Shown here piece by piece: positions 1-64,000 of a stretch of 64,000 nucleotides of DNA. The notes beneath the pieces were generated by a model, which was given only the letters and a program-made list of their open reading frames with translations, did no database searches and was not told where the DNA came from. The stretch is from Nocardiopsis sinuspersici (GTDB lineage: Bacteria; Actinomycetota; Actinomycetes; Streptosporangiales; Streptosporangiaceae), in contig VWVT01000004.1 of assembly GCA_008638415.1 (NCBI GenBank), positions 248,001-312,000 on the forward strand, read 5' to 3'. A program made the translations under genes and the position numbers. How positions within the stretch are numbered: the first letter of the stretch is position 1; every line of letters starts with the position of its first letter.

Positions 1-154
1 CGTCGGACGGGACGGCGAGTCCCTGACGGTGACCACCCTCGGGGAACTCGACCCGGCCGCCATCGACATGCGCTGCCTGCTGATCGTCGGCGCGTCCGGC
101 ACCCGGGTCTCCGGGACGGGGCGTGTCTGGACCCCCAGGTGGGTGAAGCCGTGA
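1..154 (+). CDS. cobJ: Precorrin-3B C17-methyltransferase, C-terminal end (partial)
   Basis: Only the last 50 codons are in the window; the reading frame is open from the left edge (frame starting at base 2) and ends in TGA at 152-154. The peptide contains IDMRCLLIVGAS and ends with VWTPRWVKP, the conserved tail of CobJ/CbiH ring-contraction methyltransferases, which act on precorrin-3B in the aerobic B12 pathway. Whether this is a stand-alone CobJ or the end of a CobI-CobJ fusion cannot be seen. Its stop overlaps the start of cobM (GTGA), so the two are translationally coupled. Confidence 0.85.
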   Translation, partial: VGRDGESLTVTTLGELDPAAIDMRCLLIVGASGTRVSGTGRVWTPRWVKP

Positions 155-900
155 CCGTGCACTTCGTGGGGGCGGGGCCCGGAGCCGCCGACCTGCTGAC
201 GGTCCGCGCCACGCGGATGCTCGCCGAGGCCGACGTGGTGCTGTACCCCGGCACGTACCTGGACCCGGAGGTCCTCACCCACTGCGCGCCCGGCGCCGAA
301 CCGGTGGACACCCAGGGCCTGGACCTCGACCGCATCACCGAGCACCTGGTCGCCGCGCACGCCGCGGGCCGGGACGTCGTCCGGCTCACCTCCGGTGATC
401 CGTCGCTCTACTCGGCGCTCGCCGAGCAGACCCGCCGGCTCGACGCGCACGGTGTCCCGTGGGACGTCACGCCCGGGGTGCCCGCGTACGCGGCCGCCTC
501 GGCGCTGGCGGGGCGGGAGCTGACCGTGCCGCTGGTGGCCCAGTCGGTGGTGCTGACCCGGACCCAGGCCCGTTCGACCGCCATGCCGGACACGGAGTCA
601 CTGGCGGCGTTCGCGGCGACCCGGGCCACGCTGGTGCTGCACCTGGCGATCAGGCGGGTGCGGGAGCTGATGGCGCAGATCGGGCCCGAGTACGGCGGCG
701 ACTGCCCGGTCGTCGTCGTCCACCGGGCCAGCCAGCCGGGTGAGGCGGTGCTGCGCGGCACGGTCTCCACCATCGCCGACGCGGTGGAGGAGGCCGGGTT
801 CCGGCAGGCGGCGGTGATCCTCGTGGGGCGGGCGCTCGACCCCGCGACGGGCGGTGAGTCCCACCTCTACGATCCGGCCCGCCCCCGGTTCGGCGACTAG
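151..900 (+). CDS. cobM: Precorrin-4 C11-methyltransferase CobM
   Basis: CobM methylates C11 of precorrin-4 with S-adenosylmethionine, giving precorrin-5, in the cytoplasm. The 249-residue protein starts VTVHFVGAGPGAADLLTVRA, the first tetrapyrrole methylase glycine loop, and carries LTSGDPSLYSAL and DVTPGVPAYAAASA, both typical of CbiF/CobM. An in-frame GTG lies 12 bases upstream, but GTG at 151 makes the GTGA overlap with the cobJ stop and places the glycine loop at the expected distance. Length fits the family (about 250 residues). It ends the rightward cobJ-cobM run and is convergent with cobL. High confidence. Confidence 0.93.
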   Translation: MTVHFVGAGPGAADLLTVRATRMLAEADVVLYPGTYLDPEVLTHCAPGAEPVDTQGLDLDRITEHLVAAHAAGRDVVRLTSGDPSLYSALAEQTRRLDAHGVPWDVTPGVPAYAAASALAGRELTVPLVAQSVVLTRTQARSTAMPDTESLAAFAATRATLVLHLAIRRVRELMAQIGPEYGGDCPVVVVHRASQPGEAVLRGTVSTIADAVEEAGFRQAAVILVGRALDPATGGESHLYDPARPRFGD

Positions 901-944
901 CGCGGTGCCCGGACAGGTTCACCGGCTCGCCCCGTGAGCCGTGG

Positions 945-994
945 TCTTGTACTTACAGCCCGCTTCGGCGCCCGGACTCGCTGTAAGCACAAGA
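945..994. repeat. Imperfect inverted repeat between convergent cobM and cobL
   Basis: Arms 945-959 (TCTTGTACTTACAGC) and 980-994 (GCTGTAAGCACAAGA) pair over 15 bp with one mismatch around a 20-nt loop. The AT-rich arms contrast with the surrounding DNA. It lies in the 252-bp gap between the 3' ends of cobM and cobL, so a bidirectional terminator is one reading. A longer palindrome with the same ATCTTG outer edge lies at 10157-10213, so both may belong to a dispersed palindromic family. Nothing else was recognised in 901-1152. Confidence 0.6.
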
Positions 995-1152
995 TCATCC
1001 GGAGTGGGAGCGCTCCGGTCACACCGGCAACGTACCCGGCCGGCCACCGGGGTTCGTCCGGTGAACCCGGTCCCGCGCCGCTGGGGGTGGCGAGGGTGCC
1101 GACGGGTCCCCGTACCTGCGGCACCCGAGCACGAGCCAAGGCGAGCGGAGGT

Positions 1153-2484
1153 TCAGGACGGCACCGCCAGGAACCACTGGGTGACCGTGCGGGCGGGCGT
1201 CCAGCCGGTGAACGTGCCGACGGGCGCGGTGGTCTCGACGGCGACACGGGTCAGCTCCCCTCCGTGGCGCCGGTAGGCGTCCGCGAGCAGGTGCTCGGTC
1301 TCCAGCGTCACCCCGTGCACCACGAGCCGACCGCCCGGCCGTAGCGCGCGCAGGCAGGTGTCGAGTACGCCCGGACGGGTCGCGCCGCCGCCGAGGAACA
1401 CCGCGTCGGGTTCGGGCAGGCCCTCCAACGCGTCCGGCGCGCGGCCGGTGACCACGCGCAGCCCGGGGACGCCGAGGCGGCCCGCGTTGCGGCTGATCCG
1501 CGCGGCACGCTCGGCGTCGGCCTCCACCGCAGTGGCGGCGCAGGTCGGGTGGGTCCGCATCCACTCGACGCCGACCGACCCGGCGCCCGCGCCCACGTCC
1601 CACAGGTGCCGCCCCGGTGAGGGCGCCAGCCGGGCCAGCGCCGAGGCGCGCAGGTCCCTCTTGGTCAGTTGCCCGTCGTGCTCGAACGCGTCGTCGGGCA
1701 GCCCCGGGACCAGGCCGTACCCGGACGGGCCGGCGAGCTCCAGGGCCAGCACGTGCAGCGCGGGCACCCTCCCGGGAGGAGCCGTCCCCAGCCAGCCGTC
1801 CGCCGTGGTCTCCAGGCGGGACTCCGAGTCCGAGCCCAGGTCGCCCAGCACGGTCATGCGGCTGGCGCCGTAGCCGGCGCCGGCCAACAGGGCGGCGACC
1901 GCCGCTGGAGTGTCCCCGTCCGAGGAGAGCACCAGGACGCGGTGACCGGGCGCCAGCTCCCGCAGGAGCAGGCGGGGATCGCGCCCGACCAGGCCCACCA
2001 CCGCACACCGCTCCGCGGGCCAGCCCATCCGGGCGCGGGCCAGGGCGACGGAGGAGACGGACGGCTCCACCCGCACGGCGTCCGCGCCCAGCAGTTCGAC
2101 CAGCGTGGTGCCGACACCGGACACGAGGGGGTCGCCGGAGGCGAGCGCGACCGCGGAGGCGCCGCCGAGGGAGGCGAGCAGGGACGGCAGGCCCTCCCGC
2201 AGGGGAGAGGGCCAGGCCTCCCGGCGCTGCCCGGGCCGGCCGGGCAGCATCGCCAGGTGCCTGCGGCCGCCCAGCACCACGTCCGCGTCCAGGACGGTCC
2301 GGCGCAGCCGCTCGGGCACGCCGGGCCAGCCGTCGGCGCCGATACCGACGACGGTGATCCCCGTCCCGGGTGCCGTGGGAGAGGGGCTCGTAGGAGGGGG
2401 CGCCGCGCCGCGGGTGTCCGTCGGTGGTGTCCCGTCTCGCGGCGGAGCGGCCTCCGGGAGGGGAGGGCGGGTGTCGTCCTTCAT
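1153..2484 (-). CDS. cobL: Precorrin-6Y C5,15-methyltransferase (decarboxylating) CobL
   Basis: CobL methylates C5 and C15 of precorrin-6Y and removes the C12 acetate carboxyl, giving precorrin-8. The 443-residue protein has the usual two-domain CbiE-CbiT layout. A CbiE-like tetrapyrrole methylase domain begins at GITVVGIGADGWPG (about residue 42) and contains ALASGDPLVSG. A CbiT-like Rossmann methyltransferase in the second half carries LWDVGAGAGSVGVEWMRTHP. The first 40 residues are Pro/Ala-rich and may not all be translated; a GTG inside them could be the true start. It is transcribed away from the riboswitch-led chelatase operon and is convergent with cobM. Confidence 0.92.
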   Translation of the reverse strand: MKDDTRPPLPEAAPPRDGTPPTDTRGAAPPPTSPSPTAPGTGITVVGIGADGWPGVPERLRRTVLDADVVLGGRRHLAMLPGRPGQRREAWPSPLREGLPSLLASLGGASAVALASGDPLVSGVGTTLVELLGADAVRVEPSVSSVALARARMGWPAERCAVVGLVGRDPRLLLRELAPGHRVLVLSSDGDTPAAVAALLAGAGYGASRMTVLGDLGSDSESRLETTADGWLGTAPPGRVPALHVLALELAGPSGYGLVPGLPDDAFEHDGQLTKRDLRASALARLAPSPGRHLWDVGAGAGSVGVEWMRTHPTCAATAVEADAERAARISRNAGRLGVPGLRVVTGRAPDALEGLPEPDAVFLGGGATRPGVLDTCLRALRPGGRLVVHGVTLETEHLLADAYRRHGGELTRVAVETTAPVGTFTGWTPARTVTQWFLAVPS

Positions 2485-2515
2485 GGCCGTGACGTTATCG
2501 TGGCGGCCACAGGCA

Positions 2516-2663
2516 CGAGGTGCCCCAACGGCCCAGCCATCGGAAACGGTGGGGACGGCGGGAGGGGAGAATCTGGGAAGCCCGGTGAGACTCCGGCACA
2601 GGCCCGCTGCGGTGAACCGAGCCTCCGTACAGGAGGACCCGGCAAGTCCGAAGACCGGCCTCG
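2516..2663 (+). promoter_or_regulatory. Cobalamin riboswitch upstream of the chelatase-cobO-cobBC operon
   Basis: The leader has the conserved core: a GAATCTGG box, GGTGAGACTCCGGCAC followed by AGGCCCGCTGCGGTGA, and the 3' B12 box AAGTCCGAAGACCGGCC. The closing P1 stem can be made from CGAGG (2516-2520) and CCTCG (2659-2663). It ends 41 bases before the ATG at 2705. In this class adenosylcobalamin binding represses the downstream genes, by sequestering the ribosome site or by termination. It lies between the divergent cobL and chelatase genes and reads toward the chelatase. Confidence 0.92.
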
Positions 2664-2704
2664 CGCCCGCCCCTTACGGATGGCGAAACGAGCGGGAGCC
2701 TCAC

Positions 2705-4819
2705 ATGCCATTGCGCACGTCGCACTACCCCTTCTCCGCGATCGTCGGCTGCGACGCCGAACAGCTCGACGACCTGGGCCTCTCCCTCGTCCTCACCAGC
2801 GTCTCGCCGGAGATCGGCGGCGTCCTGGTGCGCGGGGAGAAGGGCACGGCCAAGTCCACCGCCGTCCGGGCCCTCACCTCCCTCCTCCCGCCCGTGGACG
2901 TCTACCAGGGCGACCGGTTCTCCGTGGACCCCGCAGACCCGGCGCAGCGGTCGCCGGACGGACCCTTCGAACCCGGCACGGCCGTGGAGAGCCGCCCGGT
3001 GCGGCTCGTCGAACTGCCCGTCGGCGCCACCGAGGACCGGGTCCTCGGCTCCCTGCACCTGGAACAGGCGCTCACGCACGGCAGGGTCGCCTACGAGCCC
3101 GGCCTGCTGGCCCGGGCCCACCGCGGGCTCCTCTACGTCGACGAGGTCAACCTGCTCCACGACCACCTGGTCGACCTCCTCCTCGACGCCGCCGCGACCG
3201 GCCGGGTGACCGTGGAACGCGACGGGTTCTCCGTGGAGCACGCGGCCCGGTTCCTGCTCATCGGCACGATGAACCCCGAGGAGGGCGAACTGCGGCCGCA
3301 GCTCCTCGACCGGTTCGGGCTCACCGCGGAGGTCGCCGCGCCGCGCGAGCCGGAGGTCCGCGCCGAGGTGGTCCGCAGGCGCATGGCCCACGACGCCGAC
3401 GCCGACGCCTTCGCCGGGCGCTACCGCGAGGCCGAGGAGGCCCTCGCCGAACGCATCGCCCTGGCCAGGAAGGCACTCGGGCGGGTGCGGCTGTCGGAGG
3501 CCGCGCTGCTGAAGATCGCCGAGGTGTGCGCGGCCTACGACGTGGACGGCCTGCGGGCCGACATCGTCACCGCGCGCACGGCGGTGGCGCACGCGGCCTG
3601 GGAGGGCCGGACCTCGGTCACCCGGGCCGACATCCGCCGCGCCGCCACGCTCGCCCTGCCGCACCGGTGCCGGCGCAACCCGTTCGACGCGCCGGGACTC
3701 GACGAGGACCTCCTCGACCGGATCCTGGGCGACGAGGAACCGCCGCCCGACCCCCCGGAGCCGCCGGGCCCCGGAGGGGCCGACGACCCCGCCGACTCCG
3801 GTGGCCCGTCCGAATCCGACGGTCCCTCCGACGCCGGCGGCCCGTCGGAGACCGAGGACCCCGCCGAGACCTCGGGCGGCGAGCCGGACGGCCGGGGAGA
3901 GCCTTCGTCACCCGCCGAGCGGGAACCCGCGTCCGCCGAGCGGGAACCGATCGGTTCCGACGGCGACGCCCAGGAGTCCCGCCCCCAACCCGCCGGCGGT
4001 TCCCCGGCCCGGGCCCCGGCCACGGCCGCCGCGCCCTACCGGACCCGGCTGCTCACCGCGCGGGGCTCCGGGGAGGGGGCCGACGGCAGACGCAGCCGCG
4101 CCGTCGGCGTTCGGGGCCGCCGGATCGGCTCCACCGCGCCCGGCCGGGGATCCGGCGGCTCGCTCCACCTGGGCGAGACCGTGCGGGCCGCCGCGTCCCG
4201 GCCCCGGGACGGCGGCCGGCTGCGACTCCACCCCCGCGACCTGCGCGTCGCGGTCCGTGAGGGCCAGGAGACCAACCTGATCCTGTTCTGCGTCGACGCT
4301 TCCGGCTCCATGGCCGCGCGCAGACGCATGACCGAGGTCAAGACCGCGGTCCTCTCCCTCCTCCTCGACGCCTACCGGCGCCGCGACAAGGTCGGCCTGG
4401 TCACCTTCCGGGGGAGCGGCGCCGAACTCGTGCTGCCGCCGACCCGCTCCGTGGACACCGCCGCGGCCCGCCTCGACGAGCTGCCCGCCGGAGGGCGCAC
4501 CCCGCTCGCCGAGGGCTTGACGGAGGCGGCCCGCGTCCTTCGGCGCGAACGCCTGCGGGACCCGAGGCTGCGCCCGCTCCTCCTCGTCGTCACCGACGGC
4601 CGGGCCACCGGCGGGCCAGGTGCCGTCGGCCGTGCGATGGCCGCCGCCGACCACGTCGCCGGACTGGGCGTCACCACCGTCGTGGTGGACGGCGAGTCCG
4701 GCCCGCTGCGCCTCGGCCTCGCCGCCCGCCTGGCCGCCCGGCTGGGCGCCGACCACATGCCCGTCGGCGAGGTCAGCGCGGACGCGCTGGGCAGCGCCGT
4801 ACGAGAGAGGGCCGCCTGA
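2705..4819 (+). CDS. Putative cobaltochelatase subunit, ChlI-ChlD type (AAA+ with von Willebrand A domain)
   Basis: This 704-residue protein resembles magnesium chelatase I and D subunits fused together, which in actinobacteria works with CobN to insert cobalt into hydrogenobyrinate a,c-diamide. The AAA+ part has Walker A GEKGTAKST (residues 44-52) and Walker B LLYVDEVNLL. A long acidic Pro/Gly/Ser-rich linker follows. The C-terminal VWA domain has the MIDAS motif DASGS (D531, S533, S535). The ATG at 2705 follows the riboswitch. The partner CobN is encoded at 14.3-18.1 kb under a separate cobalamin riboswitch. The stop overlaps the cobO start (TGATG). Confidence 0.9.
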   Translation: MPLRTSHYPFSAIVGCDAEQLDDLGLSLVLTSVSPEIGGVLVRGEKGTAKSTAVRALTSLLPPVDVYQGDRFSVDPADPAQRSPDGPFEPGTAVESRPVRLVELPVGATEDRVLGSLHLEQALTHGRVAYEPGLLARAHRGLLYVDEVNLLHDHLVDLLLDAAATGRVTVERDGFSVEHAARFLLIGTMNPEEGELRPQLLDRFGLTAEVAAPREPEVRAEVVRRRMAHDADADAFAGRYREAEEALAERIALARKALGRVRLSEAALLKIAEVCAAYDVDGLRADIVTARTAVAHAAWEGRTSVTRADIRRAATLALPHRCRRNPFDAPGLDEDLLDRILGDEEPPPDPPEPPGPGGADDPADSGGPSESDGPSDAGGPSETEDPAETSGGEPDGRGEPSSPAEREPASAEREPIGSDGDAQESRPQPAGGSPARAPATAAAPYRTRLLTARGSGEGADGRRSRAVGVRGRRIGSTAPGRGSGGSLHLGETVRAAASRPRDGGRLRLHPRDLRVAVREGQETNLILFCVDASGSMAARRRMTEVKTAVLSLLLDAYRRRDKVGLVTFRGSGAELVLPPTRSVDTAAARLDELPAGGRTPLAEGLTEAARVLRRERLRDPRLRPLLLVVTDGRATGGPGAVGRAMAAADHVAGLGVTTVVVDGESGPLRLGLAARLAARLGADHMPVGEVSADALGSAVRERAA

Positions 4820-5433
4820 TGCCTCAGGGACAACCGCTCGTCGTTCCCGACGACGGGCTCACCACGCGGCAGCGCCGCAACCAGCCGCTGCTCGCCGTCC
4901 ACACCGGTGACGGCAAGGGCAAGTCGACCGCCGCGTTCGGCCTCGCGCTGCGCGGCTGGAACCAGGGCTGGCGGATCGGGGTGTTCCAGTTCGTCAAGTC
5001 GGCGAAGTGGCGCATCGGCGAGCAGACCGTGCTGGAGCGCCTGGGCCGGCTCCACGAGGAGACCGGCGAGGGCGGTCCGGTCGAGTGGCACAAGATGGGC
5101 TCCGGCTGGTCGTGGAGCCGCCGCAAGGGCAGTACCGAGGACCACGCCGCGGACGCGGTCGAGGGCTGGGAGGAGATCAAGCGGCGGCTCGCCGACCAGA
5201 CGCACGACCTGCTCATCCTCGACGAGTTCACCTACCCGGTCAACTGGGGCTGGATCGACGTCGAGGACGTGGTGGCCGCACTCCGGGACCGTCCCGGCCG
5301 ACAGCACGTGGTGATCACCGGCCGCCGGGCCGACCCGCGGCTGGTGGAAGCCGCCGACCTCGTCACGGAGATGACGAAGGTCAAACACCCCATGGACGCC
5401 GGGCGGAAGGGCCAGCGGGGGATCGAGTGGTGA
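4819..5433 (+). CDS. cobO: Cob(I)yrinic acid a,c-diamide adenosyltransferase CobO
   Basis: The 204-residue CobO/BtuR/CobA-type enzyme transfers the 5'-deoxyadenosyl group of ATP to the reduced corrinoid cobalt. A P-loop GDGKGKST lies at residues 30-37, and DLLILDEFTYPVNWGW and VVITGRRADPRLVEAADLVTEM further on are hallmarks of the family. The C-terminus KHPMDAGRKGQRGIEW is typical. The start overlaps the chelatase stop by one base and its stop overlaps the cobBC start (GTGA at 5430), so three genes form one translationally coupled operon under the riboswitch at 2516. Confidence 0.95.
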   Translation: MPQGQPLVVPDDGLTTRQRRNQPLLAVHTGDGKGKSTAAFGLALRGWNQGWRIGVFQFVKSAKWRIGEQTVLERLGRLHEETGEGGPVEWHKMGSGWSWSRRKGSTEDHAADAVEGWEEIKRRLADQTHDLLILDEFTYPVNWGWIDVEDVVAALRDRPGRQHVVITGRRADPRLVEAADLVTEMTKVKHPMDAGRKGQRGIEW

Positions 5434-8066
5434 GGTCCCCGGCGGCTTCCGGGGCAGGGGTCCTGCCCCGGCTGATGATCGCCGCCCCCATGACCGGGCA
5501 GGGCAAGACCACGGTCGCGACCGGGCTGATGGCCGCACTCCGTGACGCCGGGCACGCGGTGAGCGGCCACAAGGTGGGCCCCGACTACATCGACCCCGGC
5601 TACCACGCCCTCGCCACCGGACGCCCCGGCCGCAACCTCGACCCCCACCTGGTCGGGGAGGAGCGGGTGGCGCCGCTGCTCCTGCACGGGGCGCGCGGCA
5701 CCGACGTCGCCGTCGTCGAGGGCGTGATGGGCCTGCACGACGGGCGGATCGGAACCGACGGGTTCGCCTCGTCCGCGCACGTCGCAGCCCTGACCCGGAC
5801 GCCGGTGGTACTCGTCGTGGACGTGTCCCGGATGTCCCGTTCGGTGGGCGCGCTGGTGGCGGGAATGGCCGCGTACGACCCGGCGGTCGAGGTCGTCGGC
5901 GTGATCCTCAACCAGGCGGGCTCGGCACGGAACGTCGCCGAGATCACCCGGGCCACACGACTGCCCGTCCTCGGCGTGGTCCACCGCGACGAGCGGCTCG
6001 CCAGCCCGGCCCGGCACCTCGGGCTCGTCCCCGCGTCCGAGAGGGCGGAGTCGGCACACGTGGTCGAACGGCTCGGAGAGCACGTCGCGCGCCAGGTGGA
6101 CCTGGACGCACTGCTCTCCCTGGCCCGCTCCGCGCCCGCCCTGGACGCCCGGCCCTGGAATCCGGCACACGCGTTGAACGCACCAGCCCCACCACCCGCA
6201 CCAGCCGCGACGGACCGGCGGCCGGTGGTCGCGGTGGCGGGCGGCCGGGCCTTCACCTTCCGCTATGCGGAGACCGAGGAGCTGCTCACCGCCGCCGGAT
6301 GCGAGGTCGTCGGCTTCGACCCGCTCAACGACACCGAACTGCCCGCCGGCACCCGGGGCGTCTACCTCGGCGGAGGCTTCCCCGAGGTGTACGCCGGCCG
6401 GCTCGCCGCCAACCGGAGCCTGATGGCCGAGTTGCGCGACGCGGTACGGGGCGGGGTGCCGACCGTCGCCGAGTGCGCGGGCCTGCTCTACCTCGCCGAG
6501 TCGCTCGACGGCGCGCCCATGGCCGGGGCCGTCCCCGCCCACGCCCGGATGACGGAGCGGCTCACCCTGCGCTACCCCGAGGCGACCTCGCCCGGGGACA
6601 CCCTGCTGACCCGGGCCGGGGAGAGGGTCACCGGCCACGAGTTCCACCGCACCGGCACCACCCCCGGCGCCTCCGGTGCCTGCCCGGCGTGGGACATCGA
6701 CGGGGTGCCGGAGGGCTTCGCCTCACCGACGCTGCACGCCTCCTACCTCCACGTCCACTGGGCCGGACACCCGAAGCTCGCCGCACGCTTCGCCGATGCC
6801 GTGCGTGCCGCCCCCGGTCCTGGCACTGAGGGCGCCGACCCCGGTTCCGGGCCGGTCCGCCACCGCCCCACGGGGTGCTTCGCGCGGGCCGGGGAGCCCT
6901 CCCGCCCGTCGCCCTCCACCTCCCTCAACGGACGGCCTGCGGCCGCGGGGTCCCCCTCTTCGTCACCCTCCACCGCCCTCGACGGGCGGCCTCCGGCCGC
7001 GGCGCCTCCCTCGTACGGTGAGCCTCCGGCCCCAGCCCGCCCGGGAGCCGTCGCCGACGGGGCGGCCGATCCGCTGCGGCACCACGGCGACGCCGAGGCG
7101 CGCGACGGACTGCTGGACCTCGCCGTCAACGTCTACGCCGGCGAACGTCCCGCCTGGCTCGACCGGGCCCTGCACGAGAGCCTGGCCCACGCCGCCGTCT
7201 ACCCCGACCCGGAGCCGGCCCGCGCCGCGATCGCCCGCCGCCACGCCCGTCGGCCCGCCGAGGCATTGCCGACGGCGGGCGCGGCGGAGGCGTTCACCCT
7301 GCTCGCGCGGCTGCGGCCGTGGCGGAACCCGGTGGTGGTGCACCCCCAGTTCACCGAGCCGCACGCCGCCCTGGAACAGGCCGGACACACCGTCACGGCC
7401 GTGCTCTGCACGGCCGAGGACGGCTTCGCGTTCGACCCGGCGGCCGTTCCCGACGACGCGGACCTGGTGGTGGTCGGCAATCCCACCAACCCCACCGGTG
7501 TCCTGCACCCGGCCACGGCACTGCGCCGGCTGTGCCGGCCCGGACGGCTGGTCGTCGTCGACGAGGCGTTCATGGACGCCGTGCCGGGCGAGCCGGAGTC
7601 CCTGGCCGGCGAGCGGATCGAGGGGCTGGTGGTACTGCGCAGCCTCACCAAGCACTGGACGATCCCGGGCATCCGGGCCGGATACGCCGTGGGGGACGAG
7701 GCCGCGGTGGGCGAGCTGGGCCGGGCGCAGACGCCGTGGTCGGTGTCCGCGCCCGCCATCGCCGCCACCGTCGCCTGCACGGGTGAGGGGGCGGCTCCCG
7801 AGGCGCTGGAGCGGGCCCGGACGCTGGACGGCTGGCGCGGGCTCCTCGAATCCGGGCTACGGGAGGCGGGCCTGGAGTTCGTGCCGTCCCGTGCGCCCTT
7901 CGTCCTGGTGAGGGCGGGGGAGGGAGTCCACGCGCGCCTGCGCGATCAGGGCGTCGCGGTGCGGCGGGCCGACACCTTCCCCGGACTCGACACCTCCTGG
8001 GTGCGTGTGGCCGTACGCCCGCCGGACACCACCCGGCGCCTGCTCGCCGCCCTGGCCGGGGCGTAG
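5430..8066 (+). CDS. cobB: CobB-CobC fusion: cobyrinate a,c-diamide synthase joined to a PLP-dependent CobC-like aminotransferase-fold enzyme
   Basis: The 878-residue protein joins two B12 enzymes. Residues 1 to about 465 are CobB/CbiA: P-loop MTGQGKTT (residues 22-28), HKVGPDYIDPGYH, and a class I glutaminase part with nucleophile motif VAECAGLLYLAE. It amidates the a and c carboxyls. Residues from about 550 to the end are a fold-type I PLP enzyme with DLVVVGNPTNPTGVLHP and the PLP-lysine motif RSLTKHW, as in CobC/CobD, which supplies the aminopropanol arm. The two parts are separated by a low-complexity linker built from 18-residue repeats. GTG at 5430 overlaps the cobO stop. Confidence 0.9.
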   Translation: MRSPAASGAGVLPRLMIAAPMTGQGKTTVATGLMAALRDAGHAVSGHKVGPDYIDPGYHALATGRPGRNLDPHLVGEERVAPLLLHGARGTDVAVVEGVMGLHDGRIGTDGFASSAHVAALTRTPVVLVVDVSRMSRSVGALVAGMAAYDPAVEVVGVILNQAGSARNVAEITRATRLPVLGVVHRDERLASPARHLGLVPASERAESAHVVERLGEHVARQVDLDALLSLARSAPALDARPWNPAHALNAPAPPPAPAATDRRPVVAVAGGRAFTFRYAETEELLTAAGCEVVGFDPLNDTELPAGTRGVYLGGGFPEVYAGRLAANRSLMAELRDAVRGGVPTVAECAGLLYLAESLDGAPMAGAVPAHARMTERLTLRYPEATSPGDTLLTRAGERVTGHEFHRTGTTPGASGACPAWDIDGVPEGFASPTLHASYLHVHWAGHPKLAARFADAVRAAPGPGTEGADPGSGPVRHRPTGCFARAGEPSRPSPSTSLNGRPAAAGSPSSSPSTALDGRPPAAAPPSYGEPPAPARPGAVADGAADPLRHHGDAEARDGLLDLAVNVYAGERPAWLDRALHESLAHAAVYPDPEPARAAIARRHARRPAEALPTAGAAEAFTLLARLRPWRNPVVVHPQFTEPHAALEQAGHTVTAVLCTAEDGFAFDPAAVPDDADLVVVGNPTNPTGVLHPATALRRLCRPGRLVVVDEAFMDAVPGEPESLAGERIEGLVVLRSLTKHWTIPGIRAGYAVGDEAAVGELGRAQTPWSVSAPAIAATVACTGEGAAPEALERARTLDGWRGLLESGLREAGLEFVPSRAPFVLVRAGEGVHARLRDQGVAVRRADTFPGLDTSWVRVAVRPPDTTRRLLAALAGA
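6907..7013 (+). repeat. Tandem 54-bp repeat in the CobB-CobC linker
   Basis: Two adjacent units (6907-6960 and 6961-7013) are about 80-85 percent identical by eye. They encode the linker peptides STSLNGRPAAAG and STALDGRPPAAA. Part of the second unit (CCACCGCCCTCGACG) matches 15 of 15 bases of the coding strand of the 87-bp repeat inside cobN (17448-17534), and the Gly/Cys-rich flank is also similar. These units may be shortened relatives of the element found in cobN and cobQ-cobK; that link is weaker than the cobN to cobQ-cobK match. Confidence 0.5.
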
Positions 8067-8111
8067 CGGGACGACCGGCCGAGCGGCTCCGCCCCGGACC
8101 GTGTCCGACCG

Positions 8112-8137
8112 GCCCGGTGGCCCCGGGGCCACCGGGC
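8112..8137. terminator. Perfect 26-bp palindrome between convergent cobBC and hydrolase genes
   Basis: GCCCGGTGGCCCC is followed directly by its exact reverse complement. Folded RNA from either strand gives a GC-rich stem of about 11 bp with a tetraloop. It lies 45 bases after the cobBC stop and 58 bases before the hydrolase stop, so it probably ends transcription from both sides. There is no U-tract, which is usual in actinomycetes. Confidence 0.65.
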
Positions 8138-8195
8138 GGAGTCAGCTCATGCGGCTCGGAGGCCGGTTCCCGGCCCGGCGGCTCGGTGGGACCGC

Positions 8196-9035
8196 TTACT
8201 CCGCGAAGAAGTCGATGAGGGCACGGGCCGTCCGCGCGGAGTCGTTCTCCATGGGGATGTGGCCCGCTTCCGGGATGCGGACGAGTGTGCTCCGCGGGAT
8301 CTCCGAGGCGAACCGCTCGGCGTACTCCACCCGCTGGAAACCGTCGTCCTCGCCCCAGACCAGCAGCTTGGGCACCGTGGACCGCCGTAGTCCGGGGACG
8401 AGGTCGAGGGTGTGGCGGTTGTCGGCCGCGCCCGCCAGGGCCATCCAGGAGCGTTGGACCCGCGGGTCGGCCAGCGGGTCCAGGTAGTCGGCGACCAGCT
8501 GCTCGGTGGCGGCACCGGCCAGCGCCGTCGTCACGGCCCGGCGACGTGCGGCGAGGAACTCGTCGGCGGTGGTCGCCGCGACGACCTCCGGGTCCCTGAA
8601 CCGGGCCACACCGGGTACCGGCCAGGAGTCGTAGGTGACCGAGTTGACCAGGGCCAGCCTGGACACCTCCGTCCGGCCGTGGACCAGAAGGTGCTGGGCG
8701 ACGGCGCCGCCGATGTCATGTCCCGCGACGGCGACGGGCCCGGAGATCCCCAGTGCGGACGCGAACTCCGCCGCCCGGTCCGCGAGGGCCGGGACGGCGG
8801 CCGTTTCCAGGTCGAGCTCGCCCGCCGAACGCCCGAGCCCGGGGAAGTCGAGTGCGAAGGGCCGCAGCCCCGCCTCCGCGAGGGGACGCAGCACCGGAAG
8901 CCAGGCCCGGCTCCAGTAGGTCCCGTGCAGCAACAGCACGGCCGGGCCCTCCCGTCCCGCTGTCACGTAACTGACAGCCCCGCCCTCGATCCGGGCTTCC
9001 GCCCTCTGCACAACCGTCTCGGTGGTTCCGTTCAT
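8196..9035 (-). CDS. Alpha/beta hydrolase
   Basis: The 279-residue protein starts MNGTTETVV; an upstream in-frame ATG at 9086 would run into the regulator's promoter. It has the alpha/beta hydrolase plan: oxyanion region LLLHGTYWSR, nucleophile elbow VAGHDIGGAVAQH in which Asp replaces the usual Ser (haloalkane dehalogenase- or epoxide hydrolase-like), late acid in LLVWGEDDGFQ, and catalytic His in EAGHIPMEND. The Asp nucleophile suggests an epoxide hydrolase or dehalogenase rather than an esterase. It is divergent from the GlxA-type regulator, its likely controller. The substrate is unknown. Confidence 0.8.
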   Translation of the reverse strand: MNGTTETVVQRAEARIEGGAVSYVTAGREGPAVLLLHGTYWSRAWLPVLRPLAEAGLRPFALDFPGLGRSAGELDLETAAVPALADRAAEFASALGISGPVAVAGHDIGGAVAQHLLVHGRTEVSRLALVNSVTYDSWPVPGVARFRDPEVVAATTADEFLAARRRAVTTALAGAATEQLVADYLDPLADPRVQRSWMALAGAADNRHTLDLVPGLRRSTVPKLLVWGEDDGFQRVEYAERFASEIPRSTLVRIPEAGHIPMENDSARTARALIDFFAE

Positions 9036-9105
9036 GGGACCACTGTGGCCGAGAGCGGCCCACGGGCAAAGACTCTGGGAAGACACTCATGGGTACATTC
9101 GTGCC

Positions 9106-10059
9106 ATGAGCCTCCACCGGGTAGTGGCACTGCTCAACCCGCCCCAGTCACCCTTCGAACTCGCCTGTGCCACCGAGGTCTTCGGCATGGCCGCGCCGGA
9201 TGCCCCGGCCCGCTACGACTTCCGGATCTGCGCCGAGCGCCCCGGCCCGGTGGGGACCACCGCCGGTTACTCGATGCTCGTCGACACGGGTCTGGCGGCC
9301 CTGGAGGAGGCGGACACCGTGGTCGTCCCGGGCCGACAGCCGCCCGGCGCACCGGTGCCGTCGGCCGTCACCGAGGCGTTGCGGGCCGCCCACGGGCGTG
9401 GGGCGAGGATCGTGGCCGCCTGCACGGGGGCGTTCATCCTCGCCCAGGCCGGGCTTCTCGACGGCCGCCGCGCCACCACGCACTGGCGCCACGCCACCCG
9501 ACTCGCCTCCGCCTTCCCCGAGGTGCGGGTGGATCCGGACGTGCTCTACGTGGACCACGGCGACGTGGCGACCAGCGCCGGGACCGGCGCGGGCATCGAC
9601 CTGTACCTGCATCTGGTACGCCGTGACCACGGTGCGGCGTACGCGGCCCAAGTCGCCAGGCACATGGTGCTGCCACCGCACCGGGAGGGGAACCAGCTCC
9701 AGTACGCCGTGCGGTCCGTCCCGTCCGAGGCGGGCGATTCGCTGGCGCCGCTGCTGGACTGGGCCGTGTCCCGGCTCGACACCCGGCTGACCCTCGGCCG
9801 GCTCGCCGAACGCGCCGGGGTGTCCCGCCGAACCCTCTCCCGCAGGTTCACCGAGCAGCTCGGCACCAGCCCGGGGCAGTGGCTGCTCCGTCGGCGCCTC
9901 GACACGGTACGGGTGCTGTTGGAACAGACCGACCTTCCGGTGGAGGCCATCGCCACCCGGGTCGGACTGGTCTCGGCCGTGAACCTGCGCCGCCGGTTCC
10001 GGACGAGCTTCGGCACGACGCCGGGCGCCTACCGGCGGTCCTTCTGCGAGACCCGGTAG
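9106..10059 (+). CDS. GlxA-family transcriptional regulator (DJ-1/PfpI domain plus AraC helix-turn-helix)
   Basis: The 317-residue protein has an N-terminal DJ-1/PfpI-like glutaminase-fold domain, with the cysteine-elbow motif IVAACTGAFILAQAGLLDGRRATTHW split over residues of the first half, and a C-terminal AraC/XylS DNA-binding domain (LAERAGVSRRTLSRRFTEQ, then IATRVGLVSAVNLRRRFR). This is the GlxA/FtrA architecture. A TACATT box 7 bases before ATG 9106 suggests a leaderless transcript. Only 70 bp separate it from the divergent hydrolase, so it probably regulates that gene and itself. Confidence 0.87.
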   Translation: MSLHRVVALLNPPQSPFELACATEVFGMAAPDAPARYDFRICAERPGPVGTTAGYSMLVDTGLAALEEADTVVVPGRQPPGAPVPSAVTEALRAAHGRGARIVAACTGAFILAQAGLLDGRRATTHWRHATRLASAFPEVRVDPDVLYVDHGDVATSAGTGAGIDLYLHLVRRDHGAAYAAQVARHMVLPPHREGNQLQYAVRSVPSEAGDSLAPLLDWAVSRLDTRLTLGRLAERAGVSRRTLSRRFTEQLGTSPGQWLLRRRLDTVRVLLEQTDLPVEAIATRVGLVSAVNLRRRFRTSFGTTPGAYRRSFCETR

Positions 10060-10156
10060 GGGAGCCGTGACCCGGCCCGGGTCCCGCACGCCCGGGGCGT
10101 CGCGGTGCGGCGACCGGAAACGGGGCGGATGTGGATCAGGAGCCTTCCTTTAGCGT

Positions 10157-10213
10157 TGATCTTGCTCCTGGTGGCACTGTCGACGTCCCACAGTGCCACC
10201 AAGAGCAAGATCA
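10157..10213. repeat. Long near-perfect hairpin (24-nt arms)
   Basis: Arms 10157-10180 and 10190-10213 are complementary with a single mismatch and a 9-nt loop; the outer arm reads TGATCTTGCTC and the inner arm GGTGGCACTGT. It lies in the 208-bp gap between the convergent araC-type gene and the cobK remnant. The stem is unusually long for a simple terminator and shares its ATCTTG edge with the repeat at 945-994. It could be a bidirectional terminator or a small palindromic mobile repeat. Confidence 0.75.
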
Positions 10214-10267
10214 CGCGGGTGGGCACGGACCAACGCGGACGGTCCTCGTTCGCGGCCCGCTCCCGTG

Positions 10268-10570
10268 TCACCCCAGGGCGGTCACCCAGTCGAACGCGGT
10301 CTCCACGTCGTGGACGGTGGGGACGCCGGGCGGGCCCGGTGGGCGCCGCACCACCACGACCGGGACGCCGAGCAGCCGCGCGGCCTCCATCTTCGGCCAG
10401 GTGTAGGTGCCGCCGGAGTCCTTGGTGACCAGGACGTCCGTGCGGTGCCCGCCCATCAGGTCCAGTTCACCGTCAAGGGCGTACGGTCCCCGGCTGGTCA
10501 CCAGCCGCCAGGCGACGGGGAGTTCGAGTCCGGGAACGTCCACCACTCGCCGCCCCTCGCCGGCATACAC
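10268..10570 (-). pseudogene. Duplicated 3' end of cobK (remnant)
   Basis: This 100-codon open stretch encodes the last 90 or so residues of precorrin-6A reductase ([13 protein letters not shown] to FDWVTALG). Bases 10268-10547 match 11262-11541, the end of the intact cobQ-cobK gene, with about 8 differences in 280, and the stop codons coincide at an offset of exactly 994. The first ten codons ([10 protein letters not shown]) are not cobK. Without the NADPH-binding N-terminal half it cannot be a reductase. With the intact copy it flanks the Uma2 gene as a direct repeat. Confidence 0.85.
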
Positions 10571-10602
10571 GGAGCGGAGCAGGAGCCGGAGCGTGGAGAG
10601 GT

Positions 10603-11202
10603 TCAGCGGGCGAAGCGCTTGAGCCCCTCGGTGTCCAGGACGACCCCGGTCCCCGGGATCTCGACCGCTTCCCCGTAGGGGTGTTCCGACCGGTCCAGGT
10701 ACCTGCCGCCAACAGGCCGGGAGTACACCACCACGGTGTCGGCCTCGCGGTCCACCAGCAGATACACGCTGATGCCGCTGTCGGCATAGGCGGCGGGCTT
10801 TTCCACCCTGTCACGGGCGTGCGTGTCAGCGTCCCAGGAAGTCACCTCGGCGACCGCGAGAATACCGTCGGGGTCGGCCCATTCCCCCGACTGGTCGAAA
10901 TGGCCGACCGGGGCGAGGATTCCGTCGGGGCGTGCGCGTCCCTTCCGGTAAGGGTCGATCTTCAGCCCTTGCCCGGTGACATTGAGATCCAGGTCGGGAC
11001 GGTGCGCCATGAACTGGCGCATCAGCCACATGAGGATCCCGCCGTGAGCTCCGTCGGTCACCTTGTGGACCCAGACCTTCCCGTTGATGTGTTCGAGGGT
11101 GACGCTCTCCTCGTTGTGGGCGATCTCAGCGAGGCGCTCGAACAACTCGGGGGTGAGGGGTGGTTCGGGGCTGGGCGGCGGGTGGTGGTCGGTAACGGTC
11201 AT
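10603..11202 (-). CDS. Uma2 family protein (restriction endonuclease-like fold)
   Basis: The 199-residue protein belongs to the Uma2/DUF820 family, which has a PD-(D/E)XK nuclease-like fold and is abundant in actinomycetes and cyanobacteria. Seen here are [20 protein letters not shown] (family Pro-Asp), [21 protein letters not shown] (Glu near the core, replacing the usual E-x-S/T), [17 protein letters not shown] and a C-terminal [24 protein letters not shown] at 11202 is chosen because homologues start near TPELFERL. Its cellular role is unknown. It sits between two copies of the cobK 3' end, which marks it as inserted. Confidence 0.85.
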
Positions 11203-11261
11203 GTTGACATGGTAGGCGAGACGCTTCTGCCTCCCACTGGCTTGTTTGTCGGATGCCGGGA

Positions 11262-11541
11262 TCACTCCGGGGCGGTCACCCAGTCGAACGCGGTCTCCAC
11301 GTCGTGGACGGTGGGGACGCCGGGCGGGCCCGGTGGGCGCCGCACCACCACGACCGGGACGCCGAGCAGCCGCGCGGCCTCCATCTTCGGCCAGGTGTAG
11401 GTGCCGCCGGAGTCCTTGGTGACCAGGACGTCCGCGCGGTGCCCGCCCATCAGGTCCAGTTCACCGTCAAGGGAGTAGGGCCCCCGGCTGGTCACCAGCC
11501 GCCAGGCGACGGGGAGTTCGAGTTCGGGAACGTCCACCACC
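11262..11541. repeat. 280-bp direct repeat, intact cobK copy
   Basis: This stretch, the cobK 3' end with its stop codon, recurs at 10268-10547 with about 97 percent identity in the same orientation. The two copies flank the Uma2 gene and 61 kb downstream nothing similar was noticed. Similarity stops abruptly on both sides: just after the stop codon on the left, and inside CobK codons on the right. The pattern fits insertion of a segment carrying a cobK end by homologous or site-directed recombination. Confidence 0.85.
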
Positions 11542-13580
11542 CGGGCCAGGACCGCCCGCCGGCCCAGCTCCGAGGTGAAGCGGGCGAGTTCCTGGCGGCC
11601 GACCGTGAGGAACGGCCGAGCGCCGAGCGCCGCCGCCCTCTCCGCCGCATCCTCGTGTGTGGCGGCGTAGTGCCAGGCCGGATCGGGACTCCAGCCGGGC
11701 CGCTCCAGCCGCAGCAGGGGGACGTCGGTGCAGGCGGCCGCCGCGTTGGCGGTCATGCCGAGGGCGAAGGGATGGGTGGCGTCCACCACCGCGTCGTAGG
11801 CGGTGAGCGCCGCGCGCAGTCCGGGCACTCCGCCGAAGCCGCCGATCCGGACCTTCCCCACCGGTAGGCGGGGACGGGCCACCCGCCCGGCCAGCGACGT
11901 GGTCACGTCGACGCCCGCCTCGACCAGGAGGGCGGCGAGCTCACGGGCCTCGGACGTGCCGCCGAGCAGCAGCAGCCTCACCGAAGGAGACCGGGCCGGA
12001 GGCTTCGGTTGAGGGTGGTGGCCCGTTCCTGGCGCGGAGCGCCCATCCGGGCGGTGGTGGGCGACGGGTGGGCTCCCTGGCGCCAGCGCCGGCAGGTCCG
12101 CCGGGGCTCCCTCGCGGGCGAGGGCGAGCAGCGCGCCGACGTCGAGGTGTTGCTCCACGAGGTCGGCGAGCAGGTCGAGGCGCCGCTCCCGGGCGTCGGC
12201 GAAACGCACACCGGACGGTTCGTGGCCGAGCGCCTCGGAGAGGAAGGCGGCGCGGAAGGCGTCTCCCTCCAGGCTGCCGTGCCACATGGTGCCGAAGACG
12301 TTCCCCGAGCGGGCGCCGCCCGGGAACTCCTCCGCGCCGCCGCCGACCGTGACCCGGCCGTGGTGGATCTCGTAGCCGTGCGCGGGCGCGCCGAGCGCCT
12401 TCCCGGACGGCAGGCGGAGCGTCTTCTCGGCGGTGAAGTCGGTCCGTGCGTCGAGCAGCCCGAGGCCCTCCGCGCACGCGCCGGGCTCGGACTCGACGCC
12501 GTCCGGGTCGGCGACCGTCCGGCCGAGCATCTGGAACCCGCCGCAGACGCCGAGCAGCGGCCGGCCGCGGCGGACGTGCTCGATGATCGCCCGGTCGAGT
12601 CCGCGGGAGCGCAGCCAGGCCAGGTCGGCGAGGGTGGAGCGGGTGCCGGGCAGGACGACCAGGTCGGCGTCGGCCAGGTCGCGCGGACCGGAGGCGAAGA
12701 CGACGTCGAGGCCGGGCTCCAGGCCGAGGGCGTCCACGTCGGTGAAGTTGCTGATCCGGGGCAGGCGCACCACCGCCACCCGTCGGCCGGAGCCCCCGGC
12801 CGCCCGGCGGCCCTCCAGGTCCAGGGCGTCCTCCGAGTCCAGCCACAGTCCCGGATCCCACGGCAGGGTGCCGTACACCCGGCGGCCCGTGAGCCGTTCG
12901 AGGTCCTCCAGACCGGGGCGGAGCAGTCCGATGTCACCGCGGAACTTGTTGACCACGAAGCCCGCCATCAGCGCCTGGTCGGCGGGTTCCAGCAGACCGA
13001 CCGTGCCGTACAGCGCGGCGAAGAGGCCGCCCCGGTCGATGTCGCCGACGACCACCACCGGCAGGCCCGCGTGCCGGGCCAGGCCCATGTTCACGTAGTC
13101 GCCCGCCCGCAGGTTGATCTCGGCGGGGCTGCCCGCGCCCTCGGCGACGACGATGTCGTGGCGGGCCGCCAGGTCGTCGTACGCGCCGTGCGCGGCCCTC
13201 GCCAGACGGCGGCGGCCGGACTCCCAGTCGGTCGAGGACACCTCCCCGGCGGGGTGCCCCAGCAGGACGACGTGGCTGCGCCGGTCGGTGCCCGGCTTGA
13301 GGAGCACGGGGTTCATGGCGGGCTCCGGCGTGACGCGGGCGGCCAGCGCCTGCACCCACTGGGCCCGGCCGATCTCCGCGGGGCGGCCGTCGGGGCCGTG
13401 GCAGACCATGGAGTTGTTGGACATGTTCTGCGCCTTGTACGGCGCGACCCGCACGTCGCGGCGTGCGAAGGCCCGGCACAGGGCGGTGGTGACGACGCTC
13501 TTGCCGGCGTCGGAGGTGGTCCCGGCGACCAGCAGACCGCCACCGCCCCCGACCGCGGCCCTCGGCCCGGGCCCGCTCAC
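11262..13580 (-). CDS. cobQ: CobQ-CobK fusion: cobyric acid synthase joined to precorrin-6A reductase
   Basis: The 772-residue protein fuses two B12 enzymes. Residues 1 to about 500 are CobQ, which amidates the b, d, e and g carboxyls: ATP motif [28 protein letters not shown], and glutaminase nucleophile [12 protein letters not shown]. Residues from about 534 ([15 protein letters not shown]) to the end are CobK, which reduces precorrin-6A with NADPH, with [11 protein letters not shown] and [11 protein letters not shown] at 13580 overlaps the cobF stop (GTGA). The linker is encoded by an 84-bp repeat also found in cobN and lies just before what would be CobK's own GTG, so the repeat may have created the fusion. 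Confidence 0.92.
11991..12074 (-). repeat. 84-bp dispersed repeat forming the CobQ-CobK linker
   Basis: Compared with 17531-17614 inside cobN, 73 of 84 bases match (11 differences by hand count), although the two genes are not homologous at these points. Relative to the coding strand it has the same orientation in both genes but is read in a different frame: here it gives linker residues including [19 protein letters not shown], while in cobN it gives PANARESASREERATT. DNA-level conservation with a frame difference indicates a nucleic acid element, not a shared protein domain. Confidence 0.85.
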
Positions 13581-14302
13581 ACCGGCCTCCGTAGCAGCGC
13601 GACGTCCATCATCCAGCCCGCACGCGCCTTGGCCCTCCTCCGGAGCGCGGTCATTTCGAGCAGCACGCCACCGACCCGTCCGCTGACCAGCTCCTCCGTG
13701 TCGGTGCCCATGTTGGCGCCCCACCAGATCGACCAGTGCTCCAGACCCGTGAGATCCGGTTCCCCGCCGAGCATGACGACGATGTTGTCCTGCCCGGCGT
13801 CGACGGCCTCGCGCAGCCGGCGCGCCGGGGTGACGTGGACCGGCCGGCCCACCTCGTGCAGCACGATCCGGTGCCGCGCCGCGAGGAGTTGCGGGGCGCT
13901 GACGCCGGGGAGCACGTCGTGTTCCACGGGAACGACCCCCCGCGCGGCGATCCGCTCCACGACACGCAGGGTGGAGTCGTACAGGGACGGGTCACCCCAG
14001 ACCAGGAACGCCGCGGTGCCGCCGCGCTCACCGAGCACCCGCTCGTAGGCGGCGACCCGCGCCTCGTGCCAGGCGGCGACCGCGGCCGCGTAGTCCGCGG
14101 GGTCGTCGCGGTCACGCTCGGGGTCGGGCACGGTGACCAGGGGGAGACCGTACTCCTCGCAGACCTCCTGGCGCAGGGCGAGCAGCCCGTCGTCCTCGCG
14201 TTTGCGGGCGGCCACCACGTAGTCGCAGCCCCGCAGCGCGTCGGCGACCTCCCGGGTGACGTGCCGCGGCCCCATGCCGATGCCGAGGATCCGTACCCTC
14301 AT
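13577..14302 (-). CDS. cobF: Precorrin-6A synthase (deacetylating) CobF
   Basis: CobF methylates C1 of precorrin-5 and releases acetate, giving precorrin-6A; it is specific to the aerobic pathway. The 241-residue protein has the tetrapyrrole methylase start [23 protein letters not shown] split over two glycine-rich turns, then [34 protein letters not shown] and a C-terminus with [16 protein letters not shown], which is characteristic of CobF. Length fits (about 250). Its ATG overlaps the cobN stop (ATGA) and its stop overlaps the cobQ-cobK start (GTGA), so cobN, cobF and cobQK are one operon. Confidence 0.93.
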
Positions 14303-17300
14303 TCCGACCTCTCCTCCACATCGCCCTCGACCTCCAGGTAGACCTCCGTCAGGGCTTCGAGCGTCGCCGGGTCCGGCTCAGCCCACAGCCCGCGCCGGGC
14401 GGCCTCGTGCAGCCGCTCGACGATGCCGTGCAGCGCCCACGGGTTGGAGCGGCGCAGGAACTCCTGGGTCTGCGGGTCGAGCGCGTACTCGGCCGCGAGC
14501 TTCTCGTACATCCAGTCGTGGACGACGCCGGCCGTGGCGTCGAAGCCGAAGAGGTAGTCCACGGTGGCGGCCAGCTCGAAGGCGCCCTTGTAGCCGTGGC
14601 GCCGCATGGCGGAGATCCAGCGCGGGTTGACCACCCGGGCCCGGAACACGCGGGCGGTCTCCTGGGCGAGGGTGCGGGTGCGTACCGCGTCGGGCGAGGT
14701 GGAGTCGCCGACGTAGGCCCTGGGCTCGGCGCCGGTGAGGGCGCGGACGGTGGCGATCATGCCGCCGTGGTACTGGAAGTAGTCGTCGGAGTCGGCGATG
14801 TCGTGCTCGGCGCTGTCGATGTTCTTCGCGGCGACCCTGATCCGGCGGTAGTTGGTGCGCATGTCGTCGGCGGCCGGGACGCCGTCGAGGCCGCGTCCGT
14901 ACGCGAAGCCGCCCCAGGCCGTGTAGACCTCGGCGAGGTCGCTGTCGTCGCGCCAGTTGCCGGACTCGACGAGTTGGAGGATGCCGGCGCCGTACGAGCC
15001 GGGTGCGGAGCCGAAGATCCGGGTGGTGGCGCGGCGCCGGTCTCCGTGGGCCTCCAGGTCGGCGCGGGTGTGGGCTCGGACGAAGTTGCGCTCCTCGGGT
15101 TCGTCGAGGCCGGCGACCAGGTTCACGGCGTCGTCCAGCATGGCGACCACGTGGGGGAACGCGTCACGGAAGAAGCCGGAGATGCGCACCGTGACGTCGA
15201 CGCGCGGACGGCCCAGGTCCTCCAGCGGTACCACGTCGAGCCGGCGGACCCGGCGGGAGGCCTCGTCCCACTCCGGCCGGACACCGAGGAGCGCCAGCAC
15301 CTCGGCGATGTCGTCGCCGGACGTGCGCATGGCGGAGGTGCCCCACACCGACAGGCCCACCGACTCCGGGTAGGTCCCGGTCTCCTCCAGGTGGCGGCGC
15401 AGCAGGGAGTCGGCCATCGCCTGACCGGTCTGCCAGGCGAGCCGGGAGGGGACGGCGCGGGGGTCGACGGTGTAGAAGTTGCGGCCGGTCGGCAGCACGT
15501 TGACCAGGCCGCGCAGCGGAGAGCCGGACGGGCCCGCCGGGACGAAGCCGCCCTCCAGGGCGTGGACGACGTGGTCGAGTTCGTCGGTGGTGCGGGCGAG
15601 GCGGGGCACCACCTGCGCGGCGGCGAACTCCAGGACTCGGCGCACCTCGGGGTCCTCGTGCAGGTCCGCCGCGGCGGCCGGGTCCCAGCCCGCGGCCTCC
15701 ATCCGCTCGACGAGGTGGCGGGCGCGTGCCTCCGCCTCGTCGACCTCGCCGGTCGGCGCGTCCTCCTTCAGACCGAGGGCGGACCGCAGACCGGGTACCG
15801 CGGCACCGACGCCTCCCCACACCTGGGCGGCGCGCAGGACGGCCAGGACCAGGTTCACCCGGGCCTCACCCTCCGGAGCCTGGCCGAGCACGTGCAGGCC
15901 GTCGCGGATCTGCGCGTCCTTGATCTCGCACAGCCAGCCGTCGACGTGGAGCAGGAAGTCGTCGAACTCCTCGTCACCCGGCCGCTCCTCCAGGCCGAGG
16001 TCGCGGTGCAGCTCCGCCGCACGCATCAGGGACCAGATCTCGCCCCGGACCGCGGGCAGCTTGGCCGGGTCCATGGCCGCGATGTTCGCGTGCTCGTCGA
16101 GCAGCTGTTCCAGGCGTGCGATGTCGCCGTAGGTCTCCGCGCGGGCCATCGGCGGGATGAGGTGGTCGACGACCGTGGCATGGGCGCGGCGCTTGGCCTG
16201 GGCGCCCTCGCCCGGGTCGTTGACCAGGAACGGGTAGACCAGCGGCAGGTCGCCGAGCGCGGCGTCGGGGCCGCATGCGGCGGACGGCGCGGCGTTCTTG
16301 CCGGGCAGCCACTCCAGCGAACCGTGCTTGCCGAGGTGGACCACGGCGTGGGCGCCGAAGCCGTGCTCCAGCCAGCGGTAGGCGGCCAGGTAGTGGTGGC
16401 TCGGGGGCAGGTCGGGGTCGTGGTAGATGGCGATCGGGTTCTCACCGAAGCCGCGCGGCGGCTGGACCAGGACGACGACGTTGCCGGCGCGCAGCGCGGC
16501 GAGGACGAGTTCGCCCGCGTCGTTCACGTACAGGCGGCCGGGCGCGGGCCCCCACGCCTCGGTCATCGCCTCCTTCAGGGACGCGGGCAGGCCCTCGGTC
16601 CAGGCGGCGTACTCCTCGGGCGTGATCCGCACCTGGGCGTCGGTCAGCTGGACGGAGGTCAGCCAGTCCTCGTCCTGGCCGCCCGCCGCGATCAGGGCGT
16701 GCATCAGCGCGTCGCCGGCCTCCGTGTCGTCGGGCAGGTCCAGCCCGGGCAGGTCGTCGGGCGCGCCAAGGTCGTAGCCCTCGGCGCGCAGCCGGCGCAG
16801 CAGCCGGACCAGTGAGCGGGGCGTGTCGAGTCCGACGGCGTTGCCGATGCGGGAGTGCTTGGTCGGATAGGCGGACAGGACGACCGCGATCCGCTTCTCG
16901 GCGGGGGGTACGTGCGGCAGCCGGGCGTGGGCGACCGCGATCCCGGCCAGGCGGGCGCAGCGCTCGGGGTCGGCGACGTAGCGGGGCAGCCCGTCGCGGT
17001 CGATCTCCTTGAAGGAGAACGGCACGGTGATGATCCGGCCGTCGAACTCGGGGATGGCGATCTGGCTCGCCGAGTCGAGCGGGGTGACGCCGTCGTCGGA
17101 GGCCTCCCAGTCGGCTCGGGAGCTGGTCAGGCACAGACCCTGGAGGACGGGGACGTCCAGGGCCGCCATCCGTTCCACGTCCCATGCCTCGTCGTCCCCG
17201 CCGGCGCTCGCGGACGCGGGCACGCTGCCGCCCGCGGCGAGGACGGTGACCACCAGTGCGTCGAAGCCGCCGAGCGCCTCGAAGAGATCGTCGGGCGCGG

Positions 17301-18063
17301 AGCGCAGCGACCCGGCGAACACGGGGACGCCCACGGCCCGCCCGGTCGCGTCGACGGCGTCGGCCAGGGCGTGCGCGAACGCGGTGTTGCCGCTGGACTC
17401 GTGGGCCCGGTAGTAGAGGATGCCCACCCGCGGAAGGGAGGCACCGCGCCGGCGGGGTTCGTCGAGGGCGGTGGCCCGCTCCTCGCGCGAAGCGCTCTCC
17501 CGGGCGTTGGCGGGCGACGGGATGGCGGAACCGGGCCGGAGGTCTCGGTTGAGGGTGGTAGCCCGTTCTTCGCGCGAAGCGCTCTCCCGGGCGTTGGCGG
17601 GCGACGGGTGGGCTGTGTCCTGGGGCGCGTCGCGTTCGGCGAAGCCCCACAGCGGGACGGGCGCGGGCGGGTCGAAGCCCTCACCGGTCAACAGCACGGT
17701 GTCCGACAGGAAGGCGTGCAGGCGCCCCAGGTTGGCGGGACCGCCCTCCGCGAGGTAGCGGTGGGCGTCGGTCGCCACGCCGATCGGGACGGTGGAGTGC
17801 TCCATCAGCTCGGCGCTGGGCTGCTGCTCGCCGCCGAGGACGACCAGCGGTGTGCCCCGCTCCCGTACGGCGGCGAGGCCGGGCCACAGGTCCTGCGGCG
17901 AACCGAGCAGCCGCACCACCACGAGGTCGGCGCCCTCGACGGCGCCGGTGAGTTCCGCGTCGGAGGCACGGGACGGATTCGCCCACGTGTACGCGGAGCC
18001 GCTGGCCCGCGCGGAGAGCAGGTCGGTGTCGGACGTGGAAAGCAGTGCGATCCGTGCCGTCAT
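14299..18063 (-). CDS. cobN: Cobaltochelatase large subunit CobN
   Basis: The 1254-residue CobN/ChlH-type protein binds hydrogenobyrinate a,c-diamide and inserts cobalt with help from an AAA+/VWA partner, here probably the gene at 2705. Recognisable segments are GKHGSLEWLPGKNAAPS, YHDPDLPPSHHYLA, and near the C-terminus AMRRHGYKGAFELAATVDYLFGFDAT. MTARIALLSTSDTDLLSAR at 18063 is preferred over an upstream ATG at 18096 because it follows an AGGAGG-like site. Residues about 148-205 are two 29-residue repeats encoded by an inserted 87-bp tandem element. Transcription starts behind a cobalamin riboswitch. Confidence 0.94.
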   Translation of the reverse strand: MTARIALLSTSDTDLLSARASGSAYTWANPSRASDAELTGAVEGADLVVVRLLGSPQDLWPGLAAVRERGTPLVVLGGEQQPSAELMEHSTVPIGVATDAHRYLAEGGPANLGRLHAFLSDTVLLTGEGFDPPAPVPLWGFAERDAPQDTAHPSPANARESASREERATTLNRDLRPGSAIPSPANARESASREERATALDEPRRRGASLPRVGILYYRAHESSGNTAFAHALADAVDATGRAVGVPVFAGSLRSAPDDLFEALGGFDALVVTVLAAGGSVPASASAGGDDEAWDVERMAALDVPVLQGLCLTSSRADWEASDDGVTPLDSASQIAIPEFDGRIITVPFSFKEIDRDGLPRYVADPERCARLAGIAVAHARLPHVPPAEKRIAVVLSAYPTKHSRIGNAVGLDTPRSLVRLLRRLRAEGYDLGAPDDLPGLDLPDDTEAGDALMHALIAAGGQDEDWLTSVQLTDAQVRITPEEYAAWTEGLPASLKEAMTEAWGPAPGRLYVNDAGELVLAALRAGNVVVLVQPPRGFGENPIAIYHDPDLPPSHHYLAAYRWLEHGFGAHAVVHLGKHGSLEWLPGKNAAPSAACGPDAALGDLPLVYPFLVNDPGEGAQAKRRAHATVVDHLIPPMARAETYGDIARLEQLLDEHANIAAMDPAKLPAVRGEIWSLMRAAELHRDLGLEERPGDEEFDDFLLHVDGWLCEIKDAQIRDGLHVLGQAPEGEARVNLVLAVLRAAQVWGGVGAAVPGLRSALGLKEDAPTGEVDEAEARARHLVERMEAAGWDPAAAADLHEDPEVRRVLEFAAAQVVPRLARTTDELDHVVHALEGGFVPAGPSGSPLRGLVNVLPTGRNFYTVDPRAVPSRLAWQTGQAMADSLLRRHLEETGTYPESVGLSVWGTSAMRTSGDDIAEVLALLGVRPEWDEASRRVRRLDVVPLEDLGRPRVDVTVRISGFFRDAFPHVVAMLDDAVNLVAGLDEPEERNFVRAHTRADLEAHGDRRRATTRIFGSAPGSYGAGILQLVESGNWRDDSDLAEVYTAWGGFAYGRGLDGVPAADDMRTNYRRIRVAAKNIDSAEHDIADSDDYFQYHGGMIATVRALTGAEPRAYVGDSTSPDAVRTRTLAQETARVFRARVVNPRWISAMRRHGYKGAFELAATVDYLFGFDATAGVVHDWMYEKLAAEYALDPQTQEFLRRSNPWALHGIVERLHEAARRGLWAEPDPATLEALTEVYLEVEGDVEERSE
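17448..17621 (-). repeat. Two in-frame tandem copies of an 87-bp element inside cobN
   Basis: Units 17448-17534 and 17535-17621 are about 85 percent identical by eye and each adds 29 codons (PSPANARESASREERAT core). A third copy, 87 percent identical to the second over 84 bp, is the cobQ-cobK linker at 11991-12074. The unit contains a short palindrome CTTCGCGCGAAG. The insertion is in the N-terminal third of CobN, between LWGFAERDAPQDTAHP and RVGILYYRAHES, in a surface-loop position by inference, so the enzyme probably tolerates it. Confidence 0.85.
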
Positions 18064-18109
18064 GGCCGGATTCCTCCCTCGGGGTTCTCGCCCCATCGGC
18101 GGTCGGACC

Positions 18110-18210
18110 GCCCGAGGCCAGTGTCTGGCTGAACCCCCGAGACGGGGGTGTCACAGTGGCGGAACCGCCCCGGACTTGCACCGGGTTCCTGCACCACGAG
18201 CGAAGGATCC
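18110..18210 (-). promoter_or_regulatory. Cobalamin riboswitch upstream of cobN-cobF-cobQK
   Basis: Read on the minus strand, the leader has GGAACCCGGTGCAAGTCCGG, then GCGGTTCCGCCACTGTGAC and the B12 box AGCCAGACACTGGCC, the standard order for this class. It fills the gap between the transporter ATPase stop (18216) and the cobN ATG (18063). The outer boundaries are approximate because the P1 stem was not resolved. Repression of cobN, cobF and cobQK by adenosylcobalamin is expected. Confidence 0.92.
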
Positions 18211-18215
18211 ACACC

Positions 18216-19148
18216 TTAGTCCGCCGCTCCCGTCCCCGCTTCGGCGGGGCGGTCCGACGCGGCGTACCGGACCGGCGGCCCGGCGCCGCGTCGCAGGAAG
18301 CGGATCACCGGATAGCCGGGACCGGGAGTGACCTCGGCCCGGACCCCGTAGACCTCCTCGATGAGGGACGGGGCCAGCACCTCGGAGGGCGTGCCCTCGG
18401 CGACGGCACGCCCGTCCCGGAGCATGAGCAGGCGGTCGCAGTACATCGCGGCCAGGTTGAGGTCGTGCAGGGCGATCACGGTGGTGACCGGGAGGCCCGT
18501 GACCAGTTCCAGCAGGTCGAGCTGGTGCTGGATGTCGAGGTGGTTGGTCGGCTCGTCGAGCAGGAGCTCACTCGGCTCCTGGGCGAGGGCGCGGGCGATC
18601 TGGGCGCGCTGGCGCTCGCCTCCGGACAGCGTGTGCCAGGACTGGTCGGCCCGGCCGGTGAGGCCGGTGCGCTCCAGGGCCGCCGTCACGGCGCCCAGGT
18701 CCGCGGCGGACATGGGCGTCCAGGAGCGGCGGTGCGGGACGCGCCCCAGGGCCACGACGTCGCGGACCGTCAGCTCGGTCTGGGTGTGCACGTTCTGCTC
18801 CACGGAGGCCACACGCCGCGCCACCGCCCGGCGCGTGGTCCGGCCGAGCGGACGCCCGTCCAGTGTGACCACGCCGGAGGAGGGCGCGAGGACGCCCGCG
18901 AGCAGCCGCAGCAGCGTCGACTTGCCCGAGCCGTTGGGGCCGAGCAGGCCGACGGTCTCGCCGGGGCGGGGGGTGACGGTGACGCCGTCGAGGACGAGTC
19001 GGCCACCGATCAGGCGGCTCACCCGCTCGGCGTGCAGGTCGCCCCCGGCGGCGGACGCCTGCGGCGCGGCCCCGCCGGCCGGCCACCGTGCTCCGGGCGC
19101 GGCGGCGGGGGCGCGCCGGCCGGCCACCGCGGGCTGGGGGTCGTTCAC
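18216..19148 (-). CDS. Cobalamin/iron-siderophore type ABC transporter ATPase (BtuD/FecE-like)
   Basis: The 310-residue protein is the ATPase of a BtuCD/FecCDE-type importer. Walker A GPNGSGKST, signature LSGGERQRAQIARAL and Walker B ELLLDEPTNHLDIQHQ are intact. About 45 Ala/Pro-rich residues precede the ATPase domain and about 30 follow it. GTG at 19148 overlaps the permease stop (GTGA). The gene is last of a three-gene operon led by a cobalamin riboswitch (21270-21459), which makes cobalamin or another corrinoid the probable cargo, though the fold alone cannot exclude a siderophore. Confidence 0.87.
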   Translation of the reverse strand: MNDPQPAVAGRRAPAAAPGARWPAGGAAPQASAAGGDLHAERVSRLIGGRLVLDGVTVTPRPGETVGLLGPNGSGKSTLLRLLAGVLAPSSGVVTLDGRPLGRTTRRAVARRVASVEQNVHTQTELTVRDVVALGRVPHRRSWTPMSAADLGAVTAALERTGLTGRADQSWHTLSGGERQRAQIARALAQEPSELLLDEPTNHLDIQHQLDLLELVTGLPVTTVIALHDLNLAAMYCDRLLMLRDGRAVAEGTPSEVLAPSLIEEVYGVRAEVTPGPGYPVIRFLRRGAGPPVRYAASDRPAEAGTGAAD

Positions 19149-20161
19149 GTCTTCCTCCTGGCTCGGTACAGCACGGCGACGAAGGCGGGTACGCCGATGA
19201 GGGAGGTCACCACCCCCACCGGGATCTCCTGCGGCTCCAGCACGGTGCGCGCGACGGTGTCCACCCACACCAGGAACACGGCGCCGCTCAGCGCGGTCAC
19301 CGGCAGGAGCCGCGTGTGGGAGGAACCGGTGACCGTGCGGGCCGCGTGCGGCAGGACCAGCCCCACGAAACCGATCGCCCCGGCCGCGCTGACCAGAGCC
19401 GCGGTGAGCAGGGCGGTGGCGGTCAGCAGGAGCAGGCGGGCCCGGGCCACCCGGACGCCCAGGTTCGCCGCGGCCTCCTCGCCGAAGGCGAAGGCGTCCA
19501 GAGTGGTGGTGTGGGCCAGGCAGACGGCCAGCACACCGGCCAGCACCGCCGCGCACAGCACCACGTCGGCCCATCCCGCGCCGCTGAGGGACCCCAGCAG
19601 CCAGAACAGCACGCCCCGTGTGGTCTCGGCGTCCGCCGAGGTCAGCACGATGAACGAGGTCAGCGCCGAGAACAACTGCATGGCCGCGACCCCGGACAGC
19701 ACCACGCGGTCCATGCTCGCGCCCAGGCTCTGGGCGAGCAGCACCACCATCCCGAAGGAGAGCACCGCGCCGACGAAGGCGCCCGCCGACAGCGACACCA
19801 CACCGCCGCCCCACCCCAGGACGATCACGGCGACCGCGCCGGTGGAGGCACCGGAGGACACACCCAGCACGAAGGGGTCCGCCAGCGGGTTGCGCAGCAG
19901 CGACTGCATGACCGCGCCGCACAGGGCCAGTCCCGCACCGCACACCGCGGCGAGCAGGGTGCGGGGCATGCGCAGGTTCCACACGATGCCCTCGCGCAGC
20001 GGCGGCAGGGGGCTGTCGCCCAACCCCAGACGGGCGGACACCGAGCGCCAGACGTCGGCCGTGCCGATGTCGGCGGGGCCGACGGTCACGGTGACCGCGA
20101 CCGACACCGCAAGGACCACCAGCCCGCCGGAGGCGAGCAGCGCGAGACGCGCACCCCTCAT
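19145..20161 (-). CDS. BtuC/FecCD family ABC transporter permease
   Basis: The 338-residue integral membrane protein has about ten hydrophobic segments and the FecCD family marks RMPRTLLAAVCGAGLALCGAVMQSL (split here over the first third) with NPLADPFVLGVSSGASTGA and LPHAARTVTGSSHTRLLP, the coupling helix that touches the ATPase. Its ATG overlaps the stop of the binding protein (ATGA) and its stop overlaps the ATPase start (GTGA), so stoichiometric translation is likely. It forms the channel of the corrinoid importer. Confidence 0.9.
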   Translation of the reverse strand: MRGARLALLASGGLVVLAVSVAVTVTVGPADIGTADVWRSVSARLGLGDSPLPPLREGIVWNLRMPRTLLAAVCGAGLALCGAVMQSLLRNPLADPFVLGVSSGASTGAVAVIVLGWGGGVVSLSAGAFVGAVLSFGMVVLLAQSLGASMDRVVLSGVAAMQLFSALTSFIVLTSADAETTRGVLFWLLGSLSGAGWADVVLCAAVLAGVLAVCLAHTTTLDAFAFGEEAAANLGVRVARARLLLLTATALLTAALVSAAGAIGFVGLVLPHAARTVTGSSHTRLLPVTALSGAVFLVWVDTVARTVLEPQEIPVGVVTSLIGVPAFVAVLYRARRKT

Positions 20162-21204
20162 CGGGTGAACCCGAGGTCCCGCAGACCGTCGGCGACCCGC
20201 TCGACTCCCTCGACCGTGCGGATCGAGGGGTTCATGGCCTGGCCGCTGAGCAGGATGTACCGCTCCTCCCGGACCGCGGTGAGGTTGCGGGTGGCCGGGT
20301 TGGCCTCCAGGAAGTCGATCTTCGCCTCGGCGGTCTCGGCCGTCTGGGACTCCCGGGTCAGGTCGCCGAGCACGATGACGTCCGGGTCGCGGTCGGCGAC
20401 GGTCTCCCAACTGATCTGCGGCCACTCGTCGTGGGTGTCGGCGAAGGCGTTCTCCGCGCCGACCGCGCGGGTGATGGCGCCGGGGGCGCCGCAGCAGCCG
20501 GCGAGGTAGGGCGACTCGGAGTTGGCGAACCAGTACATGAGGGAGACGTCGGAGGCGTCCAGGCCCTCTGTGGCCGTCTCCACCCGCCGCTCCAGTCCGG
20601 CGACGAGCTCCTCCCCGCGCTCCTCGACACCGAAGACCCGCGCCAGGTCGCGGATCTCGCCGTGGACGACGTCCAGGGTGAGCGGCTCGCTGCGGGAGCC
20701 GTCCCCTCCGCTCCCGTTGTCCTTGCCCGCGGCGCAGTCGGAGGGGGAGACGTACGTGGGCACGCCCAGCTCCTCGAACCGCTCCCGGGAAGCGACGCCG
20801 CCCGTGCCGAGCGTGGAGACGAAGGAGGCGGTCACGAAGTCCGGCTCGGCGTCCAGGACCACCTCGAAGGAGGGGTTGTTCTCGGCCAGCCGCGGGATGC
20901 CGGCGTTGGCCTCCTCCAGCCCCTCCATGACCGGGTCGGTCCAGGTGGCGGTGCCGACGATGCGGTCCTCCAGGCCGAGGGAGAGGAGGATCTCGGTACT
21001 GCCCTGGTTGAGGGAGACGACGCGCTCCGGCGCGGCGCCGACGGTCACCTCGTGTCCGCAGTTGTCGATCGTCCGGGTGCCGCCGGCGTCGGCGGCGGAG
21101 TCCGCTTCGCCGGCTCCACCGCCCGCGGACGGGGAGCACGCGGTGAGCAGCAGGGCCTGGGTGAGGACGGCGAGGGGGAGGAGCGCGGGGCGCGACATGG
21201 GCAT
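20158..21204 (-). CDS. Corrinoid/iron ABC transporter substrate-binding lipoprotein (BtuF-like)
   Basis: The 348-residue protein begins MPMSRPALLPLAVLTQAL and has a lipobox LLTAC at about residue 23, so it is a membrane-anchored lipoprotein facing outwards. The mature part has the two-lobed periplasmic-binding (cluster F/BtuF) motifs RTIDNCGHEVTVGAAPERVVSL (split over two motifs) and GLEDRIVGTATW, and DPDVIVLGD. Start choice is between ATG 21204 and ATG 21198, two codons apart. A Cys-Cys pair in YLAGCCGAPGAITR is unusual. The cobalamin riboswitch upstream supports corrinoid uptake. Confidence 0.87.
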   Translation of the reverse strand: MPMSRPALLPLAVLTQALLLTACSPSAGGGAGEADSAADAGGTRTIDNCGHEVTVGAAPERVVSLNQGSTEILLSLGLEDRIVGTATWTDPVMEGLEEANAGIPRLAENNPSFEVVLDAEPDFVTASFVSTLGTGGVASRERFEELGVPTYVSPSDCAAGKDNGSGGDGSRSEPLTLDVVHGEIRDLARVFGVEERGEELVAGLERRVETATEGLDASDVSLMYWFANSESPYLAGCCGAPGAITRAVGAENAFADTHDEWPQISWETVADRDPDVIVLGDLTRESQTAETAEAKIDFLEANPATRNLTAVREERYILLSGQAMNPSIRTVEGVERVADGLRDLGFTR

Positions 21205-21269
21205 GCCTCGGATGTCGGGGCTCGAACGCGGAGCCTGGCACGGATTCTCCTCCGCGCACTCGACGCGGA

Positions 21270-21459
21270 GGGGCCAGCAGGTCTTCGGACTCGGGCTCGT
21301 CCGGACAGGGTGCCTTCCCAGGCCGGGGCCGCGCCGACGCTCAGGTCGGTACGGCCTCGCCCCAGTGGCGCTGTTACCCTGCCCGTCCCCCTCACCGCTG
21401 CGCGTCAGTTCCGGATTCGCACCGGATTCCCTGACCACGGACGTGGTACGACTGGCCCC
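21270..21459 (-). promoter_or_regulatory. Cobalamin riboswitch upstream of the BtuFCD-like operon
   Basis: On the minus strand the order is GGGGCCAG (P1 5' side), TCAGGGAATCCGGTGCGAATC, a CTGACGCGCAGCGGTGA segment, then GAGTCCGAAGACCTGCTGGCC with CTGGCCCC closing P1. The first conserved box is given in parts here. It ends about 65 bases before the lipoprotein start. It is the third cobalamin riboswitch in 19 kb and ties uptake to the same signal as synthesis. Confidence 0.93.
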
Positions 21460-21527
21460 GGCAGACTACCAAGGCCCCGTCGCCGCCCTCCGCGGCCGGG
21501 AGGTCCGGTGGCCGGGCCGGCCGTGCC

Positions 21528-22775
21528 TCACACGGGATCCGGGGTGTGCCGGGCGACCCATGCCCGCGTGCGCCGGGGGTCGGCCAGGTCGTCCCAGAAG
21601 CACTCGGGGTAGTTGAACCACTTGGTGAACTCGTCGGCCAGGGAGCGGTTCCGGCTCAGTTCCCCCAGGAAGCCCAGGAAGTCCTCGGGCAGGGTCTCCA
21701 GGTTCTCCATGAGCATGTTGGTGGTGCGCGTCGCCGACAGGACACGGTCCTCCCTGCGCCGGTCGACGTGTTCGACGAAGCGGCGGTCGAAGACGTCCTG
21801 GCGGACGATCTCCTCGGCGAGCACCCAGGCGGCGTGGGAGGCCATGTTGGCCCCCTGCCCGAGCAGGGGGTCCACGGTGACGTGCGCGTCGCCGAGGGCG
21901 AGCACGACGGTGCCGTCGTCCAGCACCGTGTGCGTGCGGCGCACCACCGGGGTGACCGCGCCCTGGATGATGCCGCGCGGCCCGTCCAGCGGGCCGAACT
22001 CCGCCGGGTCGATCCGTTCGAAGCACGCGGGGTAGTGATCGTGGAGCAGGTCCAGGGCGAGGTCCCGGTAGGCCTTCGGGTCCTCCTCGTAGGGGGTGGC
22101 GGCCAGTGCCTCCAGGTCGGAGCCGTAGTGGTTCTCGATGACCAGGGCCATGACCTGGCCGCCGTCGGTCCACGTGGGGATCTCGATCATCTCGCCCGCG
22201 CCCGGGCAGATGTGGAAGGTCACGTTGGGGACGGGCTGCTGGGCGATACCGGTGAACAGGCCGGCGCACAGCGCCCGCCGGGGACGGTCGAAGGGCGAGT
22301 GCTCGGGGTCCCGGTCGAACATCTCCGCGAACGGGCCGCGTCCGGTGCACACCACGATCAGGTCGAACCGGGAGGCCAGGGAGGGGATGTCCCCAGGCGA
22401 GAGCCGGCCGAACACGAGTTCCCCGCCGCGCTCGGCGAAGTCCTCGGTCAGCCGGGGCTGGTAGATCCGGTAGTCCACGGCCCGGCTGGGAGCGTGGAGC
22501 AGGCCCTCGAAGGCCGTGGGCTCCGGACCGGGGCCCACGCGGTACTGGTGGCCGGGATAGCCGTGCTCCTCCACCGGCCAGTGGTCCACGCCGAGGGCGC
22601 GCTCGCGCTCCACGGTCACCGCGTGGTGGGCGACCGTGCTGAGCACCTTCGACCGCCGTTGCTCGTCCGGTGTGCGCTCGGTGAAGAGGGTGACCTCCAC
22701 CCCGTGCCGCAGCAGGTGAAGTCCCAGGTGCAGGCCCGCGGTTCCGGCACCGACGATACAGATCCTCTTGCTCAC
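21528..22775 (-). CDS. FAD-dependent monooxygenase, styrene monooxygenase StyA-like
   Basis: The 415-residue protein starts VSKRICIVGAGTAGLHLGLH, a Rossmann FAD-binding loop (GAGTAG), and has the StyA-type substrate domain region (YRVGPGPEPTAFEGLLHAPSRAV) and the second FAD motif ALGDAHVTVDPLLGQGANMA. StyA uses FADH2 from a separate reductase to epoxidise styrene or oxidise indole; no StyB-like reductase is adjacent, so the true substrate is unknown. GTG at 22775 is preceded at a good distance by GGAGAGAC. A longer form from ATG 22829 is possible but has a low-complexity extension. Confidence 0.78.
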   Translation of the reverse strand: MSKRICIVGAGTAGLHLGLHLLRHGVEVTLFTERTPDEQRRSKVLSTVAHHAVTVERERALGVDHWPVEEHGYPGHQYRVGPGPEPTAFEGLLHAPSRAVDYRIYQPRLTEDFAERGGELVFGRLSPGDIPSLASRFDLIVVCTGRGPFAEMFDRDPEHSPFDRPRRALCAGLFTGIAQQPVPNVTFHICPGAGEMIEIPTWTDGGQVMALVIENHYGSDLEALAATPYEEDPKAYRDLALDLLHDHYPACFERIDPAEFGPLDGPRGIIQGAVTPVVRRTHTVLDDGTVVLALGDAHVTVDPLLGQGANMASHAAWVLAEEIVRQDVFDRRFVEHVDRRREDRVLSATRTTNMLMENLETLPEDFLGFLGELSRNRSLADEFTKWFNYPECFWDDLADPRRTRAWVARHTPDPV

Positions 22776-22922
22776 GTCTCTCCTGGCGGCAGGGGTGGTG
22801 GGGGGCGAAGCCGGTGGGGCGGAGCGCATGGGGTCTCCGGGGGCGGGGTGTGCCCTTTTCCTCACCGCTGGTGATCGTACGGAACATGGATCGGCCTCGC
22901 CAGGGATGTGCGGGGAATCCGG

Positions 22923-22956
22923 TGGACATTCACGGGAGATGGACATTCACGGGAGA
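22923..22956. repeat. 17-bp tandem direct repeat in the gap 22776-23201
   Basis: TGGACATTCACGGGAGA occurs twice head to tail (22923-22939 and 22940-22956) without mismatch. It lies 150 bp upstream of the StyA-like gene and 245 bp before the next rightward gene, so it could be a pair of regulator sites. The rest of this 425-bp gap shows no gene; a TAGGGT box at 23190-23195 is assigned to the next gene. Confidence 0.6.
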
Positions 22957-23201
22957 ACGTGAGGGGACCGCGCGAAAGCTTGTCGTGGAAGTGCTCGTCG
23001 GATTGTGGTGAACACGTCCGTCCGGTGATGTGCCGCCCGTGATCAGGGGAAATTTCTGCGGGTGTTGGGAAAGGCCGGTGCCGCGGCAAGGCCCGTCGGG
23101 AAAAGCCGGGTCTGCCCGGTTTTCTCCGTCCTTTGGCCTCCGGTCCGAGAAGTGATCGCCACGGCTTCACGCCCGCTCGCGCGGTCCCCTAGGGTTCAGG
23201 C

Positions 23202-23594
23202 GTGCGAGACAAGGTGGGGCCGACCTTTTCCGGACACGGGGTACCGGGGCCCGCCGTGCTGGTGGCAGGGCTGGCCCTGATCGCCGGATCCGCGGTGTGG
23301 CTGGCCGTGAACGGCGCCACCGGCGTTCGGTACTCGGCCGACCACCACGACACCGTTCCCATGTGGCACCGCTGGGTCCCGGCCATGGCGGGCCTGGTCC
23401 TCGTGCGGCTGGTACCGCCCCGGGAGCCGTCCGCGACGCGCGTCTTCGCCGAACGTACGTCCCACGCCCTCGTCAACCAGGGGATGACGGGACTGTTCCT
23501 CGGCTACCTGTGGAGCCGGTACCGGGTGATGTGGCCCGTTCTCACCGTCCACAGTCTGATGAACGCGGCTCCGATCATGTTGGGGGCGCTGTGA
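23202..23594 (+). CDS. Short membrane protein, probable internally deleted CPBP-family remnant
   Basis: The 130-residue protein has a hydrophobic segment at about residues 18-38, another at 58-70, and a C-terminal part GLFLGYLWSRYRVMWPVLTVHSLMNA that resembles the third box of CPBP intramembrane proteases (His and Asn). The EExxxR box expected about 100 residues earlier is missing; the N-terminal part seems joined directly to the C-terminal part near FAERTSHALVNQG. If so, it is inactive as a protease. A TAGGGT box 6 bases before the GTG suggests a leaderless transcript. Family call tentative. Confidence 0.5.
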   Translation: MRDKVGPTFSGHGVPGPAVLVAGLALIAGSAVWLAVNGATGVRYSADHHDTVPMWHRWVPAMAGLVLVRLVPPREPSATRVFAERTSHALVNQGMTGLFLGYLWSRYRVMWPVLTVHSLMNAAPIMLGAL

Positions 23595-23794
23595 GGCCCC
23601 CTCATCGTGGCGGTGGCGGTGGCGGTGGTCGCGGGCAGGAGAGTCCTTGCACCGGGGAGCGCCGAGGGTCCTACGAAGCGCTGGAGGTCGGGCCGGGTCC
23701 CGCGTTCACGGACTCCCGGGTGGAGGAGAACCCTCCTGTGGCGTAGGGTCTGCGTTCCGAGCGGGCGAAGGACCGTACGCGGCGTGGGGAGGAC

Positions 23795-23983
23795 GTGTCC
23801 GGGATGGCAGCCAAGAAGAAGAGCAAGTCGGGGCGCCGCACGGGCCGGGGCAAGGGCGCGAACGACATCCGGCGCGGGCCGACGAGGGACCCCGGGCCTA
23901 CCGGGAGCGTCGGGTGCTACTTCGTCCTCGTGTCGATGCTCGTCATCGGCCTGGTCATCGTGCTGCTGGAAGTGTTCGGCTGA
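23795..23983 (+). CDS. Small single-span membrane protein, function unknown
   Basis: The 62-residue peptide has a very basic N-terminal half (KKKSKSGRRTGRGKG) and one C-terminal transmembrane segment (CYFVLVSMLVIGLVIVLLEVFG is split here as CYFVLVSMLVIGLVIVLL then EVFG). GTG at 23795 follows GGGGAGGAC; ATG at 23804 is an alternative. Small proteins of this design are common and poorly characterised in actinomycetes. It overlaps no other plausible gene. Confidence 0.5.
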   Translation: MSGMAAKKKSKSGRRTGRGKGANDIRRGPTRDPGPTGSVGCYFVLVSMLVIGLVIVLLEVFG

Positions 23984-24065
23984 GAGGGCCCGACGCGGAC
24001 ACGCGGCGGTCCCCTCCCCGTCGGACTCCTCCCTGCTCGCGACACGGCCGTCACACATGCCCCCG

Positions 24066-24521
24066 TCAGCCGCCCAGGAAGACCAGTGCCACGCCCAGTC
24101 CCAGGAACAGCGCCGCGTTGAGGGAGTGGAGCCACATGAGAGAGCGGTCCATGTCCGTCCCCGCCACCCGGAACCGGGGCGGATGGTCGGGGTCGTGGTG
24201 GACCTCCACCCGTGATCCCACGGGGCGGTGCCTGGTGTGCGTGCCGGGGTGGTGAAGGTGGACCCTCCGGCCGTCCGGTGTCGAGAAGCGCACGGCGAAC
24301 GAGTAGGACGTGCTGCTGTTGACCCCCCTGCCGGTGTGCGTCCGGACCCGTGTCACCTTCCCCGTGGCCCGTCCTCGCAGGCCCGCGCGGGAAAGGAGCG
24401 TCTCCACGGCCACCCAGAGGAACCCCGTGCCCGCCCACAGGCACAGGGCGGGGGTGAACGCGGCGGCCGACGCGGGCAGGCCGTACGACGGGCCCAGCAC
24501 CACCGCGGCCGCGAGGGACAA
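24066..24521 (-). CDS. DUF3592-like membrane protein
   Basis: The 151-residue protein has a hydrophobic segment at about 20-42 and another at the C-terminus (NAALFLGLGVALVFLGG), with a beta-rich middle (TGKVTRVRTHTGRGVNSSTSYSFAVRFSTPDGR in two halves) ending in VHHDPDHPPRFRV. This is the DUF3592 plan. The only in-frame start near the 5' end is TTG 24521; an internal GTG a few codons on is possible. It lies 33 bp after a second protein of the same family, so the pair probably arose by duplication. Confidence 0.6.
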   Translation of the reverse strand: MSLAAAVVLGPSYGLPASAAAFTPALCLWAGTGFLWVAVETLLSRAGLRGRATGKVTRVRTHTGRGVNSSTSYSFAVRFSTPDGRRVHLHHPGTHTRHRPVGSRVEVHHDPDHPPRFRVAGTDMDRSLMWLHSLNAALFLGLGVALVFLGG

Positions 24522-24554
24522 CGCGAGCGCCAGAGCGGCCGCGAGCGGCCACGG

Positions 24555-25022
24555 CTACGGGCGGTGGCCCGGTCCCGTGACGGGGCGGCGGCCCCCGGCC
24601 CCGACGACCTCCACCACCTCCAGGCGCCCCGGATCCTGGGGCGTGGAGCGCCCGAACACGCGCGCCCCGGGCTTGAGGACGTAGCCGCCCAGGCCTGAGG
24701 TGTCACGGGTCCGGCGCCTCCTCCCGTCGAGGCCGGTGAACTCCAGGGTGACCGTGTGCCCGGGAAAGGGGACCGCCTCCGCCGGCAGGGGCTCGACGCC
24801 GGCCACCACCGCCGTGACCCGTTCGCCGTGCCTGCTCCGGCCGCGTGAGCGCGCGCGTTCGCCTGCCCACAGGAACAGGAGGACGGCGGTGAGGGCCACC
24901 ACCGGGACGTGGACGGCGAGGCCGTGGCCGCAACCGTCCTCGAACCACGGAACGGCGCGGGAGAGGGCGAGCCCCGCGACGGCGGACGGGAGGAGGACGG
25001 CGAGGAGGAACCGCATGCGCAC
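24555..25022 (-). CDS. DUF3592-like membrane protein
   Basis: The 155-residue protein has hydrophobic segments at about 5-24 and 38-53 and then a beta-rich soluble part with TAVVAGVEPLPAEAV, TLEFTGLDGRRRRT and LKPGARVFGRSTPQDPGRLEV, resembling DUF3592 proteins. Start is GTG 25022 or ATG 25016. It is upstream of and co-directional with the related gene at 24066-24521. No function is known. Confidence 0.55.
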   Translation of the reverse strand: MRMRFLLAVLLPSAVAGLALSRAVPWFEDGCGHGLAVHVPVVALTAVLLFLWAGERARSRGRSRHGERVTAVVAGVEPLPAEAVPFPGHTVTLEFTGLDGRRRRTRDTSGLGGYVLKPGARVFGRSTPQDPGRLEVVEVVGAGGRRPVTGPGHRP

Positions 25023-25178
25023 ATCCTGGAGAGCACGCTCGCCGCCGGCGCGGACGCCCCGCCCTGCCCGCTCCTACCTGGTCGTTTGTGTCCTTGGGCG
25101 CCCACCTGGGTAGCGGTCGCCACGGAGGGTGTTTCCACGCGGACATGCGGCGTCCGCCGAGTCCGGGGCTGGAGGGGC

Positions 25179-26384
25179 ATGCGGTATCTGAACGCTCCCG
25201 TCCACTCCTGGTGGCGGTGGGCGCGCGAAGCGGGTTCGGCGGCTCTGGGGCGCCTGTCCGCCAACAAGTGGTCGGTACTACAGGCGGCCATCGCCGCGAC
25301 CGTGGCATGGGTCGTCGCGGGCGGCCTCGTCCACGACCACTCCCCGTTCTTCGCGCCGATCGCCGCGGTCGTCGCGCTCAATACCGTGGGCGGTGAGCGC
25401 GGCACCAACGCCGTCCGGATGCTGCTGGGCGTGGTCATCGGCATCGTCGTCGGTGAACTGTCGATCGCCGTCACCGGCGGTGGCTACGTGGCCATGGCGC
25501 TCGCCATCGGGGTGGCGATGGCGATCGCGGTCGCCGTCGGCGCCGCACGCCTCGTCATCGCCCAGTCCGCGGCCGGGGCGATCCTCACCGTGGCCTTCGC
25601 CGACGGCCAGGTGGGTCCCAGCAGGCTCACCGACGCGCTCATCGGGGCCGGTGTGGCGCTCGTGATGAGCCAGTTGCTCTTCCCCACACGGCCGACCACC
25701 CGGCTGCGCGGTATCGAGACGGCCGCCCTGGTGGAGATCGTCGGCCTGCTCGACGCGACCGGACGCGCGCTGGAGGAGGACGAGGACCCCTCCCTGCGGA
25801 CGGTGGACCGCCTGGGCGCCCTGAGCAGGCCGATGGCCGACCTCAGCCGTGCACAGGAGAACAGCCACCGCAACGTACGGTGGTCCACCGCGCGGTGGAC
25901 CAGCCCCGAACCGCTGCGGTACGAGGACGAGAGGGTCGACCGTCTCATCATCCTCGGTGAGAGCTGCCTGTCGCTCGCACGGACCGCGGCCGCCATGGAC
26001 CTGGACGAGCGCCGACGCATCGCACCGGTGGTGTGTGAGATGGCCGCCGTCCTCGACGTGCTCGCCGACGACCTCGGCGACCGCTCCGCGCGCCAGCGCG
26101 CGGTCGACCTGGTGCTCGACGTGGCCCGGCCGTTCGGCGCCGACACGGTCGACGACCCCGTGACCGCGGCCACCCACCTGTCCGTGCAGATGGTCGCCAC
26201 CGACATCATGCTGTTCGCCGGACTCGAGCCGGAAAGGGCCGCGCAGGCGCTGTCGGGCGAGGAGGAGGAGCCGAAGGTCGCCCATCCGCCTGCGGAGCCG
26301 TGGCTGCCGTGGCCGCGCAGGGGGGCCTCGTCGGTCGGGAGCCGCCGCCTCCGACTCCGCCGCTGGCCCTTCCGGCGCCGTTGA
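25179..26384 (+). CDS. FUSC-family membrane protein (aromatic acid exporter-like)
   Basis: The 401-residue protein has an N-terminal membrane half of about six segments (for example VLQAAIAATVAWVVAGGL, MLLGVVIGIVVGELSI, ALAIGVAMAIAVAVGAARLV) with PIAAVVALN as in FUSC/ArAE proteins, followed by a soluble helical half. Half-size FUSC proteins with a C-terminal cytoplasmic domain are common in actinomycetes; substrates are mostly unknown. The ATG at 25179 follows GGAGGGG. The gene is convergent with the acyl-CoA synthetase gene, 7 bp apart. Confidence 0.82.
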   Translation: MRYLNAPVHSWWRWAREAGSAALGRLSANKWSVLQAAIAATVAWVVAGGLVHDHSPFFAPIAAVVALNTVGGERGTNAVRMLLGVVIGIVVGELSIAVTGGGYVAMALAIGVAMAIAVAVGAARLVIAQSAAGAILTVAFADGQVGPSRLTDALIGAGVALVMSQLLFPTRPTTRLRGIETAALVEIVGLLDATGRALEEDEDPSLRTVDRLGALSRPMADLSRAQENSHRNVRWSTARWTSPEPLRYEDERVDRLIILGESCLSLARTAAAMDLDERRRIAPVVCEMAAVLDVLADDLGDRSARQRAVDLVLDVARPFGADTVDDPVTAATHLSVQMVATDIMLFAGLEPERAAQALSGEEEEPKVAHPPAEPWLPWPRRGASSVGSRRLRLRRWPFRRR

Positions 26385-26391
26385 CCCGAGG

Positions 26392-27837
26392 TCAGCGGCG
26401 CCCGCCGCCCAGCAGCTTCTTCTGGATCTTGCCCATGGCGTTGCGCGGCAGGGCGTCCACCACACGGACCTCGCGCGGGCGCTTGTGGACCGACAGGTGC
26501 GCGGCCGCGAAGTCGATGACGGCCCCGGGGTCGATGCCCTCGCCCACCAGGTAGGCGACGACGCGCTGGCCGAGGTCGTCGTCGGCCTCGCCCACCACGG
26601 CGGCCTCGCGTACCGCGGGGTGGCCGAGCAGCGCGGCCTCGACCTCGCCCGCGCCGACCCGGTAGCCGCCGGTCTTGATCATGTCCACCGACATCCGCCC
26701 CACGATCCGGTGCCAGCCGTCGGCCTCGCGTACCGCCGCGTCGCCGGTGCGGAACCAGCCGTCGTCGGTCCACGCCGCCGCGGTGGCCCCGGGGAGCCCG
26801 AGGTAGCCGTCGAACAGGGTGGCGCCGCGGACCTGTAGCTCGCCGATGCCCTCACCGTCGCAGGGGACGGTCTCGCCGTGCTCGCCGCGCAGTCGCGACT
26901 CCAGGCCGGGCAGCGCCGTCCCCACCCAGCCGGTCCGCCGCGGCGCGTCGGCGCGCGCGGCCACGGTGATCAGCGTCTCGGTCATTCCGTACCGCTCCAC
27001 GGGACTGTGGCCGGAGGCCGCCCGTAGGGCCTCTGCCACCGTGTCGGGGAGCGGGGCGCTGCCGGAGACCAGCAGCCGTGCCCCGGCCAGGGCCCGGGCG
27101 CTGCCGGGGTCGCGGGAGATGCGCGACCACACGGTCGGCACGCCGAAGAACAGGGTTCCGCCCGCCCTGCCGGCCCCGCCCGTTCCGGCCGGGAGCCAGC
27201 CGCCCCGGAGGGCTCCCTCGGCCGCGGCGGCGTAGGCGGCGGGGGAGGGGCGGACGGTGTGCACCAGCGGACCGCCCACGCGCAGTGCGCCCAGCACGCC
27301 CAGGACCAGTCCGTGCACGTGGAACAGCGGCAGCCCGTGGACTAGCACGTCGTCGGGCGTCCAGTCCCAGGCGTCGGCGAGCGCGTCCAGGTCGGCGGCC
27401 ACGGCCCGCCGGGACAGGACGGCGCCCTTGGGCGGGCCGGTGGTCCCGGAGGTGTACATGATCAGCGCGGTGGCCTCGGCCGGGGGCTCGGGCACCGTGT
27501 ACAAGGAGCGCTCGGCCGGGTCCACGGGCACGACGGGGAGTCCGACCTCCTCCTGAGGGGTCCCCAGCCACAGGGCGGCACCGGAGTCGCGCACGATGTG
27601 GCGGCGCTCGGCGGTCCCGGCGTCCGCCGGGACCGGTACCACGGGCACTCCGGCCAGCAGGCCGCCGACGACCGCGACGACCGTCGACAGCGAGGCGTCC
27701 CCGTGCACGGCGACGGCGTCGGCGCCGGCGACCCGCCCGGCCACGGCGGCCGCCGCCGACCACAGTCCCTCGCGGTCGAGTTCCTCGTCACCGATCCGTA
27801 CCGCGGGCCCCTCGCCCGCACCGGAGCCGAGCAGCAT
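26392..27837 (-). CDS. Acyl-CoA synthetase, MatB-like (malonyl/methylmalonyl-CoA ligase family)
   Basis: The 481-residue ANL-superfamily enzyme activates a carboxylic acid with ATP and joins it to CoA. The AMP-binding P-loop ALIMYTSGTTGPPKGAVLSR, the A5 motif ERYGMTETLI, the hinge WFRTGDAAVRE and the C-terminal catalytic lysine region NAMGKIQKKLLG are all present. Short length and similarity to MatB suggest malonate or methylmalonate as substrate; this is not proven by sequence. MatB-type enzymes can feed polyketide extender units, but no polyketide genes are in the window. Confidence 0.83.
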   Translation of the reverse strand: MLLGSGAGEGPAVRIGDEELDREGLWSAAAAVAGRVAGADAVAVHGDASLSTVVAVVGGLLAGVPVVPVPADAGTAERRHIVRDSGAALWLGTPQEEVGLPVVPVDPAERSLYTVPEPPAEATALIMYTSGTTGPPKGAVLSRRAVAADLDALADAWDWTPDDVLVHGLPLFHVHGLVLGVLGALRVGGPLVHTVRPSPAAYAAAAEGALRGGWLPAGTGGAGRAGGTLFFGVPTVWSRISRDPGSARALAGARLLVSGSAPLPDTVAEALRAASGHSPVERYGMTETLITVAARADAPRRTGWVGTALPGLESRLRGEHGETVPCDGEGIGELQVRGATLFDGYLGLPGATAAAWTDDGWFRTGDAAVREADGWHRIVGRMSVDMIKTGGYRVGAGEVEAALLGHPAVREAAVVGEADDDLGQRVVAYLVGEGIDPGAVIDFAAAHLSVHKRPREVRVVDALPRNAMGKIQKKLLGGGRR

Positions 27838-28037
27838 GTCGTGTCCCCGTCCGTCGCCTCTGGCCTGACCGCGAGCCAGTACACCACAGAGCGCCTCCGG
27901 GGCGGGTCCGCGCCGTGTTCTCCTTGTCGCCGGGCCCCCGGCGGGTTTGGATGGGGGTGACCGCGCCGCGGTGGTCGTGGACGGGGCCGTGGGCGACCGG
28001 ACGCGCAGCCCTCTGGGCAGACGGAGACGGAGACCGC

Positions 28038-28394
28038 ATGGCCGACGACGCTCGATGGACGCTGATCACGACGGGGCTCGACCAGCTCAGGGAGCAGACC
28101 CCCTTCAAGGAGGGTCACACCGCCCCCTCGCGCCTGTTCTCCAACGACGACGCCCGGGTCATGCACCTGGCGTTGGACGAGGGGGCCGAACTCACGGAGC
28201 ACCTGGTCCCCTCCCCGATCCTCGTCCAGGTCCTCGAAGGGCGGATCCGGTTCGACGTGGAGGACGAGAGCCACGACCTCGGCCCCGGAGCGATGATCCA
28301 CGTGGCCGGGTCCGTGCCCCACGCGGTCACGGCCGTCGGCGCCTCCCGGATCATGGTCGTCATGCTCGACCCCCGGCGCCACACGCACCGCTAG
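28038..28394 (+). CDS. Cupin-domain protein
   Basis: The 118-residue single-domain cupin has LVPSPILVQVLEGRIRFDVEDES and GAMIHVAGSVPHAV, the two beta-barrel motifs; the usual first-motif HxH is replaced, while the second keeps His. It may bind a metal weakly or act as a small-molecule sensor. ATG at 28038 is chosen because the in-frame upstream extension from 27915 is low complexity. The same type is annotated as cupin/AraC-like barrel in many actinomycetes. No partner gene is evident. Confidence 0.75.
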   Translation: MADDARWTLITTGLDQLREQTPFKEGHTAPSRLFSNDDARVMHLALDEGAELTEHLVPSPILVQVLEGRIRFDVEDESHDLGPGAMIHVAGSVPHAVTAVGASRIMVVMLDPRRHTHR

Positions 28395-28572
28395 CGGACC
28401 GGCCGAGAACGCCGTGGGTGCGGACCGGGACGAACCTCTGCGGTCGCCGCCGGGCGGCCGCGCACGGACCACCGCGTCCGCCGGCCTCCCGGACCCGGTG
28501 CGCGGGTCCTCCCCCGCGCCCGCGCGCAACCGCGTTTTGGCGCAGGTGGGAGGGCACTTCTAGCATGGGCAC

Positions 28573-28950
28573 ATGAACGAACTCTCAGCGGAGCAGACCA
28601 ACCGGGTCATCGCCCTGGCCATGGACCTCGCCCGGGAGGGGCGTACGGAGGAGTTGCTGGAGTTCCTCGACCACGGCCTGCCCGTGGACACCCGCGACGA
28701 GCAGGGCAACACCCTGGTGATGCTCGCCGCCTACCACGGCCAGGAGGCCACGGTCCGCGCCCTGATCGACCGCGGCGCCGACGTCGACCTGCGCAACGAA
28801 CGGGACCAGACACCCGTCGCCGGAGCGCTGTTCAAGGGGGAGGAGGGCATCGTGGCGATGCTCGTCGCCGCGGGCGCCGACCTCGACGCGGGCACGCCGA
28901 GCGCACGTGCCGCGGCCGAGATGTTCGGCCGCGCCCACCTGCTGCCCTGA
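28573..28950 (+). CDS. Ankyrin-repeat protein
   Basis: The 125-residue protein carries about three ankyrin repeats: DEQGNTLVMLAAYHGQEATVRALIDRGADVDLRN then DQTPVAGALFKGEEGIVAMLVAAGADLDAG (given as two repeats). It probably mediates protein contacts in the cytoplasm. A TAGCAT box at 28561-28566 lies 6 bases before ATG 28573, suggesting a leaderless transcript. Similar short ankyrin proteins occur beside catalase genes in other bacteria; here the catalase gene is convergent, 139 bp away. Confidence 0.85.
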   Translation: MNELSAEQTNRVIALAMDLAREGRTEELLEFLDHGLPVDTRDEQGNTLVMLAAYHGQEATVRALIDRGADVDLRNERDQTPVAGALFKGEEGIVAMLVAAGADLDAGTPSARAAAEMFGRAHLLP

Positions 28951-28956
28951 ACCCGG

Positions 28957-29036
28957 TTCCGGGGCGGGGCCCCGGGCTCCGGCGCCCCGCCCCGGAAACA
29001 GGCCGAGCCGACGCGGTCGGGGCCGCGTCGGCTCGG
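28957..29036. terminator. Twin hairpin terminators between the ankyrin and catalase genes
   Basis: Hairpin 1 has perfect 14-bp arms at 28957-28970 and 28984-28997 with a 13-nt loop. Hairpin 2 has perfect 14-bp arms at 29003-29016 and 29023-29036 with a 6-nt loop. They occupy the gap between two convergent genes and are likely to serve one direction each or both. Confidence 0.75.
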
Positions 29037-29089
29037 TGGTTCAGGTCCGGAGGGGACCCTCAGGCCCGGACGGGGCCCTCAAACGCTGG

Positions 29090-30589
29090 TCAGACGGCGT
29101 CCGAGTTGGGGTCGGTCCCGGAGACCCTGCCCGCCTGCAGGGCCTCGACGGCCTTGCGCACACCCTCGCCGTAGGCCGGGTCGGCCTTCATGCAGTTGCC
29201 GATGTGGCGCTCGATGGTGGCCTGCGAGGCCCCGTCGATCGCACGCGCGGTGTTCTCGAACAGCCTCTGCTGCTCGTCCACGCTCATCATGCGGAACAGG
29301 TCGCCGGGCTGCTCGAAGTAGTTGTCGTCGTCCTCGCGGTAGTCGAACCGGTCGGCGGTCCCGCCAATGGCCAGCGACGGGTCGGCGTAGGCCGGCTGCT
29401 CCTGCCAGCGGCCGTAGGAGTTGGGCTCGATGCCCGGAACGCGGCCCTGGTTGCCGTCCACGCGCATGGTGCCGTCGCGGTGGTAGGTGTTGACGAACCT
29501 GGCGCCGCGCGGGTAGTTCACCGGGATCTGGTGGTGGTTGACGCCCAGGCGGTAGCGGGCCGCGTCACCGTAGGAGAAGAGGCGCCCCTGGAGCATGCGG
29601 TCGGGCGAGACGCCCACGCCCGGGACGATGTTGGCCGGGGTGAAGGCGGCCTGCTCCACGTCCGCGAAGTAGTTCTCCGGGTTGCGGTTGAGCTCGAACT
29701 CGCCGACCTCGATCAGCGGGTAGTCCTTCTTGGACCAGACCTTGGTCAGGTCGAAGGGGTGGAAGCGGTAGTCCGCGGCCTCGGCCTCGGGCATGATCTG
29801 GACGTAGAAGGTCCACTTGGGGTTCTCGCCCCGCTCGATGGCATCGAACAGGTCGCGCTGGGCGGACTCGCGGTCCTCGGCCACGACCTTGGCGGCCTCC
29901 TCGTCCGTCAGGTTCTTGATGCCCTGCTGGGTACGGAAGTGGAACTTGGCCCAGAAGCGCTCGCCGGCCTCGTTGACGAACGAGAAGGTGTGCGAGCCGA
30001 AGCCGTGCATGTGGCGGTAGCCGTCGGGGATGCCGCGGTCCGACATCACGATGGTGACCTGGTGCAGGGCCTCGGGGAGGTTGGTCCAGAAGTCCCAGTT
30101 GTTCTCGGCCGAGCGCATGTTGGTGCGCGGGTCGCGCTTGACGGCGCGGTTGAGGTCGGGGAACTTCAGCGGGTCGCGGAAGAAGAAGACCGGGGTGTTG
30201 TTACCGACGATGTCCCAGTTGCCCTCCTCGGTGTAGAAGCGCAGGGCGAAGCCGCGGATGTCGCGCTCGGCGTCGGCGGCGCCGCGCTCGCCCGCGACGG
30301 TGGAGAAGCGTGCGAACATCTCGGTCTGCTTGCCGACCTCGGAGAAGATCGCGGCCTTGCTGTACCGGGTGATGTCGTTGGTGACGGTGAAGGTACCGAA
30401 GGCACCGGAGCCCTTGGCGTGCATCCGGCGCTCGGGGATGACCTCACGGTCGAAGTGCGCGAGCTTCTCCAGGAACCAGAGGTCCTGGAGCAGCATCGGC
30501 CCGCGCGGTCCTGCGGTCAGGCTGTTCTGGTTGTCCGCGACCGGGGCGCCGTTGGCGGTGGTCATCGGCTGGGTGTTGTCCTGGGACAT
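29090..30589 (-). CDS. katA: Monofunctional haem catalase
   Basis: The 499-residue clade-3-sized catalase splits hydrogen peroxide in the cytoplasm. The distal His lies in [12 protein letters not shown] (His57), the distal Asn region in [18 protein letters not shown], and the proximal haem Tyr in [14 protein letters not shown] near residue 340. MSQDNTQPM at 30589 follows AAGGA and fits family length; an upstream in-frame ATG is inside the regulator gap. It lies 56 bp after furA on the same strand, so both are probably cotranscribed from the operator-bearing promoter at 31.1 kb. Confidence 0.95.
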
Positions 30590-30645
30590 GTTTTCCTTGG
30601 TCTTCGATGGGGTCTGTCGGTGCTGCGGTGGGACACCGGGTGGCG

Positions 30646-31065
30646 TCAGGCCTTCTGGCACCCGGGGCACAGGCCCCAGTAGGTGACCTCGACCTCGTCG
30701 ACGGCGAAACCGTGGTCCTGTGAACCCGTCATGCAGGGGGCGGATCCGGTGGCACAGTCCACGTCGGCGATCGCTCCGCAGCGGCGGCAGACCACGTGGT
30801 GGTGGTTGTCACCCACCCGCCGCTCGTAGCGCGCGGGTGACCCCTCCGGTTCAATTCGCCTCACGAGGCCGGCGTCCGTCAGAGCCTTGAGCACGTCGTA
30901 CACCGCCTGTGTGGACACCGCACCGATCTGGCCGCGGACCACCTGGAGCACGGTGCCGGCGTCGGCGTGCGGGTGGGCCCCGAGCGCCGCCAGCACCGCG
31001 ACCCGGGGTCGGGTCACGCGTAGCGAGGCCTCCCGGAGGAGAGCCTCGGTCTCGGTCTGGTGCAT
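30646..31065 (-). CDS. furA: Fur-family peroxide regulator (FurA/CatR/PerR-like)
   Basis: The 139-residue protein has the Fur winged helix ([22 protein letters not shown] and [22 protein letters not shown]) and the metal-binding half with [18 protein letters not shown] and a C-terminal CPGC pair. Adjacent to and upstream of catalase, it matches the CatR/FurA arrangement of actinomycetes, in which the regulator represses itself and the catalase until oxidised by peroxide. The ATG at 31065 lies just downstream of a TGGAA-N3-TTCCA palindrome. Confidence 0.92.
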
Positions 31066-31087
31066 GAGCCCATTGAAGCATCTTTTC

Positions 31088-31100
31088 TGGAATAGTTCCA
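31088..31100 (-). promoter_or_regulatory. Probable FurA/CatR operator
   Basis: TGGAATAGTTCCA is a perfect 5-bp inverted repeat with a 3-bp spacer, embedded in an AT-rich stretch 22 bp upstream of the furA start. Known CatR/FurA sites in actinomycetes are AT-rich inverted repeats at this position. Binding here would repress the furA-katA operon; assignment is by position and symmetry. Confidence 0.65.
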
Positions 31101-31341
31101 ACAAAGGGACGGCCAGCCCGGGAGCGCCCCCGCTCAACGCCCGGTTTCCCCGTCCCTCGTGTGTCACACGCGGCAGCCGGGTAGCCGCTTGGCAGAATCG
31201 CCGGGTAGCGGGGGCGTCCCCGCCCTTCCGGACCGTCGGCCGGACATCCGCCCGGTCGGCCGGCGACCCGGGGCCGTTCGCTCGGCGGGGCGGCCCGCCT
31301 GCGACCCGGCGGTGGACGAGCGGCTCGGACGAAGGGGATGG

Positions 31342-32394
31342 ATGATCATGCGTGCTCTGACGGTGGTGCCGTCGCAGGCCGGCTCGGTGCGGGTGGGCGA
31401 GGTCGAGGCTCCCGTGCCGGGTGCGGGGGAGCTGCTCGTCGACGGCGTCTCGCTGGGAGTGTGCGGTACCGACCGCGAGATCGCCGGGGGCGAGTACGGT
31501 GAGGCGCCGCCCGGCGAGGAGCATCTGGTCCTGGGGCACGAGTCCCTGGGGCGGGTGCGCGAGGCACCGGACGGCAGCGGTTTCGCGCCGGGTGACCTGG
31601 TGGTCGGGGTCGTGCGGCGGCCCGACCCCGTGCCGTGCGGCGCCTGCGGGCACGGCGAGTTCGACATGTGCCGCAACGGGCGGTTCACCGAACGCGGCAT
31701 CAAGGGCATCCACGGCTACGGCTCGCAGCAGTGGACGGTGGAGGCCGACTACGCGGTCAGGCTCGACCCGTCGCTGGAACGCGTCGGAGTGCTGATGGAA
31801 CCCACCACGGTCGTCGCCAAGGCGTGGGAGCAGATCGAGAGGATCGGGAACCGGGCCTGGTTCGATCCGCGCCGCCTGCTCGTCACCGGCGCCGGGCCGA
31901 TCGGTCTGCTGGCCGCCCTGCTCGGTGTCCAGCGCGGACTCGACGTGCACGTCCTGGACCGGGTGGAGACGGGGCCCAAACCCGACCTGGTGGCCGCCCT
32001 GGGGGCGACCTACCACACCGGGAGCATCGCCGACATCACCGCCCGGGGAGAGGTCGACGTGATCATCGAGGCCACCGGCGCGTCCTCCCTCATCCTGGAC
32101 GCGATGACCCACAACGCGCCCTACGGCATCGTCTGCCTCACCGGCATCTCGAAGAGCGGCCGCAAGATCGGTATCGACGCCGGTGCGGTCAACAAGGAGA
32201 TCGTCCTGGAGAACGACGTGGTCGTCGGGTCCGTCAACGCCAACCTGCGCCACTACGAACTGGCCGCCCAGGCGCTGGCCCGGGCCGACCACTCCTGGCT
32301 GGAACGGGTGATCACCCGGCGGCTGCCGCTGGAGCGCGCGCCCGAGGCGTTCGAGCCCGGCGGCGACGACATCAAGACCGTCATCGACCTGTGA
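31342..32394 (+). CDS. Zinc-dependent medium-chain dehydrogenase, glucose 1-dehydrogenase-like
   Basis: The 350-residue protein has the catalytic zinc Cys in LGVCGTDREIAGGEYG, GHESLGRV, a structural zinc region PCGACGHGEFDMCRNG, the NAD(P) loop VTGAGPIGLLAALLG and the C-terminal NANLRHYELAAQAL typical of the archaeal-type glucose dehydrogenase family. It probably oxidises an aldose with NADP or NAD. Start is ATG 31342 or ATG 31348, two codons apart, both behind GAAGGGG. It is divergent from furA; no sugar-metabolism gene is adjacent. Confidence 0.83.
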   Translation: MIMRALTVVPSQAGSVRVGEVEAPVPGAGELLVDGVSLGVCGTDREIAGGEYGEAPPGEEHLVLGHESLGRVREAPDGSGFAPGDLVVGVVRRPDPVPCGACGHGEFDMCRNGRFTERGIKGIHGYGSQQWTVEADYAVRLDPSLERVGVLMEPTTVVAKAWEQIERIGNRAWFDPRRLLVTGAGPIGLLAALLGVQRGLDVHVLDRVETGPKPDLVAALGATYHTGSIADITARGEVDVIIEATGASSLILDAMTHNAPYGIVCLTGISKSGRKIGIDAGAVNKEIVLENDVVVGSVNANLRHYELAAQALARADHSWLERVITRRLPLERAPEAFEPGGDDIKTVIDL

Positions 32395-32587
32395 GCGGAC
32401 CTTCGGACAACGGTTTCCGTGATCCTGGGGAAAAGCGGTTCCGGAACGCTTGGATTTCCTTTGTGGGTGGGATCACCGGAACCCTTGACGGCGAGGCCGT
32501 GCGTGCTCTTTCCGCTGCCTCGGATGTGCGGGAAATCGGAGGGATCCAGGGTGGGTCGGTGGAACCACGTGTCGTTCCGGAGCGTTA

Positions 32588-32653
32588 TTGACATCTGGCT
32601 CCCCGTGGCGAATATTCGGTGGTCAGCGCGCTGGGATACGACCACCGATATTC
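32588..32653 (+). promoter_or_regulatory. Sigma70-type promoter overlapped by a palindrome
   Basis: TTGACA (32588-32593), 17 bp, then AATATT (32611-32616) is close to the consensus promoter, which is rare in such GC-rich DNA. An inverted repeat overlaps the -10: GAATATTCGGTGGTC (32610-32624) and GACCACCGATATTC (32640-32653), with one bulged base. This could be a repressor operator or an RNA hairpin at the transcript start. It lies 26 bp before the ATG of the secreted hydrolase; the rest of 32395-32587 shows nothing. Confidence 0.65.
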
Positions 32654-32678
32654 TCCGATCCCCCTTGAGGAGCATGGA

Positions 32679-33530
32679 ATGGGAGCACGATATCCGGTCC
32701 GCCGTGTGTCGTCCGCCTTTCTCGGACTGCTGACGGCCACCGCTCTGGTCTCCGTGTCGCCGGCCGCCGCCGACACCGTGGAGACCATGGGCGGGACGGG
32801 CCCCCACGACGCCGAGTACGTCACCACCCTGCGCCTGTGGGACCACACCGTCTACCGTCCCGTCGACCTGCCCGAGGACGAGCGGCTGCCCGTGGTCGCC
32901 TGGGGCAACGGCGCCTGCCGCGCCGACGGAACCTGGTTCGAGGACTTCCTCACCGAGATCGCCTCGCACGGCTTCCTGGTCATCGCCAACGGCCGTCCGG
33001 GCGGCTCCGGCCGCACCGACGCCGAGATGCTCACCGAGTCCGTCGACTGGGCGGCCGAGGAGAACGGCCGCTGGTTCAGCGAGTACCGGGGCCGCATCGA
33101 CACCGACAGCATCGCGGTCATGGGCCAGTCCTGCGGCGGCCTGGAGACCTACGAGGTGGCCGACGACCCGCGGATCGACACCACCGTGTTCTGGAACAGC
33201 GGGCTGCTGAGCGACTCCGACAACGACCGGATCGACCGGATGCACGCTCCCGCCGCCTACTTCACCGGCGGCCCCGACGACATCGCCTACGAGAACGCCC
33301 TGGACGACTGGGAGCGGCTGCCGAGGGGCCTGCCCGCGTTCATGGGCCACCTCGACGTCGGCCACTTCGGCACCTTCGGGGAGCCCGACGGCGGTGAGTA
33401 CGGCCGGGTGGGCGTCGCCTGGCTGGAGTGGCGGCTCAAGGGCGACCAGCAGGCCCGGCGGGAGTTCGTCGGCCCCGACTGCGGCCTGTGCTCCACCGAG
33501 TGGGACGTGCGGCAGAAGAACCTCACTTAG
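32679..33530 (+). CDS. Secreted alpha/beta hydrolase
   Basis: The 283-residue protein has a Sec signal peptide (RYPVRR, hydrophobic core AFLGLLTATALVSVS, cleavage after PAAA near residue 31). The mature part has an oxyanion-type VVAWGNGACRADGTWF, nucleophile elbow VMGQSCGGLE (Ser in GQSCG) and a late His in GHLDVGHFGTFGE. A cysteine pair in CGLC near the C-terminus may form a disulphide. The family resembles chlorophyllase/acetylxylan-esterase-like fungal and actinomycete enzymes. It is driven by the strong promoter at 32588. Confidence 0.78.
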   Translation: MGARYPVRRVSSAFLGLLTATALVSVSPAAADTVETMGGTGPHDAEYVTTLRLWDHTVYRPVDLPEDERLPVVAWGNGACRADGTWFEDFLTEIASHGFLVIANGRPGGSGRTDAEMLTESVDWAAEENGRWFSEYRGRIDTDSIAVMGQSCGGLETYEVADDPRIDTTVFWNSGLLSDSDNDRIDRMHAPAAYFTGGPDDIAYENALDDWERLPRGLPAFMGHLDVGHFGTFGEPDGGEYGRVGVAWLEWRLKGDQQARREFVGPDCGLCSTEWDVRQKNLT

Positions 33531-33567
33531 CAGCACCGGACACACCGGGTGTACCGGTTCACGGATT

Positions 33568-33601
33568 CCCCGGGCGGTCGATGGCAGGCGACCGTCCGGG
33601 G
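33568..33601. terminator. Hairpin after the secreted hydrolase gene
   Basis: Arms CCCCGGGCGGTCG (33568-33580) and CGACCGTCCGGGG (33589-33601) pair with one G-U wobble and an 8-nt loop, 38 bases after the stop codon. It is a typical actinomycete terminator stem without a T-run. The remainder of the gap to 33807 contains no gene. Confidence 0.65.
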
Positions 33602-33807
33602 TCTGTCGTGTCGTGTGGTGAACCCGTTGTCATGATCGGTCCGCTCTCACGTGCTTCCGTGGCGTTTCGCGGTCGAATCGCGAGAAGTCCCCACTCTGGA
33701 ACCCTCGGTGTCCGGGTGATTGCTTTGGGTTGTCAGAAAGCGAGGTGAGGTGACGCGGTGCGTTCGGCCGCCGGTCGCCGAGCCGACCGGAAGAGGGAGC
33801 CACCACC

Positions 33808-34779
33808 ATGCCCATCCACCGAACCGGGTCCGGGCGCCGTGACCGGGCACGGGCGCTCGTCGCCGCTCTCGCCCTCGGCCTCGCCGTTGGAACACCGTCG
33901 GCGGCCGGAGCCGTGACCGCGGCCGGAACGGGGGCCGGGGCCGGGGCCGGGGCACAGGCGCCGATCTGTGCGTCGGAGTCGCACCCCGAGGCCGCGGAGC
34001 GACTCGACAAGCGGATCCTGCGGGAGACGGACGGGCGCGAGGGGCGCATAGCGGTGGGGGTCTCCGCCCACGACGGCGGTCTCACCTGCGGACTCGACCC
34101 CGACGCGGAGTTCGACGCGGCCAGCGTCGGCAAGGTCGTCGTCCTCGGTGCGCTGTTGCGCACCGCCATGGACGAGAAGCGCGAGCTCACCTCCGAGGAG
34201 GAGAGGCTGGCGACCGACATGATCACCGTGTCCGACAACGACGCGGCCGGGGAGCTGTACGACCGGCTCGGCTCCGAACGCGTCCAGGACTTCCTCGACC
34301 TGGCGGGGATGGACGACACGAAGCCGCATCCGGAGAACTACGTCGGACTGATGAAGATCACCGCCGGTGACCAGCTCACCCTGCTCGGCCTGCTGCGCAC
34401 GGACAACGACGTGCTCGGCGCGGACGAGCGCTCCTACGCCCGCGGTCTCATGGGCGACGTGGTCGAGAAGCAGAGGTGGGGGGTGCCCGCCGGGGCGCCC
34501 GGGGGCGCCGAGGTGTACCTGAAGAACGGCTGGCTTCCCCACAAGGACGCGGGCACCTGGCGGGTGAACAGCGTGGGCGGCTTCCTGGGCACCCCGGCGG
34601 GGGACTACGACGTCGTGGTACTCACCGACGACAGCCCGGGCATGGAGTACGGGGTGGAGACGATCGAGTCCGTGGCCGCCGGTGTGCACTCCGCTCTCAC
34701 GGGCGGGCAGGGCCGGGCCCGGGCCCGGAGTTCGCGGACCGGGCCGCCGCTTCCCTCCGACGGTTCCGGCCGCTCCTGA
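33808..34779 (+). CDS. Secreted serine hydrolase, class A beta-lactamase fold
   Basis: The 323-residue protein begins with a twin-arginine-like or Sec signal (GSGRRDRARALVAALALGLAV, split at the Arg pair) and an AG-rich stretch. The catalytic motifs are those of class A beta-lactamases: AASVGKVVVL (SxxK), VSDNDAAG (SDN) and LKNGWLP (KTG variant). The Glu166 equivalent was not identified, so penicillinase activity is uncertain; such proteins can also be D-Ala carboxypeptidase-like. The C-terminal tail (about 30 residues) is low complexity. ATG follows AGAGGGAG. Confidence 0.78.
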   Translation: MPIHRTGSGRRDRARALVAALALGLAVGTPSAAGAVTAAGTGAGAGAGAQAPICASESHPEAAERLDKRILRETDGREGRIAVGVSAHDGGLTCGLDPDAEFDAASVGKVVVLGALLRTAMDEKRELTSEEERLATDMITVSDNDAAGELYDRLGSERVQDFLDLAGMDDTKPHPENYVGLMKITAGDQLTLLGLLRTDNDVLGADERSYARGLMGDVVEKQRWGVPAGAPGGAEVYLKNGWLPHKDAGTWRVNSVGGFLGTPAGDYDVVVLTDDSPGMEYGVETIESVAAGVHSALTGGQGRARARSSRTGPPLPSDGSGRS

Positions 34780-34807
34780 GCCCGACCGGTCCCGGCCCCG
34801 GTCCCGG

Positions 34808-34842
34808 ACGCGTGTCGCCGCGGGCCCCGAGGCGACACGCGT
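34808..34842. terminator. Hairpin after the beta-lactamase-like gene
   Basis: Perfect 12-bp arms ACGCGTGTCGCC (34808-34819) and GGCGACACGCGT (34831-34842) with an 11-nt loop lie 29 bases after the stop codon. The following 200 bp to the next gene carry a CATGG-N4-CCATG palindrome (34885-34898) in an AT-richer stretch, probably part of the next promoter. Confidence 0.68.
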
Positions 34843-35047
34843 GTCCACACCGATACATCCACAGGAGGAACAAGGGGCACTGTTCATGGTTGGCCATGTT
34901 CACACGAAATGGTGTACCTTGTGTGTGTGCCCGAGGGGATGTGTTTTCCCTCGGTAGAGAGAGGCGTGAACATGCCGTTCCGCCCTCTCCGTCGCTCGCC
35001 GTTCCCCCGGCGTGCGGCTCCCCCGTACACACAGACCGGAGCACACC

Positions 35048-35608
35048 ATGACCCAGCCCCCGCAGCCGCCCCACGGCCCGTCCATGCCGCCCATGCCGCC
35101 CAAACAGGGCATGTCCACGGGAAAGAAGGTCGGCCTCGGGTGCGGTGGATGCCTCGGTGTTCTCCTCGTCCTGCTCCTGCTCGGGGGATGCGTGGCCGCG
35201 CTGTCCGAGAGCGCCTCCGACGGCGGAGCCCAGGAGTCCGCCGCCACCGAGGAGGAGACGCCCCAGGATGCGGCCGAGGAAACTACAGCCGAGGAGGAAG
35301 CTCCCGCCGAGGAGGCGTCAGAGGAGGAAACACCTGCGGAGGAGCCTGAGCCCGAGGAGGCTCCTTCCACGATCGGCAACGGCGTCCACCGCGTCGGTGA
35401 GGACATCGAGCCCGGCACGTACACGACCGATGGCCCGAGCCCGGACGACATCATGCCCATGTGCTACTACGCCCGCCTGTCCGGGCTGTCCGGGGAGTTC
35501 GACGACATCATCGCCAACAACAACATCGAGGGGCCTGGTTCCCTCGTGGTTCAGGAAGGCGATGCCGCCTTGGAGTTGTCCGGCGGCTGTGAGTGGACGC
35601 TGGAATAG
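35048..35608 (+). CDS. Membrane-anchored protein with acidic repeat and C-terminal extracellular domain
   Basis: The 186-residue protein has a Pro-rich N-terminus, one membrane segment (LGVLLVLLLLGGCVAAL), a strongly acidic Glu/Ala-rich spacer of about 55 residues, and a C-terminal domain of about 70 residues (VHRVGEDIEPGTYTTDGP, CYYARLSGLSGEF, CEWTLE). The last domain is common at the C-terminus of actinomycete lipoproteins and probably forms a small disulphide-bonded beta fold (two Cys). ATG at 35048 is preferred over an upstream ATG (35012) by RBS position. Function unknown. Confidence 0.7.
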   Translation: MTQPPQPPHGPSMPPMPPKQGMSTGKKVGLGCGGCLGVLLVLLLLGGCVAALSESASDGGAQESAATEEETPQDAAEETTAEEEAPAEEASEEETPAEEPEPEEAPSTIGNGVHRVGEDIEPGTYTTDGPSPDDIMPMCYYARLSGLSGEFDDIIANNNIEGPGSLVVQEGDAALELSGGCEWTLE

Positions 35609-35718
35609 CAGACGGAGGAGTGGGTTCGGGCCGGTCGTATCGGTGGGCTACCCGGCCCCCGCTCCATTCCGGCGGTGCCGGGAGCTTCGGCGTCTTTCCC
35701 GTCCTACTCCTGATAGCC

Positions 35719-35742
35719 GGGCGGCCCGGACGGGGGCCGCCC
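35719..35742. terminator. Hairpin between convergent membrane protein and methyltransferase genes
   Basis: GGGCGGCCC (35719-35727) and GGGCCGCCC (35734-35742) form a 9-bp stem with a 6-nt loop in the 242-bp gap between convergent genes. The gap also holds a direct repeat of GAGTGGGTTCGG at about 35618 and 35765. No gene was seen there. Confidence 0.6.
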
Positions 35743-35850
35743 ACGAGCGGACCGCTGGTCGAACGAGTGGGTTCGGCCGGCGGTCCGCGTTCCTTGTCCT
35801 TTCGGACCCCGCATCGAGTGCCCGGGCGGCCGGACCGGAACCCGTGGGGA

Positions 35851-36663
35851 TCAGCGCTTGCGGGCGATGCCCCCCTGCATGGCGATGTCGGGAAGTGCGC
35901 CGAGCATGGGCTGCCCTCCCGTGCGCCAGAGCGTCACCGGCACGACTCCGGGTTCGAGCAGTTCCAGGCCGTCGAAGTAAGAGGCGAACTCATCCGGTGT
36001 GTGCGAGCGGTAGGCCAGGGCCGCTCCCTCGTTCCACTGGTCCAGCGCCGTGGCCGCACCGGGGTCCTCGGGCATGACGTGGTCGCCCACCATCACGAAG
36101 CTTCCCGGGGCGAGGGCGTCCTTGTAGCGGTTCATGGTGTCGAGGGCCACCGCCAGGTCGGGGATGTGCCCGAGCGTGCCCACGACGCTGAGCGCCACGG
36201 GCCGGTCGAAGTCCAGCAGCTCGCTCGCCGCCTCCAGGACCCTGTCGGTGTTGCGCAGGTCGGTGTCCACGAACTGGGTGGCGCCCTCCTCGCTGCTCAC
36301 CAGCAGGGCCCGGGCGTGGGCCAGGACCATCGGGTCGTTGTCGACGTAGACCACCCGGGACTCGGGGGCCACGGACTGGGCCACCTCGTGGGTGTTGTCG
36401 TACGTGGGCAGGCCCGTGCCGATGTCCAGGAACTGCCGGATCCCCTCGTCGCGGGCCAGGAGGGTGATGCCGCGGACGAGGAAGTCACGGCCCGCCCGGG
36501 CGTCGACGGCGATGTTCGGGTAGGTGCTCAGGATCTGCTCGCCGAGCTCGCGGTCGACGGGGTAGTGGTCCTTGCCGCCGAGCCAGTAGTTCCACACCCG
36601 CGCGGAGTGCGCCACGGTGGTGTCGACGCCCGCCGGGGGTGCGGAGTCAGGGAAGTGGGTCAT
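35851..36663 (-). CDS. SAM-dependent methyltransferase of the actinomycete S-adenosyl methyltransferase family (Methyltransf_19/DUF574)
   Basis: The 270-residue protein has the family marks: SARVWNYWLGGKDHYPVDRE, the SAM-binding IRQFLDIGTGLPTYDNTHEVAQ (split at the glycine loop), VVYVDNDPMVLAHARALL and a C-terminal LLEPGVVPVTLWR. This family is greatly expanded in actinomycetes and often lies beside XRE/DUF397 regulators; natural substrates are unknown. Its ATG overlaps the stop of a small upstream reading frame (ATGA at 36660-36663), implying coupling. Confidence 0.88.
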   Translation of the reverse strand: MTHFPDSAPPAGVDTTVAHSARVWNYWLGGKDHYPVDRELGEQILSTYPNIAVDARAGRDFLVRGITLLARDEGIRQFLDIGTGLPTYDNTHEVAQSVAPESRVVYVDNDPMVLAHARALLVSSEEGATQFVDTDLRNTDRVLEAASELLDFDRPVALSVVGTLGHIPDLAVALDTMNRYKDALAPGSFVMVGDHVMPEDPGAATALDQWNEGAALAYRSHTPDEFASYFDGLELLEPGVVPVTLWRTGGQPMLGALPDIAMQGGIARKR

Positions 36664-36863
36664 CGTGTTCGTCCGATCCGTTCGTGTGCGGCTCTGTCCT
36701 CCCGGGGCTCGCGGGCGGCGCCGCCGTACCGGGTGGTCTCCTCGGGCCGGTCCGCACCCGCGGAACCCGAGCGCCCGAACGGGACGGAGACCACGCCGGG
36801 CCCCAGTGGTTCCCGCCCGCTGAAGAGCCTCGACCATGCCGCCTCGGAGGGACCGTCCGTCAC
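36660..36863 (-). CDS. Small upstream protein coupled to the methyltransferase gene
   Basis: A 67-residue reading frame from GTG 36863 (VTDGPSEAAWSRLFSGREPL) to a TGA that overlaps the methyltransferase ATG (ATGA). GAGAGG lies about 9 bases before the GTG. Similar genes near Methyltransf_19 are often DUF397 proteins, but DUF397 motifs are not clear here. The tight overlap and RBS support translation; no function can be given. The 391 bp upstream (36864-37254) contain no further gene or repeat that I can support. Confidence 0.45.
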   Translation of the reverse strand: MTDGPSEAAWSRLFSGREPLGPGVVSVPFGRSGSAGADRPEETTRYGGAAREPREDRAAHERIGRTR

Positions 36864-37254
36864 GGGATGCCTCTCGGTCGGCAGGGGGTGGTGCGCGTAT
36901 TGTCCCGGTCGCCGAGTGTTGTGCGCAACCCCGAAAGCCCTGTGGGACAGGCGTTCGCGTTGACCAGCCGATACTCGCGCCGGGTTCGTGGAGACGGGTC
37001 CGGGCAAGCCGGGCGAACCAGGCCAGAGCTCCGGAATCCGGACCGGACACATCGGGTGAACCGGTCAGGCCGAAGCGGGCCCCGAACGGCGGTCCCCCAT
37101 CAGGCGCGGACCAGTCGCGAATCAGTGGCCCGACACCGGCGGTTCGCGGGTGACACCGCCGTATCCGTCGTGCGAATTTTGCAGGACCCCCCGTTGCACA
37201 GACCACCCAGCGCCCGGTACGGCGCTCCGGCGCTGAGACGAGGAGTCACGCCAC

Positions 37255-37974
37255 ATGGGAGATTTTCTGACCGGGGTCGAAGGCGGCGTCCGCATCGACT
37301 GGACGACGATGCCCACGTACAACACCGTGATGGCGGTCGCGGCGGGAGCCGGGCTGATCCTGGTGGTGGCGCTGGGCCGCACGCTGTTGCGCGGTCGGCG
37401 GATCGTGCCGGACGGATGGGCCCTGGCCTTCGGAACGCTGGGTCTGCTGCTGGCGACCACGGGCCTGCACATGACCCTGACCTGGCCGCTCGCGGCGGGC
37501 GGGTTCGCCTTCGACAACATCATCTTCGGCGAGCCGAGTCTGGTGTTCGGCGTACTGCTGCTGGCCGCGGCCCTGTACCTGTGGAAGCGCGGTGACGCCC
37601 TGGCCGGCCACGAGAACCCCGCCGCGCACGTCGCACGGGTGGCGGGCCCCGTCTCGGTGCTGGTGTTCGGCATGGGACTGGCGTCGCTCGGCATCGCCGC
37701 GGCGGGCTGGGTCTTCCAGCTGTTCGCGGCGCCGCCGCAGGAGCCCGTCTCCGGGGCGTTCAGCGAGTACCCGTGGCTGGAGGCGGCCTTCATCTCCGGG
37801 CTCTACGCCCTCGTGGGGGTGGGAGCGGTGCTGTTCCCGTTCGCCCTCAGGTCCCTGAAGTCCCGGCTGTGGACCGTGGTCGGCGTCGTGTGGGGACTGG
37901 CGGGGATCGTGTTCCTGCTGTTCGGGGCGCTGAACTACTACACGCACATCGGCCTGGTGGTCAACACGATGTGA
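37255..37974 (+). CDS. DUF981 family membrane protein
   Basis: The 239-residue protein has about seven hydrophobic segments (for example YNTVMAVAAGAGLILVVAL, LAFGTLGLLLATTGLHMTLT, VSVLVFGMGLASLGIAAAGW, VGVVWGLAGIVFLLFGAL). The pattern TWPL then FDNIIFGEPSLVFGVLLLAAA matches DUF981, an uncharacterised family of prokaryotic membrane proteins. ATG at 37255 follows GACGAGGAG at proper distance. It is alone, divergent from the methyltransferase cluster. Confidence 0.8.
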   Translation: MGDFLTGVEGGVRIDWTTMPTYNTVMAVAAGAGLILVVALGRTLLRGRRIVPDGWALAFGTLGLLLATTGLHMTLTWPLAAGGFAFDNIIFGEPSLVFGVLLLAAALYLWKRGDALAGHENPAAHVARVAGPVSVLVFGMGLASLGIAAAGWVFQLFAAPPQEPVSGAFSEYPWLEAAFISGLYALVGVGAVLFPFALRSLKSRLWTVVGVVWGLAGIVFLLFGALNYYTHIGLVVNTM

Positions 37975-38081
37975 GCCCGGGGCCGTTCGCGGAGCGGGTG
38001 GAGCGGAGCCGGGACGCGCTCGCGTGACCGGTCTTCCGTGCGCACGCCGCCGCACGCGGGCGGGGAGGCCACAATGGGGGG

Positions 38082-38519
38082 ATGTCGCAGCGCAGATCAC
38101 GCCACCAGCGGTCCCCGTCCTCCCCGCCCGCGGTCGAGGCCGCCGCCCCCTGCCCCTGCGGGAGGTCCGCGGCCTACCGGGACTGCTGCGGCCGCCTGCA
38201 CCGGGGAGAGGCCAAGGCATCCACCGCCGAGCAGCTCATGCGCTCGCGCTACAGCGCCTTCGCCGTCGGCGACCGCGGCCACCTGCTGCGGACCTGGCAT
38301 CCCGACACCCGGCCACGGCGCCTGGAACCGGACCCGGGCACCGAGTGGGTGCGCCTGGAGATCCTGTCCACGACCGGCGGGACCCCCTTCCACAACGAGG
38401 GCACGGTCGCCTTCCGCGCGGTCCACCGGGAGGGCGGCCACGAGGGGGTCCTCGACGAACACAGCCGCTTCGTGCGGCACGAGGGCGCCTGGGTCTACCT
38501 CGACGCCCTCCCGGACTGA
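38082..38519 (+). CDS. YchJ family SEC-C motif protein
   Basis: The 145-residue protein starts with an SEC-C zinc motif (CPCGRSAAYRDCCGRLHRGE), then LMRSRYSAFAVGDRGHLLRTWHP, the UPF0225/YchJ domain, an NTF2-like fold. The family is widespread and uncharacterised. A CACAAT box 6 bases before ATG 38082 fits a leaderless transcript. No partner is obvious. Confidence 0.88.
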   Translation: MSQRRSRHQRSPSSPPAVEAAAPCPCGRSAAYRDCCGRLHRGEAKASTAEQLMRSRYSAFAVGDRGHLLRTWHPDTRPRRLEPDPGTEWVRLEILSTTGGTPFHNEGTVAFRAVHREGGHEGVLDEHSRFVRHEGAWVYLDALPD

Positions 38520-38646
38520 AGGCGCCCTTCCGGACCGAGTCGGACACGCTCCCGCGACAGGGTAGGAAGGAAGGAAGGCGCGGATCGCGTCACCTTCACC
38601 GGACCCGCCGCACAGGCCACACGCCCACACGGACACGGAGCGCACC

Positions 38647-40251
38647 ATGACCACCCCATCCCCCGGCCCGCTGGAGCAGGGAGACCTCATCCAGGACCTC
38701 GCCAGGAGACTGGTCGCGGTCACCCCCGAGGGCTGGCAGCAGCTCACCTATCTGGCCAGGGTGATCGGCGCCCACCAGAGCGACATGTTCGCCGTCCAGG
38801 ACGCGGACGGCCAGGTCCGGCAGGCGGAGGTGCCCGAGGGCGTCGTGGAGACGGTCGCCGAGCTCAAGCGGTCCTGCTTCCAGGAGGGCAGGGGCACCTG
38901 GCTCTCCATGATCGTCTCGGTCCACCACTCCCACCAGCTCAACATCGAGTACAACCACGACACCGAGCCCGAGCTGCCCTTCGAGGTGAGCCCGCTCGTC
39001 TACGCGCAGGAGCTGGAGCGCTTCCCCCGGTCCCAGGACCAGATCCCGGACTGGTTCGCCGCCAGACTCGACCAGGCGCGGGAGTTGGACCCCGACCGGA
39101 TGGTGGCGGAGTTCGGCAACGCCATGGTGCAGGCGTGCGCCAACGAGGGGCTCAAGGCCGACTACCTGCCGCCGACCAGCCTGCGTGTGGCCGCGTCCGA
39201 CGGCACGACCCTGCTGGAGGGAGACCTCGGGGACACCTTCGACCAGGCGATCATCTCCCCGATCGAGCACCAGGCGAGCCTGGCGGCCCACTTCGCGGGC
39301 TACATGGCCCGCGCCGCGCAGGAGCGGGAGGAGACCGCCGGGGAGCACCCCGTGGACCCCGGTGACACGGTGGCCGGGGCCCTGGTCACCGCCTTCGCCG
39401 AAGCCGGGGCGCAGGTGTCCTTCCAGGACGCGGACACCCTGGTCCTGCCGCTGCCCGACGGCAACCAGGCCAGCACCGACATCAGCGGCCTGCGTTCGGC
39501 GCTGGGCGGGGCCACTCCCGAGCAGATCGCGGACAACACCGCCGCGTTCGCCCGCGCGGCCCTCGACCAGCTGGGGCAGGCCGTCCGGCGTGAGGCCGGG
39601 TCCGACGACCCCGCCGGGCAGCTCCGGGTCCGCCTCTACCCGGTCTCCGCCTTCCCCGAGGGGGTGCTGGACTCCCTCGTGGCCCGGGAGATCGCCCCCG
39701 GCCTGTGGCAGACCGTGGTCGTGGACACCCCCGAGTCGCTACAGCCGCTGCCCCGGCAGGTGCACGAGCGCTCCGAGCGCTCCGACGGAGAGGTCTTCGC
39801 CCAGGCCGTGTCCGCCTCCGTGGACGAGGACGTCGAGACGAGCGAGCACGACCTCAACGGGGCCCGCATCGTGCACATCGGCGGCCGGCACCCCTATGTG
39901 GCGGCGCAGGCGCACGTCCTGGACCGCCACCTGGGCGACCTTCCGCACGGCGCGCTGGTGGCGCTCCCCGTGCCCGAGGTACTCATCGCCCACCCCCTGG
40001 GACAGGGGAACCCGGTCGCCGCCATGGACGACATGCGCCAGATCGCCGAGCGCTTCACCGCCGACGGCGACAAGCCCATCAGCTCCCAGCTCTACTGGTG
40101 GCACCCCGACTCGCGCTCGCGCGAGCGGGGGACACCGCCCGACCTGCGTGCGGTGGGGGCCACGATCGACCACGAGGCGGGGTCGGTCTCACCGGACACC
40201 TCCGACGAGGAGTTCGGCTCCCTGCTGAAGTCGTTGATCCGGACCCACTGA
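38647..40251 (+). CDS. Large protein of unknown function with a YezG-like N-terminal domain
   Basis: The 534-residue protein is acidic and has no signal or membrane segment. The first 140 residues (GWQQLTYLARVIGAHQSDMF, LSMIVSVHHSHQLNIEYNHD) resemble the YezG/DUF600 immunity fold, a low-confidence reading. A middle part is helical, and the C-terminal 200 residues (DLPHGALVALPVPEVLIAHPL and QIAERFTADGDKPISSQLYWW) resemble DUF1444-like domains. The combination may be a toxin-immunity or scaffold protein. It is followed by a short hairpin; no toxin gene is adjacent. Confidence 0.65.
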   Translation: MTTPSPGPLEQGDLIQDLARRLVAVTPEGWQQLTYLARVIGAHQSDMFAVQDADGQVRQAEVPEGVVETVAELKRSCFQEGRGTWLSMIVSVHHSHQLNIEYNHDTEPELPFEVSPLVYAQELERFPRSQDQIPDWFAARLDQARELDPDRMVAEFGNAMVQACANEGLKADYLPPTSLRVAASDGTTLLEGDLGDTFDQAIISPIEHQASLAAHFAGYMARAAQEREETAGEHPVDPGDTVAGALVTAFAEAGAQVSFQDADTLVLPLPDGNQASTDISGLRSALGGATPEQIADNTAAFARAALDQLGQAVRREAGSDDPAGQLRVRLYPVSAFPEGVLDSLVAREIAPGLWQTVVVDTPESLQPLPRQVHERSERSDGEVFAQAVSASVDEDVETSEHDLNGARIVHIGGRHPYVAAQAHVLDRHLGDLPHGALVALPVPEVLIAHPLGQGNPVAAMDDMRQIAERFTADGDKPISSQLYWWHPDSRSRERGTPPDLRAVGATIDHEAGSVSPDTSDEEFGSLLKSLIRTH

Positions 40252-40470
40252 CATCCTCTTCCGGCTGAAGCCGGGAGAATCCAACCACCCGTCAGCGCGG
40301 ATCGCCGGTGGTCGACGCTTCACAGCCCGGGTAGCCCCGAAGGCTCCACGCCCTGACAGGGCCTGCCCGGCCCCGTGGCCCTCGGCCGTCGGGCCGCTGT
40401 GGAACGGCACACGCTGGCGGGCGGGGCGGTTCACCCACCGGACGAAGCCGGTGGCGCTCTCGTGGGGGAA
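40252..40470. other. Possible IS200/IS605-type end without transposase
   Basis: Directly after the stop codon comes GACATCCTCTTCCGGCTGAA-type sequence with a CCGGC-TGAA-GCCGG stem (40261-40273) followed by GAGAATCC, which resembles the terminal hairpins of IS605/TnpB elements in actinomycetes. The CGCTTCACAGCC segment 40 bases on also recalls TnpB-associated sequence. No tnpA or tnpB reading frame is present. It may be a decayed end, an omega-RNA remnant, or simply a terminator. The 416-bp gap 40252-40667 has no gene. Confidence 0.35.
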
Positions 40471-40504
40471 CGGTAGCGGGTACCGGGTACCGGGTAGCGG
40501 GTAG
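40471..40504. repeat. Heptamer tandem repeat
   Basis: Four CGGGTAS heptamers (CGGGTAC twice, CGGGTAG twice, 40477-40504) follow a shortened CGGTAG unit. They lie just before the long hairpin at 40520. Their function is unknown; the phase does not match a helical turn. Confidence 0.65.
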
Positions 40505-40519
40505 CCGAGAAGGCGTTGG

Positions 40520-40569
40520 CCGGAGTCTTCGGGACCTTCCGGGGCCTCGGAAGGCCCCGAAGACTCCGG
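40520..40569. terminator. Strong 22-bp hairpin upstream of the phosphatase gene
   Basis: Arms 40520-40541 and 40548-40569 pair over 22 bp with one mismatch around a 6-nt loop (outer arm CCGGAGTCTTCGGG). It lies 98 bp before the phosphatase ATG, which is co-directional with the preceding gene, so it may be a terminator of upstream transcription, an attenuator, or a palindromic repeat. Confidence 0.7.
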
Positions 40570-40667
40570 TGTCCCCGGGAATCCGGGCCACGGGCCGCGG
40601 GGGTGCCCGTCGGCGCCTTCCGTATCCGTGACCCGGTCCACCCGCCGGAGGAAAGGCCAGGTGAGAC

Positions 40668-41999
40668 ATGTCCGCCACCACGCTCCGCTCCGTGCCGGAC
40701 CGCGTACCGGCGGTCCTGTGCGGCGCCGCCGTCGCGGCCGGACTGTGCGCCTGCGCTCCCCAGACCCCGGACACGAGCACCGTCGACCACGTCCTCCTCT
40801 CGCCCACCACGGCCCCCAGCACCCAGCAGAACGTGACATGGCGCGCGGCCGGGGCCGAGGAGTCCTTCCTGGAGATCGGGATCAGGGACAAGCCCGAACA
40901 GACCACCCTGGTGCAGGGCAGGTCCACCGGTGGAGAGGAGTTCGACTCCGCCTTCGCGGCCACGGCCACCGGCCTGGAGCCGGGTACCGTCTACCGCTAC
41001 CGGATCGGCAGGGGCAGCGGCGAGGACGGCGGTGGCGGCGACGGGGGAGACGGAGAAGGCGACGACGCGGTCAGCGACTGGTACACCTTCACCACCGCCG
41101 CCGAGCAGGCCGAGCCCTTCAACTTCCTGTACTTCGGCGACGTCCAGAACGACATCACCGACGAGGCGGCCCCCGTCATCCGGGCCGGCCTGGAGGCCGC
41201 CCCCAACGCCCGGCTGGCCGTGCACGCCGGAGACCTGGTCGACTCGGCCGGCAGCGACTCCCAGTGGGACGCGTGGTTCGACGCCTTCGGCCCCCTGGCC
41301 ACCGGCGGCATGAACCACCTGGTCGCCCCCGGCAACCACGACTACGGCTCCGAGGGGCTGAGCGACCACTGGGTCCCCCAGTTCCCCGGCGCGGGCAACG
41401 GCCCCGAACGGTCCGAGAAGCTGACCAGGACCGTCTACCACACCGACTACCAGGGGGTGCGTTTCGTGGTGCTCGACTCCAACTACCGCGACGCCGCTCC
41501 GCACAGCACCGACCGGTGGCTGGACACGCAGCGGCGGTGGCTGGAACAGGTGCTGGACGACAACCCCCACCAGTGGTCCGTGGTCACCTTCCACCACCCG
41601 GTCTTCTCCAGCTCCATGAGGAGCGACAACGAGGCGCTGCGCGAGGCGTGGCTCCCGGTACTGGAGGAGTACGACGTGGACCTGGTCCTACAGGGCCACG
41701 ACCACTCCTACAGCCGAGGCAACCTGACCGAGCACCGCACGCGGGACCCCGACGTGCACACCGGCCCCGTCTACGTGACCGCGGTGACCGGGCCCAAGCT
41801 GTACGAGGCGAGGAAGGACGACTGGACCGAGAACGGCGCCGAGGTCCGCGTGCAGCGCACCGGGGTCCAGACCTTCCAGAGGATCTCGGTGGAGGGCGAC
41901 ACCCTGGTGTACAGGGCCAGCACCGCCGAGGGGGAGAGGGTGGACTTCTTCACCATCGACGAGGAGGGGGACGGCAAGCGCGTCATCGACGGCCCCTGA
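40668..41999 (+). CDS. Secreted purple acid phosphatase-like metallophosphoesterase (lipoprotein)
   Basis: The 443-residue protein has a signal with lipobox AGLCAC near residue 28, an N-terminal fibronectin-like domain (VTWRAAGAEESFLEI to YRYRIG) interrupted by a Gly/Asp-rich loop, and a metallophosphoesterase domain: FGDVQND, HAGDLVDSAG, PGNHDYGSEG, VTFHHPVFS and QGHDHSYSRG. These supply the two-metal site of purple acid phosphatases. It probably releases phosphate outside the cell. Its last 17 bases overlap the convergent DNA methylase gene. Confidence 0.88.
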   Translation: MSATTLRSVPDRVPAVLCGAAVAAGLCACAPQTPDTSTVDHVLLSPTTAPSTQQNVTWRAAGAEESFLEIGIRDKPEQTTLVQGRSTGGEEFDSAFAATATGLEPGTVYRYRIGRGSGEDGGGGDGGDGEGDDAVSDWYTFTTAAEQAEPFNFLYFGDVQNDITDEAAPVIRAGLEAAPNARLAVHAGDLVDSAGSDSQWDAWFDAFGPLATGGMNHLVAPGNHDYGSEGLSDHWVPQFPGAGNGPERSEKLTRTVYHTDYQGVRFVVLDSNYRDAAPHSTDRWLDTQRRWLEQVLDDNPHQWSVVTFHHPVFSSSMRSDNEALREAWLPVLEEYDVDLVLQGHDHSYSRGNLTEHRTRDPDVHTGPVYVTAVTGPKLYEARKDDWTENGAEVRVQRTGVQTFQRISVEGDTLVYRASTAEGERVDFFTIDEEGDGKRVIDGP

Positions 42000-44127
42000 C
42001 CCCGCCGGGCCGGGACGCGTGGTCGGCGGTCTCCCACTGCCCGGCGATCAGGTCCACGGCCTGGTCGGCCAGCTCCCCGCCCCACTCCTGGAACTCCAGG
42101 AGCGCCTCGCGAAACCTCGACACCTGCCGGAAGAGCTCCCCGTACCGGCGCTGCTCCTCCACCGGCAGCACCGGAAGCCGCATCCGGGCCGGATCCACCC
42201 TCAACTGGCCGCGCATGCTGCTGCTCACCCGGGCGATGTTCCGCGACTCCCCGGAACTGGTGACGAAGCCCGCCAGGAACCACGGGTCGACCGCGCCCGG
42301 ATTCGTGCGCACCACGTACAGGCCGACGCCCGGGTAGGCCCCCGCGTCGTCGGCGGTCGCCACGCGGGCGGCGGGCCTGCGCGCCACGGCGGGCACGAGG
42401 ACGTCGCCCTCCTGGATCGGCGGGTTGCGCATCGGGTCGGCGTCGACCTCCTCCGTGCGCGAGGGGGCCGTCCCCCGCACCACGTCCTCACCGGTGACCA
42501 CCCTGGCGCTGGTGCGCGGACCGGCCTCCTCCGCCGAACGCCGGGGGACGGGCCGCCGGATCGTCACCGACCCGGCCCTGGCGAGTTCCCCGAGGGTGAC
42601 GAGCCCGGCCGCGTCGCCGCCGGGCTCGATCCGCGGCGCCTCGGGCAGGAGCGTGCGCAGTGTGCGCAGCGCGCCCTCCAGCCTCCTGCGGCGCTCGGAG
42701 AACAGCTCCAGGTCTCCGGTCGAGGTGCGCGGGAGCGGGAGGTGGAGGCGGGGGGTGAGGTCGACGTCCTCGTCCATCAGGTCGGCCACCTCCAGCACCC
42801 GCGCCGTTCCGGGCTGCTCGGCGAACCCGCTCGGGTCGGCCAGGTAGCCCTCCCACGCCCGGTCGACCAGGTCGACGACATGGTCCGCCGCGGGAACCTG
42901 CCCGGGCTCGTGCGGGGCGGTGTCCACGAGCAGGACCGGGGCGGGCACCTCGTCCCGGTCGGGGCGGCGCAGTACCCACAGCTGCAGGGGTACGGCGTAG
43001 TGGGCCGCGAACCCGGGCGGGAGCGATACCACCGCGCGGAACACGCCCGCGCGCAGCAGGGAGCGGCGGATACGGCGCCCCGACGGGCGCTGCGCGGCCC
43101 CCGGCGGCATCAGCACCACCGCCGAACCGCCGGGGCGCACCCGCGACAGGCAGTGCTGGACCCAGGCCAGGTCCGACTCCAGGCGCGGGGGCACACCGTG
43201 CGTCCACCGGGGGTCCTCCGCGAGTTCCTCGACGCCCCAGTTGCGCTCGCCGAACGGCGGGGCGCACAGGACCGTGCCGGCGCCGTCCGCCGAAAACGCG
43301 GGGGAGCGCAGGGCGTCCGCCACGCGCAGGTCCGCCTCCTCGGACAGGGCGTCGGCGAAGGCCAGCCGCAGCGCGCCCAGCCACACCGACGCCGGGTCCC
43401 GGTCCTGGCCCAGCAGGGCGCGCTGCCCGCCACGCGCGGCGGCGAGCAGGAGCTCGCCCCGTCCGCAGGCGGGATCGGCCACGGTGCTCCCGGTCCCGGT
43501 CCCGGTGCCGCTGTCCTCGGCCACGGCGCTCCCGGTTCCGGCCAGGCGCACCATGAGGTCGGCCAGCTCGGGCGGAACCGTGTGCGAACCGGAGGGGGCG
43601 CGCTGGTCCAGGCGGCCCAGGAGGTGCCCGAACGCCGACCGCGGCCCGCTCCGGCGCGCGGCCCGCACGGCCGCGTCGGCCAGGACCTCCGCCTGCGCGT
43701 CGGGAACCGGTTCGGGGCGCCGGTCGGCCAGGTCGGCCAGGCCGGCCTGCTTCAGGGAGTCCTCGAAGGCCCGGCGCGCCTGCCGCAGCAGCGCGACCGG
43801 ATCGTCGGTGTCCATGGCACCGGGTTCGCGGTGCAGGTGGAGCAGGAGCACCCCGACCCAGACCAGGACCGAGTCGGCGGGAACCGAGGCGCGCAGGGAG
43901 TCCAGGGCCTGCCACAGCCGCTGCTCGGGGTCGATGCCCGAGACCTGGCGGTGGGTGGACAGCCACTCCTCCACCTGGCCCAGGTCGAACCGGGGGCTGC
44001 GGTCCGTGCCACCGACCGGCTTGGGGAAGTCGTCGTGCCGACGCCGCCAGTTGCTCACCGCGGTGGGCTTGACCCCCGCGATCCTGGCGATGTCAGCCGA
44101 GCTGACCTCCACGTCACCGGTGCCCAT
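41983..44127 (-). CDS. N-6 adenine DNA methylase-like protein with N-terminal HTH
   Basis: The 714-residue protein has an N-terminal helix-turn-helix (SSADIARIAGVKPTAVSNWRRR), a HsdM-like core with SAM motif I VADPACGRGELLLAAA near residue 216, and a C-terminal part resembling HsdS-type target recognition (VTLGELARAGSVTI, IQEGDVLVPAV and VEEQRRYGELFRQVSR). Motif IV, normally NPPF or DPPY, reads CAPPF near residue 288, so Asn is replaced by Ala. That may abolish methylation. No restriction subunit is adjacent. It could be an orphan methylase, a decoy or a DNA-binding regulator. Confidence 0.78.
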   Translation of the reverse strand: MGTGDVEVSSADIARIAGVKPTAVSNWRRRHDDFPKPVGGTDRSPRFDLGQVEEWLSTHRQVSGIDPEQRLWQALDSLRASVPADSVLVWVGVLLLHLHREPGAMDTDDPVALLRQARRAFEDSLKQAGLADLADRRPEPVPDAQAEVLADAAVRAARRSGPRSAFGHLLGRLDQRAPSGSHTVPPELADLMVRLAGTGSAVAEDSGTGTGTGSTVADPACGRGELLLAAARGGQRALLGQDRDPASVWLGALRLAFADALSEEADLRVADALRSPAFSADGAGTVLCAPPFGERNWGVEELAEDPRWTHGVPPRLESDLAWVQHCLSRVRPGGSAVVLMPPGAAQRPSGRRIRRSLLRAGVFRAVVSLPPGFAAHYAVPLQLWVLRRPDRDEVPAPVLLVDTAPHEPGQVPAADHVVDLVDRAWEGYLADPSGFAEQPGTARVLEVADLMDEDVDLTPRLHLPLPRTSTGDLELFSERRRRLEGALRTLRTLLPEAPRIEPGGDAAGLVTLGELARAGSVTIRRPVPRRSAEEAGPRTSARVVTGEDVVRGTAPSRTEEVDADPMRNPPIQEGDVLVPAVARRPAARVATADDAGAYPGVGLYVVRTNPGAVDPWFLAGFVTSSGESRNIARVSSSMRGQLRVDPARMRLPVLPVEEQRRYGELFRQVSRFREALLEFQEWGGELADQAVDLIAGQWETADHASRPGGVRGRR

Positions 44128-44416
44128 GGACCCATCCCGTCTGCGCCGACAGTTGACCGATCATGACTATACACACCCGTGTCCCGTATGGGCTCCGGAC
44201 GACTTCCCTGGCCGTTTCCCACCCGGAACAATCCCGTGGTTGGGCCACTTCACATATGCGCGGGTGTATGTGGGGCCGGGAGTGTACGCGGGAACGTCGG
44301 GGGTAGCCGTGCCAGTGCCGGCGGGTGCGGTGCGACTCCTTCGGGTACGCCTCGGGAAGCCGCCGCCCTGTACGGCCCGGCACGGTCCTCCTCGACGCGG
44401 ACCGGACGAGAGATCT

Positions 44417-45139
44417 GTGGGGGTGGCGCGGGTGCTGGAATGGTGGGAGTTCGCACTGCGGCTCGGCTGCGCGTTCGCCCTGGGAGCGCTGGTCGGTGTC
44501 GAACGCCAGTGGCGGGCGCGCATGGCGGGCCTGCGGACCAACGCGCTGGTCTCGGTGGGTTCGGCGCTGTTCGTGCTGCTGGCCGCGAACACCGTCGACG
44601 AGGTCAGCCCCACCCGTGTCGCGGCCCAGGTGGTGTCGGGCATCGGCTTCCTCGGTGCGGGCGTCATCCTGCGCGACGGCATCAACATCCGCGGCATCAA
44701 CACGGCGGCGACCATCTGGTGCGCGGCGGCCGTCGGAGTCCTGGCCGGGAGCGGCCTCTACGTGGGCGCGGCGATGGGTGCGGTGACGGTGGTGGGCGCC
44801 AACATCCTGCTGCGCCCGGTCGCCCGGCGGTTGCAGAAGCGCTCCAACGCCGAGACCCCGGACACCGACACCGTCTACCGGATCCGGGTCGTGTGCACGG
44901 ACTCCCAGGACACCCACGTGCGTGCCCTGCTGCTCCAGGCCCTGTCCGAGACCGAGTACACACTGCGCTCCCTGGACTGCCGCCGCTCCGACGGCGACGA
45001 GGACTCGATGACCGTCTACGCCGACATCGTCTTCAGCGGACACCAGGACGAGGTGATGGAACAACTCGTTCGCAGGCTCAGCCTGGAGCCGGAGGTGTCG
45101 TCCGTGCGCTGGCGTGAACTGGACGAGGAGTCCGAGTGA
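44417..45139 (+). CDS. MgtC/SapB family membrane protein
   Basis: The 240-residue protein has the MgtC N-terminal membrane half (LRLGCAFALGALVGVERQ, AAQVVSGIGFLGAGVILRDG, INTAATIWCAAAVGVLAG) and a C-terminal ACT-like cytoplasmic half (VYRIRVVCTDSQDTHVRALL). MgtC proteins help survival at low magnesium or inhibit F-ATPase in pathogens; the role here is unknown. GTG at 44417, 44423 or 44432 are all possible starts; the first follows GGACGAGAG. The 289-bp gap upstream holds no clear element. Confidence 0.87.
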   Translation: MGVARVLEWWEFALRLGCAFALGALVGVERQWRARMAGLRTNALVSVGSALFVLLAANTVDEVSPTRVAAQVVSGIGFLGAGVILRDGINIRGINTAATIWCAAAVGVLAGSGLYVGAAMGAVTVVGANILLRPVARRLQKRSNAETPDTDTVYRIRVVCTDSQDTHVRALLLQALSETEYTLRSLDCRRSDGDEDSMTVYADIVFSGHQDEVMEQLVRRLSLEPEVSSVRWRELDEESE

Positions 45140-45351
45140 GTCCGCGTCGGACCCGGGGCCGAAGGGACCGGGCCGGGCGTCCGGGCGGTGCCCGCACCGC
45201 CGTGTGCCGGAGAAGGAGATTCCGGCGTGGCGGAGGAGGCGGCCCCTGTGCGGCGGAGGAGGCGGCCTGACCGGGGCCCGTGGAACCTCATGGAGCCACC
45301 GGCCCTCGGAAACGGGCTGACCAGCGTGTGGGCGAACCCTAGGCTGGGGCC

Positions 45352-46383
45352 ATGACCGACCACGACCCCGCCACCGCCCCCGCCAGTGACGGCGCCTCCC
45401 TGATGGCCGCGCTCCGAGAACTGGGCTTGTCCGACCGCCTCCTGAAGGACATGACCGACGATCCCGAGCGCGCGGGCAGCCTCCTCATGGAGTCCGTCGC
45501 TGACCTGGACCGTACGGAGAGGGGCGACCAGGCCCGACGCCTGCTGGAGACCGTGCGCGACCACGCCCCCGCTCCGGAGGACCGTCAGCACGCTTCCGTC
45601 CGGCTGGCCAGGCTCCTGCGCGAGGGCCGGGGAGTGCGGGACGAGGCCGAGGCGGAGCGGATCACCGCCGAACTGCTCCGGCCCGGCCACCTGGCCGAGG
45701 GCCCCGCCCAGATCCTCGGCGAGGACCTCCAGAAGCTGGAACGGTGGGACGAGGCGCTGCACTGCCACAACGTCGCCGCCCGGCGACTGCTCGCCGAACC
45801 ACCGGAGGAGCTCGCGGACGAGAGCGACCTCTCCCTGGCCCCGCTCGTCAGCCGTCTGCTGGCACGGATGAAGCTGGGGCTGCCACTCGACGCGCACGAC
45901 GACGTGGCCATGGCCGTGGCCCGGCGGCAGGTGGAGGGTGCACTGGAGTTCTCCGGCGAGGAGGGCGGGGCCGGGCCGGAGGAGGAGCCGGAGGGGGACG
46001 GGCCGGACCGGGAGGTGGAGGCGCTCTACTCCCGTGAGGCCTTCGACGAGGCCCGCGACCGGGGACTGCTCACGGGGGAGGCCGCCGAACACGGCGCCGA
46101 CGCCTACTACCGCGCTGCTGAGCGGACCCTGCGGGAGCGGGCCCGCAAGCACCCCGGGGCGCGGTGGAGCGTGGTACTGCACGGTGTGGAGGAGATCGCG
46201 GAGTTCACCGAACGGCTCGGCCTGGGCCCGGCGGACGGCGAGACCGCCCTGGACTGGGCGGAACTGGAGCTCACCGAGGACGACCCGAGGCTCCGGTCGT
46301 GGCCGCCCGGCCGCAACGAGGCCTGCTGGTGCGGCTCGGACCGCAAGTACAAGAAGTGCTGCGGCTCGCCCTCGAACCGGTGA
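45352..46383 (+). CDS. SEC-C motif protein with helical repeats
   Basis: The 343-residue protein has a helical TPR-like N-terminal and middle region (RGDQARRLLETVRDHAPAPE, WDEALHCHNVAARRLL), an acidic spacer (EEGGAGPEEEPEGDGPDRE) and a C-terminal SEC-C zinc motif GRNEACWCGSDRKYKKCCG. SEC-C proteins bind zinc and often SecB-like or nucleic acid partners. A TAGGCT box 6 bases before ATG 45352 suggests a leaderless transcript. Confidence 0.8.
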   Translation: MTDHDPATAPASDGASLMAALRELGLSDRLLKDMTDDPERAGSLLMESVADLDRTERGDQARRLLETVRDHAPAPEDRQHASVRLARLLREGRGVRDEAEAERITAELLRPGHLAEGPAQILGEDLQKLERWDEALHCHNVAARRLLAEPPEELADESDLSLAPLVSRLLARMKLGLPLDAHDDVAMAVARRQVEGALEFSGEEGGAGPEEEPEGDGPDREVEALYSREAFDEARDRGLLTGEAAEHGADAYYRAAERTLRERARKHPGARWSVVLHGVEEIAEFTERLGLGPADGETALDWAELELTEDDPRLRSWPPGRNEACWCGSDRKYKKCCGSPSNR

Positions 46384-46489
46384 GTGCCCGGGGCCTGGGG
46401 CCTGCGTCGAACCGATCCACCACCGCCTCGGACGGGCGTGGAAGCTGACAGGTATCGTCGGGACATCCCCCGGGCCCCTGTGAGACGGA

Positions 46490-47043
46490 ATGAAGTACCA
46501 CGCTCCGGTTCGTGAACTCCTCGCCCAGTGCGTCCGCGGGCTCGACCAGCCCCTCACCAGCGAGCCGGTGCTCGCCTGGTTCGCCAGGCACTATCCGGAC
46601 ATCAGTCCGCAGACGGTCCGCACCCAGCTGCGCAACGCGACCTGAGTAGCGGACTGGCGGCGCAGATCGAGGAGGGGATGGTCTACGCGGGACAGGCCGG
46701 AGCGACGCGTTGGCCGAGCGGTGGGCGGTCCCGCAACACGCTGTACGAGCGGCTGGTCGGTATGCACCTGGCCGGATCCGCCGGGTTCTCGACCTTCCGG
46801 CTGAGCCTGGCGGCCGTGCTCGCTGCCTCGCTGGGGGTGCGGCCGGGCAACGAGGACGCGCTCTCCGCCTGGATGGAGGAGCACCTCCGGGTCGTCCCCG
46901 TACCCGTCACCGACGCCGACGCCCTCGGCGCACTGGAGCAGGAGGTGCTCGCCCTCCTGGACCCGCCGCTCAACCTCAGCCACATGCGCGGCACGGTGAT
47001 CCGCTCCCAGCTCACCCGCCTGCGCTCCGCCTGGAAGCAGTAG
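46490..47043 (+). pseudogene. Broken GIY-YIG nuclease-like gene
   Basis: An ATG at 46490 opens a 51-codon frame (MKYHAPVRELLAQCVRGL to RTQLRNAT) ending in TGA 46643; it resembles the N-terminal helical domain of actinomycete GIY-YIG-associated proteins. A second frame, shifted by one, continues from there with EEGMVYAGQAGATRWPSG, LYERLVGMHLAGS and LDPPLNLSHMRGT, the GIY-YIG-like core, with no good start before ATG 46678. The linker and first GIY-YIG strand are missing, so a deletion with frameshift is likely. The C-terminal piece could still be expressed. Confidence 0.6.
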
Positions 47044-47148
47044 CGAACCTGCCATGGCCTCTGCCCAAAAGACCGTCCACGCGTCCACCTGGATGGACCT
47101 GTGGTTCGTCTCCGCCGTGGTTCCTGGCCGGTCATCCGCAGTTCGCGC

Positions 47149-47751
47149 TCAGGGGGAGTAGGAGGGATCGACCAGCCTGTCCACAGCCGAGGCGACGCCC
47201 GCGCGGATGCGGTCCCATCCCATGTCCTGGGCGAGCAGTTCGGTGTTGAGGTCCGCGGCGACCATCCCCAGGAGCACATGGGCGAGGTGGTCGGGGTCGG
47301 GCCGGTCCGCGCACAGCAGGGCCAGGTGCCGGTGCCAGAACACGTACGCACCGATGCGGAAGCGGGCTCCCGGTGAGGCCGTCTCCGACAACCTGACCAG
47401 GTCCAGGTGATCGGCCAGGTACGTCAGGTAGGCGTCGAAGAAGGCCCGCGCCCGCTCGCGCGGGGGCGCTCCGGGGCCCAGCGGAGGGGCGCCGAAGACG
47501 ACGGCCTCCTGGAGCTCGCGTTCGCGCTGGTCCAACAGCGCGGAGACCAGGCCGGACTTGTCGCCGAAGCGTCGGAACACGGTCCCCTTGCCGACCCCGG
47601 CCTCTCGCGCGACCGCGTCCACGGTCAGGGCCGCCACGCCGCCTTCGGCGAACAGCCGGCCGGCCGCCTCCAGGACCCGGGACCGGTTGCGGGCGGCGTC
47701 GGCGCGTTCCCGGGGAGGGCGGCGCAGGACCTGTAGCAGTTCGTCGTTCAC
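47149..47751 (-). CDS. TetR family transcriptional regulator
   Basis: The 200-residue repressor has the TetR helix-turn-helix (GVAALTVDAVAREAGVGKGT then VFRRFGDKSGLVSALL) and a helical ligand domain containing FWHRHLALLCADRPD and MVAADLNTEL. GTG 47751 is 20 bp from the first of three CGGAC-N4-GTCCG operators. It is divergent from a rhodanese gene, which it most likely controls together with itself; the ligand is unknown. Confidence 0.9.
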   Translation of the reverse strand: MNDELLQVLRRPPRERADAARNRSRVLEAAGRLFAEGGVAALTVDAVAREAGVGKGTVFRRFGDKSGLVSALLDQRERELQEAVVFGAPPLGPGAPPRERARAFFDAYLTYLADHLDLVRLSETASPGARFRIGAYVFWHRHLALLCADRPDPDHLAHVLLGMVAADLNTELLAQDMGWDRIRAGVASAVDRLVDPSYSP

Positions 47752-47772
47752 ACCACCACCCTACTAGACAAA

Positions 47773-47853
47773 CGGACTTGGGTCCGTTTACTCTGTCGAG
47801 AGTAAGCGGACTGCGGTCCGATTCCTTTGCCCATATAACCGGACCATGGTCCG
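47773..47853. promoter_or_regulatory. Three TetR-type operators in the TetR/rhodanese gap
   Basis: Three copies of CGGAC-N4-GTCCG occur at 47773-47786, 47807-47820 and 47840-47853, centres 34 and 33 bp apart, about three helical turns each. The first is extended to AAACGGAC/GTCCGTTT. A TATAAC box (47834-47839) abuts the third site and would be covered by the repressor. Both divergent genes can be repressed together, possibly by cooperative binding on one DNA face. Confidence 0.85.
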
Positions 47854-47867
47854 TTCAGGAGAGTGGC

Positions 47868-48209
47868 ATGACCACGTTGATCAGCCGTGACGACCTCAGG
47901 AAGCACGTCGACGACGGGACCGTGACCGTCGTCGACGCCCTGGGAGGCGGCTACTACGAGCAGCAGCACCTGCCCGGCGCCCTCGCGTTGACGGCCGACG
48001 AGGTCGCGGGCCGGGCGACGGAACTGCTCCCCGACAAGGACGCCCTCATCGCCGTGTACTGCTCCAACCCCGCCTGCGGTAACAGCCAGGCCGTCGCCAA
48101 CGCCCTCGAAGGGCTCGGCTACACCCGGGTCCGCAAGTACCGCGAGGGCATCCAGGACTGGGTGGAGGCCGGGCTGCCCGTCGAGGCCGGGCAGCCCGCC
48201 AGGGGCTGA
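47868..48209 (+). CDS. Single-domain rhodanese-like protein
   Basis: The 113-residue protein has VTVVDALGGGYYEQQHLPGAL and a loop AVYCSNPACGNSQAVA with Cys65 at the active-site position; the usual arginine-ended loop is shortened. It ends YREGIQDWVEAGLPVE, typical of rhodaneses. It could transfer sulphane sulphur or detoxify a thiol-reactive compound. ATG at 47868 follows AGGAGAG. Control by the divergent TetR protein is inferred from the shared operators. Confidence 0.88.
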   Translation: MTTLISRDDLRKHVDDGTVTVVDALGGGYYEQQHLPGALALTADEVAGRATELLPDKDALIAVYCSNPACGNSQAVANALEGLGYTRVRKYREGIQDWVEAGLPVEAGQPARG

Positions 48210-48218
48210 CCCCCGTCC

Positions 48219-48270
48219 GGGCCCCGCCGCGCCGGGGCCCGCGGTGGTGGCCGGATCCGGCCACCACCGC
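48219..48270. terminator. Two hairpins after the rhodanese gene
   Basis: The first has 8-bp arms GGGCCCCG (48219-48226) and CGGGGCCC (48233-48240). The second is a perfect 30-bp palindrome at 48241-48270 (half-site GCGGTGGTGGCCGGA). Together they form a strong tandem terminator or, for the second, a binding site for a symmetrical protein. Confidence 0.7.
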
Positions 48271-48344
48271 ACCGATCCGGACACGCTCTGTGAGAATCCC
48301 CCTGCTGGCCGTACCCCCAGGCAGGAGGAGAGGGGAGACAAAGC

Positions 48345-49055
48345 GTGGACAGGCGCGGTTTCGGAGGACTGGTCACCGACGGGCAGTGGGAGCGCCTGCT
48401 CGCATCGGCGGTACCCAGGACGTTCGCCGAAGGGCAGATGCTTCTGCGGCAGGGGGAGGTGGGCGGAGGGATCCACCTCATGGTGAGAGGCCGCGCCAAG
48501 GTCGTCTCCGTCCGGGCCGACGGTTCCTGCGTCCCCCTGGCCTTCCGGACCTGCGGGGAGATGCTGGGGGAGTCCGCGCTTGCCGGGGCGGGGCGTCCCA
48601 GGAGCGCCACGGTGACGGCCCTGTCCCCGACCAGCACGGCCTTCCTTCCCGTAGAGCGCTTCCAGCGGCTACTGGCCGAACTCGGCCTGGAACCCGTGCT
48701 GTGGCACAGCGCCCTCATGCGCCAGGACGAGGGCGACCGGATCAGGATGCGGCAGACGGCCCTTCCCGCCGAACGCAGGCTGCCCGCCGCACTGCTTCAT
48801 CTCGCCTCGGTCATGGGGGAGCCCATCCCCGCCCCCGTCTCCGACGGCGGCGCACCGGCCACGCGCGGATGCCTGTTGAGGATCTCCCTGGCCCAGCGCG
48901 AGATCGCCGAGTTCGCGGGTATGTCGCGCACCTCGGTGCACAACGCCTACACCTCCCTCCGCGAGCGGGGCGTCATCCGGACCGGGCGCCAGTACGTGGC
49001 GATCCTCGACCTGGCGGCACTGGAGGCCCTGTCCGGAGAGAACGAAACGGTGTGA
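48345..49055 (+). CDS. Crp/Fnr family transcriptional regulator
   Basis: The 236-residue protein has a cyclic-nucleotide-binding-like beta barrel (FAEGQMLLRQGEVGGGIHLM, GEMLGESALAGAGRPRSATV) and a winged HTH (LAQREIAEFAGMSRTSVHNA). Key cAMP-contact residues cannot be assigned with certainty. GTG 48345 follows AGGGGAGAC. It is transcribed just before the cyclase-like operon and two palindromes lie in between, so it may regulate that operon, and a cyclic nucleotide made there might in turn bind it. That link is inference. Confidence 0.85.
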   Translation: MDRRGFGGLVTDGQWERLLASAVPRTFAEGQMLLRQGEVGGGIHLMVRGRAKVVSVRADGSCVPLAFRTCGEMLGESALAGAGRPRSATVTALSPTSTAFLPVERFQRLLAELGLEPVLWHSALMRQDEGDRIRMRQTALPAERRLPAALLHLASVMGEPIPAPVSDGGAPATRGCLLRISLAQREIAEFAGMSRTSVHNAYTSLRERGVIRTGRQYVAILDLAALEALSGENETV

Positions 49056-49077
49056 CGGCGGACACTTCCCATCGCTT

Positions 49078-49131
49078 GTGTTCAAAGCTGAACACCGCCG
49101 GAGGCGTGCTGCGAGGAGTGTGGTCCCACAC
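49078..49131 (+). promoter_or_regulatory. Two palindromes upstream of the cyclase-like operon
   Basis: GTGTTCA-AAGC-TGAACAC (49078-49095) is a perfect 7-bp inverted repeat and GTGTGG-TC-CCACAC (49118-49131) a perfect 6-bp one. Both lie in the 114-bp gap between the Crp-family gene and the cyclase-like gene. The first has the size and dyad of a Crp-family site; either could also be a terminator. Assignment is tentative. Confidence 0.5.
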
Positions 49132-49169
49132 GGCCCGAGAGAAGGGCCCCACACCCCCAGGAGTCCCCG

Positions 49170-50033
49170 ATGGAGATCGACCTTTCCGGCATCGGCAAGA
49201 GCGCGCCCCTTCCGCCCTACCGCGCCGTGCTGGCGGTGGACATGGAGAAGTTCAGTTCCAGCAGTGCCCGCAACCAGCAGCTCATCGGCCAGAAGATCCC
49301 CGAGGTGCTGGAGAAGGCGTTCACCCGCGCCGACATGCTCCCCGTGTGGAAGGGCGCGCGCTTTCCTCGGCACAGCGGTGACGGCTACGTGATGGGAGCC
49401 GAACCCGAGCACCTGCCCTACCTCATCAGCCCCCTCCTGGAGGAGTTGCAGGAGGTCCTGGAACAGGTGCAGCCCCTTCTCGCCATGCACGACCGGAACC
49501 TGCGCATGCGGCTGCGCGCCAGTATCGATGTCGGCCCCCTGCCCGACACCGGTGACGGCAGCGGCATCGACGCCATGGGAGAGGCGATGATCAGCACCCA
49601 CCGGTTGTTGGACTCCGAGCCCGTCCGTGCCGCGCTCCGGGAGTCCGACCCCGACACCACCCTGCTGGCCACCATCATCTCCCGACGCGTCTACGAGGAT
49701 GTGGTCCTGGGCGGCTTCGCCCCCGTCCGCGCCAGCCGCTGGCGGCCCGTACACGCGGCCGTGCCCGCCAAGGACTTCCAGGCCGAGGGCTACCTGTTCG
49801 TGCCGACCCCGTCGTGGGCTCCCGGCGGTCACGTGTCACCAGGGGAGGCCGCCGCAGCCGAGCGGGGCCGCCCGGACGAGCAGGCCCGCCCGGAGAAGCC
49901 GGTCCCCGCCGCGTCGGGCGGGTCCACCCCGACTACGGGCAACAGCGTCGGCCACAACGACCGCGGACAGGTCGTCCAGGCTGGGACGGTCAACGGCGGT
50001 GTCAGCTTCGGAGGTGGCTCCGATGACTCCTGA
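49170..50033 (+). CDS. Class III nucleotide cyclase-like protein with C-terminal RHIM/BASS-like motif
   Basis: The 287-residue protein has a class III adenylate/guanylate cyclase fold: YRAVLAVDMEKFSSS with the first metal Asp (D24) and RHSGDGYVMG with the second (D71), then LRMRLRASIDVGPLP and AMGEAMISTHRLLDSEPVR. Both metal aspartates are kept, so catalysis is possible. A disordered Pro/Ala-rich tail leads to a terminal motif GNSVGHNDRGQVVQAG then TVNGGVSF (residues about 257-280). The same motif opens the next protein. Its last 11 bases overlap the next gene. No known cyclase of the Pycsar type is matched with certainty. Confidence 0.7.
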   Translation: MEIDLSGIGKSAPLPPYRAVLAVDMEKFSSSSARNQQLIGQKIPEVLEKAFTRADMLPVWKGARFPRHSGDGYVMGAEPEHLPYLISPLLEELQEVLEQVQPLLAMHDRNLRMRLRASIDVGPLPDTGDGSGIDAMGEAMISTHRLLDSEPVRAALRESDPDTTLLATIISRRVYEDVVLGGFAPVRASRWRPVHAAVPAKDFQAEGYLFVPTPSWAPGGHVSPGEAAAAERGRPDEQARPEKPVPAASGGSTPTTGNSVGHNDRGQVVQAGTVNGGVSFGGGSDDS

Positions 50034-52050
50034 AGAGCCCTGGGACGCGGACGCCTATGCCGACGCCGCGGACGGAACTCCGCCGGAAACGCGCGGCAAC
50101 GACAGGTCCGGGCCGTCCGCGGGCAACACCGTCCAGGACAACCAGGGCCAGGTGGTCAGCGCCGACAGCATCAACGGAGGTGTCCACCAGTACCACCAGT
50201 ACCGAGAGTTCCTCGGGGAGGCCGCCACCCGCAGACTCCGCCACGCGGCCGAACTGGGCCCGGACCGGGTCAGGGAGATCCTGGCCACCTTCTGTCCCAG
50301 CGATGCCCGGAAGTACACCGCGTTCACCGAGGAGCTGGCACGGCACCGGCTGGGCCTGGTCACCGGTGAACCCGGCAGGGGGCGGACCTCCGCCGCGATC
50401 CACGCGCTGGCCACACTGCGCCCCGGTGAACCCGTGGACGAGGTGATCGCCGACGCCGACGTCGCCGACGCGGGACTGGCCGGTATCACCCTGTCCTCCG
50501 AGCGCCCGCGCTTCATGGATCTGAGTGATCTGCGCGGCCCCGGAGCCGAGCAGCGGGCGGCGGTCAGGAAACTGGTCGAGAAGGTCCGTGCCTCTGGCGC
50601 CCTCCTCATCGTCATCTGCCGCTCCGGCCCCTGGGAACAGGAGCTCGCCGCGTGCCGTGCACGCCTGCGCGTCGACGCCCCGGCACACGCCGTGGACGTC
50701 TTCCGCCACGTCATGGGCGGTCTGTACGGCGTCGACCGTGCCCGGCGCTGGGCCGCCGACCCGCGTGTGGCGGCGGCGCTGTCCGGTGCCGGACCGGACA
50801 GCGCGGTACGGCTCGCCCGGGACGCGGAGCGCACCAGCTCTCCGCACGCGCCTCTGGCCGAAGAGGACCACACGGCCTGGATCGAACGCGCGCTCAAGGA
50901 GTTCACCGACGCCGCCGACGTCCTCCCCGGCTGGTTCCCCCATGACCGGGACGATCGGGAGAACGAGTTCCTCCGGGTCCTCACCCAGGCCGTGGCGCTG
51001 CTGGAAGGAGCGCCCTCGCCCACCGTTGTCCACCACGCCCACGGACTGGCCGAACGGTGGGGCGTGTCCCCGATGCGTCCCACCCCCATCTCGGGCGGCG
51101 GCTTCACCGAGTACCTGAGCGGGATCGGCGCCCACCTCCACCAGGACCGGGTCCGCTTCCACCGCCCCGGCCACGGCGACGACGCCCTGGGCCACCTGTG
51201 GCGCGAGCACCCCGACGCGCGGGCCTCCTTCCAGGAGTGGGCCTGCGCCGCGACGCCCGCACTCTCCCGGGGAGAGCGGGTGGAGGTGGCCCGCCGCTGG
51301 CTGACCCTGGCCCGCCGGTACCGCGACCCGGCACCGCTGGAGACGCTGCTGGACCAGTGGAGCGCCTCGCCCACCCTGCAACCGGCCGCCGTCCCCGCGA
51401 TCGCCGAGGCGGCCGTCACCCGGGAACTGGGTGCCCCGATCCGCAACCGGCTCTACCGCATCGCCTCCTCACGCAAGCCGACACCGCGCGACCGGATGGT
51501 GTTGGAGGTGTGCCGGGTCTACGGGCGGATCCAGCCGAAGACGGCGCTCACCCGGTTGCGCCACCTCGCGGGCAAAGCCCAGGAGGCATGGAAGGAGGAC
51601 CTCCTACGTGCCCTGGAGGACATCGCCGCCGAGCCGGGCAACCTTCCGGTGGTACTGGACGCGGTGTCGGAGTGGGTGGACGGTGACGGCAGGCGTTCCA
51701 CCCTGGCCGCCCGTGCGCTGCTGCGGTTGCTGGAGGCTCAGGCCCCCGAGGACTTCAGGGTCCTGAACGGACTGCGGCGGGGCGCGCTGGAACCTGGGAC
51801 GGTGTCCGCCGCCTGGTGTGCCGTCCACCTGTCCGCCGTCCGCCCCGACCCCGTGCTGTGGTCCTGGCTCGACGCCCTGGCCGTCCAGCGCCGCACGGAC
51901 GGACCCGTCCCGGCCTCGCTCCTGGGCGCGGCGTCGAGGAATCCGGGCTTCGCCGACACGCTCGGGCGCTGCGCGCGCCGCTGGTCCCACGCGCACACCC
52001 GTACCTCGCCCGCAGTGGAGGAACTGCGCTGCGCCCTCGACGAGACCTGA
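50023..52050 (+). CDS. P-loop protein with N-terminal RHIM/BASS-like motif and helical repeats
   Basis: The 675-residue protein starts with a disordered acidic stretch and, at about residues 34-57, GNTVQDNQGQVVSAD then SINGGVHQ, matching the tail of the preceding cyclase-like protein. A P-loop-type GEPGRGRTS follows at 115-123, with Arg in place of the Walker A Lys, and then FMDLSDLRG. The rest is helical, HEAT-like. The layout, motif then NTPase-like domain then helical repeats, recalls STAND/NLR proteins, but canonical Walker A is lost, so ATP binding is doubtful. ATG 50023 overlaps gene 1 by 11 bases. Confidence 0.65.
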   Translation: MTPEEPWDADAYADAADGTPPETRGNDRSGPSAGNTVQDNQGQVVSADSINGGVHQYHQYREFLGEAATRRLRHAAELGPDRVREILATFCPSDARKYTAFTEELARHRLGLVTGEPGRGRTSAAIHALATLRPGEPVDEVIADADVADAGLAGITLSSERPRFMDLSDLRGPGAEQRAAVRKLVEKVRASGALLIVICRSGPWEQELAACRARLRVDAPAHAVDVFRHVMGGLYGVDRARRWAADPRVAAALSGAGPDSAVRLARDAERTSSPHAPLAEEDHTAWIERALKEFTDAADVLPGWFPHDRDDRENEFLRVLTQAVALLEGAPSPTVVHHAHGLAERWGVSPMRPTPISGGGFTEYLSGIGAHLHQDRVRFHRPGHGDDALGHLWREHPDARASFQEWACAATPALSRGERVEVARRWLTLARRYRDPAPLETLLDQWSASPTLQPAAVPAIAEAAVTRELGAPIRNRLYRIASSRKPTPRDRMVLEVCRVYGRIQPKTALTRLRHLAGKAQEAWKEDLLRALEDIAAEPGNLPVVLDAVSEWVDGDGRRSTLAARALLRLLEAQAPEDFRVLNGLRRGALEPGTVSAAWCAVHLSAVRPDPVLWSWLDALAVQRRTDGPVPASLLGAASRNPGFADTLGRCARRWSHAHTRTSPAVEELRCALDET

Positions 52051-52060
52051 GGAGGACACC

Positions 52061-52870
52061 ATGCTCCGAGAACTGTTCATGTCGCTAATCCACACCCTGT
52101 TCGGTCCCCCGCCGGGCAAGGGACGCCCGAACCACCACGACGTCGTGGAGGAACGGCTCGCTTTCACCGCGCGACTGCCCACCAGCAGCCAGGGATTGTG
52201 GTTCGACGCCTCCTTCGACCTGGTGGTCGTCTGGTACCGGGCCGCGGGCAGCGAACACGCCCGCGACCGGGCCGTGCTCCAAGGCGCCTTGATCCGCGAG
52301 GCCGCCCGGCGCAGCACGGACTTCGCGCTCGGCGACCACGGACGCGCGCAGGCGGAGGTCTCCTGCGCGCTGACCGAGGGCGGCGGCTTCGGCGTCCGGA
52401 CCATCCACGACCTGGGCGTCGGGGTGGCCCTCACCGCGCACGAGGAGGACCTGGCCCTGGAACGCCAGCGCCAGCTGGTGTGGCACCGTGCCGAGGTAGC
52501 CCGGGAGGAACACCGCGTGCGCATGCGCCGGGTTCAGGAGCTGCGCGAGGAGGTGCTCCACGATCCGCTGGTCGCACGCGTGTGGTGGTTCGAGCAGCAC
52601 CAGGAGCGCTGGAACGAGATCGCCGTCGCGGGCGCCGCGCTCGATCTGCTGTCCCCGTGTCAGGTATCCGGATCTGATACCGGACATGCCTGGCCGGGAG
52701 GGACGACGTCAGCCGAGGAACCCGAGGAAGACCCCGTGTTGGACGCCTTCCTCTCCGGCCTGGAGGGACACGAGAAAGCTGCGGTGCTACAGCGCCTGAC
52801 CGACATCCTCGAGGCCTTCGAGCGCCGCGACCTGGCTCAGCGCCTCCGGGAGCAGTGGCCGCAGAGCTAA
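52061..52870 (+). CDS. Unknown protein, third gene of the cyclase-like operon
   Basis: The 269-residue protein starts after GAGGAGG, 10 bases behind the P-loop gene stop. The first 130 residues are mixed alpha/beta (LWFDASFDLVVVWYRAAG, FGVRTIHDLGVGVALTA). A charged helix, probably a coiled coil (about 135-175: LERQRQLVWHRAEVAREEHR), follows, then a conserved-looking DPLVARVWWFEQHQERWNEI. The pattern could fit an SPFH/stomatin-like protein, but I do not recognise a family with confidence. Operon position suggests it acts with the two proteins before it. Confidence 0.6.
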   Translation: MLRELFMSLIHTLFGPPPGKGRPNHHDVVEERLAFTARLPTSSQGLWFDASFDLVVVWYRAAGSEHARDRAVLQGALIREAARRSTDFALGDHGRAQAEVSCALTEGGGFGVRTIHDLGVGVALTAHEEDLALERQRQLVWHRAEVAREEHRVRMRRVQELREEVLHDPLVARVWWFEQHQERWNEIAVAGAALDLLSPCQVSGSDTGHAWPGGTTSAEEPEEDPVLDAFLSGLEGHEKAAVLQRLTDILEAFERRDLAQRLREQWPQS

Positions 52871-53017
52871 CCCCAGACAGGTGGGTTCCTGACACACGCG
52901 AGGGAACCCATCTGCGGGTGGATCAGAGTAGGGGGCCTGCGCTCCCACCATTGCTCGGAAGCCCCTGCTCTGGGCAGTGGTGGGCATCGCTGACAGGTCG
53001 CCCGGGTGGGGCCTTTC

Positions 53018-54883
53018 CTACCGTCCGACCAGGCGGGTCAGGAATTCCTGGGTTTCCGGGTCCGTCGAGTACAGGACCGTGCCCCGCATCCCACGAGTGA
53101 GCAGCACTTTGTACGTGTTGCGGATCAGCGCCTCGGCCTCGGCGTCGGTGGTCTTCTTCCCCAGGGCGGGATCCCTGTTGGCCATGTGGTCCACCACCAG
53201 TCGGCCGTCACGGAAGACCAGGTCGGGTCCCAGGATCACCCCTGACCAGTCGTACTCGAAGCCCTGGGCCGTGTACACGCACCCCACCTGGTCGAAGCCG
53301 CCCTCCTCCGTCGCCCACAGAGCGCTCGGGGGCACACCCGGAAGCCAGCGGTCCAGCCGGCTGTTCCAGGGGCGGGCCCAGTCACCGATGCGGACGTCGT
53401 TCTCCAGGGGGCGGTCCTTCTCGGCCTTGCTCCAGGGCCAGCAGTATCCGGCGCTCAGTCGCGCGGTGTAGCCCTGCTCCAGTGTCGGACGCAGGAACTC
53501 CTCCATCTCCGTGGGGGAGGAGGCCGTACTCAGGACGAAGTTCTCGTCGCCCTCCCAGGGGATCGGCCCGCCGGGGGCGAGGCCGAGCAGGCGCAGGACC
53601 CACTGTTCGTACAGCGCGCTGCCACCGCACCGGAACTGCCCGGCCAGGTCGATCTGGTGAACCTGGTACCCCTTGTCCTTCGCGTGCCGGCGGATGGTCT
53701 CCATGGTGCCCATCTCGCCGGGCCGCACCACCTGGTGCTCGTCCAGGAGGAAGACGGGGACCCTGGCCGCCGAGAGCAGTTCGTCCACCTGGGCCCTCCC
53801 GGTACGCAGAGTGGCCTTCGTGTAGCGGTTGGCCGAGGTCTCGCGGATGCGGTGCGACTCGTCGCAGATCAGTACCTCGAACTGGTTCGGCGAGGACGTC
53901 ATGAAGCTGTTGAAGTACTTGAACAGCTCCTGCACCCGCGGGCTGCGCTTCCCCGCCACCTTGCGCATGGTCGTGGTGAAGGCCTTCGAGCCGGTCGCGT
54001 GCATGGTGCTGGTCCCCTTGCGGGAGAGCTCGCCGAGCAGGGACAGGGCGATGACGCTCTTGCCGCTGCCGGGGCCGCCGCTGATGATGACGGCGGTCTT
54101 CCGGTCCTCCTCGTGGGCCCGTTCCACCGCGTGCATGACCATGCGGAACGCGGTGTGCTGCTCGTCCAGCAGGGTGAACTGGGTCCGTTCCTTGACCTCG
54201 GCCGCCGCGACCTTCATCAACTGGCGGCTGGGACGGACCTTCCCGCCCAGAAGACGGTCCGCGGCCTCGGCACCCGGAAGCGGTGCGAGCCTGCTGCGAA
54301 GGAAGTCCAGGAACTCACCGCGCCGCTGGGCGGTGAAGAGCTGGCCGTTGCCGTCCTGCGGAAGGTCGAAGAGGTCGCGCACGGCCGGATCGTAGGCGTT
54401 GTGCAGGTAGGCGGCGCCCCGGATCTGCTTGTCGGGATCGGTGACCGAGGAGACGAAGTCGCCGATGTAGGAGCAGTAGTCGCGCACCTGCAGGACGGGA
54501 TGCAGCTTGGGGCCTCCGGGCTGGTGGGGGACCAGCACCATGGTCGGGTCCTCTTCCCACGACTCGGCCTCGCTCCACTGCTTGAGCTCGACGACCACGT
54601 AGCTGTGGTCGTTCGTCTCGGGATGGTGACCGGCGAGCACCACGTCCACACGCTTGTCGGACAGAGGCAGGCGGTACTCCATCAGTACCTCGACGTCGCC
54701 CAGGCCCGCGTCGACCAGGTCGCCGGCCAGGGCGGGCAGGCTCCGGTTCCAGGAGCGAACCTCCGACGGGCTGGTAGAGCGTCCGGTCGAGAAGCGCATG
54801 TGCTCGGCGATGAGCTCGCCGAGCCGCCCCTCGAGTTCGGAGAAGCGGGACAGGGACGCGGCGGATCGGCGAAAGGCCGTCAA
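53018..54883 (-). CDS. PD-(D/E)XK-like nuclease fused to DUF2075/Schlafen group 3 helicase (paralogue A)
   Basis: The 621-residue protein has an N-terminal nuclease-like part with RVDVVLAGHHP and VVVELKQW (about 95-102), and a SF1-type DUF2075 helicase: GGPGSGKSVIAL (about 265), ICDESHRIRETS, DEHQVVRPGE, FRCGGS, QVGCVYTAQGFEYDWSGV and LLTRGMRGTVLYS. It should cut and translocate nucleic acid. Start is uncertain: TTG 54883 has GGAG 5 bases upstream; GTG 54889 is an alternative. It is divergent from the EVE-HNH operon and is about as similar to paralogue C as to B is not, being clearly closer to C. Confidence 0.85.
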   Translation of the reverse strand: MTAFRRSAASLSRFSELEGRLGELIAEHMRFSTGRSTSPSEVRSWNRSLPALAGDLVDAGLGDVEVLMEYRLPLSDKRVDVVLAGHHPETNDHSYVVVELKQWSEAESWEEDPTMVLVPHQPGGPKLHPVLQVRDYCSYIGDFVSSVTDPDKQIRGAAYLHNAYDPAVRDLFDLPQDGNGQLFTAQRRGEFLDFLRSRLAPLPGAEAADRLLGGKVRPSRQLMKVAAAEVKERTQFTLLDEQHTAFRMVMHAVERAHEEDRKTAVIISGGPGSGKSVIALSLLGELSRKGTSTMHATGSKAFTTTMRKVAGKRSPRVQELFKYFNSFMTSSPNQFEVLICDESHRIRETSANRYTKATLRTGRAQVDELLSAARVPVFLLDEHQVVRPGEMGTMETIRRHAKDKGYQVHQIDLAGQFRCGGSALYEQWVLRLLGLAPGGPIPWEGDENFVLSTASSPTEMEEFLRPTLEQGYTARLSAGYCWPWSKAEKDRPLENDVRIGDWARPWNSRLDRWLPGVPPSALWATEEGGFDQVGCVYTAQGFEYDWSGVILGPDLVFRDGRLVVDHMANRDPALGKKTTDAEAEALIRNTYKVLLTRGMRGTVLYSTDPETQEFLTRLVGR

Positions 54884-55088
54884 AGACACTCCAGGGCAGC
54901 ACGAAGGGGAACTCGTGCGGGTGGAGGCGTGTCCTCGGCGGAAGCCTGTCGGGCCGCAGATCGTATCTGACCAGGCTAACGGCGTCATCGCCGACGGAAA
55001 CGGTTCTCCACGAAACACGAGGTGGGACGCGGTGTTGTTCGGTACTGGCTCCGAACGTCGTGAGCAACTCGTACCATATGCCGACTTG

Positions 55089-55117
55089 CTGACATTTTGC
55101 CGTGATGCCAGATATGA
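55089..55117 (+). promoter_or_regulatory. Candidate promoter of the EVE-HNH/helicase operon
   Basis: CTGACA (55089-55094), 17 bp, then ATATGA (55112-55117) lies 44 bases before the GTG at 55161 in an AT-richer stretch of the 277-bp gap between divergent defence genes. It is the best sigma70-like match there. Position and spacing support it; strength is unknown. Confidence 0.45.
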
Positions 55118-55160
55118 GCGTTCTAGAGTTCGCGGGTCGTGCCCGCCAGAGGGGAGGACC

Positions 55161-56123
55161 GTGGCGACGGTTTTCGTGTACGTGGGTGAGAAGGGGCGGA
55201 AGAACCTCGACACCGGGATCCGTGAATCGGTATGGGGCTGGAAGCCCGGCGCTGTGGAGGGCAAGTCGCACCTGGAGGTACTCCAGTCCCTTCACGCGGG
55301 GGACTACCTGGTCCTGGGCTATCTGGGCCTGGGAAGGATCAAGGCGGAGCGGGCACAGGGACGCACGGTGTCCGAGCTGATCATCACCCGGCTCACCGGC
55401 GGTCTCTACGAGGCACACATCCCGGTCTGGGATGACGAAACGTATCCGTACCGATTGCCAATGGACGTGCTGGAGGTATGGAAGGACGTCGGCAGAACCG
55501 ACATCGGCGACGACGCATGGGAAGCCCTACGGCGCTCCGCGACCAACAGCTGCACCGCCATACCTTCCGCGAACGAGGACTCCTTCATGGAGAAGGTCCT
55601 GGCCAAGGTCCTGGGGGAATGGCAGCAGGAACTCGTCCAGGCCGGAAAGGCGGCGGACGCCTCCGGTGATGCCGACGACCCCGCGGACATCGCGGCACTC
55701 GACCTGCCACCGGTGACCGACCGTCTGGCCTATGTCCGCGCTCGCACGGAGCAGAAGGCACTGCGCCGCAGAAAACTCGCAGGGAGGAACGAAGTTCCCT
55801 GCGACCTCTGTCAGCTCCTGCTGCCCAAGCGGCTCGTGCACACCGCTCACATCAAGCGGCGCAGTGTGACCTCCCGTCAAGAGCGCGGAGACCTCAGCAA
55901 CGTCATGTTCGCCTGCGTGCTCGGCTGCGACTCGCTCTTCGAACACGGCTACGTCTACGTCGACGCGGACGGGGCGATCCGCCCCGCAGAGCAGTCTGCG
56001 AACACCCCCGACCTCACCACCGCCGTCGCGCGCCTCGGTGACACCTGCACCGCCCACACCGGCGCGAGCGCCGACTACTTCTCCTGGCACCGCCACAACA
56101 TCGCCCACGTGAAAGAGAGCTGA
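55161..56123 (+). CDS. EVE-like domain and HNH nuclease, putative modification-dependent restriction enzyme
   Basis: The 320-residue protein has an N-terminal PUA/EVE-like domain (VFVYVGEKGRKNLDTGIRES, GWKPG, GDYLVLGYLGLGRIKAER, YPYRLPMDVLEVWKD), the fold that reads modified cytosines, and a C-terminal HNH nuclease near residue 214 with CDLC, HTAHIKRRSVTSRQERGD and a late FEHGYVYVDADG. EVE-HNH fusions are known type IV restriction enzymes. GTG 55161 follows GGGGAGGA. Its stop overlaps the start of the helicase gene (TGATG), implying a two-protein system. The EVE call is moderately sure, HNH more so. Confidence 0.65.
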   Translation: MATVFVYVGEKGRKNLDTGIRESVWGWKPGAVEGKSHLEVLQSLHAGDYLVLGYLGLGRIKAERAQGRTVSELIITRLTGGLYEAHIPVWDDETYPYRLPMDVLEVWKDVGRTDIGDDAWEALRRSATNSCTAIPSANEDSFMEKVLAKVLGEWQQELVQAGKAADASGDADDPADIAALDLPPVTDRLAYVRARTEQKALRRRKLAGRNEVPCDLCQLLLPKRLVHTAHIKRRSVTSRQERGDLSNVMFACVLGCDSLFEHGYVYVDADGAIRPAEQSANTPDLTTAVARLGDTCTAHTGASADYFSWHRHNIAHVKES

Positions 56124-58027
56124 TGCCGGAAACCTCCCCCACCACCCCCCTGCGCTTCGTCCATGCCGGCCGAGTCGGTGACACGGCCAAGGAGCTGCGG
56201 CAGCCCGACTTCGTCGAACGCTGTGTATCCGCCTACCGAGCCGCTGGTTTCGGAGAACCCGGTGAGTCCGAGATCCGCAGTTGGCGCAACAGCTGGCCCC
56301 CGTTGATGGACGCCCTGGTCCGTGCGGGCCTGGAGAACCTCTACGTCTACCTCGAGTTCGCCACCCTCGACACCGAGAGCCGTATCGATGCCCTGCTCGT
56401 CGGCAGCCGAGCCACGGACGACGCGATCGCCGTCGTGGTGGAGCTGAAGCAGTGGACCGAAGCGAACTCCGTGGCCACCAACCTGGTACGTCTGCCCGGC
56501 AGTGAACGGCTGTGGACGCACCCGCTCGCCCAGACCGCCGGCTACATGGCCTTCCTCGACCAGTGGTTCGGGTCGGACACGGTCGAGCTCGAGGTGCGGG
56601 GCGTGGCCTTCCTCCACAACGCGACCCGCTCCCAGGCCGACAGCGTCCGGGACAGCGGACGGCTGCCCTCCGGCTACCGCGTACCCGTGCTGAGCGGGGA
56701 GGAGACGCGCGACGCGAAGAGCCAGGCGGACCTGCGGCAGCTCTTCCAGTGCGGCGACGTGCAGGAACTCGAGGAACGCGTACACCGTCACTTCGAGGAA
56801 GCGCGGTGGCGTGGGAGCGAATCCCTGCTGGCCAGCGTGGCCGCCGCTGTGCGAGGCGAACCCTCGTTCAAGCTCGTCGGTGACCAGCAGACCGCCCTCC
56901 TCGACATCCGGGCCCGGGTCCAGAGCGCGCTGGACGGCGGCCGTCGCACCGTCATCGTGGTCCAGGGAGGGCCGGGTAGCGGAAAGACCGCGCTGGCCAT
57001 GCGGCTGCTCGGTGACTACGTCAACAACCCGGACGTGCGCGCCCGCTACGGGACGCCCTCCGGCGCCCTGACACGCAACCTGCGGGAGACCTTGGAGGTC
57101 GCCGGTTCCGACCCGCTGTTCCAGCTGCCGAAGAACAAGGTGCGCGACTCCAGCCTGATGATCATCGACGAGGTCCACCGCTACCACCAACGCAGCGGCG
57201 GCCTCCGCTCCTACGTCCTGGGGAACCTGTCGGAGGTCCGCGTCGTGGTCGTCTTCCTCGACGAGCGCCAGCGGGTCCGGCCCAACGAGGGCGTGACCGA
57301 GCGGGAGATCCGTGAGTTCGCCCAGGAGGCGACACCTCCCCTCGACGTGGTCACGCACAACCTCAACGGCAGCTTCCGCTGCAACGGCTCCCGGGAGTTC
57401 AACACGTGGGTGGACGACCTGCTGTACGAGCAGCCGCGGACGTGGGCCGGGACCGACTACGACCTGGCCGTCAGCTCCAACCCGTCGGAGATGGAGCGGT
57501 GGCTCGATGCGTGTCTGGAAGAGGAGCGCAGCGCACGCATCAGCGCCGGGTTCTGCTGGGGATGGGACGAGGTGCGACTCGGGGAGGCGCTGCCCGGTGT
57601 CCGGATCGAGTGGGCGGGCGAACCGCACGGAGAGCCGCAGCGCTGGGAGCGTCCGTGGAACCTGCGCAAGGACCAGACGATCGCCGCGAGCGGTGAGTTC
57701 GTCGGTCCGGAGAGCTGGTTGTGGGCCACCCGGCCCGGGGGCGATCGCCAGGTCGGGTGCGTCTACACGGCGCAGGGACTGGAGTACGACGACGCCGGTG
57801 TCATCCTCGGCCCCGACCTGGTCCGCCGCGAGGGCCGTTGGGAGGCCCGTCCGGAGGAGAGCCGGGACAAGGCGATGCGGGGCGTCAGCACCGACGAGTA
57901 CCTCGACCTCGCGAAGAACACCTACCGGGTGCTGATGACCCGGGGGATGAGGTCGTGCCGCCTCTACTCCACGGACGAGGGGACCCAGGAGTTCCTGGCA
58001 TCGATCGTTCCCGGGACGACCAGCTGA
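56123..58027 (+). CDS. PD-(D/E)XK-like nuclease fused to DUF2075/Schlafen group 3 helicase (paralogue B)
   Basis: The 634-residue protein has N-terminal RIDALLVGS and VVVELKQW (about 105-112), then a DUF2075 helicase: GGPGSGKTALAM (about 281), LMIIDEVHRYHQRS (about 347), FLDERQRVRPNEG, SFRCNGS, QVGCVYTAQGLEYDDAGV and LMTRGMRSCRLYS. It diverges more from A and C than they do from each other. Its ATG shares a base with the stop of the EVE-HNH gene. It probably supplies DNA translocation to that nuclease. Confidence 0.85.
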   Translation: MPETSPTTPLRFVHAGRVGDTAKELRQPDFVERCVSAYRAAGFGEPGESEIRSWRNSWPPLMDALVRAGLENLYVYLEFATLDTESRIDALLVGSRATDDAIAVVVELKQWTEANSVATNLVRLPGSERLWTHPLAQTAGYMAFLDQWFGSDTVELEVRGVAFLHNATRSQADSVRDSGRLPSGYRVPVLSGEETRDAKSQADLRQLFQCGDVQELEERVHRHFEEARWRGSESLLASVAAAVRGEPSFKLVGDQQTALLDIRARVQSALDGGRRTVIVVQGGPGSGKTALAMRLLGDYVNNPDVRARYGTPSGALTRNLRETLEVAGSDPLFQLPKNKVRDSSLMIIDEVHRYHQRSGGLRSYVLGNLSEVRVVVVFLDERQRVRPNEGVTEREIREFAQEATPPLDVVTHNLNGSFRCNGSREFNTWVDDLLYEQPRTWAGTDYDLAVSSNPSEMERWLDACLEEERSARISAGFCWGWDEVRLGEALPGVRIEWAGEPHGEPQRWERPWNLRKDQTIAASGEFVGPESWLWATRPGGDRQVGCVYTAQGLEYDDAGVILGPDLVRREGRWEARPEESRDKAMRGVSTDEYLDLAKNTYRVLMTRGMRSCRLYSTDEGTQEFLASIVPGTTS

Positions 58028-58122
58028 CACGGTGACCCGTCGGTGGACGGAACCGCACGTCCACCGACGGATCTGTGGAGAACGCTGACGCGCTTGTGGC
58101 GTTCTCTGCCATCATCAGGGGA

Positions 58123-58773
58123 ATGGACCTCCATTCCCGGCACGCGAGCGCCCTCGTCGGATCCGACGACGTGGACACCGTGGGTCTGCGAATGCGCGGT
58201 GAGGATGTCGTGGTCGTCTACCGCGCCGATCCGGAGCAGAGAGCCCTCCGCTGGGGGAGCAGGCCCCTGGGTTCGAGGCTGGGTGTCTTCCAGGTACTGC
58301 AGAGCCTCCCCCTCGGTGAATGGATTCCCGTCGACGCCCTCACGGAACGGGAACGCCGGATCCTTCCGGCGATCCCGTCATGGGCGCTGAAGAAACAGAA
58401 CCGGCGTGTGCTTCGGCTTGCTGACGTGCCGGTCCATGTGGATTTGGTCGTCATCCGAGGAGACGAAGGGCTCGACACCCTGGACCGCGCCTGCCTGGTA
58501 GGGCTGGCGGCTCCGCGGATGGCACTGTGCGCCACGCTTGGTACCGACGCCAAACGAGCGCTGTGGGAGGCGGACTACTACGGCGTGGGGCTCGCGGTGA
58601 CGGACGACTCGGACATGGCGGTGCTGGTCCCTCATCGGACCACGGTTCCCGAATCCGCAGCCGCTCTGCGCTGGCTGCTGGCCGAACGCGTCCACACGGT
58701 CCTGGAGAGCGGTGCCCGGGAAGCTTTCAGTGGTGCGGTTGAGCCCAGTACTCCAGAGCCTTCGAAGGCCTGA
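58123..58773 (+). CDS. Unknown protein, defence-island context
   Basis: The 216-residue protein starts MDLHSRHASALVGSDDVDTV; an in-frame GTG at 58075 would add 16 residues. It contains VHVDLVVIRGDEGLDTL, ALCATLGTDAKRALWEADYY and AVTDDSDMAVLVPHRT, without a family I recognise. The last 47 bases overlap the convergent TGT-like gene, so the 3' ends cannot vary freely. It follows the helicase gene by 95 bp on the same strand and could belong to that system. Confidence 0.55.
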   Translation: MDLHSRHASALVGSDDVDTVGLRMRGEDVVVVYRADPEQRALRWGSRPLGSRLGVFQVLQSLPLGEWIPVDALTERERRILPAIPSWALKKQNRRVLRLADVPVHVDLVVIRGDEGLDTLDRACLVGLAAPRMALCATLGTDAKRALWEADYYGVGLAVTDDSDMAVLVPHRTTVPESAAALRWLLAERVHTVLESGAREAFSGAVEPSTPEPSKA

Positions 58774-59965
58774 ACTTGTCCCGGACCGGGGACACGCGCC
58801 TGCTGTACTCCTCGTGGTTCTGGAGGGCGCAGGCGCATTTCTCCCGCCACCGCGAGCGGCACGCAGGGACGTGTGAACCGCTCAACTCCCACCAGAGCCC
58901 CGACCACACCGCCAGGTTGTGCGCGTGGGCCCGCGGGGTGTCGGCCGAGTCCTGGAGCTGGACGAGAGAGCGGCCGACACGTCCCGCGCCCTCGTTCTCG
59001 CCCGAGTCCGCGCACGGCGGACAGGAGCACCGGAGTGAGTCCGCCCGCAAGTGGTCGGCCAGGGTCGACCCCCGGAAGTAGCCCAGGAGATCGGGTACCA
59101 GGACGTTGGGACTGGTGTCGCTGGGATCCGGATTGAAGGATCTCTCCCCGGGCGGGAAGGCCCGCCGTGTGGACGCGGTGTCGCCGATCGAAGCGAAGGA
59201 CGCACCGTGGACCATGGCATCCACCGCCGCCAGGTCGATCCGCAGGAGCGCGGTCTCCTCGACTTCGGAGAAGATCCGCCTCAACGCTTGTGCGTTCTGC
59301 TTCGAGGACGCGGGTTTGTCCTTGGATCCGAGGATCAGCGCCTTGGGAATGCGTACTCGTCGCAGGAGCGAGACGAGCTCATCCAAGCGCTGGGTGAGCC
59401 AGCGGGCGTCCACCGGGACGGCGAAGGCGACCCGGCTGGTGTCCGTCGCGTTGATCTGCGACACGGCCTCTTCCAGGGCTCGGGCTCCATTCTCACCGAC
59501 GTCCAAGTATCTGGTGGGCGTGAGAACGAGGTCGGCCGTGCACTCTTCCCACTGTTCGAGTGTTCCCTGGAGCCCTTCGTCATGGAAGAGGGTCGGTTCC
59601 CGCAGCGCGAAGGGTTCCGCCACGGTCGCGAAGTGGCGCTCGTACGCGGACGGGTCGAGGACCATCGGGCAGTCGTCCCGTCCCTGGACGGTGACGAAGT
59701 CGGCGAGTCGTTTCGCGGCGTCCTGCCCCGAGAAGACCACTCCTCCCGATCTCGGATCAATGTGGTCCAGGGGAGCGTTCTTCGTGCCCTTGACGTGTAG
59801 CAGCACACGGCCGCGTACGGCTGCCAAAGGATCGGTGGGCGCGTGGTCGGAAGCTGGAGAGGGGATTCGCCCGGGGGGAATGGGCACCGCTTCACCTCGT
59901 GGGTCCGCGTCGGCAGTCGCCTTCAGCGTTCCCTGAAAGGGACGAGCGGGCACCTTCGTGTCCAC
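58727..59965 (-). CDS. TIM-barrel protein resembling tRNA-guanine transglycosylase/DpdA
   Basis: The 412-residue protein has barrel-like strands (CPMVLDPSAYERHF, DLVLTPTRYLDVG, AFAVPVDARWL, IPKALILGS, LLRIDLAAVDAMVHGASFAS) and a CSCPPC cluster (about 312-317) followed about 30 residues later by a HAHNLAVW, which matches the CxCxxC...H zinc motif of TGT enzymes. Family members exchange guanine for a 7-deazaguanine; DpdA does so in DNA. Other Dpd or queuosine genes are not in the window. The call rests on the zinc motif and strand pattern only. Confidence 0.45.
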   Translation of the reverse strand: MDTKVPARPFQGTLKATADADPRGEAVPIPPGRIPSPASDHAPTDPLAAVRGRVLLHVKGTKNAPLDHIDPRSGGVVFSGQDAAKRLADFVTVQGRDDCPMVLDPSAYERHFATVAEPFALREPTLFHDEGLQGTLEQWEECTADLVLTPTRYLDVGENGARALEEAVSQINATDTSRVAFAVPVDARWLTQRLDELVSLLRRVRIPKALILGSKDKPASSKQNAQALRRIFSEVEETALLRIDLAAVDAMVHGASFASIGDTASTRRAFPPGERSFNPDPSDTSPNVLVPDLLGYFRGSTLADHLRADSLRCSCPPCADSGENEGAGRVGRSLVQLQDSADTPRAHAHNLAVWSGLWWELSGSHVPACRSRWREKCACALQNHEEYSRRVSPVRDKFRPSKALEYWAQPHH

Positions 59966-60058
59966 TTCCGGTCACCGAGCGCAGTCGGCGTATGCGTGGA
60001 GGCGTTGATCTCAGGCGCATGCCTCAGGAAGCACTCCTTATCTCCTCCGCCACGGTCC

Positions 60059-61984
60059 TCAGAAGCCGAACAGCGGCAGCTGCTCGCCCTGCATCCGCAC
60101 GGGGGCAGGTGCTGGGTCGAGCCCGGCTCCGAGAGGCGGGACCAGCTCCTTCAGGTGTGCCTGGGTCTCGGGATCGACGGCGTAGACGATCGCGCCCCGC
60201 ATCGCACGGGTCAGCAGCACCTTGTAGCTGTTGCGAATGTAGGGGGAGGCCTGTTCCTCGGTGAGCGACGCACGGGGGACGCCACGGTCCTTGTTGGCGC
60301 TGTTGTCGGTCGTCAGGAGCCCGTCGCGGACCTTGACGTCCGGGCCGATGATGACGCCGGCCCAGTCGTACTCGAATCCCTGAGCCGTGTAGATGCAGCC
60401 CACCTGACCGATGCCCGCGGGGTCGGTCGCCCAGAACGCGCGGGGCGGGGCGCCGTCGACGGGCTTGTCGGCGTTGTTGTTCCATGGCATGGACCAGTCG
60501 CCGATGGTCACGTCCCGGACCAGCCTGCCGTCCTCGGTCGGCTTGCTCCACTTCCAGCAGAAGCCCGCTGTGATGCGTGCCGACTCGTGTTCGTCATTGA
60601 GCCGCCGTAGTTCCCGTTCCATTTCTGAGGGGGAGTCGGCCAGCCGCAGGGTGAAGGCCCCGTCATCGTGCCAGGCGAACGGCGGTTCCCCGGACAGGCC
60701 CAGGAAGCGGCGGACCCAGGAGTCGTAGGCGTCGCTCCCCCCGCAGCGGAACAGCCCCTTGAGTTCCACATGCCGGACTTCGAGCCCGCGTTTCTCGGCA
60801 TACGCCCTGATCTCCGGTAGAGAGCCGAGCTCGTTCTTACGCACCACCTGGTTCTCGTCCAACAGGAGCACGGGGACGCGTGCGGCATTCACCAACTCCT
60901 CGATCTGGGGCCGGTCGGAGCGCAGATCCCTTCGCGTGCGCCAGTTGTCGGAGCGCTCCCGTATGCGGTGGGCCTCGTCGCAGATCAGCACGTCCAGGTC
61001 GTTGCGGCGAGCATCACCGAAATTGGAGAAGTAACCGAACATGCTTCGAAAAGCCACGTTCTCCCGCTGGCCGCAGACCACCTTCTTCATGGTCTCCGTG
61101 AACGCGTACGATCCTGTCGCGTGCTGGACACCGTAACCGAGTCTGGTGAACTCTCCCAGAAGTTCCAGTGCGATGACGCTCTTGCCGCTGCCGGGGCCGC
61201 CGGTGACGACGACGATGCGTTTGTGGTCGTCCTGCCGTGACTGTTCCACGGTGTGCAGCGCGAGTTGGAACGCCTCCTGCTGTTCGGCGAGCAGTCGGTA
61301 CTGGCGTCTGCGGGCGATCTGGGTCGCGCTCAGGGCGGTCGTCGCCCTGCCGGGACGGACGCGGGAGTTCAGTAGACGGTCGGCGCTGGCGGTTCCCGAC
61401 ACGGGCGCCAGACGACTGCTCAGGAACTTGTGGAAGCGGTCGCGCTCACTGCCACTGAACACCAGGCCGTGTTCGGGGTGGAGCCGCTGGTACAGCTCCT
61501 CCACGGCTACGCGTGAGGCGTTGTGGAGATAGACCACGCCCCGCAGGTTGTTCGGCGTCCGTTCCACTGTGCTCACACGCTCGAGAAGGTGGTCGCAGTA
61601 CTTGCGCACCTGCAGAACGGGGTGACCGCGAATGCGCCCGGGGACTCCGGTGACGTCCACGGATTCGGGGTCGTCGGTGGCCGCGGAGACTTCGCTCCAC
61701 TGCTTGAGCTCCACCACGACGAAGCTGTCCCCTCCCGAACCGGGCATGACCCCGCAGAGGATCGCGTCCACACGCAGGTTGTTCCCCGGAAGCTGGCACT
61801 CGACCAGGACCTCGACGTCGCCGAGCCCTACCTTCACCAGGTCCTCGGCCAGCGCGGGGAGACTGTTCGCCCAGGACCTGACCTCGGAATCCAGTGGTGC
61901 CCTGCGTATCTGGTAGCTGACGGCCACGCGCACCTTGTCGGCCAGTCGGTCCGCAGGGATGGCCTGCATCTCACTTGCCGACAT
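60059..61984 (-). CDS. PD-(D/E)XK-like nuclease fused to DUF2075/Schlafen group 3 helicase (paralogue C)
   Basis: The 641-residue protein has RVDAILCGVMPG and VVVELKQW (about 88-95), then GGPGSGKSVIAL (about 261), LICDEAHRIRERS (about 332), LLDENQVVRKNE, FRCGGS, QVGCIYTAQGFEYDWAGV and LLTRAMRGAIVYA. The C-terminus ends GEQLPLFGF. It aligns with paralogue A along its whole length. It is divergent from the pglW region by about 100 bp. A third copy in 9 kb suggests repeated recruitment or duplication within the island. Confidence 0.87.
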   Translation of the reverse strand: MSASEMQAIPADRLADKVRVAVSYQIRRAPLDSEVRSWANSLPALAEDLVKVGLGDVEVLVECQLPGNNLRVDAILCGVMPGSGGDSFVVVELKQWSEVSAATDDPESVDVTGVPGRIRGHPVLQVRKYCDHLLERVSTVERTPNNLRGVVYLHNASRVAVEELYQRLHPEHGLVFSGSERDRFHKFLSSRLAPVSGTASADRLLNSRVRPGRATTALSATQIARRRQYRLLAEQQEAFQLALHTVEQSRQDDHKRIVVVTGGPGSGKSVIALELLGEFTRLGYGVQHATGSYAFTETMKKVVCGQRENVAFRSMFGYFSNFGDARRNDLDVLICDEAHRIRERSDNWRTRRDLRSDRPQIEELVNAARVPVLLLDENQVVRKNELGSLPEIRAYAEKRGLEVRHVELKGLFRCGGSDAYDSWVRRFLGLSGEPPFAWHDDGAFTLRLADSPSEMERELRRLNDEHESARITAGFCWKWSKPTEDGRLVRDVTIGDWSMPWNNNADKPVDGAPPRAFWATDPAGIGQVGCIYTAQGFEYDWAGVIIGPDVKVRDGLLTTDNSANKDRGVPRASLTEEQASPYIRNSYKVLLTRAMRGAIVYAVDPETQAHLKELVPPLGAGLDPAPAPVRMQGEQLPLFGF

Positions 61985-62084
61985 ACGGACGGCGAACAGG
62001 GGGACCTCCTGGGGGGATGGGATCTGAGTTCGTCCTTAACACCATGAGACGGTCAATTCTCAGATTAGCCATTAAGGAGGACAT

Positions 62085-62156
62085 ATGGTCACGACTGGGG
62101 GTGCCCCTGACTGGGGTGCCCCAGTCGCAGAGCCGAAGGACCAAAGGCACGTGTGA
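62085..62156 (+). CDS. Possible 23-codon leader peptide upstream of pglW
   Basis: TAAGGAGG (62073-62080) is a perfect anti-Shine-Dalgarno match 4 bases before ATG 62085; the frame MVTTGGAPDWGAPVAEPK then DQRHV ends at TGA 62154. It lies 69 bases before the pglW ATG and contains GACTGGGGxTGCCCC repeats that can form a hairpin. It may be a leader peptide, or the start of an unrelated transcript. Too short for coding statistics. Confidence 0.35.
   Translation: MVTTGGAPDWGAPVAEPKDQRHV
62093..62126 (+). repeat. Direct and inverted repeat upstream of pglW
   Basis: GACTGGGG recurs at 62093-62100 and 62109-62116, each followed by TGCCCC. The second copy forms a perfect palindrome with CCCCAGTC at 62119-62126 (2-bp spacer). 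It lies in the leader of pglW, upstream of a TATGCT box (62174-62179), and could be a regulator site. Confidence 0.6.
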
Positions 62157-62224
62157 CCACCACCGTGCGCCCCTATGCTGGGTGGGCACTGGAGCGGGCG
62201 AAGGACTGGACTGGGGGCTGCCGG

Positions 62225-64000
62225 ATGGCCGACCGATGGTGGGGCAAGCCCTCGGAGTTCCCCTGGGAGCAGTCCGCGCTCGACCACGTCCGCTCGTACT
62301 TCCCCGACCGCGAGCCCTACCGTGCCTGGCAGGGGTTCACCTTCACCGCGCGCAACCATCGCATCCGCGAGTGCGACCTGTTCGCCGTCACGCCCACCGG
62401 CGCCTTCCTCATCGAGATCAAGAGCCATCCCGGGCGGGCCACCAACCGGGGTTCGGACTGGACCTTCGAGGAACAGAACCGTCGCAGGACCTTCGGCAAC
62501 CCCCTGCATCTGACGGACCTCAAGGCGAAGGAGCTCAAGGGCCGGCTCCGCTGGGCGGTGGACAAGCTCAAGTTGCGCGACGTGCAGGTTCCCTTCATCG
62601 AGGCGGCCGTCTTCCTCTCCGCGGAGAACCTGCGCTGTGACTTCGACGATGTGCAGAAGGAGAACGTCTTCGGGCGGGAGGAACTCGAGGGCCAGACCAA
62701 CCTGGACGGGATCTGGAGCGGTTTGCTCAGCCGTCCCGCCACCGGCAGGCTCAGCCCGGGCTTCCTGCGAAACGTCACCCGCCTCATGCAGGAGATCGGC
62801 GCCCAGCCGATGGACCGCGAACTCACGCTGGGCGCCTACACCCTGGAGAAGCGCTCCTCCGAGAGCGGCCCCACCTGGACCGACTACAAGGCCAGGCACC
62901 CTCAGTTGGGCAACGACCGCAGCCGCGTCCGCGTCTACCACTACGGCGAGGCTCCGGGCGAGGACGAGCGCAGGTCGGTGGAGCGCGCGGCCAAGCGGGA
63001 GTACATGTCCCTGGAGGGAATCTCCCACGAGGGCATCGTGAAGGCCGAGTACTTCGACGTGCTCGAGAACCTCGGCCCCGCGATCGCGTTCCGCCACCCC
63101 TCCTCCTGGCAGCGCCTCGACCACTTCATGGCCGAGCGCGGAGCCGACCTGGACATCGACACCCGGCTCGAGATGGTCCGCCAGCTTGCCGAGGCCGTCA
63201 ACCACGCCCACCGCAACCGGCTCTTCCACCGTGCCCTGGCGGCGCGCAGCGTGTGGGTGGAGATGGACGGCTCCTACCCGAGGCTGCGCATCGCCGACTG
63301 GCAGGTGGCCTCGCGTGAGAGCATCCGTCTGCGCAGCGGGGGCCACACCACCCATTCCGCCGCTCAGGGCTCGGCCACCGAACACCTGGGCAACGCCCTG
63401 GGGGAGCGCGTACTGGCCGCGCACGTGGAGGCTGCGGCTCAGGCGTACCTGGCCCCCGAGTTCCCCGACTACGGCGGCAGGGCCGCCACCCAGGACATCT
63501 TCGGCCTCGGCGCCCTGACCTACCTGGTGTTCACCGGCCGGCCCCCGGGGCGCGACCGCAGGGAGATGAGCCAGCAGATCCAGGACCACGGCTGCCTCAC
63601 CCCGGCCGCGGTGAGTGACGACGTCACCCCCCAGATGGACACCCTGGTGCGGGAGGCCACCCACCGCGCCCCCGGCGACCGGCTGCCCACGGTGCAGGTG
63701 TTCCTGCGCATGCTGGACGAGGTCGAGGAGTTCCTGACTCTTCCCGAGGTCAAGACCGATCCCCTCACCGCCAGGCGCGGTGACGAGGTCGAACAGGGAT
63801 GGAAGGTCCTGGAGGTGCTCGGCAAGGGAGCCACGTCACGGGCCCTGCTCATGCGCGGGCCCCGGGACGAGGAGATCGTCTACAAGGTCGCGCTGGACAC
63901 AGAGAACGCCGTCTCGTCCCTGCACGGGGAGGCCGAGACGCTCCGGGCCGTGGGTTCCAACCCGCGGATCGTGGTACTGGCTCCCACCGGGGCGGACCAG
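62225..64000 (+). CDS. pglW: BREX type 2 (Pgl) serine/threonine kinase PglW, N-terminal part
   Basis: The frame is open to the right edge (592 codons). It begins MADRWWGKPSEFPWEQSALD, followed by a NERD nuclease-related domain with DLFAVTPTGAFLIEIKSHPG and NPLHLTDLKAKELKGRL, then kinase-like sequence (AEAVNHAHRNRLFHRALAARSV, DIFGLGALTYLVFTGRPP) and, near the edge, WKVLEVLGKGATSRALLM (glycine-rich loop of a second kinase region). This is the PglW layout, an essential kinase of BREX type 2 phage defence. pglX, pglY and pglZ may follow. GGGGG precedes the ATG by 7 bases. Confidence 0.85.
   Translation, partial: MADRWWGKPSEFPWEQSALDHVRSYFPDREPYRAWQGFTFTARNHRIRECDLFAVTPTGAFLIEIKSHPGRATNRGSDWTFEEQNRRRTFGNPLHLTDLKAKELKGRLRWAVDKLKLRDVQVPFIEAAVFLSAENLRCDFDDVQKENVFGREELEGQTNLDGIWSGLLSRPATGRLSPGFLRNVTRLMQEIGAQPMDRELTLGAYTLEKRSSESGPTWTDYKARHPQLGNDRSRVRVYHYGEAPGEDERRSVERAAKREYMSLEGISHEGIVKAEYFDVLENLGPAIAFRHPSSWQRLDHFMAERGADLDIDTRLEMVRQLAEAVNHAHRNRLFHRALAARSVWVEMDGSYPRLRIADWQVASRESIRLRSGGHTTHSAAQGSATEHLGNALGERVLAAHVEAAAQAYLAPEFPDYGGRAATQDIFGLGALTYLVFTGRPPGRDRREMSQQIQDHGCLTPAAVSDDVTPQMDTLVREATHRAPGDRLPTVQVFLRMLDEVEEFLTLPEVKTDPLTARRGDEVEQGWKVLEVLGKGATSRALLMRGPRDEEIVYKVALDTENAVSSLHGEAETLRAVGSNPRIVVLAPTGADQ

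Follow-up and report, generated by a model that had tools for sequence, protein, structure and literature searches.

A cyclase-like gene and an adjacent P-loop gene with matched terminal motifs next to a Crp-type regulator in Nocardiopsis sinuspersici

The window analysed here is a stretch of 64,000 nucleotides of Nocardiopsis sinuspersici (GCA_008638415.1, contig VWVT01000004.1, positions 248,001 to 312,000), which contains an operon composed of a cyclase-like gene (gene 1), a gene for a P-loop protein (gene 2) and a conserved third gene (gene 3) (Table 1). The tight packing described in an earlier, sequence-only reading of this DNA is borne out by the coordinates, as genes 1 and 2 overlap by 11 bp (50023-50033) and gene 3 starts 10 bp past the end of gene 2. 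Two features were absent from that reading, a gene for a Crp-type regulator 114 bp upstream of gene 1 and a palindrome between the two genes. Homologues of gene 2 also adjoin homologues of gene 1 in other loci, in line with the pairing that had been proposed, and homologues of gene 3 adjoin gene 2 in related loci. Moreover, gene 1 has matches in five plasmid records, which cover 71 percent of the protein at 36-38 percent identity, and no match was found for it in phage records.

Table 1. Positions of the genes and sequence elements of the locus, counted from the first letter of the window.
Feature	Position	Strand	Description
Crp-type regulator gene	48345..49055	+	236 aa; cNMP_binding and HTH_Crp_2 (Pfam)
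Palindrome GTGTTCA-N4-TGAACAC	49078..49095	.	candidate operator for the Crp-type regulator; sequence pattern
Gene 1	49170..50033	+	287 aa; divergent class III nucleotidyl-cyclase-like protein with C-terminal shared motif
RHIM-like motif GQVVQAGTVNGGV	49965..50003	+	residues 266-278 of gene 1, close to the C-terminus
Gene 2	50023..52050	+	675 aa; P-loop protein, nSTAND3-like below threshold, with N-terminal shared motif
Matching motif GQVVSADSINGGV	50146..50184	+	residues 42-54 of gene 2, close to the N-terminus
Walker-A-like GEPGRGRT	50365..50388	+	in gene 2, residues 115-122; Lys replaced by Arg
Gene 3	52061..52870	+	269 aa; conserved third gene

The two metal aspartates of class III cyclases that had been recognised in gene 1, D24 and D71, are indeed present; they are invariant in the 25 rows of alignment A1 and kept in 113/115 and 114/115 rows, respectively, across the homologues, next to R116 (114/115), the transition-state arginine R145 (114/115) and K201 (111/115). 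In searches of the PDB, nine of the ten matches of profile A4 were class III cyclases (best 3mr7, E 1.6e-5; Ma1120, E 5.6e-4), and cyclases made up five of the seven matches of the narrower profile A1 (best E 0.025); with gene 1 as a single sequence no cyclase was found in the PDB. The relatives are 22-55 percent identical to the protein of the window. Neither gene 1 nor the 22 members of A4 that were compared matched a Pfam cyclase model, Guanylate_cyc included, gene 1 showed no Pfam match of any kind up to E 1, and gene 1 and two relatives were without any match in PADLOC, including the Pycsar cyclase. The profile matches to solved cyclases and the retained metal ligands support the proposed relationship, and judged by these comparisons gene 1 encodes a divergent member of the class III nucleotidyl cyclases, with predicted catalysis. 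The asparagine position of the transition-state pair is occupied by Ile in 43, Val in 32, Asn in 24 and Thr in 12 of the 115 rows. Because the protein of the window carries Ile at this position and Asn is found in only 24 of 115 rows, the cyclase activity of gene 1 is uncertain.

Gene 2 keeps the P-loop with an arginine in place of the Walker lysine that had been noticed before: R121 is present in all 23 rows (the protein of the window and 22 homologues), as are D149 and D166, and the Walker A lysine itself is present in some distant partners, e.g., at loci L049 and L077. Its likeness to STAND proteins lies below threshold, nSTAND3 (PF20720) scoring 12.5 bits against a cut-off of 27.2; the top Pfam match is DUF6963, likewise below its cut-off (18.1 bits; cut-off 27). 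Among the partner proteins from 10 other loci, three showed sub-threshold similarity to nSTAND3 (best 23.7 bits) and one an above-threshold match to HEAT_2. For gene 3 there was no match in Pfam, NCBIfam or PADLOC and no meaningful match in the PDB, and in hhalign it shows remote similarity to third genes from loci with other motif classes (86 percent, E 4.7e-6). An impression gained from reading, namely that gene 3 encodes a Band_7/SPFH protein, found no support: a profile comparison with Band_7 proteins of the host gave no match, but is void since at least some of its rows came from wrong frames, and the PDB profile search of gene 3 gave chance-level matches only.

The motifs at the end of gene 1 and the beginning of gene 2 are flanked by GNSVGHNDR and GNTVQDNQ, respectively, and the single gap of the alignment falls in the flank. 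Their likeness withstands comparison with shuffled sequences: the local alignment score is 69 versus a shuffle mean of 27.2 (SD 4.6), this value was reached by 0/20000 shuffles (maximum 63), and elsewhere in gene 2, in gene 3 and in the Crp-type gene the motif scored 36 at best. The suggestion that the motifs are of the RHIM-like BASS type is borne out in part: gene 1 of the window contains the RHIM core [VI]Q.G..N (VQAGTVN), and gene 2 reads VSADSIN at this place with Ser and Asp at the RHIM Gln and Gly positions; furthermore, Pfam RHIM did not match either gene, and no RHIM structure was found with motif profile A6. The strict core [VI]Q.G..[NH] occurs in 26 of 80 gene 1 proteins and in 2 of 23 gene 2 proteins. 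A looser pattern, which was written after the sequences had been seen, matches 46/80 and 16/23 of them, respectively, versus 10/540 tiles elsewhere.

The motif pairs recur and covary in orthologous pairs, as anticipated by the sequence-only reading. All 300 shuffles were beaten by 44 of 68 cyclase/partner pairs, the remaining 24 including the six class-B loci L038-L043, and in 58/68 pairs the N-terminus of the partner outscored the remaining partner sequence. With 18 representatives of less than 55 percent cyclase-domain identity, random re-pairing reached the observed sum of scores in 0/20000 cases; the cognate partner was best in its row for 12, best in its column for 11 and best in both for eight of these, and L038, L044 and L115 look unmatched. 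The shuffles and the representatives replaced an earlier ranking of cognate versus non-cognate partners, in which the cognate partner held rank 1 in 14/78 rows and which was diluted by close relatives. The motif sequences themselves vary by locus, examples being GPVNIGGTQHN/GPVNVGGTQVN (L070), WYGG...AGRD (L105), AIGRDQIN (L108) and GDGAQSAFGNTV (L085).

The Crp-type gene is the most conserved neighbour of the cyclase-like gene: it lies on the same strand within 1.3 kb upstream in 67 of 83 loci and was undetected in the other 16. In the window its product matches Pfam above cut-off (PF00027, E 2.7e-17; PF13545, E 1e-12) and keeps the G-E...R-S-A residues of the phosphate-binding cassette; across the loci the cassette Gly is found in 68/68, Glu or Asp in 67/68 and Arg in 57/68 rows. 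The Crp-type protein is a better candidate for the signal receiver than gene 3. The palindrome contains GTTC-N6-GAAC, the spacing of Crp/FNR sites, and allowing at most one mismatch it occurs at one place in the host genome. A degenerate pattern with up to two mismatches, searched in 89 rows comprising 1.25 Mb, gave 41 matches, 31 of them just upstream of the cyclase-like gene, so that an operator-like site is present in 31/89 rows only. By position and pattern, the palindrome is a candidate operator of the Crp-type regulator.

Taken together, our confidence is evenly divided over the reading that the locus is a dedicated, Pycsar-related cyclic-nucleotide signalling operon, with gene 2 nucleating gene 1 via an amyloid-like motif and the Crp-type protein reading the product. 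Upon meeting a trigger through its C-terminal part, the STAND-like P-loop protein encoded by gene 2 would cluster, and its RHIM-like N-terminal motif would serve as the template on which the matching C-terminal motif of gene 1 assembles in an amyloid-like manner. The active sites of class III cyclases form in head-to-tail dimers, and crowding might push the cyclase domains of gene 1 into such dimers and lead to synthesis of a cyclic nucleotide monophosphate. The Crp-type protein encoded upstream would bind this nucleotide, act at the palindrome and change the transcription of genes 1-3, most likely as positive feedback, and gene 3 might be a system-specific partner or effector.

Several parts of this scheme have counterparts in known systems. 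Dyrka and colleagues reportedly described in 2020 bacterial amyloid signalling sequences, including the RHIM-like BASS3, at the N-termini of STAND/NLR proteins. The locus shares with these a short motif at a STAND-like N-terminus matched at the terminus of a partner encoded by the adjacent gene, the STAND identity of gene 2 itself being below threshold, and the core VQAGTVN of gene 1 is similar to VQVGDGN, the core of a BASS3 peptide that is reported to aggregate (PMC8086366). In contrast to the BASS3 systems, the partner here is a cyclase-like enzyme, many motif sequences serve one kind of gene pair, and gene 2 of the window carries a motif that deviates from the RHIM core. In Pycsar, a class III cyclase, PycC, is combined with PycTM or PycTIR (PMC11224242); common to both are a class III-type cyclase with two metal aspartates and, here, a cNMP-binding protein encoded next door. 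A PycTM-like gene lies between the Crp-type and the cyclase-like gene in eight loci and about 3 kb from the cyclase-like gene in one more, all nine matching PADLOC PycTM weakly (E 7e-6 to 8e-4). In the window, no PycTM or PycTIR effector was found by PADLOC (genes 1-3 and three neighbours) or Pfam (eight proteins). Unlike in Pycsar, a DNA-binding protein of the Crp type is the candidate receiver and the cyclase is joined by a STAND-like partner carrying a matched motif, the window itself being without a Pycsar match.

A homotypic module common to adjacent genes, through which a signalling enzyme is recruited to an NTPase core, is also known from the EAD-coupled conflict systems of Kaur et al., for which cNMP cyclases, also with iSTAND2, and STAND or VMAP cores are mentioned, and for some related actinobacterial peptide-processing systems a CRP-like cNMP-recognising regulator (PMC7159879, PMC8195603). 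As described there, EADs are small, mostly alpha-helical domains, whereas the module here is a short tail motif, and no EAD or VMAP was matched in Pfam among eight proteins of the window. Furthermore, the DUF2652 proteins are divergent, nucleotide-cyclase-like, partly found in Actinobacteria and in some cases accompanied by cNMP-binding neighbours (Ramakrishnan et al., 2016, PMC4886424), which resembles the combination seen here; they are a separate family, gene 1 being without a Pfam match, and the excerpt mentions no motif or STAND partner. Among the matches listed from a search of titles and abstract beginnings in the open-licence part of PMC, none brought a STAND protein together with amyloid motifs and class III cyclases.

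The proposed catalysis competes with the view that gene 1 is a dead or sensor cyclase fold, which binds a nucleotide and, tethered to gene 2 by the motif, gates assembly by the nucleotide level, with the Crp-type protein sensing a cNMP made elsewhere. The loss of the catalytic-pair asparagine in most rows would suit such a role, and a possible other source exists in the host genome, where Pfam recognises one class III cyclase (PF00211) outside this locus. We nevertheless regard it as unlikely, as the metal aspartates, the arginine and the lysine are near-invariant in relatives that share 22-55 percent identity with the protein of the window, a degree of retention uncommon among dead enzymes, and PycTM-like genes adjoin some of the relatives.

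Two further explanations concern the motif. It could be an ordinary docking strand, i.e., a beta-strand or a small folded dimer interface that tethers both proteins and does not propagate as amyloid, as might be suggested by motif classes of 20-30 aa with little likeness to RHIM and by four cyclases (L034, L057, L062 and L064) that carry a RHIM-like tail although the 5.5 kb downstream of them hold no convincing partner motif. The presence of the same motif on both sides is what homotypic templating would predict, the gene 1 core fits that of the BASS3 peptide reported to aggregate (PMC8086366), and STAND proteins are known to carry amyloid motifs at their N-termini (PMC8086366, PMC12261475), so that docking without propagation appears distinctly improbable to us. 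A chance resemblance of the motifs, brought about by the Gly- and Pro-rich composition of tails encoded by high-GC genes, is hardly credible: Pro, Ala and Gly abound in the tails and weak pairs exist, but neither composition-keeping shuffles nor other regions of the partners nor re-pairing between loci reproduce the match.

The preferred reading of templated cyclase activation can be extended beyond this locus. The matched, covarying tags together with an apparent cNMP-sensing switch of their own suggest a self-assembly-triggered signalling circuit in Nocardiopsis and related soil bacteria. Tentatively, and with rather more doubt than confidence, we propose a large actinobacterial class of cNMP immune circuits, in which pair-matched amyloid-type barcodes, many of them unrelated in sequence, would activate a cyclase through templated assembly, a dedicated Crp protein and a single genomic operator would close a feedback loop, and Pycsar-like effectors would be added in some branches. 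If true, this would unite amyloid templating and cyclic-nucleotide signalling, two bacterial principles that we found described only apart, in a compact circuit of assembly, second messenger and dedicated regulator that is testable in a heterologous host. Moreover, the many motif types on one kind of gene pair would provide a natural series for studying the specificity of such motifs and the origin of new ones.

The rhodanese gene, the Crp-type gene, the cyclase-like gene 1, the P-loop gene 2 and gene 3 follow one another in this order on the forward strand of the window, in a host genome of 6145370 bases. The 11 bp overlap of genes 1 and 2 and the 10 bp gap between genes 2 and 3, noticed in the sequence-only reading, are confirmed by the coordinates. 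The C-terminal motif of gene 1, GQVVQAGTVNGGV, and the N-terminal motif of gene 2, GQVVSADSINGGV, align with a score of 69, flanks included, compared to a mean of 27.2 and a maximum of 63 for a shuffled partner in 20000 trials.

Positions of the genes and the candidate operator; window positions count from the window start
Feature	Locus	Position	Strand	Content
Protein with SEC-C-like motif	window	45352-46383	+	terminal Cys motif
Crp-type gene	window	48345-49055	+	cNMP-binding domain and Crp HTH
Candidate operator palindrome GTGTTCAAAGCTGAACAC	window	49078-49095		GTTC-N6-GAAC, between Crp-type gene and gene 1
Gene 1	window	49170-50033	+	
Gene 2	window	50023-52050	+	
Gene 3	window	52061-52870	+	
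Schlafen-group-3 helicase	window	53018-55264	-	PF09848
Schlafen-group-3 helicase	window	56123-58027	+	PF09848
DUF4407 membrane protein	L049	2463-3818	-	PF14362, E 1.3e-58; last gene of this PycTM-containing related locus

The sequence-only reading also proposed an amyloid-type motif shared by the cyclase-like and the P-loop protein. Covariation of the two motifs was analyzed in 85 stretches of genus and family genomes that surround relatives of gene 1, comprising all genus places and 60 family stretches (mostly the strongest matches, some skipped). These gave 88 gene 1 rows, 78 with a downstream reading frame by the picking rule, 68 of which encode at least 450 aa. The cyclase tail matched the first 170 residues of this partner better than all 300 shuffles in 44 of the 68 pairs, and in 58 of 68 it matched the partner N-terminus better than the rest of the partner. 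As many pairs are mutually related, one row per cyclase cluster was also used (n = 18), and the observed total was never reached by random re-pairing in 20000 trials. In the class-B loci L038-L043 the cyclase tail shows no match to gene 2.

The motif sequence itself varies by locus. Nocardiopsis and its near relatives carry a RHIM-like form. The other forms are GGIGSIGG...GPVNIGGTQ in L070 and L071 (L077 has a similar motif), GDxxQxxxGN in L082, L084-L087, L089 and L090, IGGASHRA..VN..GRDQ in L093, VTNV.HG.V.AS.A.FG in L047-L049, L051 and L052, GSAH.I....ETH.G in L103, WYGG...AGRD in L105 and AIGRDQIN in L108. In L038-L042, a GGVFIGGSMTGGAIATG-type motif is common to the end of the second gene and the start of the third (seen by reading, unscored), a further matched-motif layout within the same gene context, and this motif type also occurs on the second gene of L043. 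Four loci (L034, L057, L062, L064) have a RHIM-like cyclase tail for which the 5.5 kb downstream offer no convincing match in a partner; three of these four genomes carry a further gene 1 copy elsewhere. The weak RHIM core of gene 2 is the principal doubt regarding an amyloid nature.

Gene 1 has no family match in Pfam, NCBIfam or PADLOC, and as a single query it retrieved no solved cyclase. It has 80 homologous proteins, the nearest named ones from Nocardiopsis, and some bear the UniRef name guanylate cyclase domain protein. Searching solved structures with a profile built from 25 relatives gave weak class III cyclase matches (3mr7, E 0.025; Ma1120, E 0.042; five of seven matches are cyclases), and a broader profile of 22 relatives retrieved 3mr7 at E 1.6e-5, Ma1120 at E 5.6e-4, soluble guanylyl cyclase beta at E 0.043 and the ANP receptor at E ~0.07, cyclases making up nine of ten matches. 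Near-invariant among 115 aligned rows are D24 (113), D71 (114), R116 (114), R145 (114) and K201 (111). The position four residues N-terminal to R145, an Asn in typical cyclases, is Ile in 43 rows, Val in 32, Asn in 24 and Thr in 12, and the missing Asn is the principal doubt regarding catalysis by gene 1. R67 lies four residues ahead of D71; PMC11224242 places R142, a CTP-specificity residue of the CTP cyclase EaPycC, at the same distance from the metal ligand D146. By this residue counting, the equal spacing hints at a recognized base other than adenine.

For gene 2, at least 22 homologues besides itself were found, and the glycines and Arg of GxxGxGR, D149 and D166 are present in 23/23 rows. 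Its Pfam matches are all below cut-off (DUF6963, 18.1 bits; DUF1651, 16.1; nSTAND3, 12.5); among ten partners from other loci, nSTAND3 matches below cut-off in three (best 23.7 bits) and HEAT_2 above threshold in one. A P-loop pattern search found no P-loop in some other partners. The distant partners of L048, L049, L051, L077, L099 and L104 keep the P-loop Lys, so the Arg of gene 2 looks derived within a P-loop family. Gene 3 stays next to gene 2 in related loci; it has no family match in Pfam, NCBIfam or PADLOC and chance-level matches in a PDB profile search. Remote similarity links it to the third genes that accompany other motif classes, as in the L105 type (hhalign 86 percent, E 4.7e-6), whereas those of the L049 type show none (0.2 percent).

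A Crp-type gene lies at most 1.3 kb upstream on the same strand in 67 of 83 loci with a gene 1 relative at ≥75 bits; none was detected in the other 16, of which L033 and L058 reach the contig edge there. Its phosphate-binding cassette keeps Gly in 68/68 rows, Glu or Asp in 67/68 and Arg in 57/68. The two halves of the palindrome are spaced as in Crp and FNR boxes. Scanning GTGTYCAN4TGRACAC with up to two mismatches over 89 rows (the window and the 88 rows of the covariation set, in which a few loci are counted twice; 1246593 bp) found it in 31 rows at most 260 bp upstream of the cyclase-like gene, with 10 further matches elsewhere. With up to one mismatch, the window palindrome occurs at this single place in the host genome. 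The regulator thus looks dedicated to this operon.

At E 1e-5, gene 1 relatives occur in at least 22 of 40 genus and at least 102 of 150 family-sample genomes, but with the broader family profile A4 at E 1e-6 in at least 6 of 198 of the phylum sample (the host plus five genomes of one other family), all lower bounds as part of the candidates per genome was scored. Carriers include Nocardiopsis xinjiangensis, N. ganjiahuensis, N. alkaliphila, N. halophila and N. chromatogenes, and outside the genus Streptomonospora nanhaiensis and Marinactinospora thermotolerans. In Nocardiopsis eucommiae (L045/L138), genes 1, 2 and 3 are spread over several frames, so this copy appears broken. Eight loci (L046-L049, L051, L052, L094, L095) have a small opposite-strand gene between the Crp-type and cyclase-like genes, and in L093 a relative lies ~3 kb away from the cyclase-like gene. 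PADLOC PycTM matches all nine (E 7e-6 to 8e-4, 17 to 24 bits), and Pfam PycTM matches one of them below cut-off (E 0.025); the window proteins scanned with Pfam and PADLOC yielded no PycTM-like gene. DUF4407-like genes, as in L049, follow by eye in L051, L099, L104 and L106. A protein resembling the SEC-C-like one of the window adjoins the trio in L032 (by eye). In the window, the two helicase genes flank a gene without assigned identity; both match the PADLOC candidate PDC-S41, suggesting that this neighborhood may be defence-related.

Amyloid motifs at STAND N-termini (PMC8086366, PMC12261475), cNMP cyclases within EAD-linked systems (PMC7159879, PMC8195603) and Pycsar (PMC11224242) are each already described. 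Among the matches listed, no single paper combined the three. Every step of a mechanism beyond the layout and the sequences is what we infer from them. Active sites of class III cyclases form between two subunits. Gene 2, by its position and N-terminal motif, would act as a nucleating STAND receptor does, and the Crp-type neighbor with its own site would be the natural reader of the signal.
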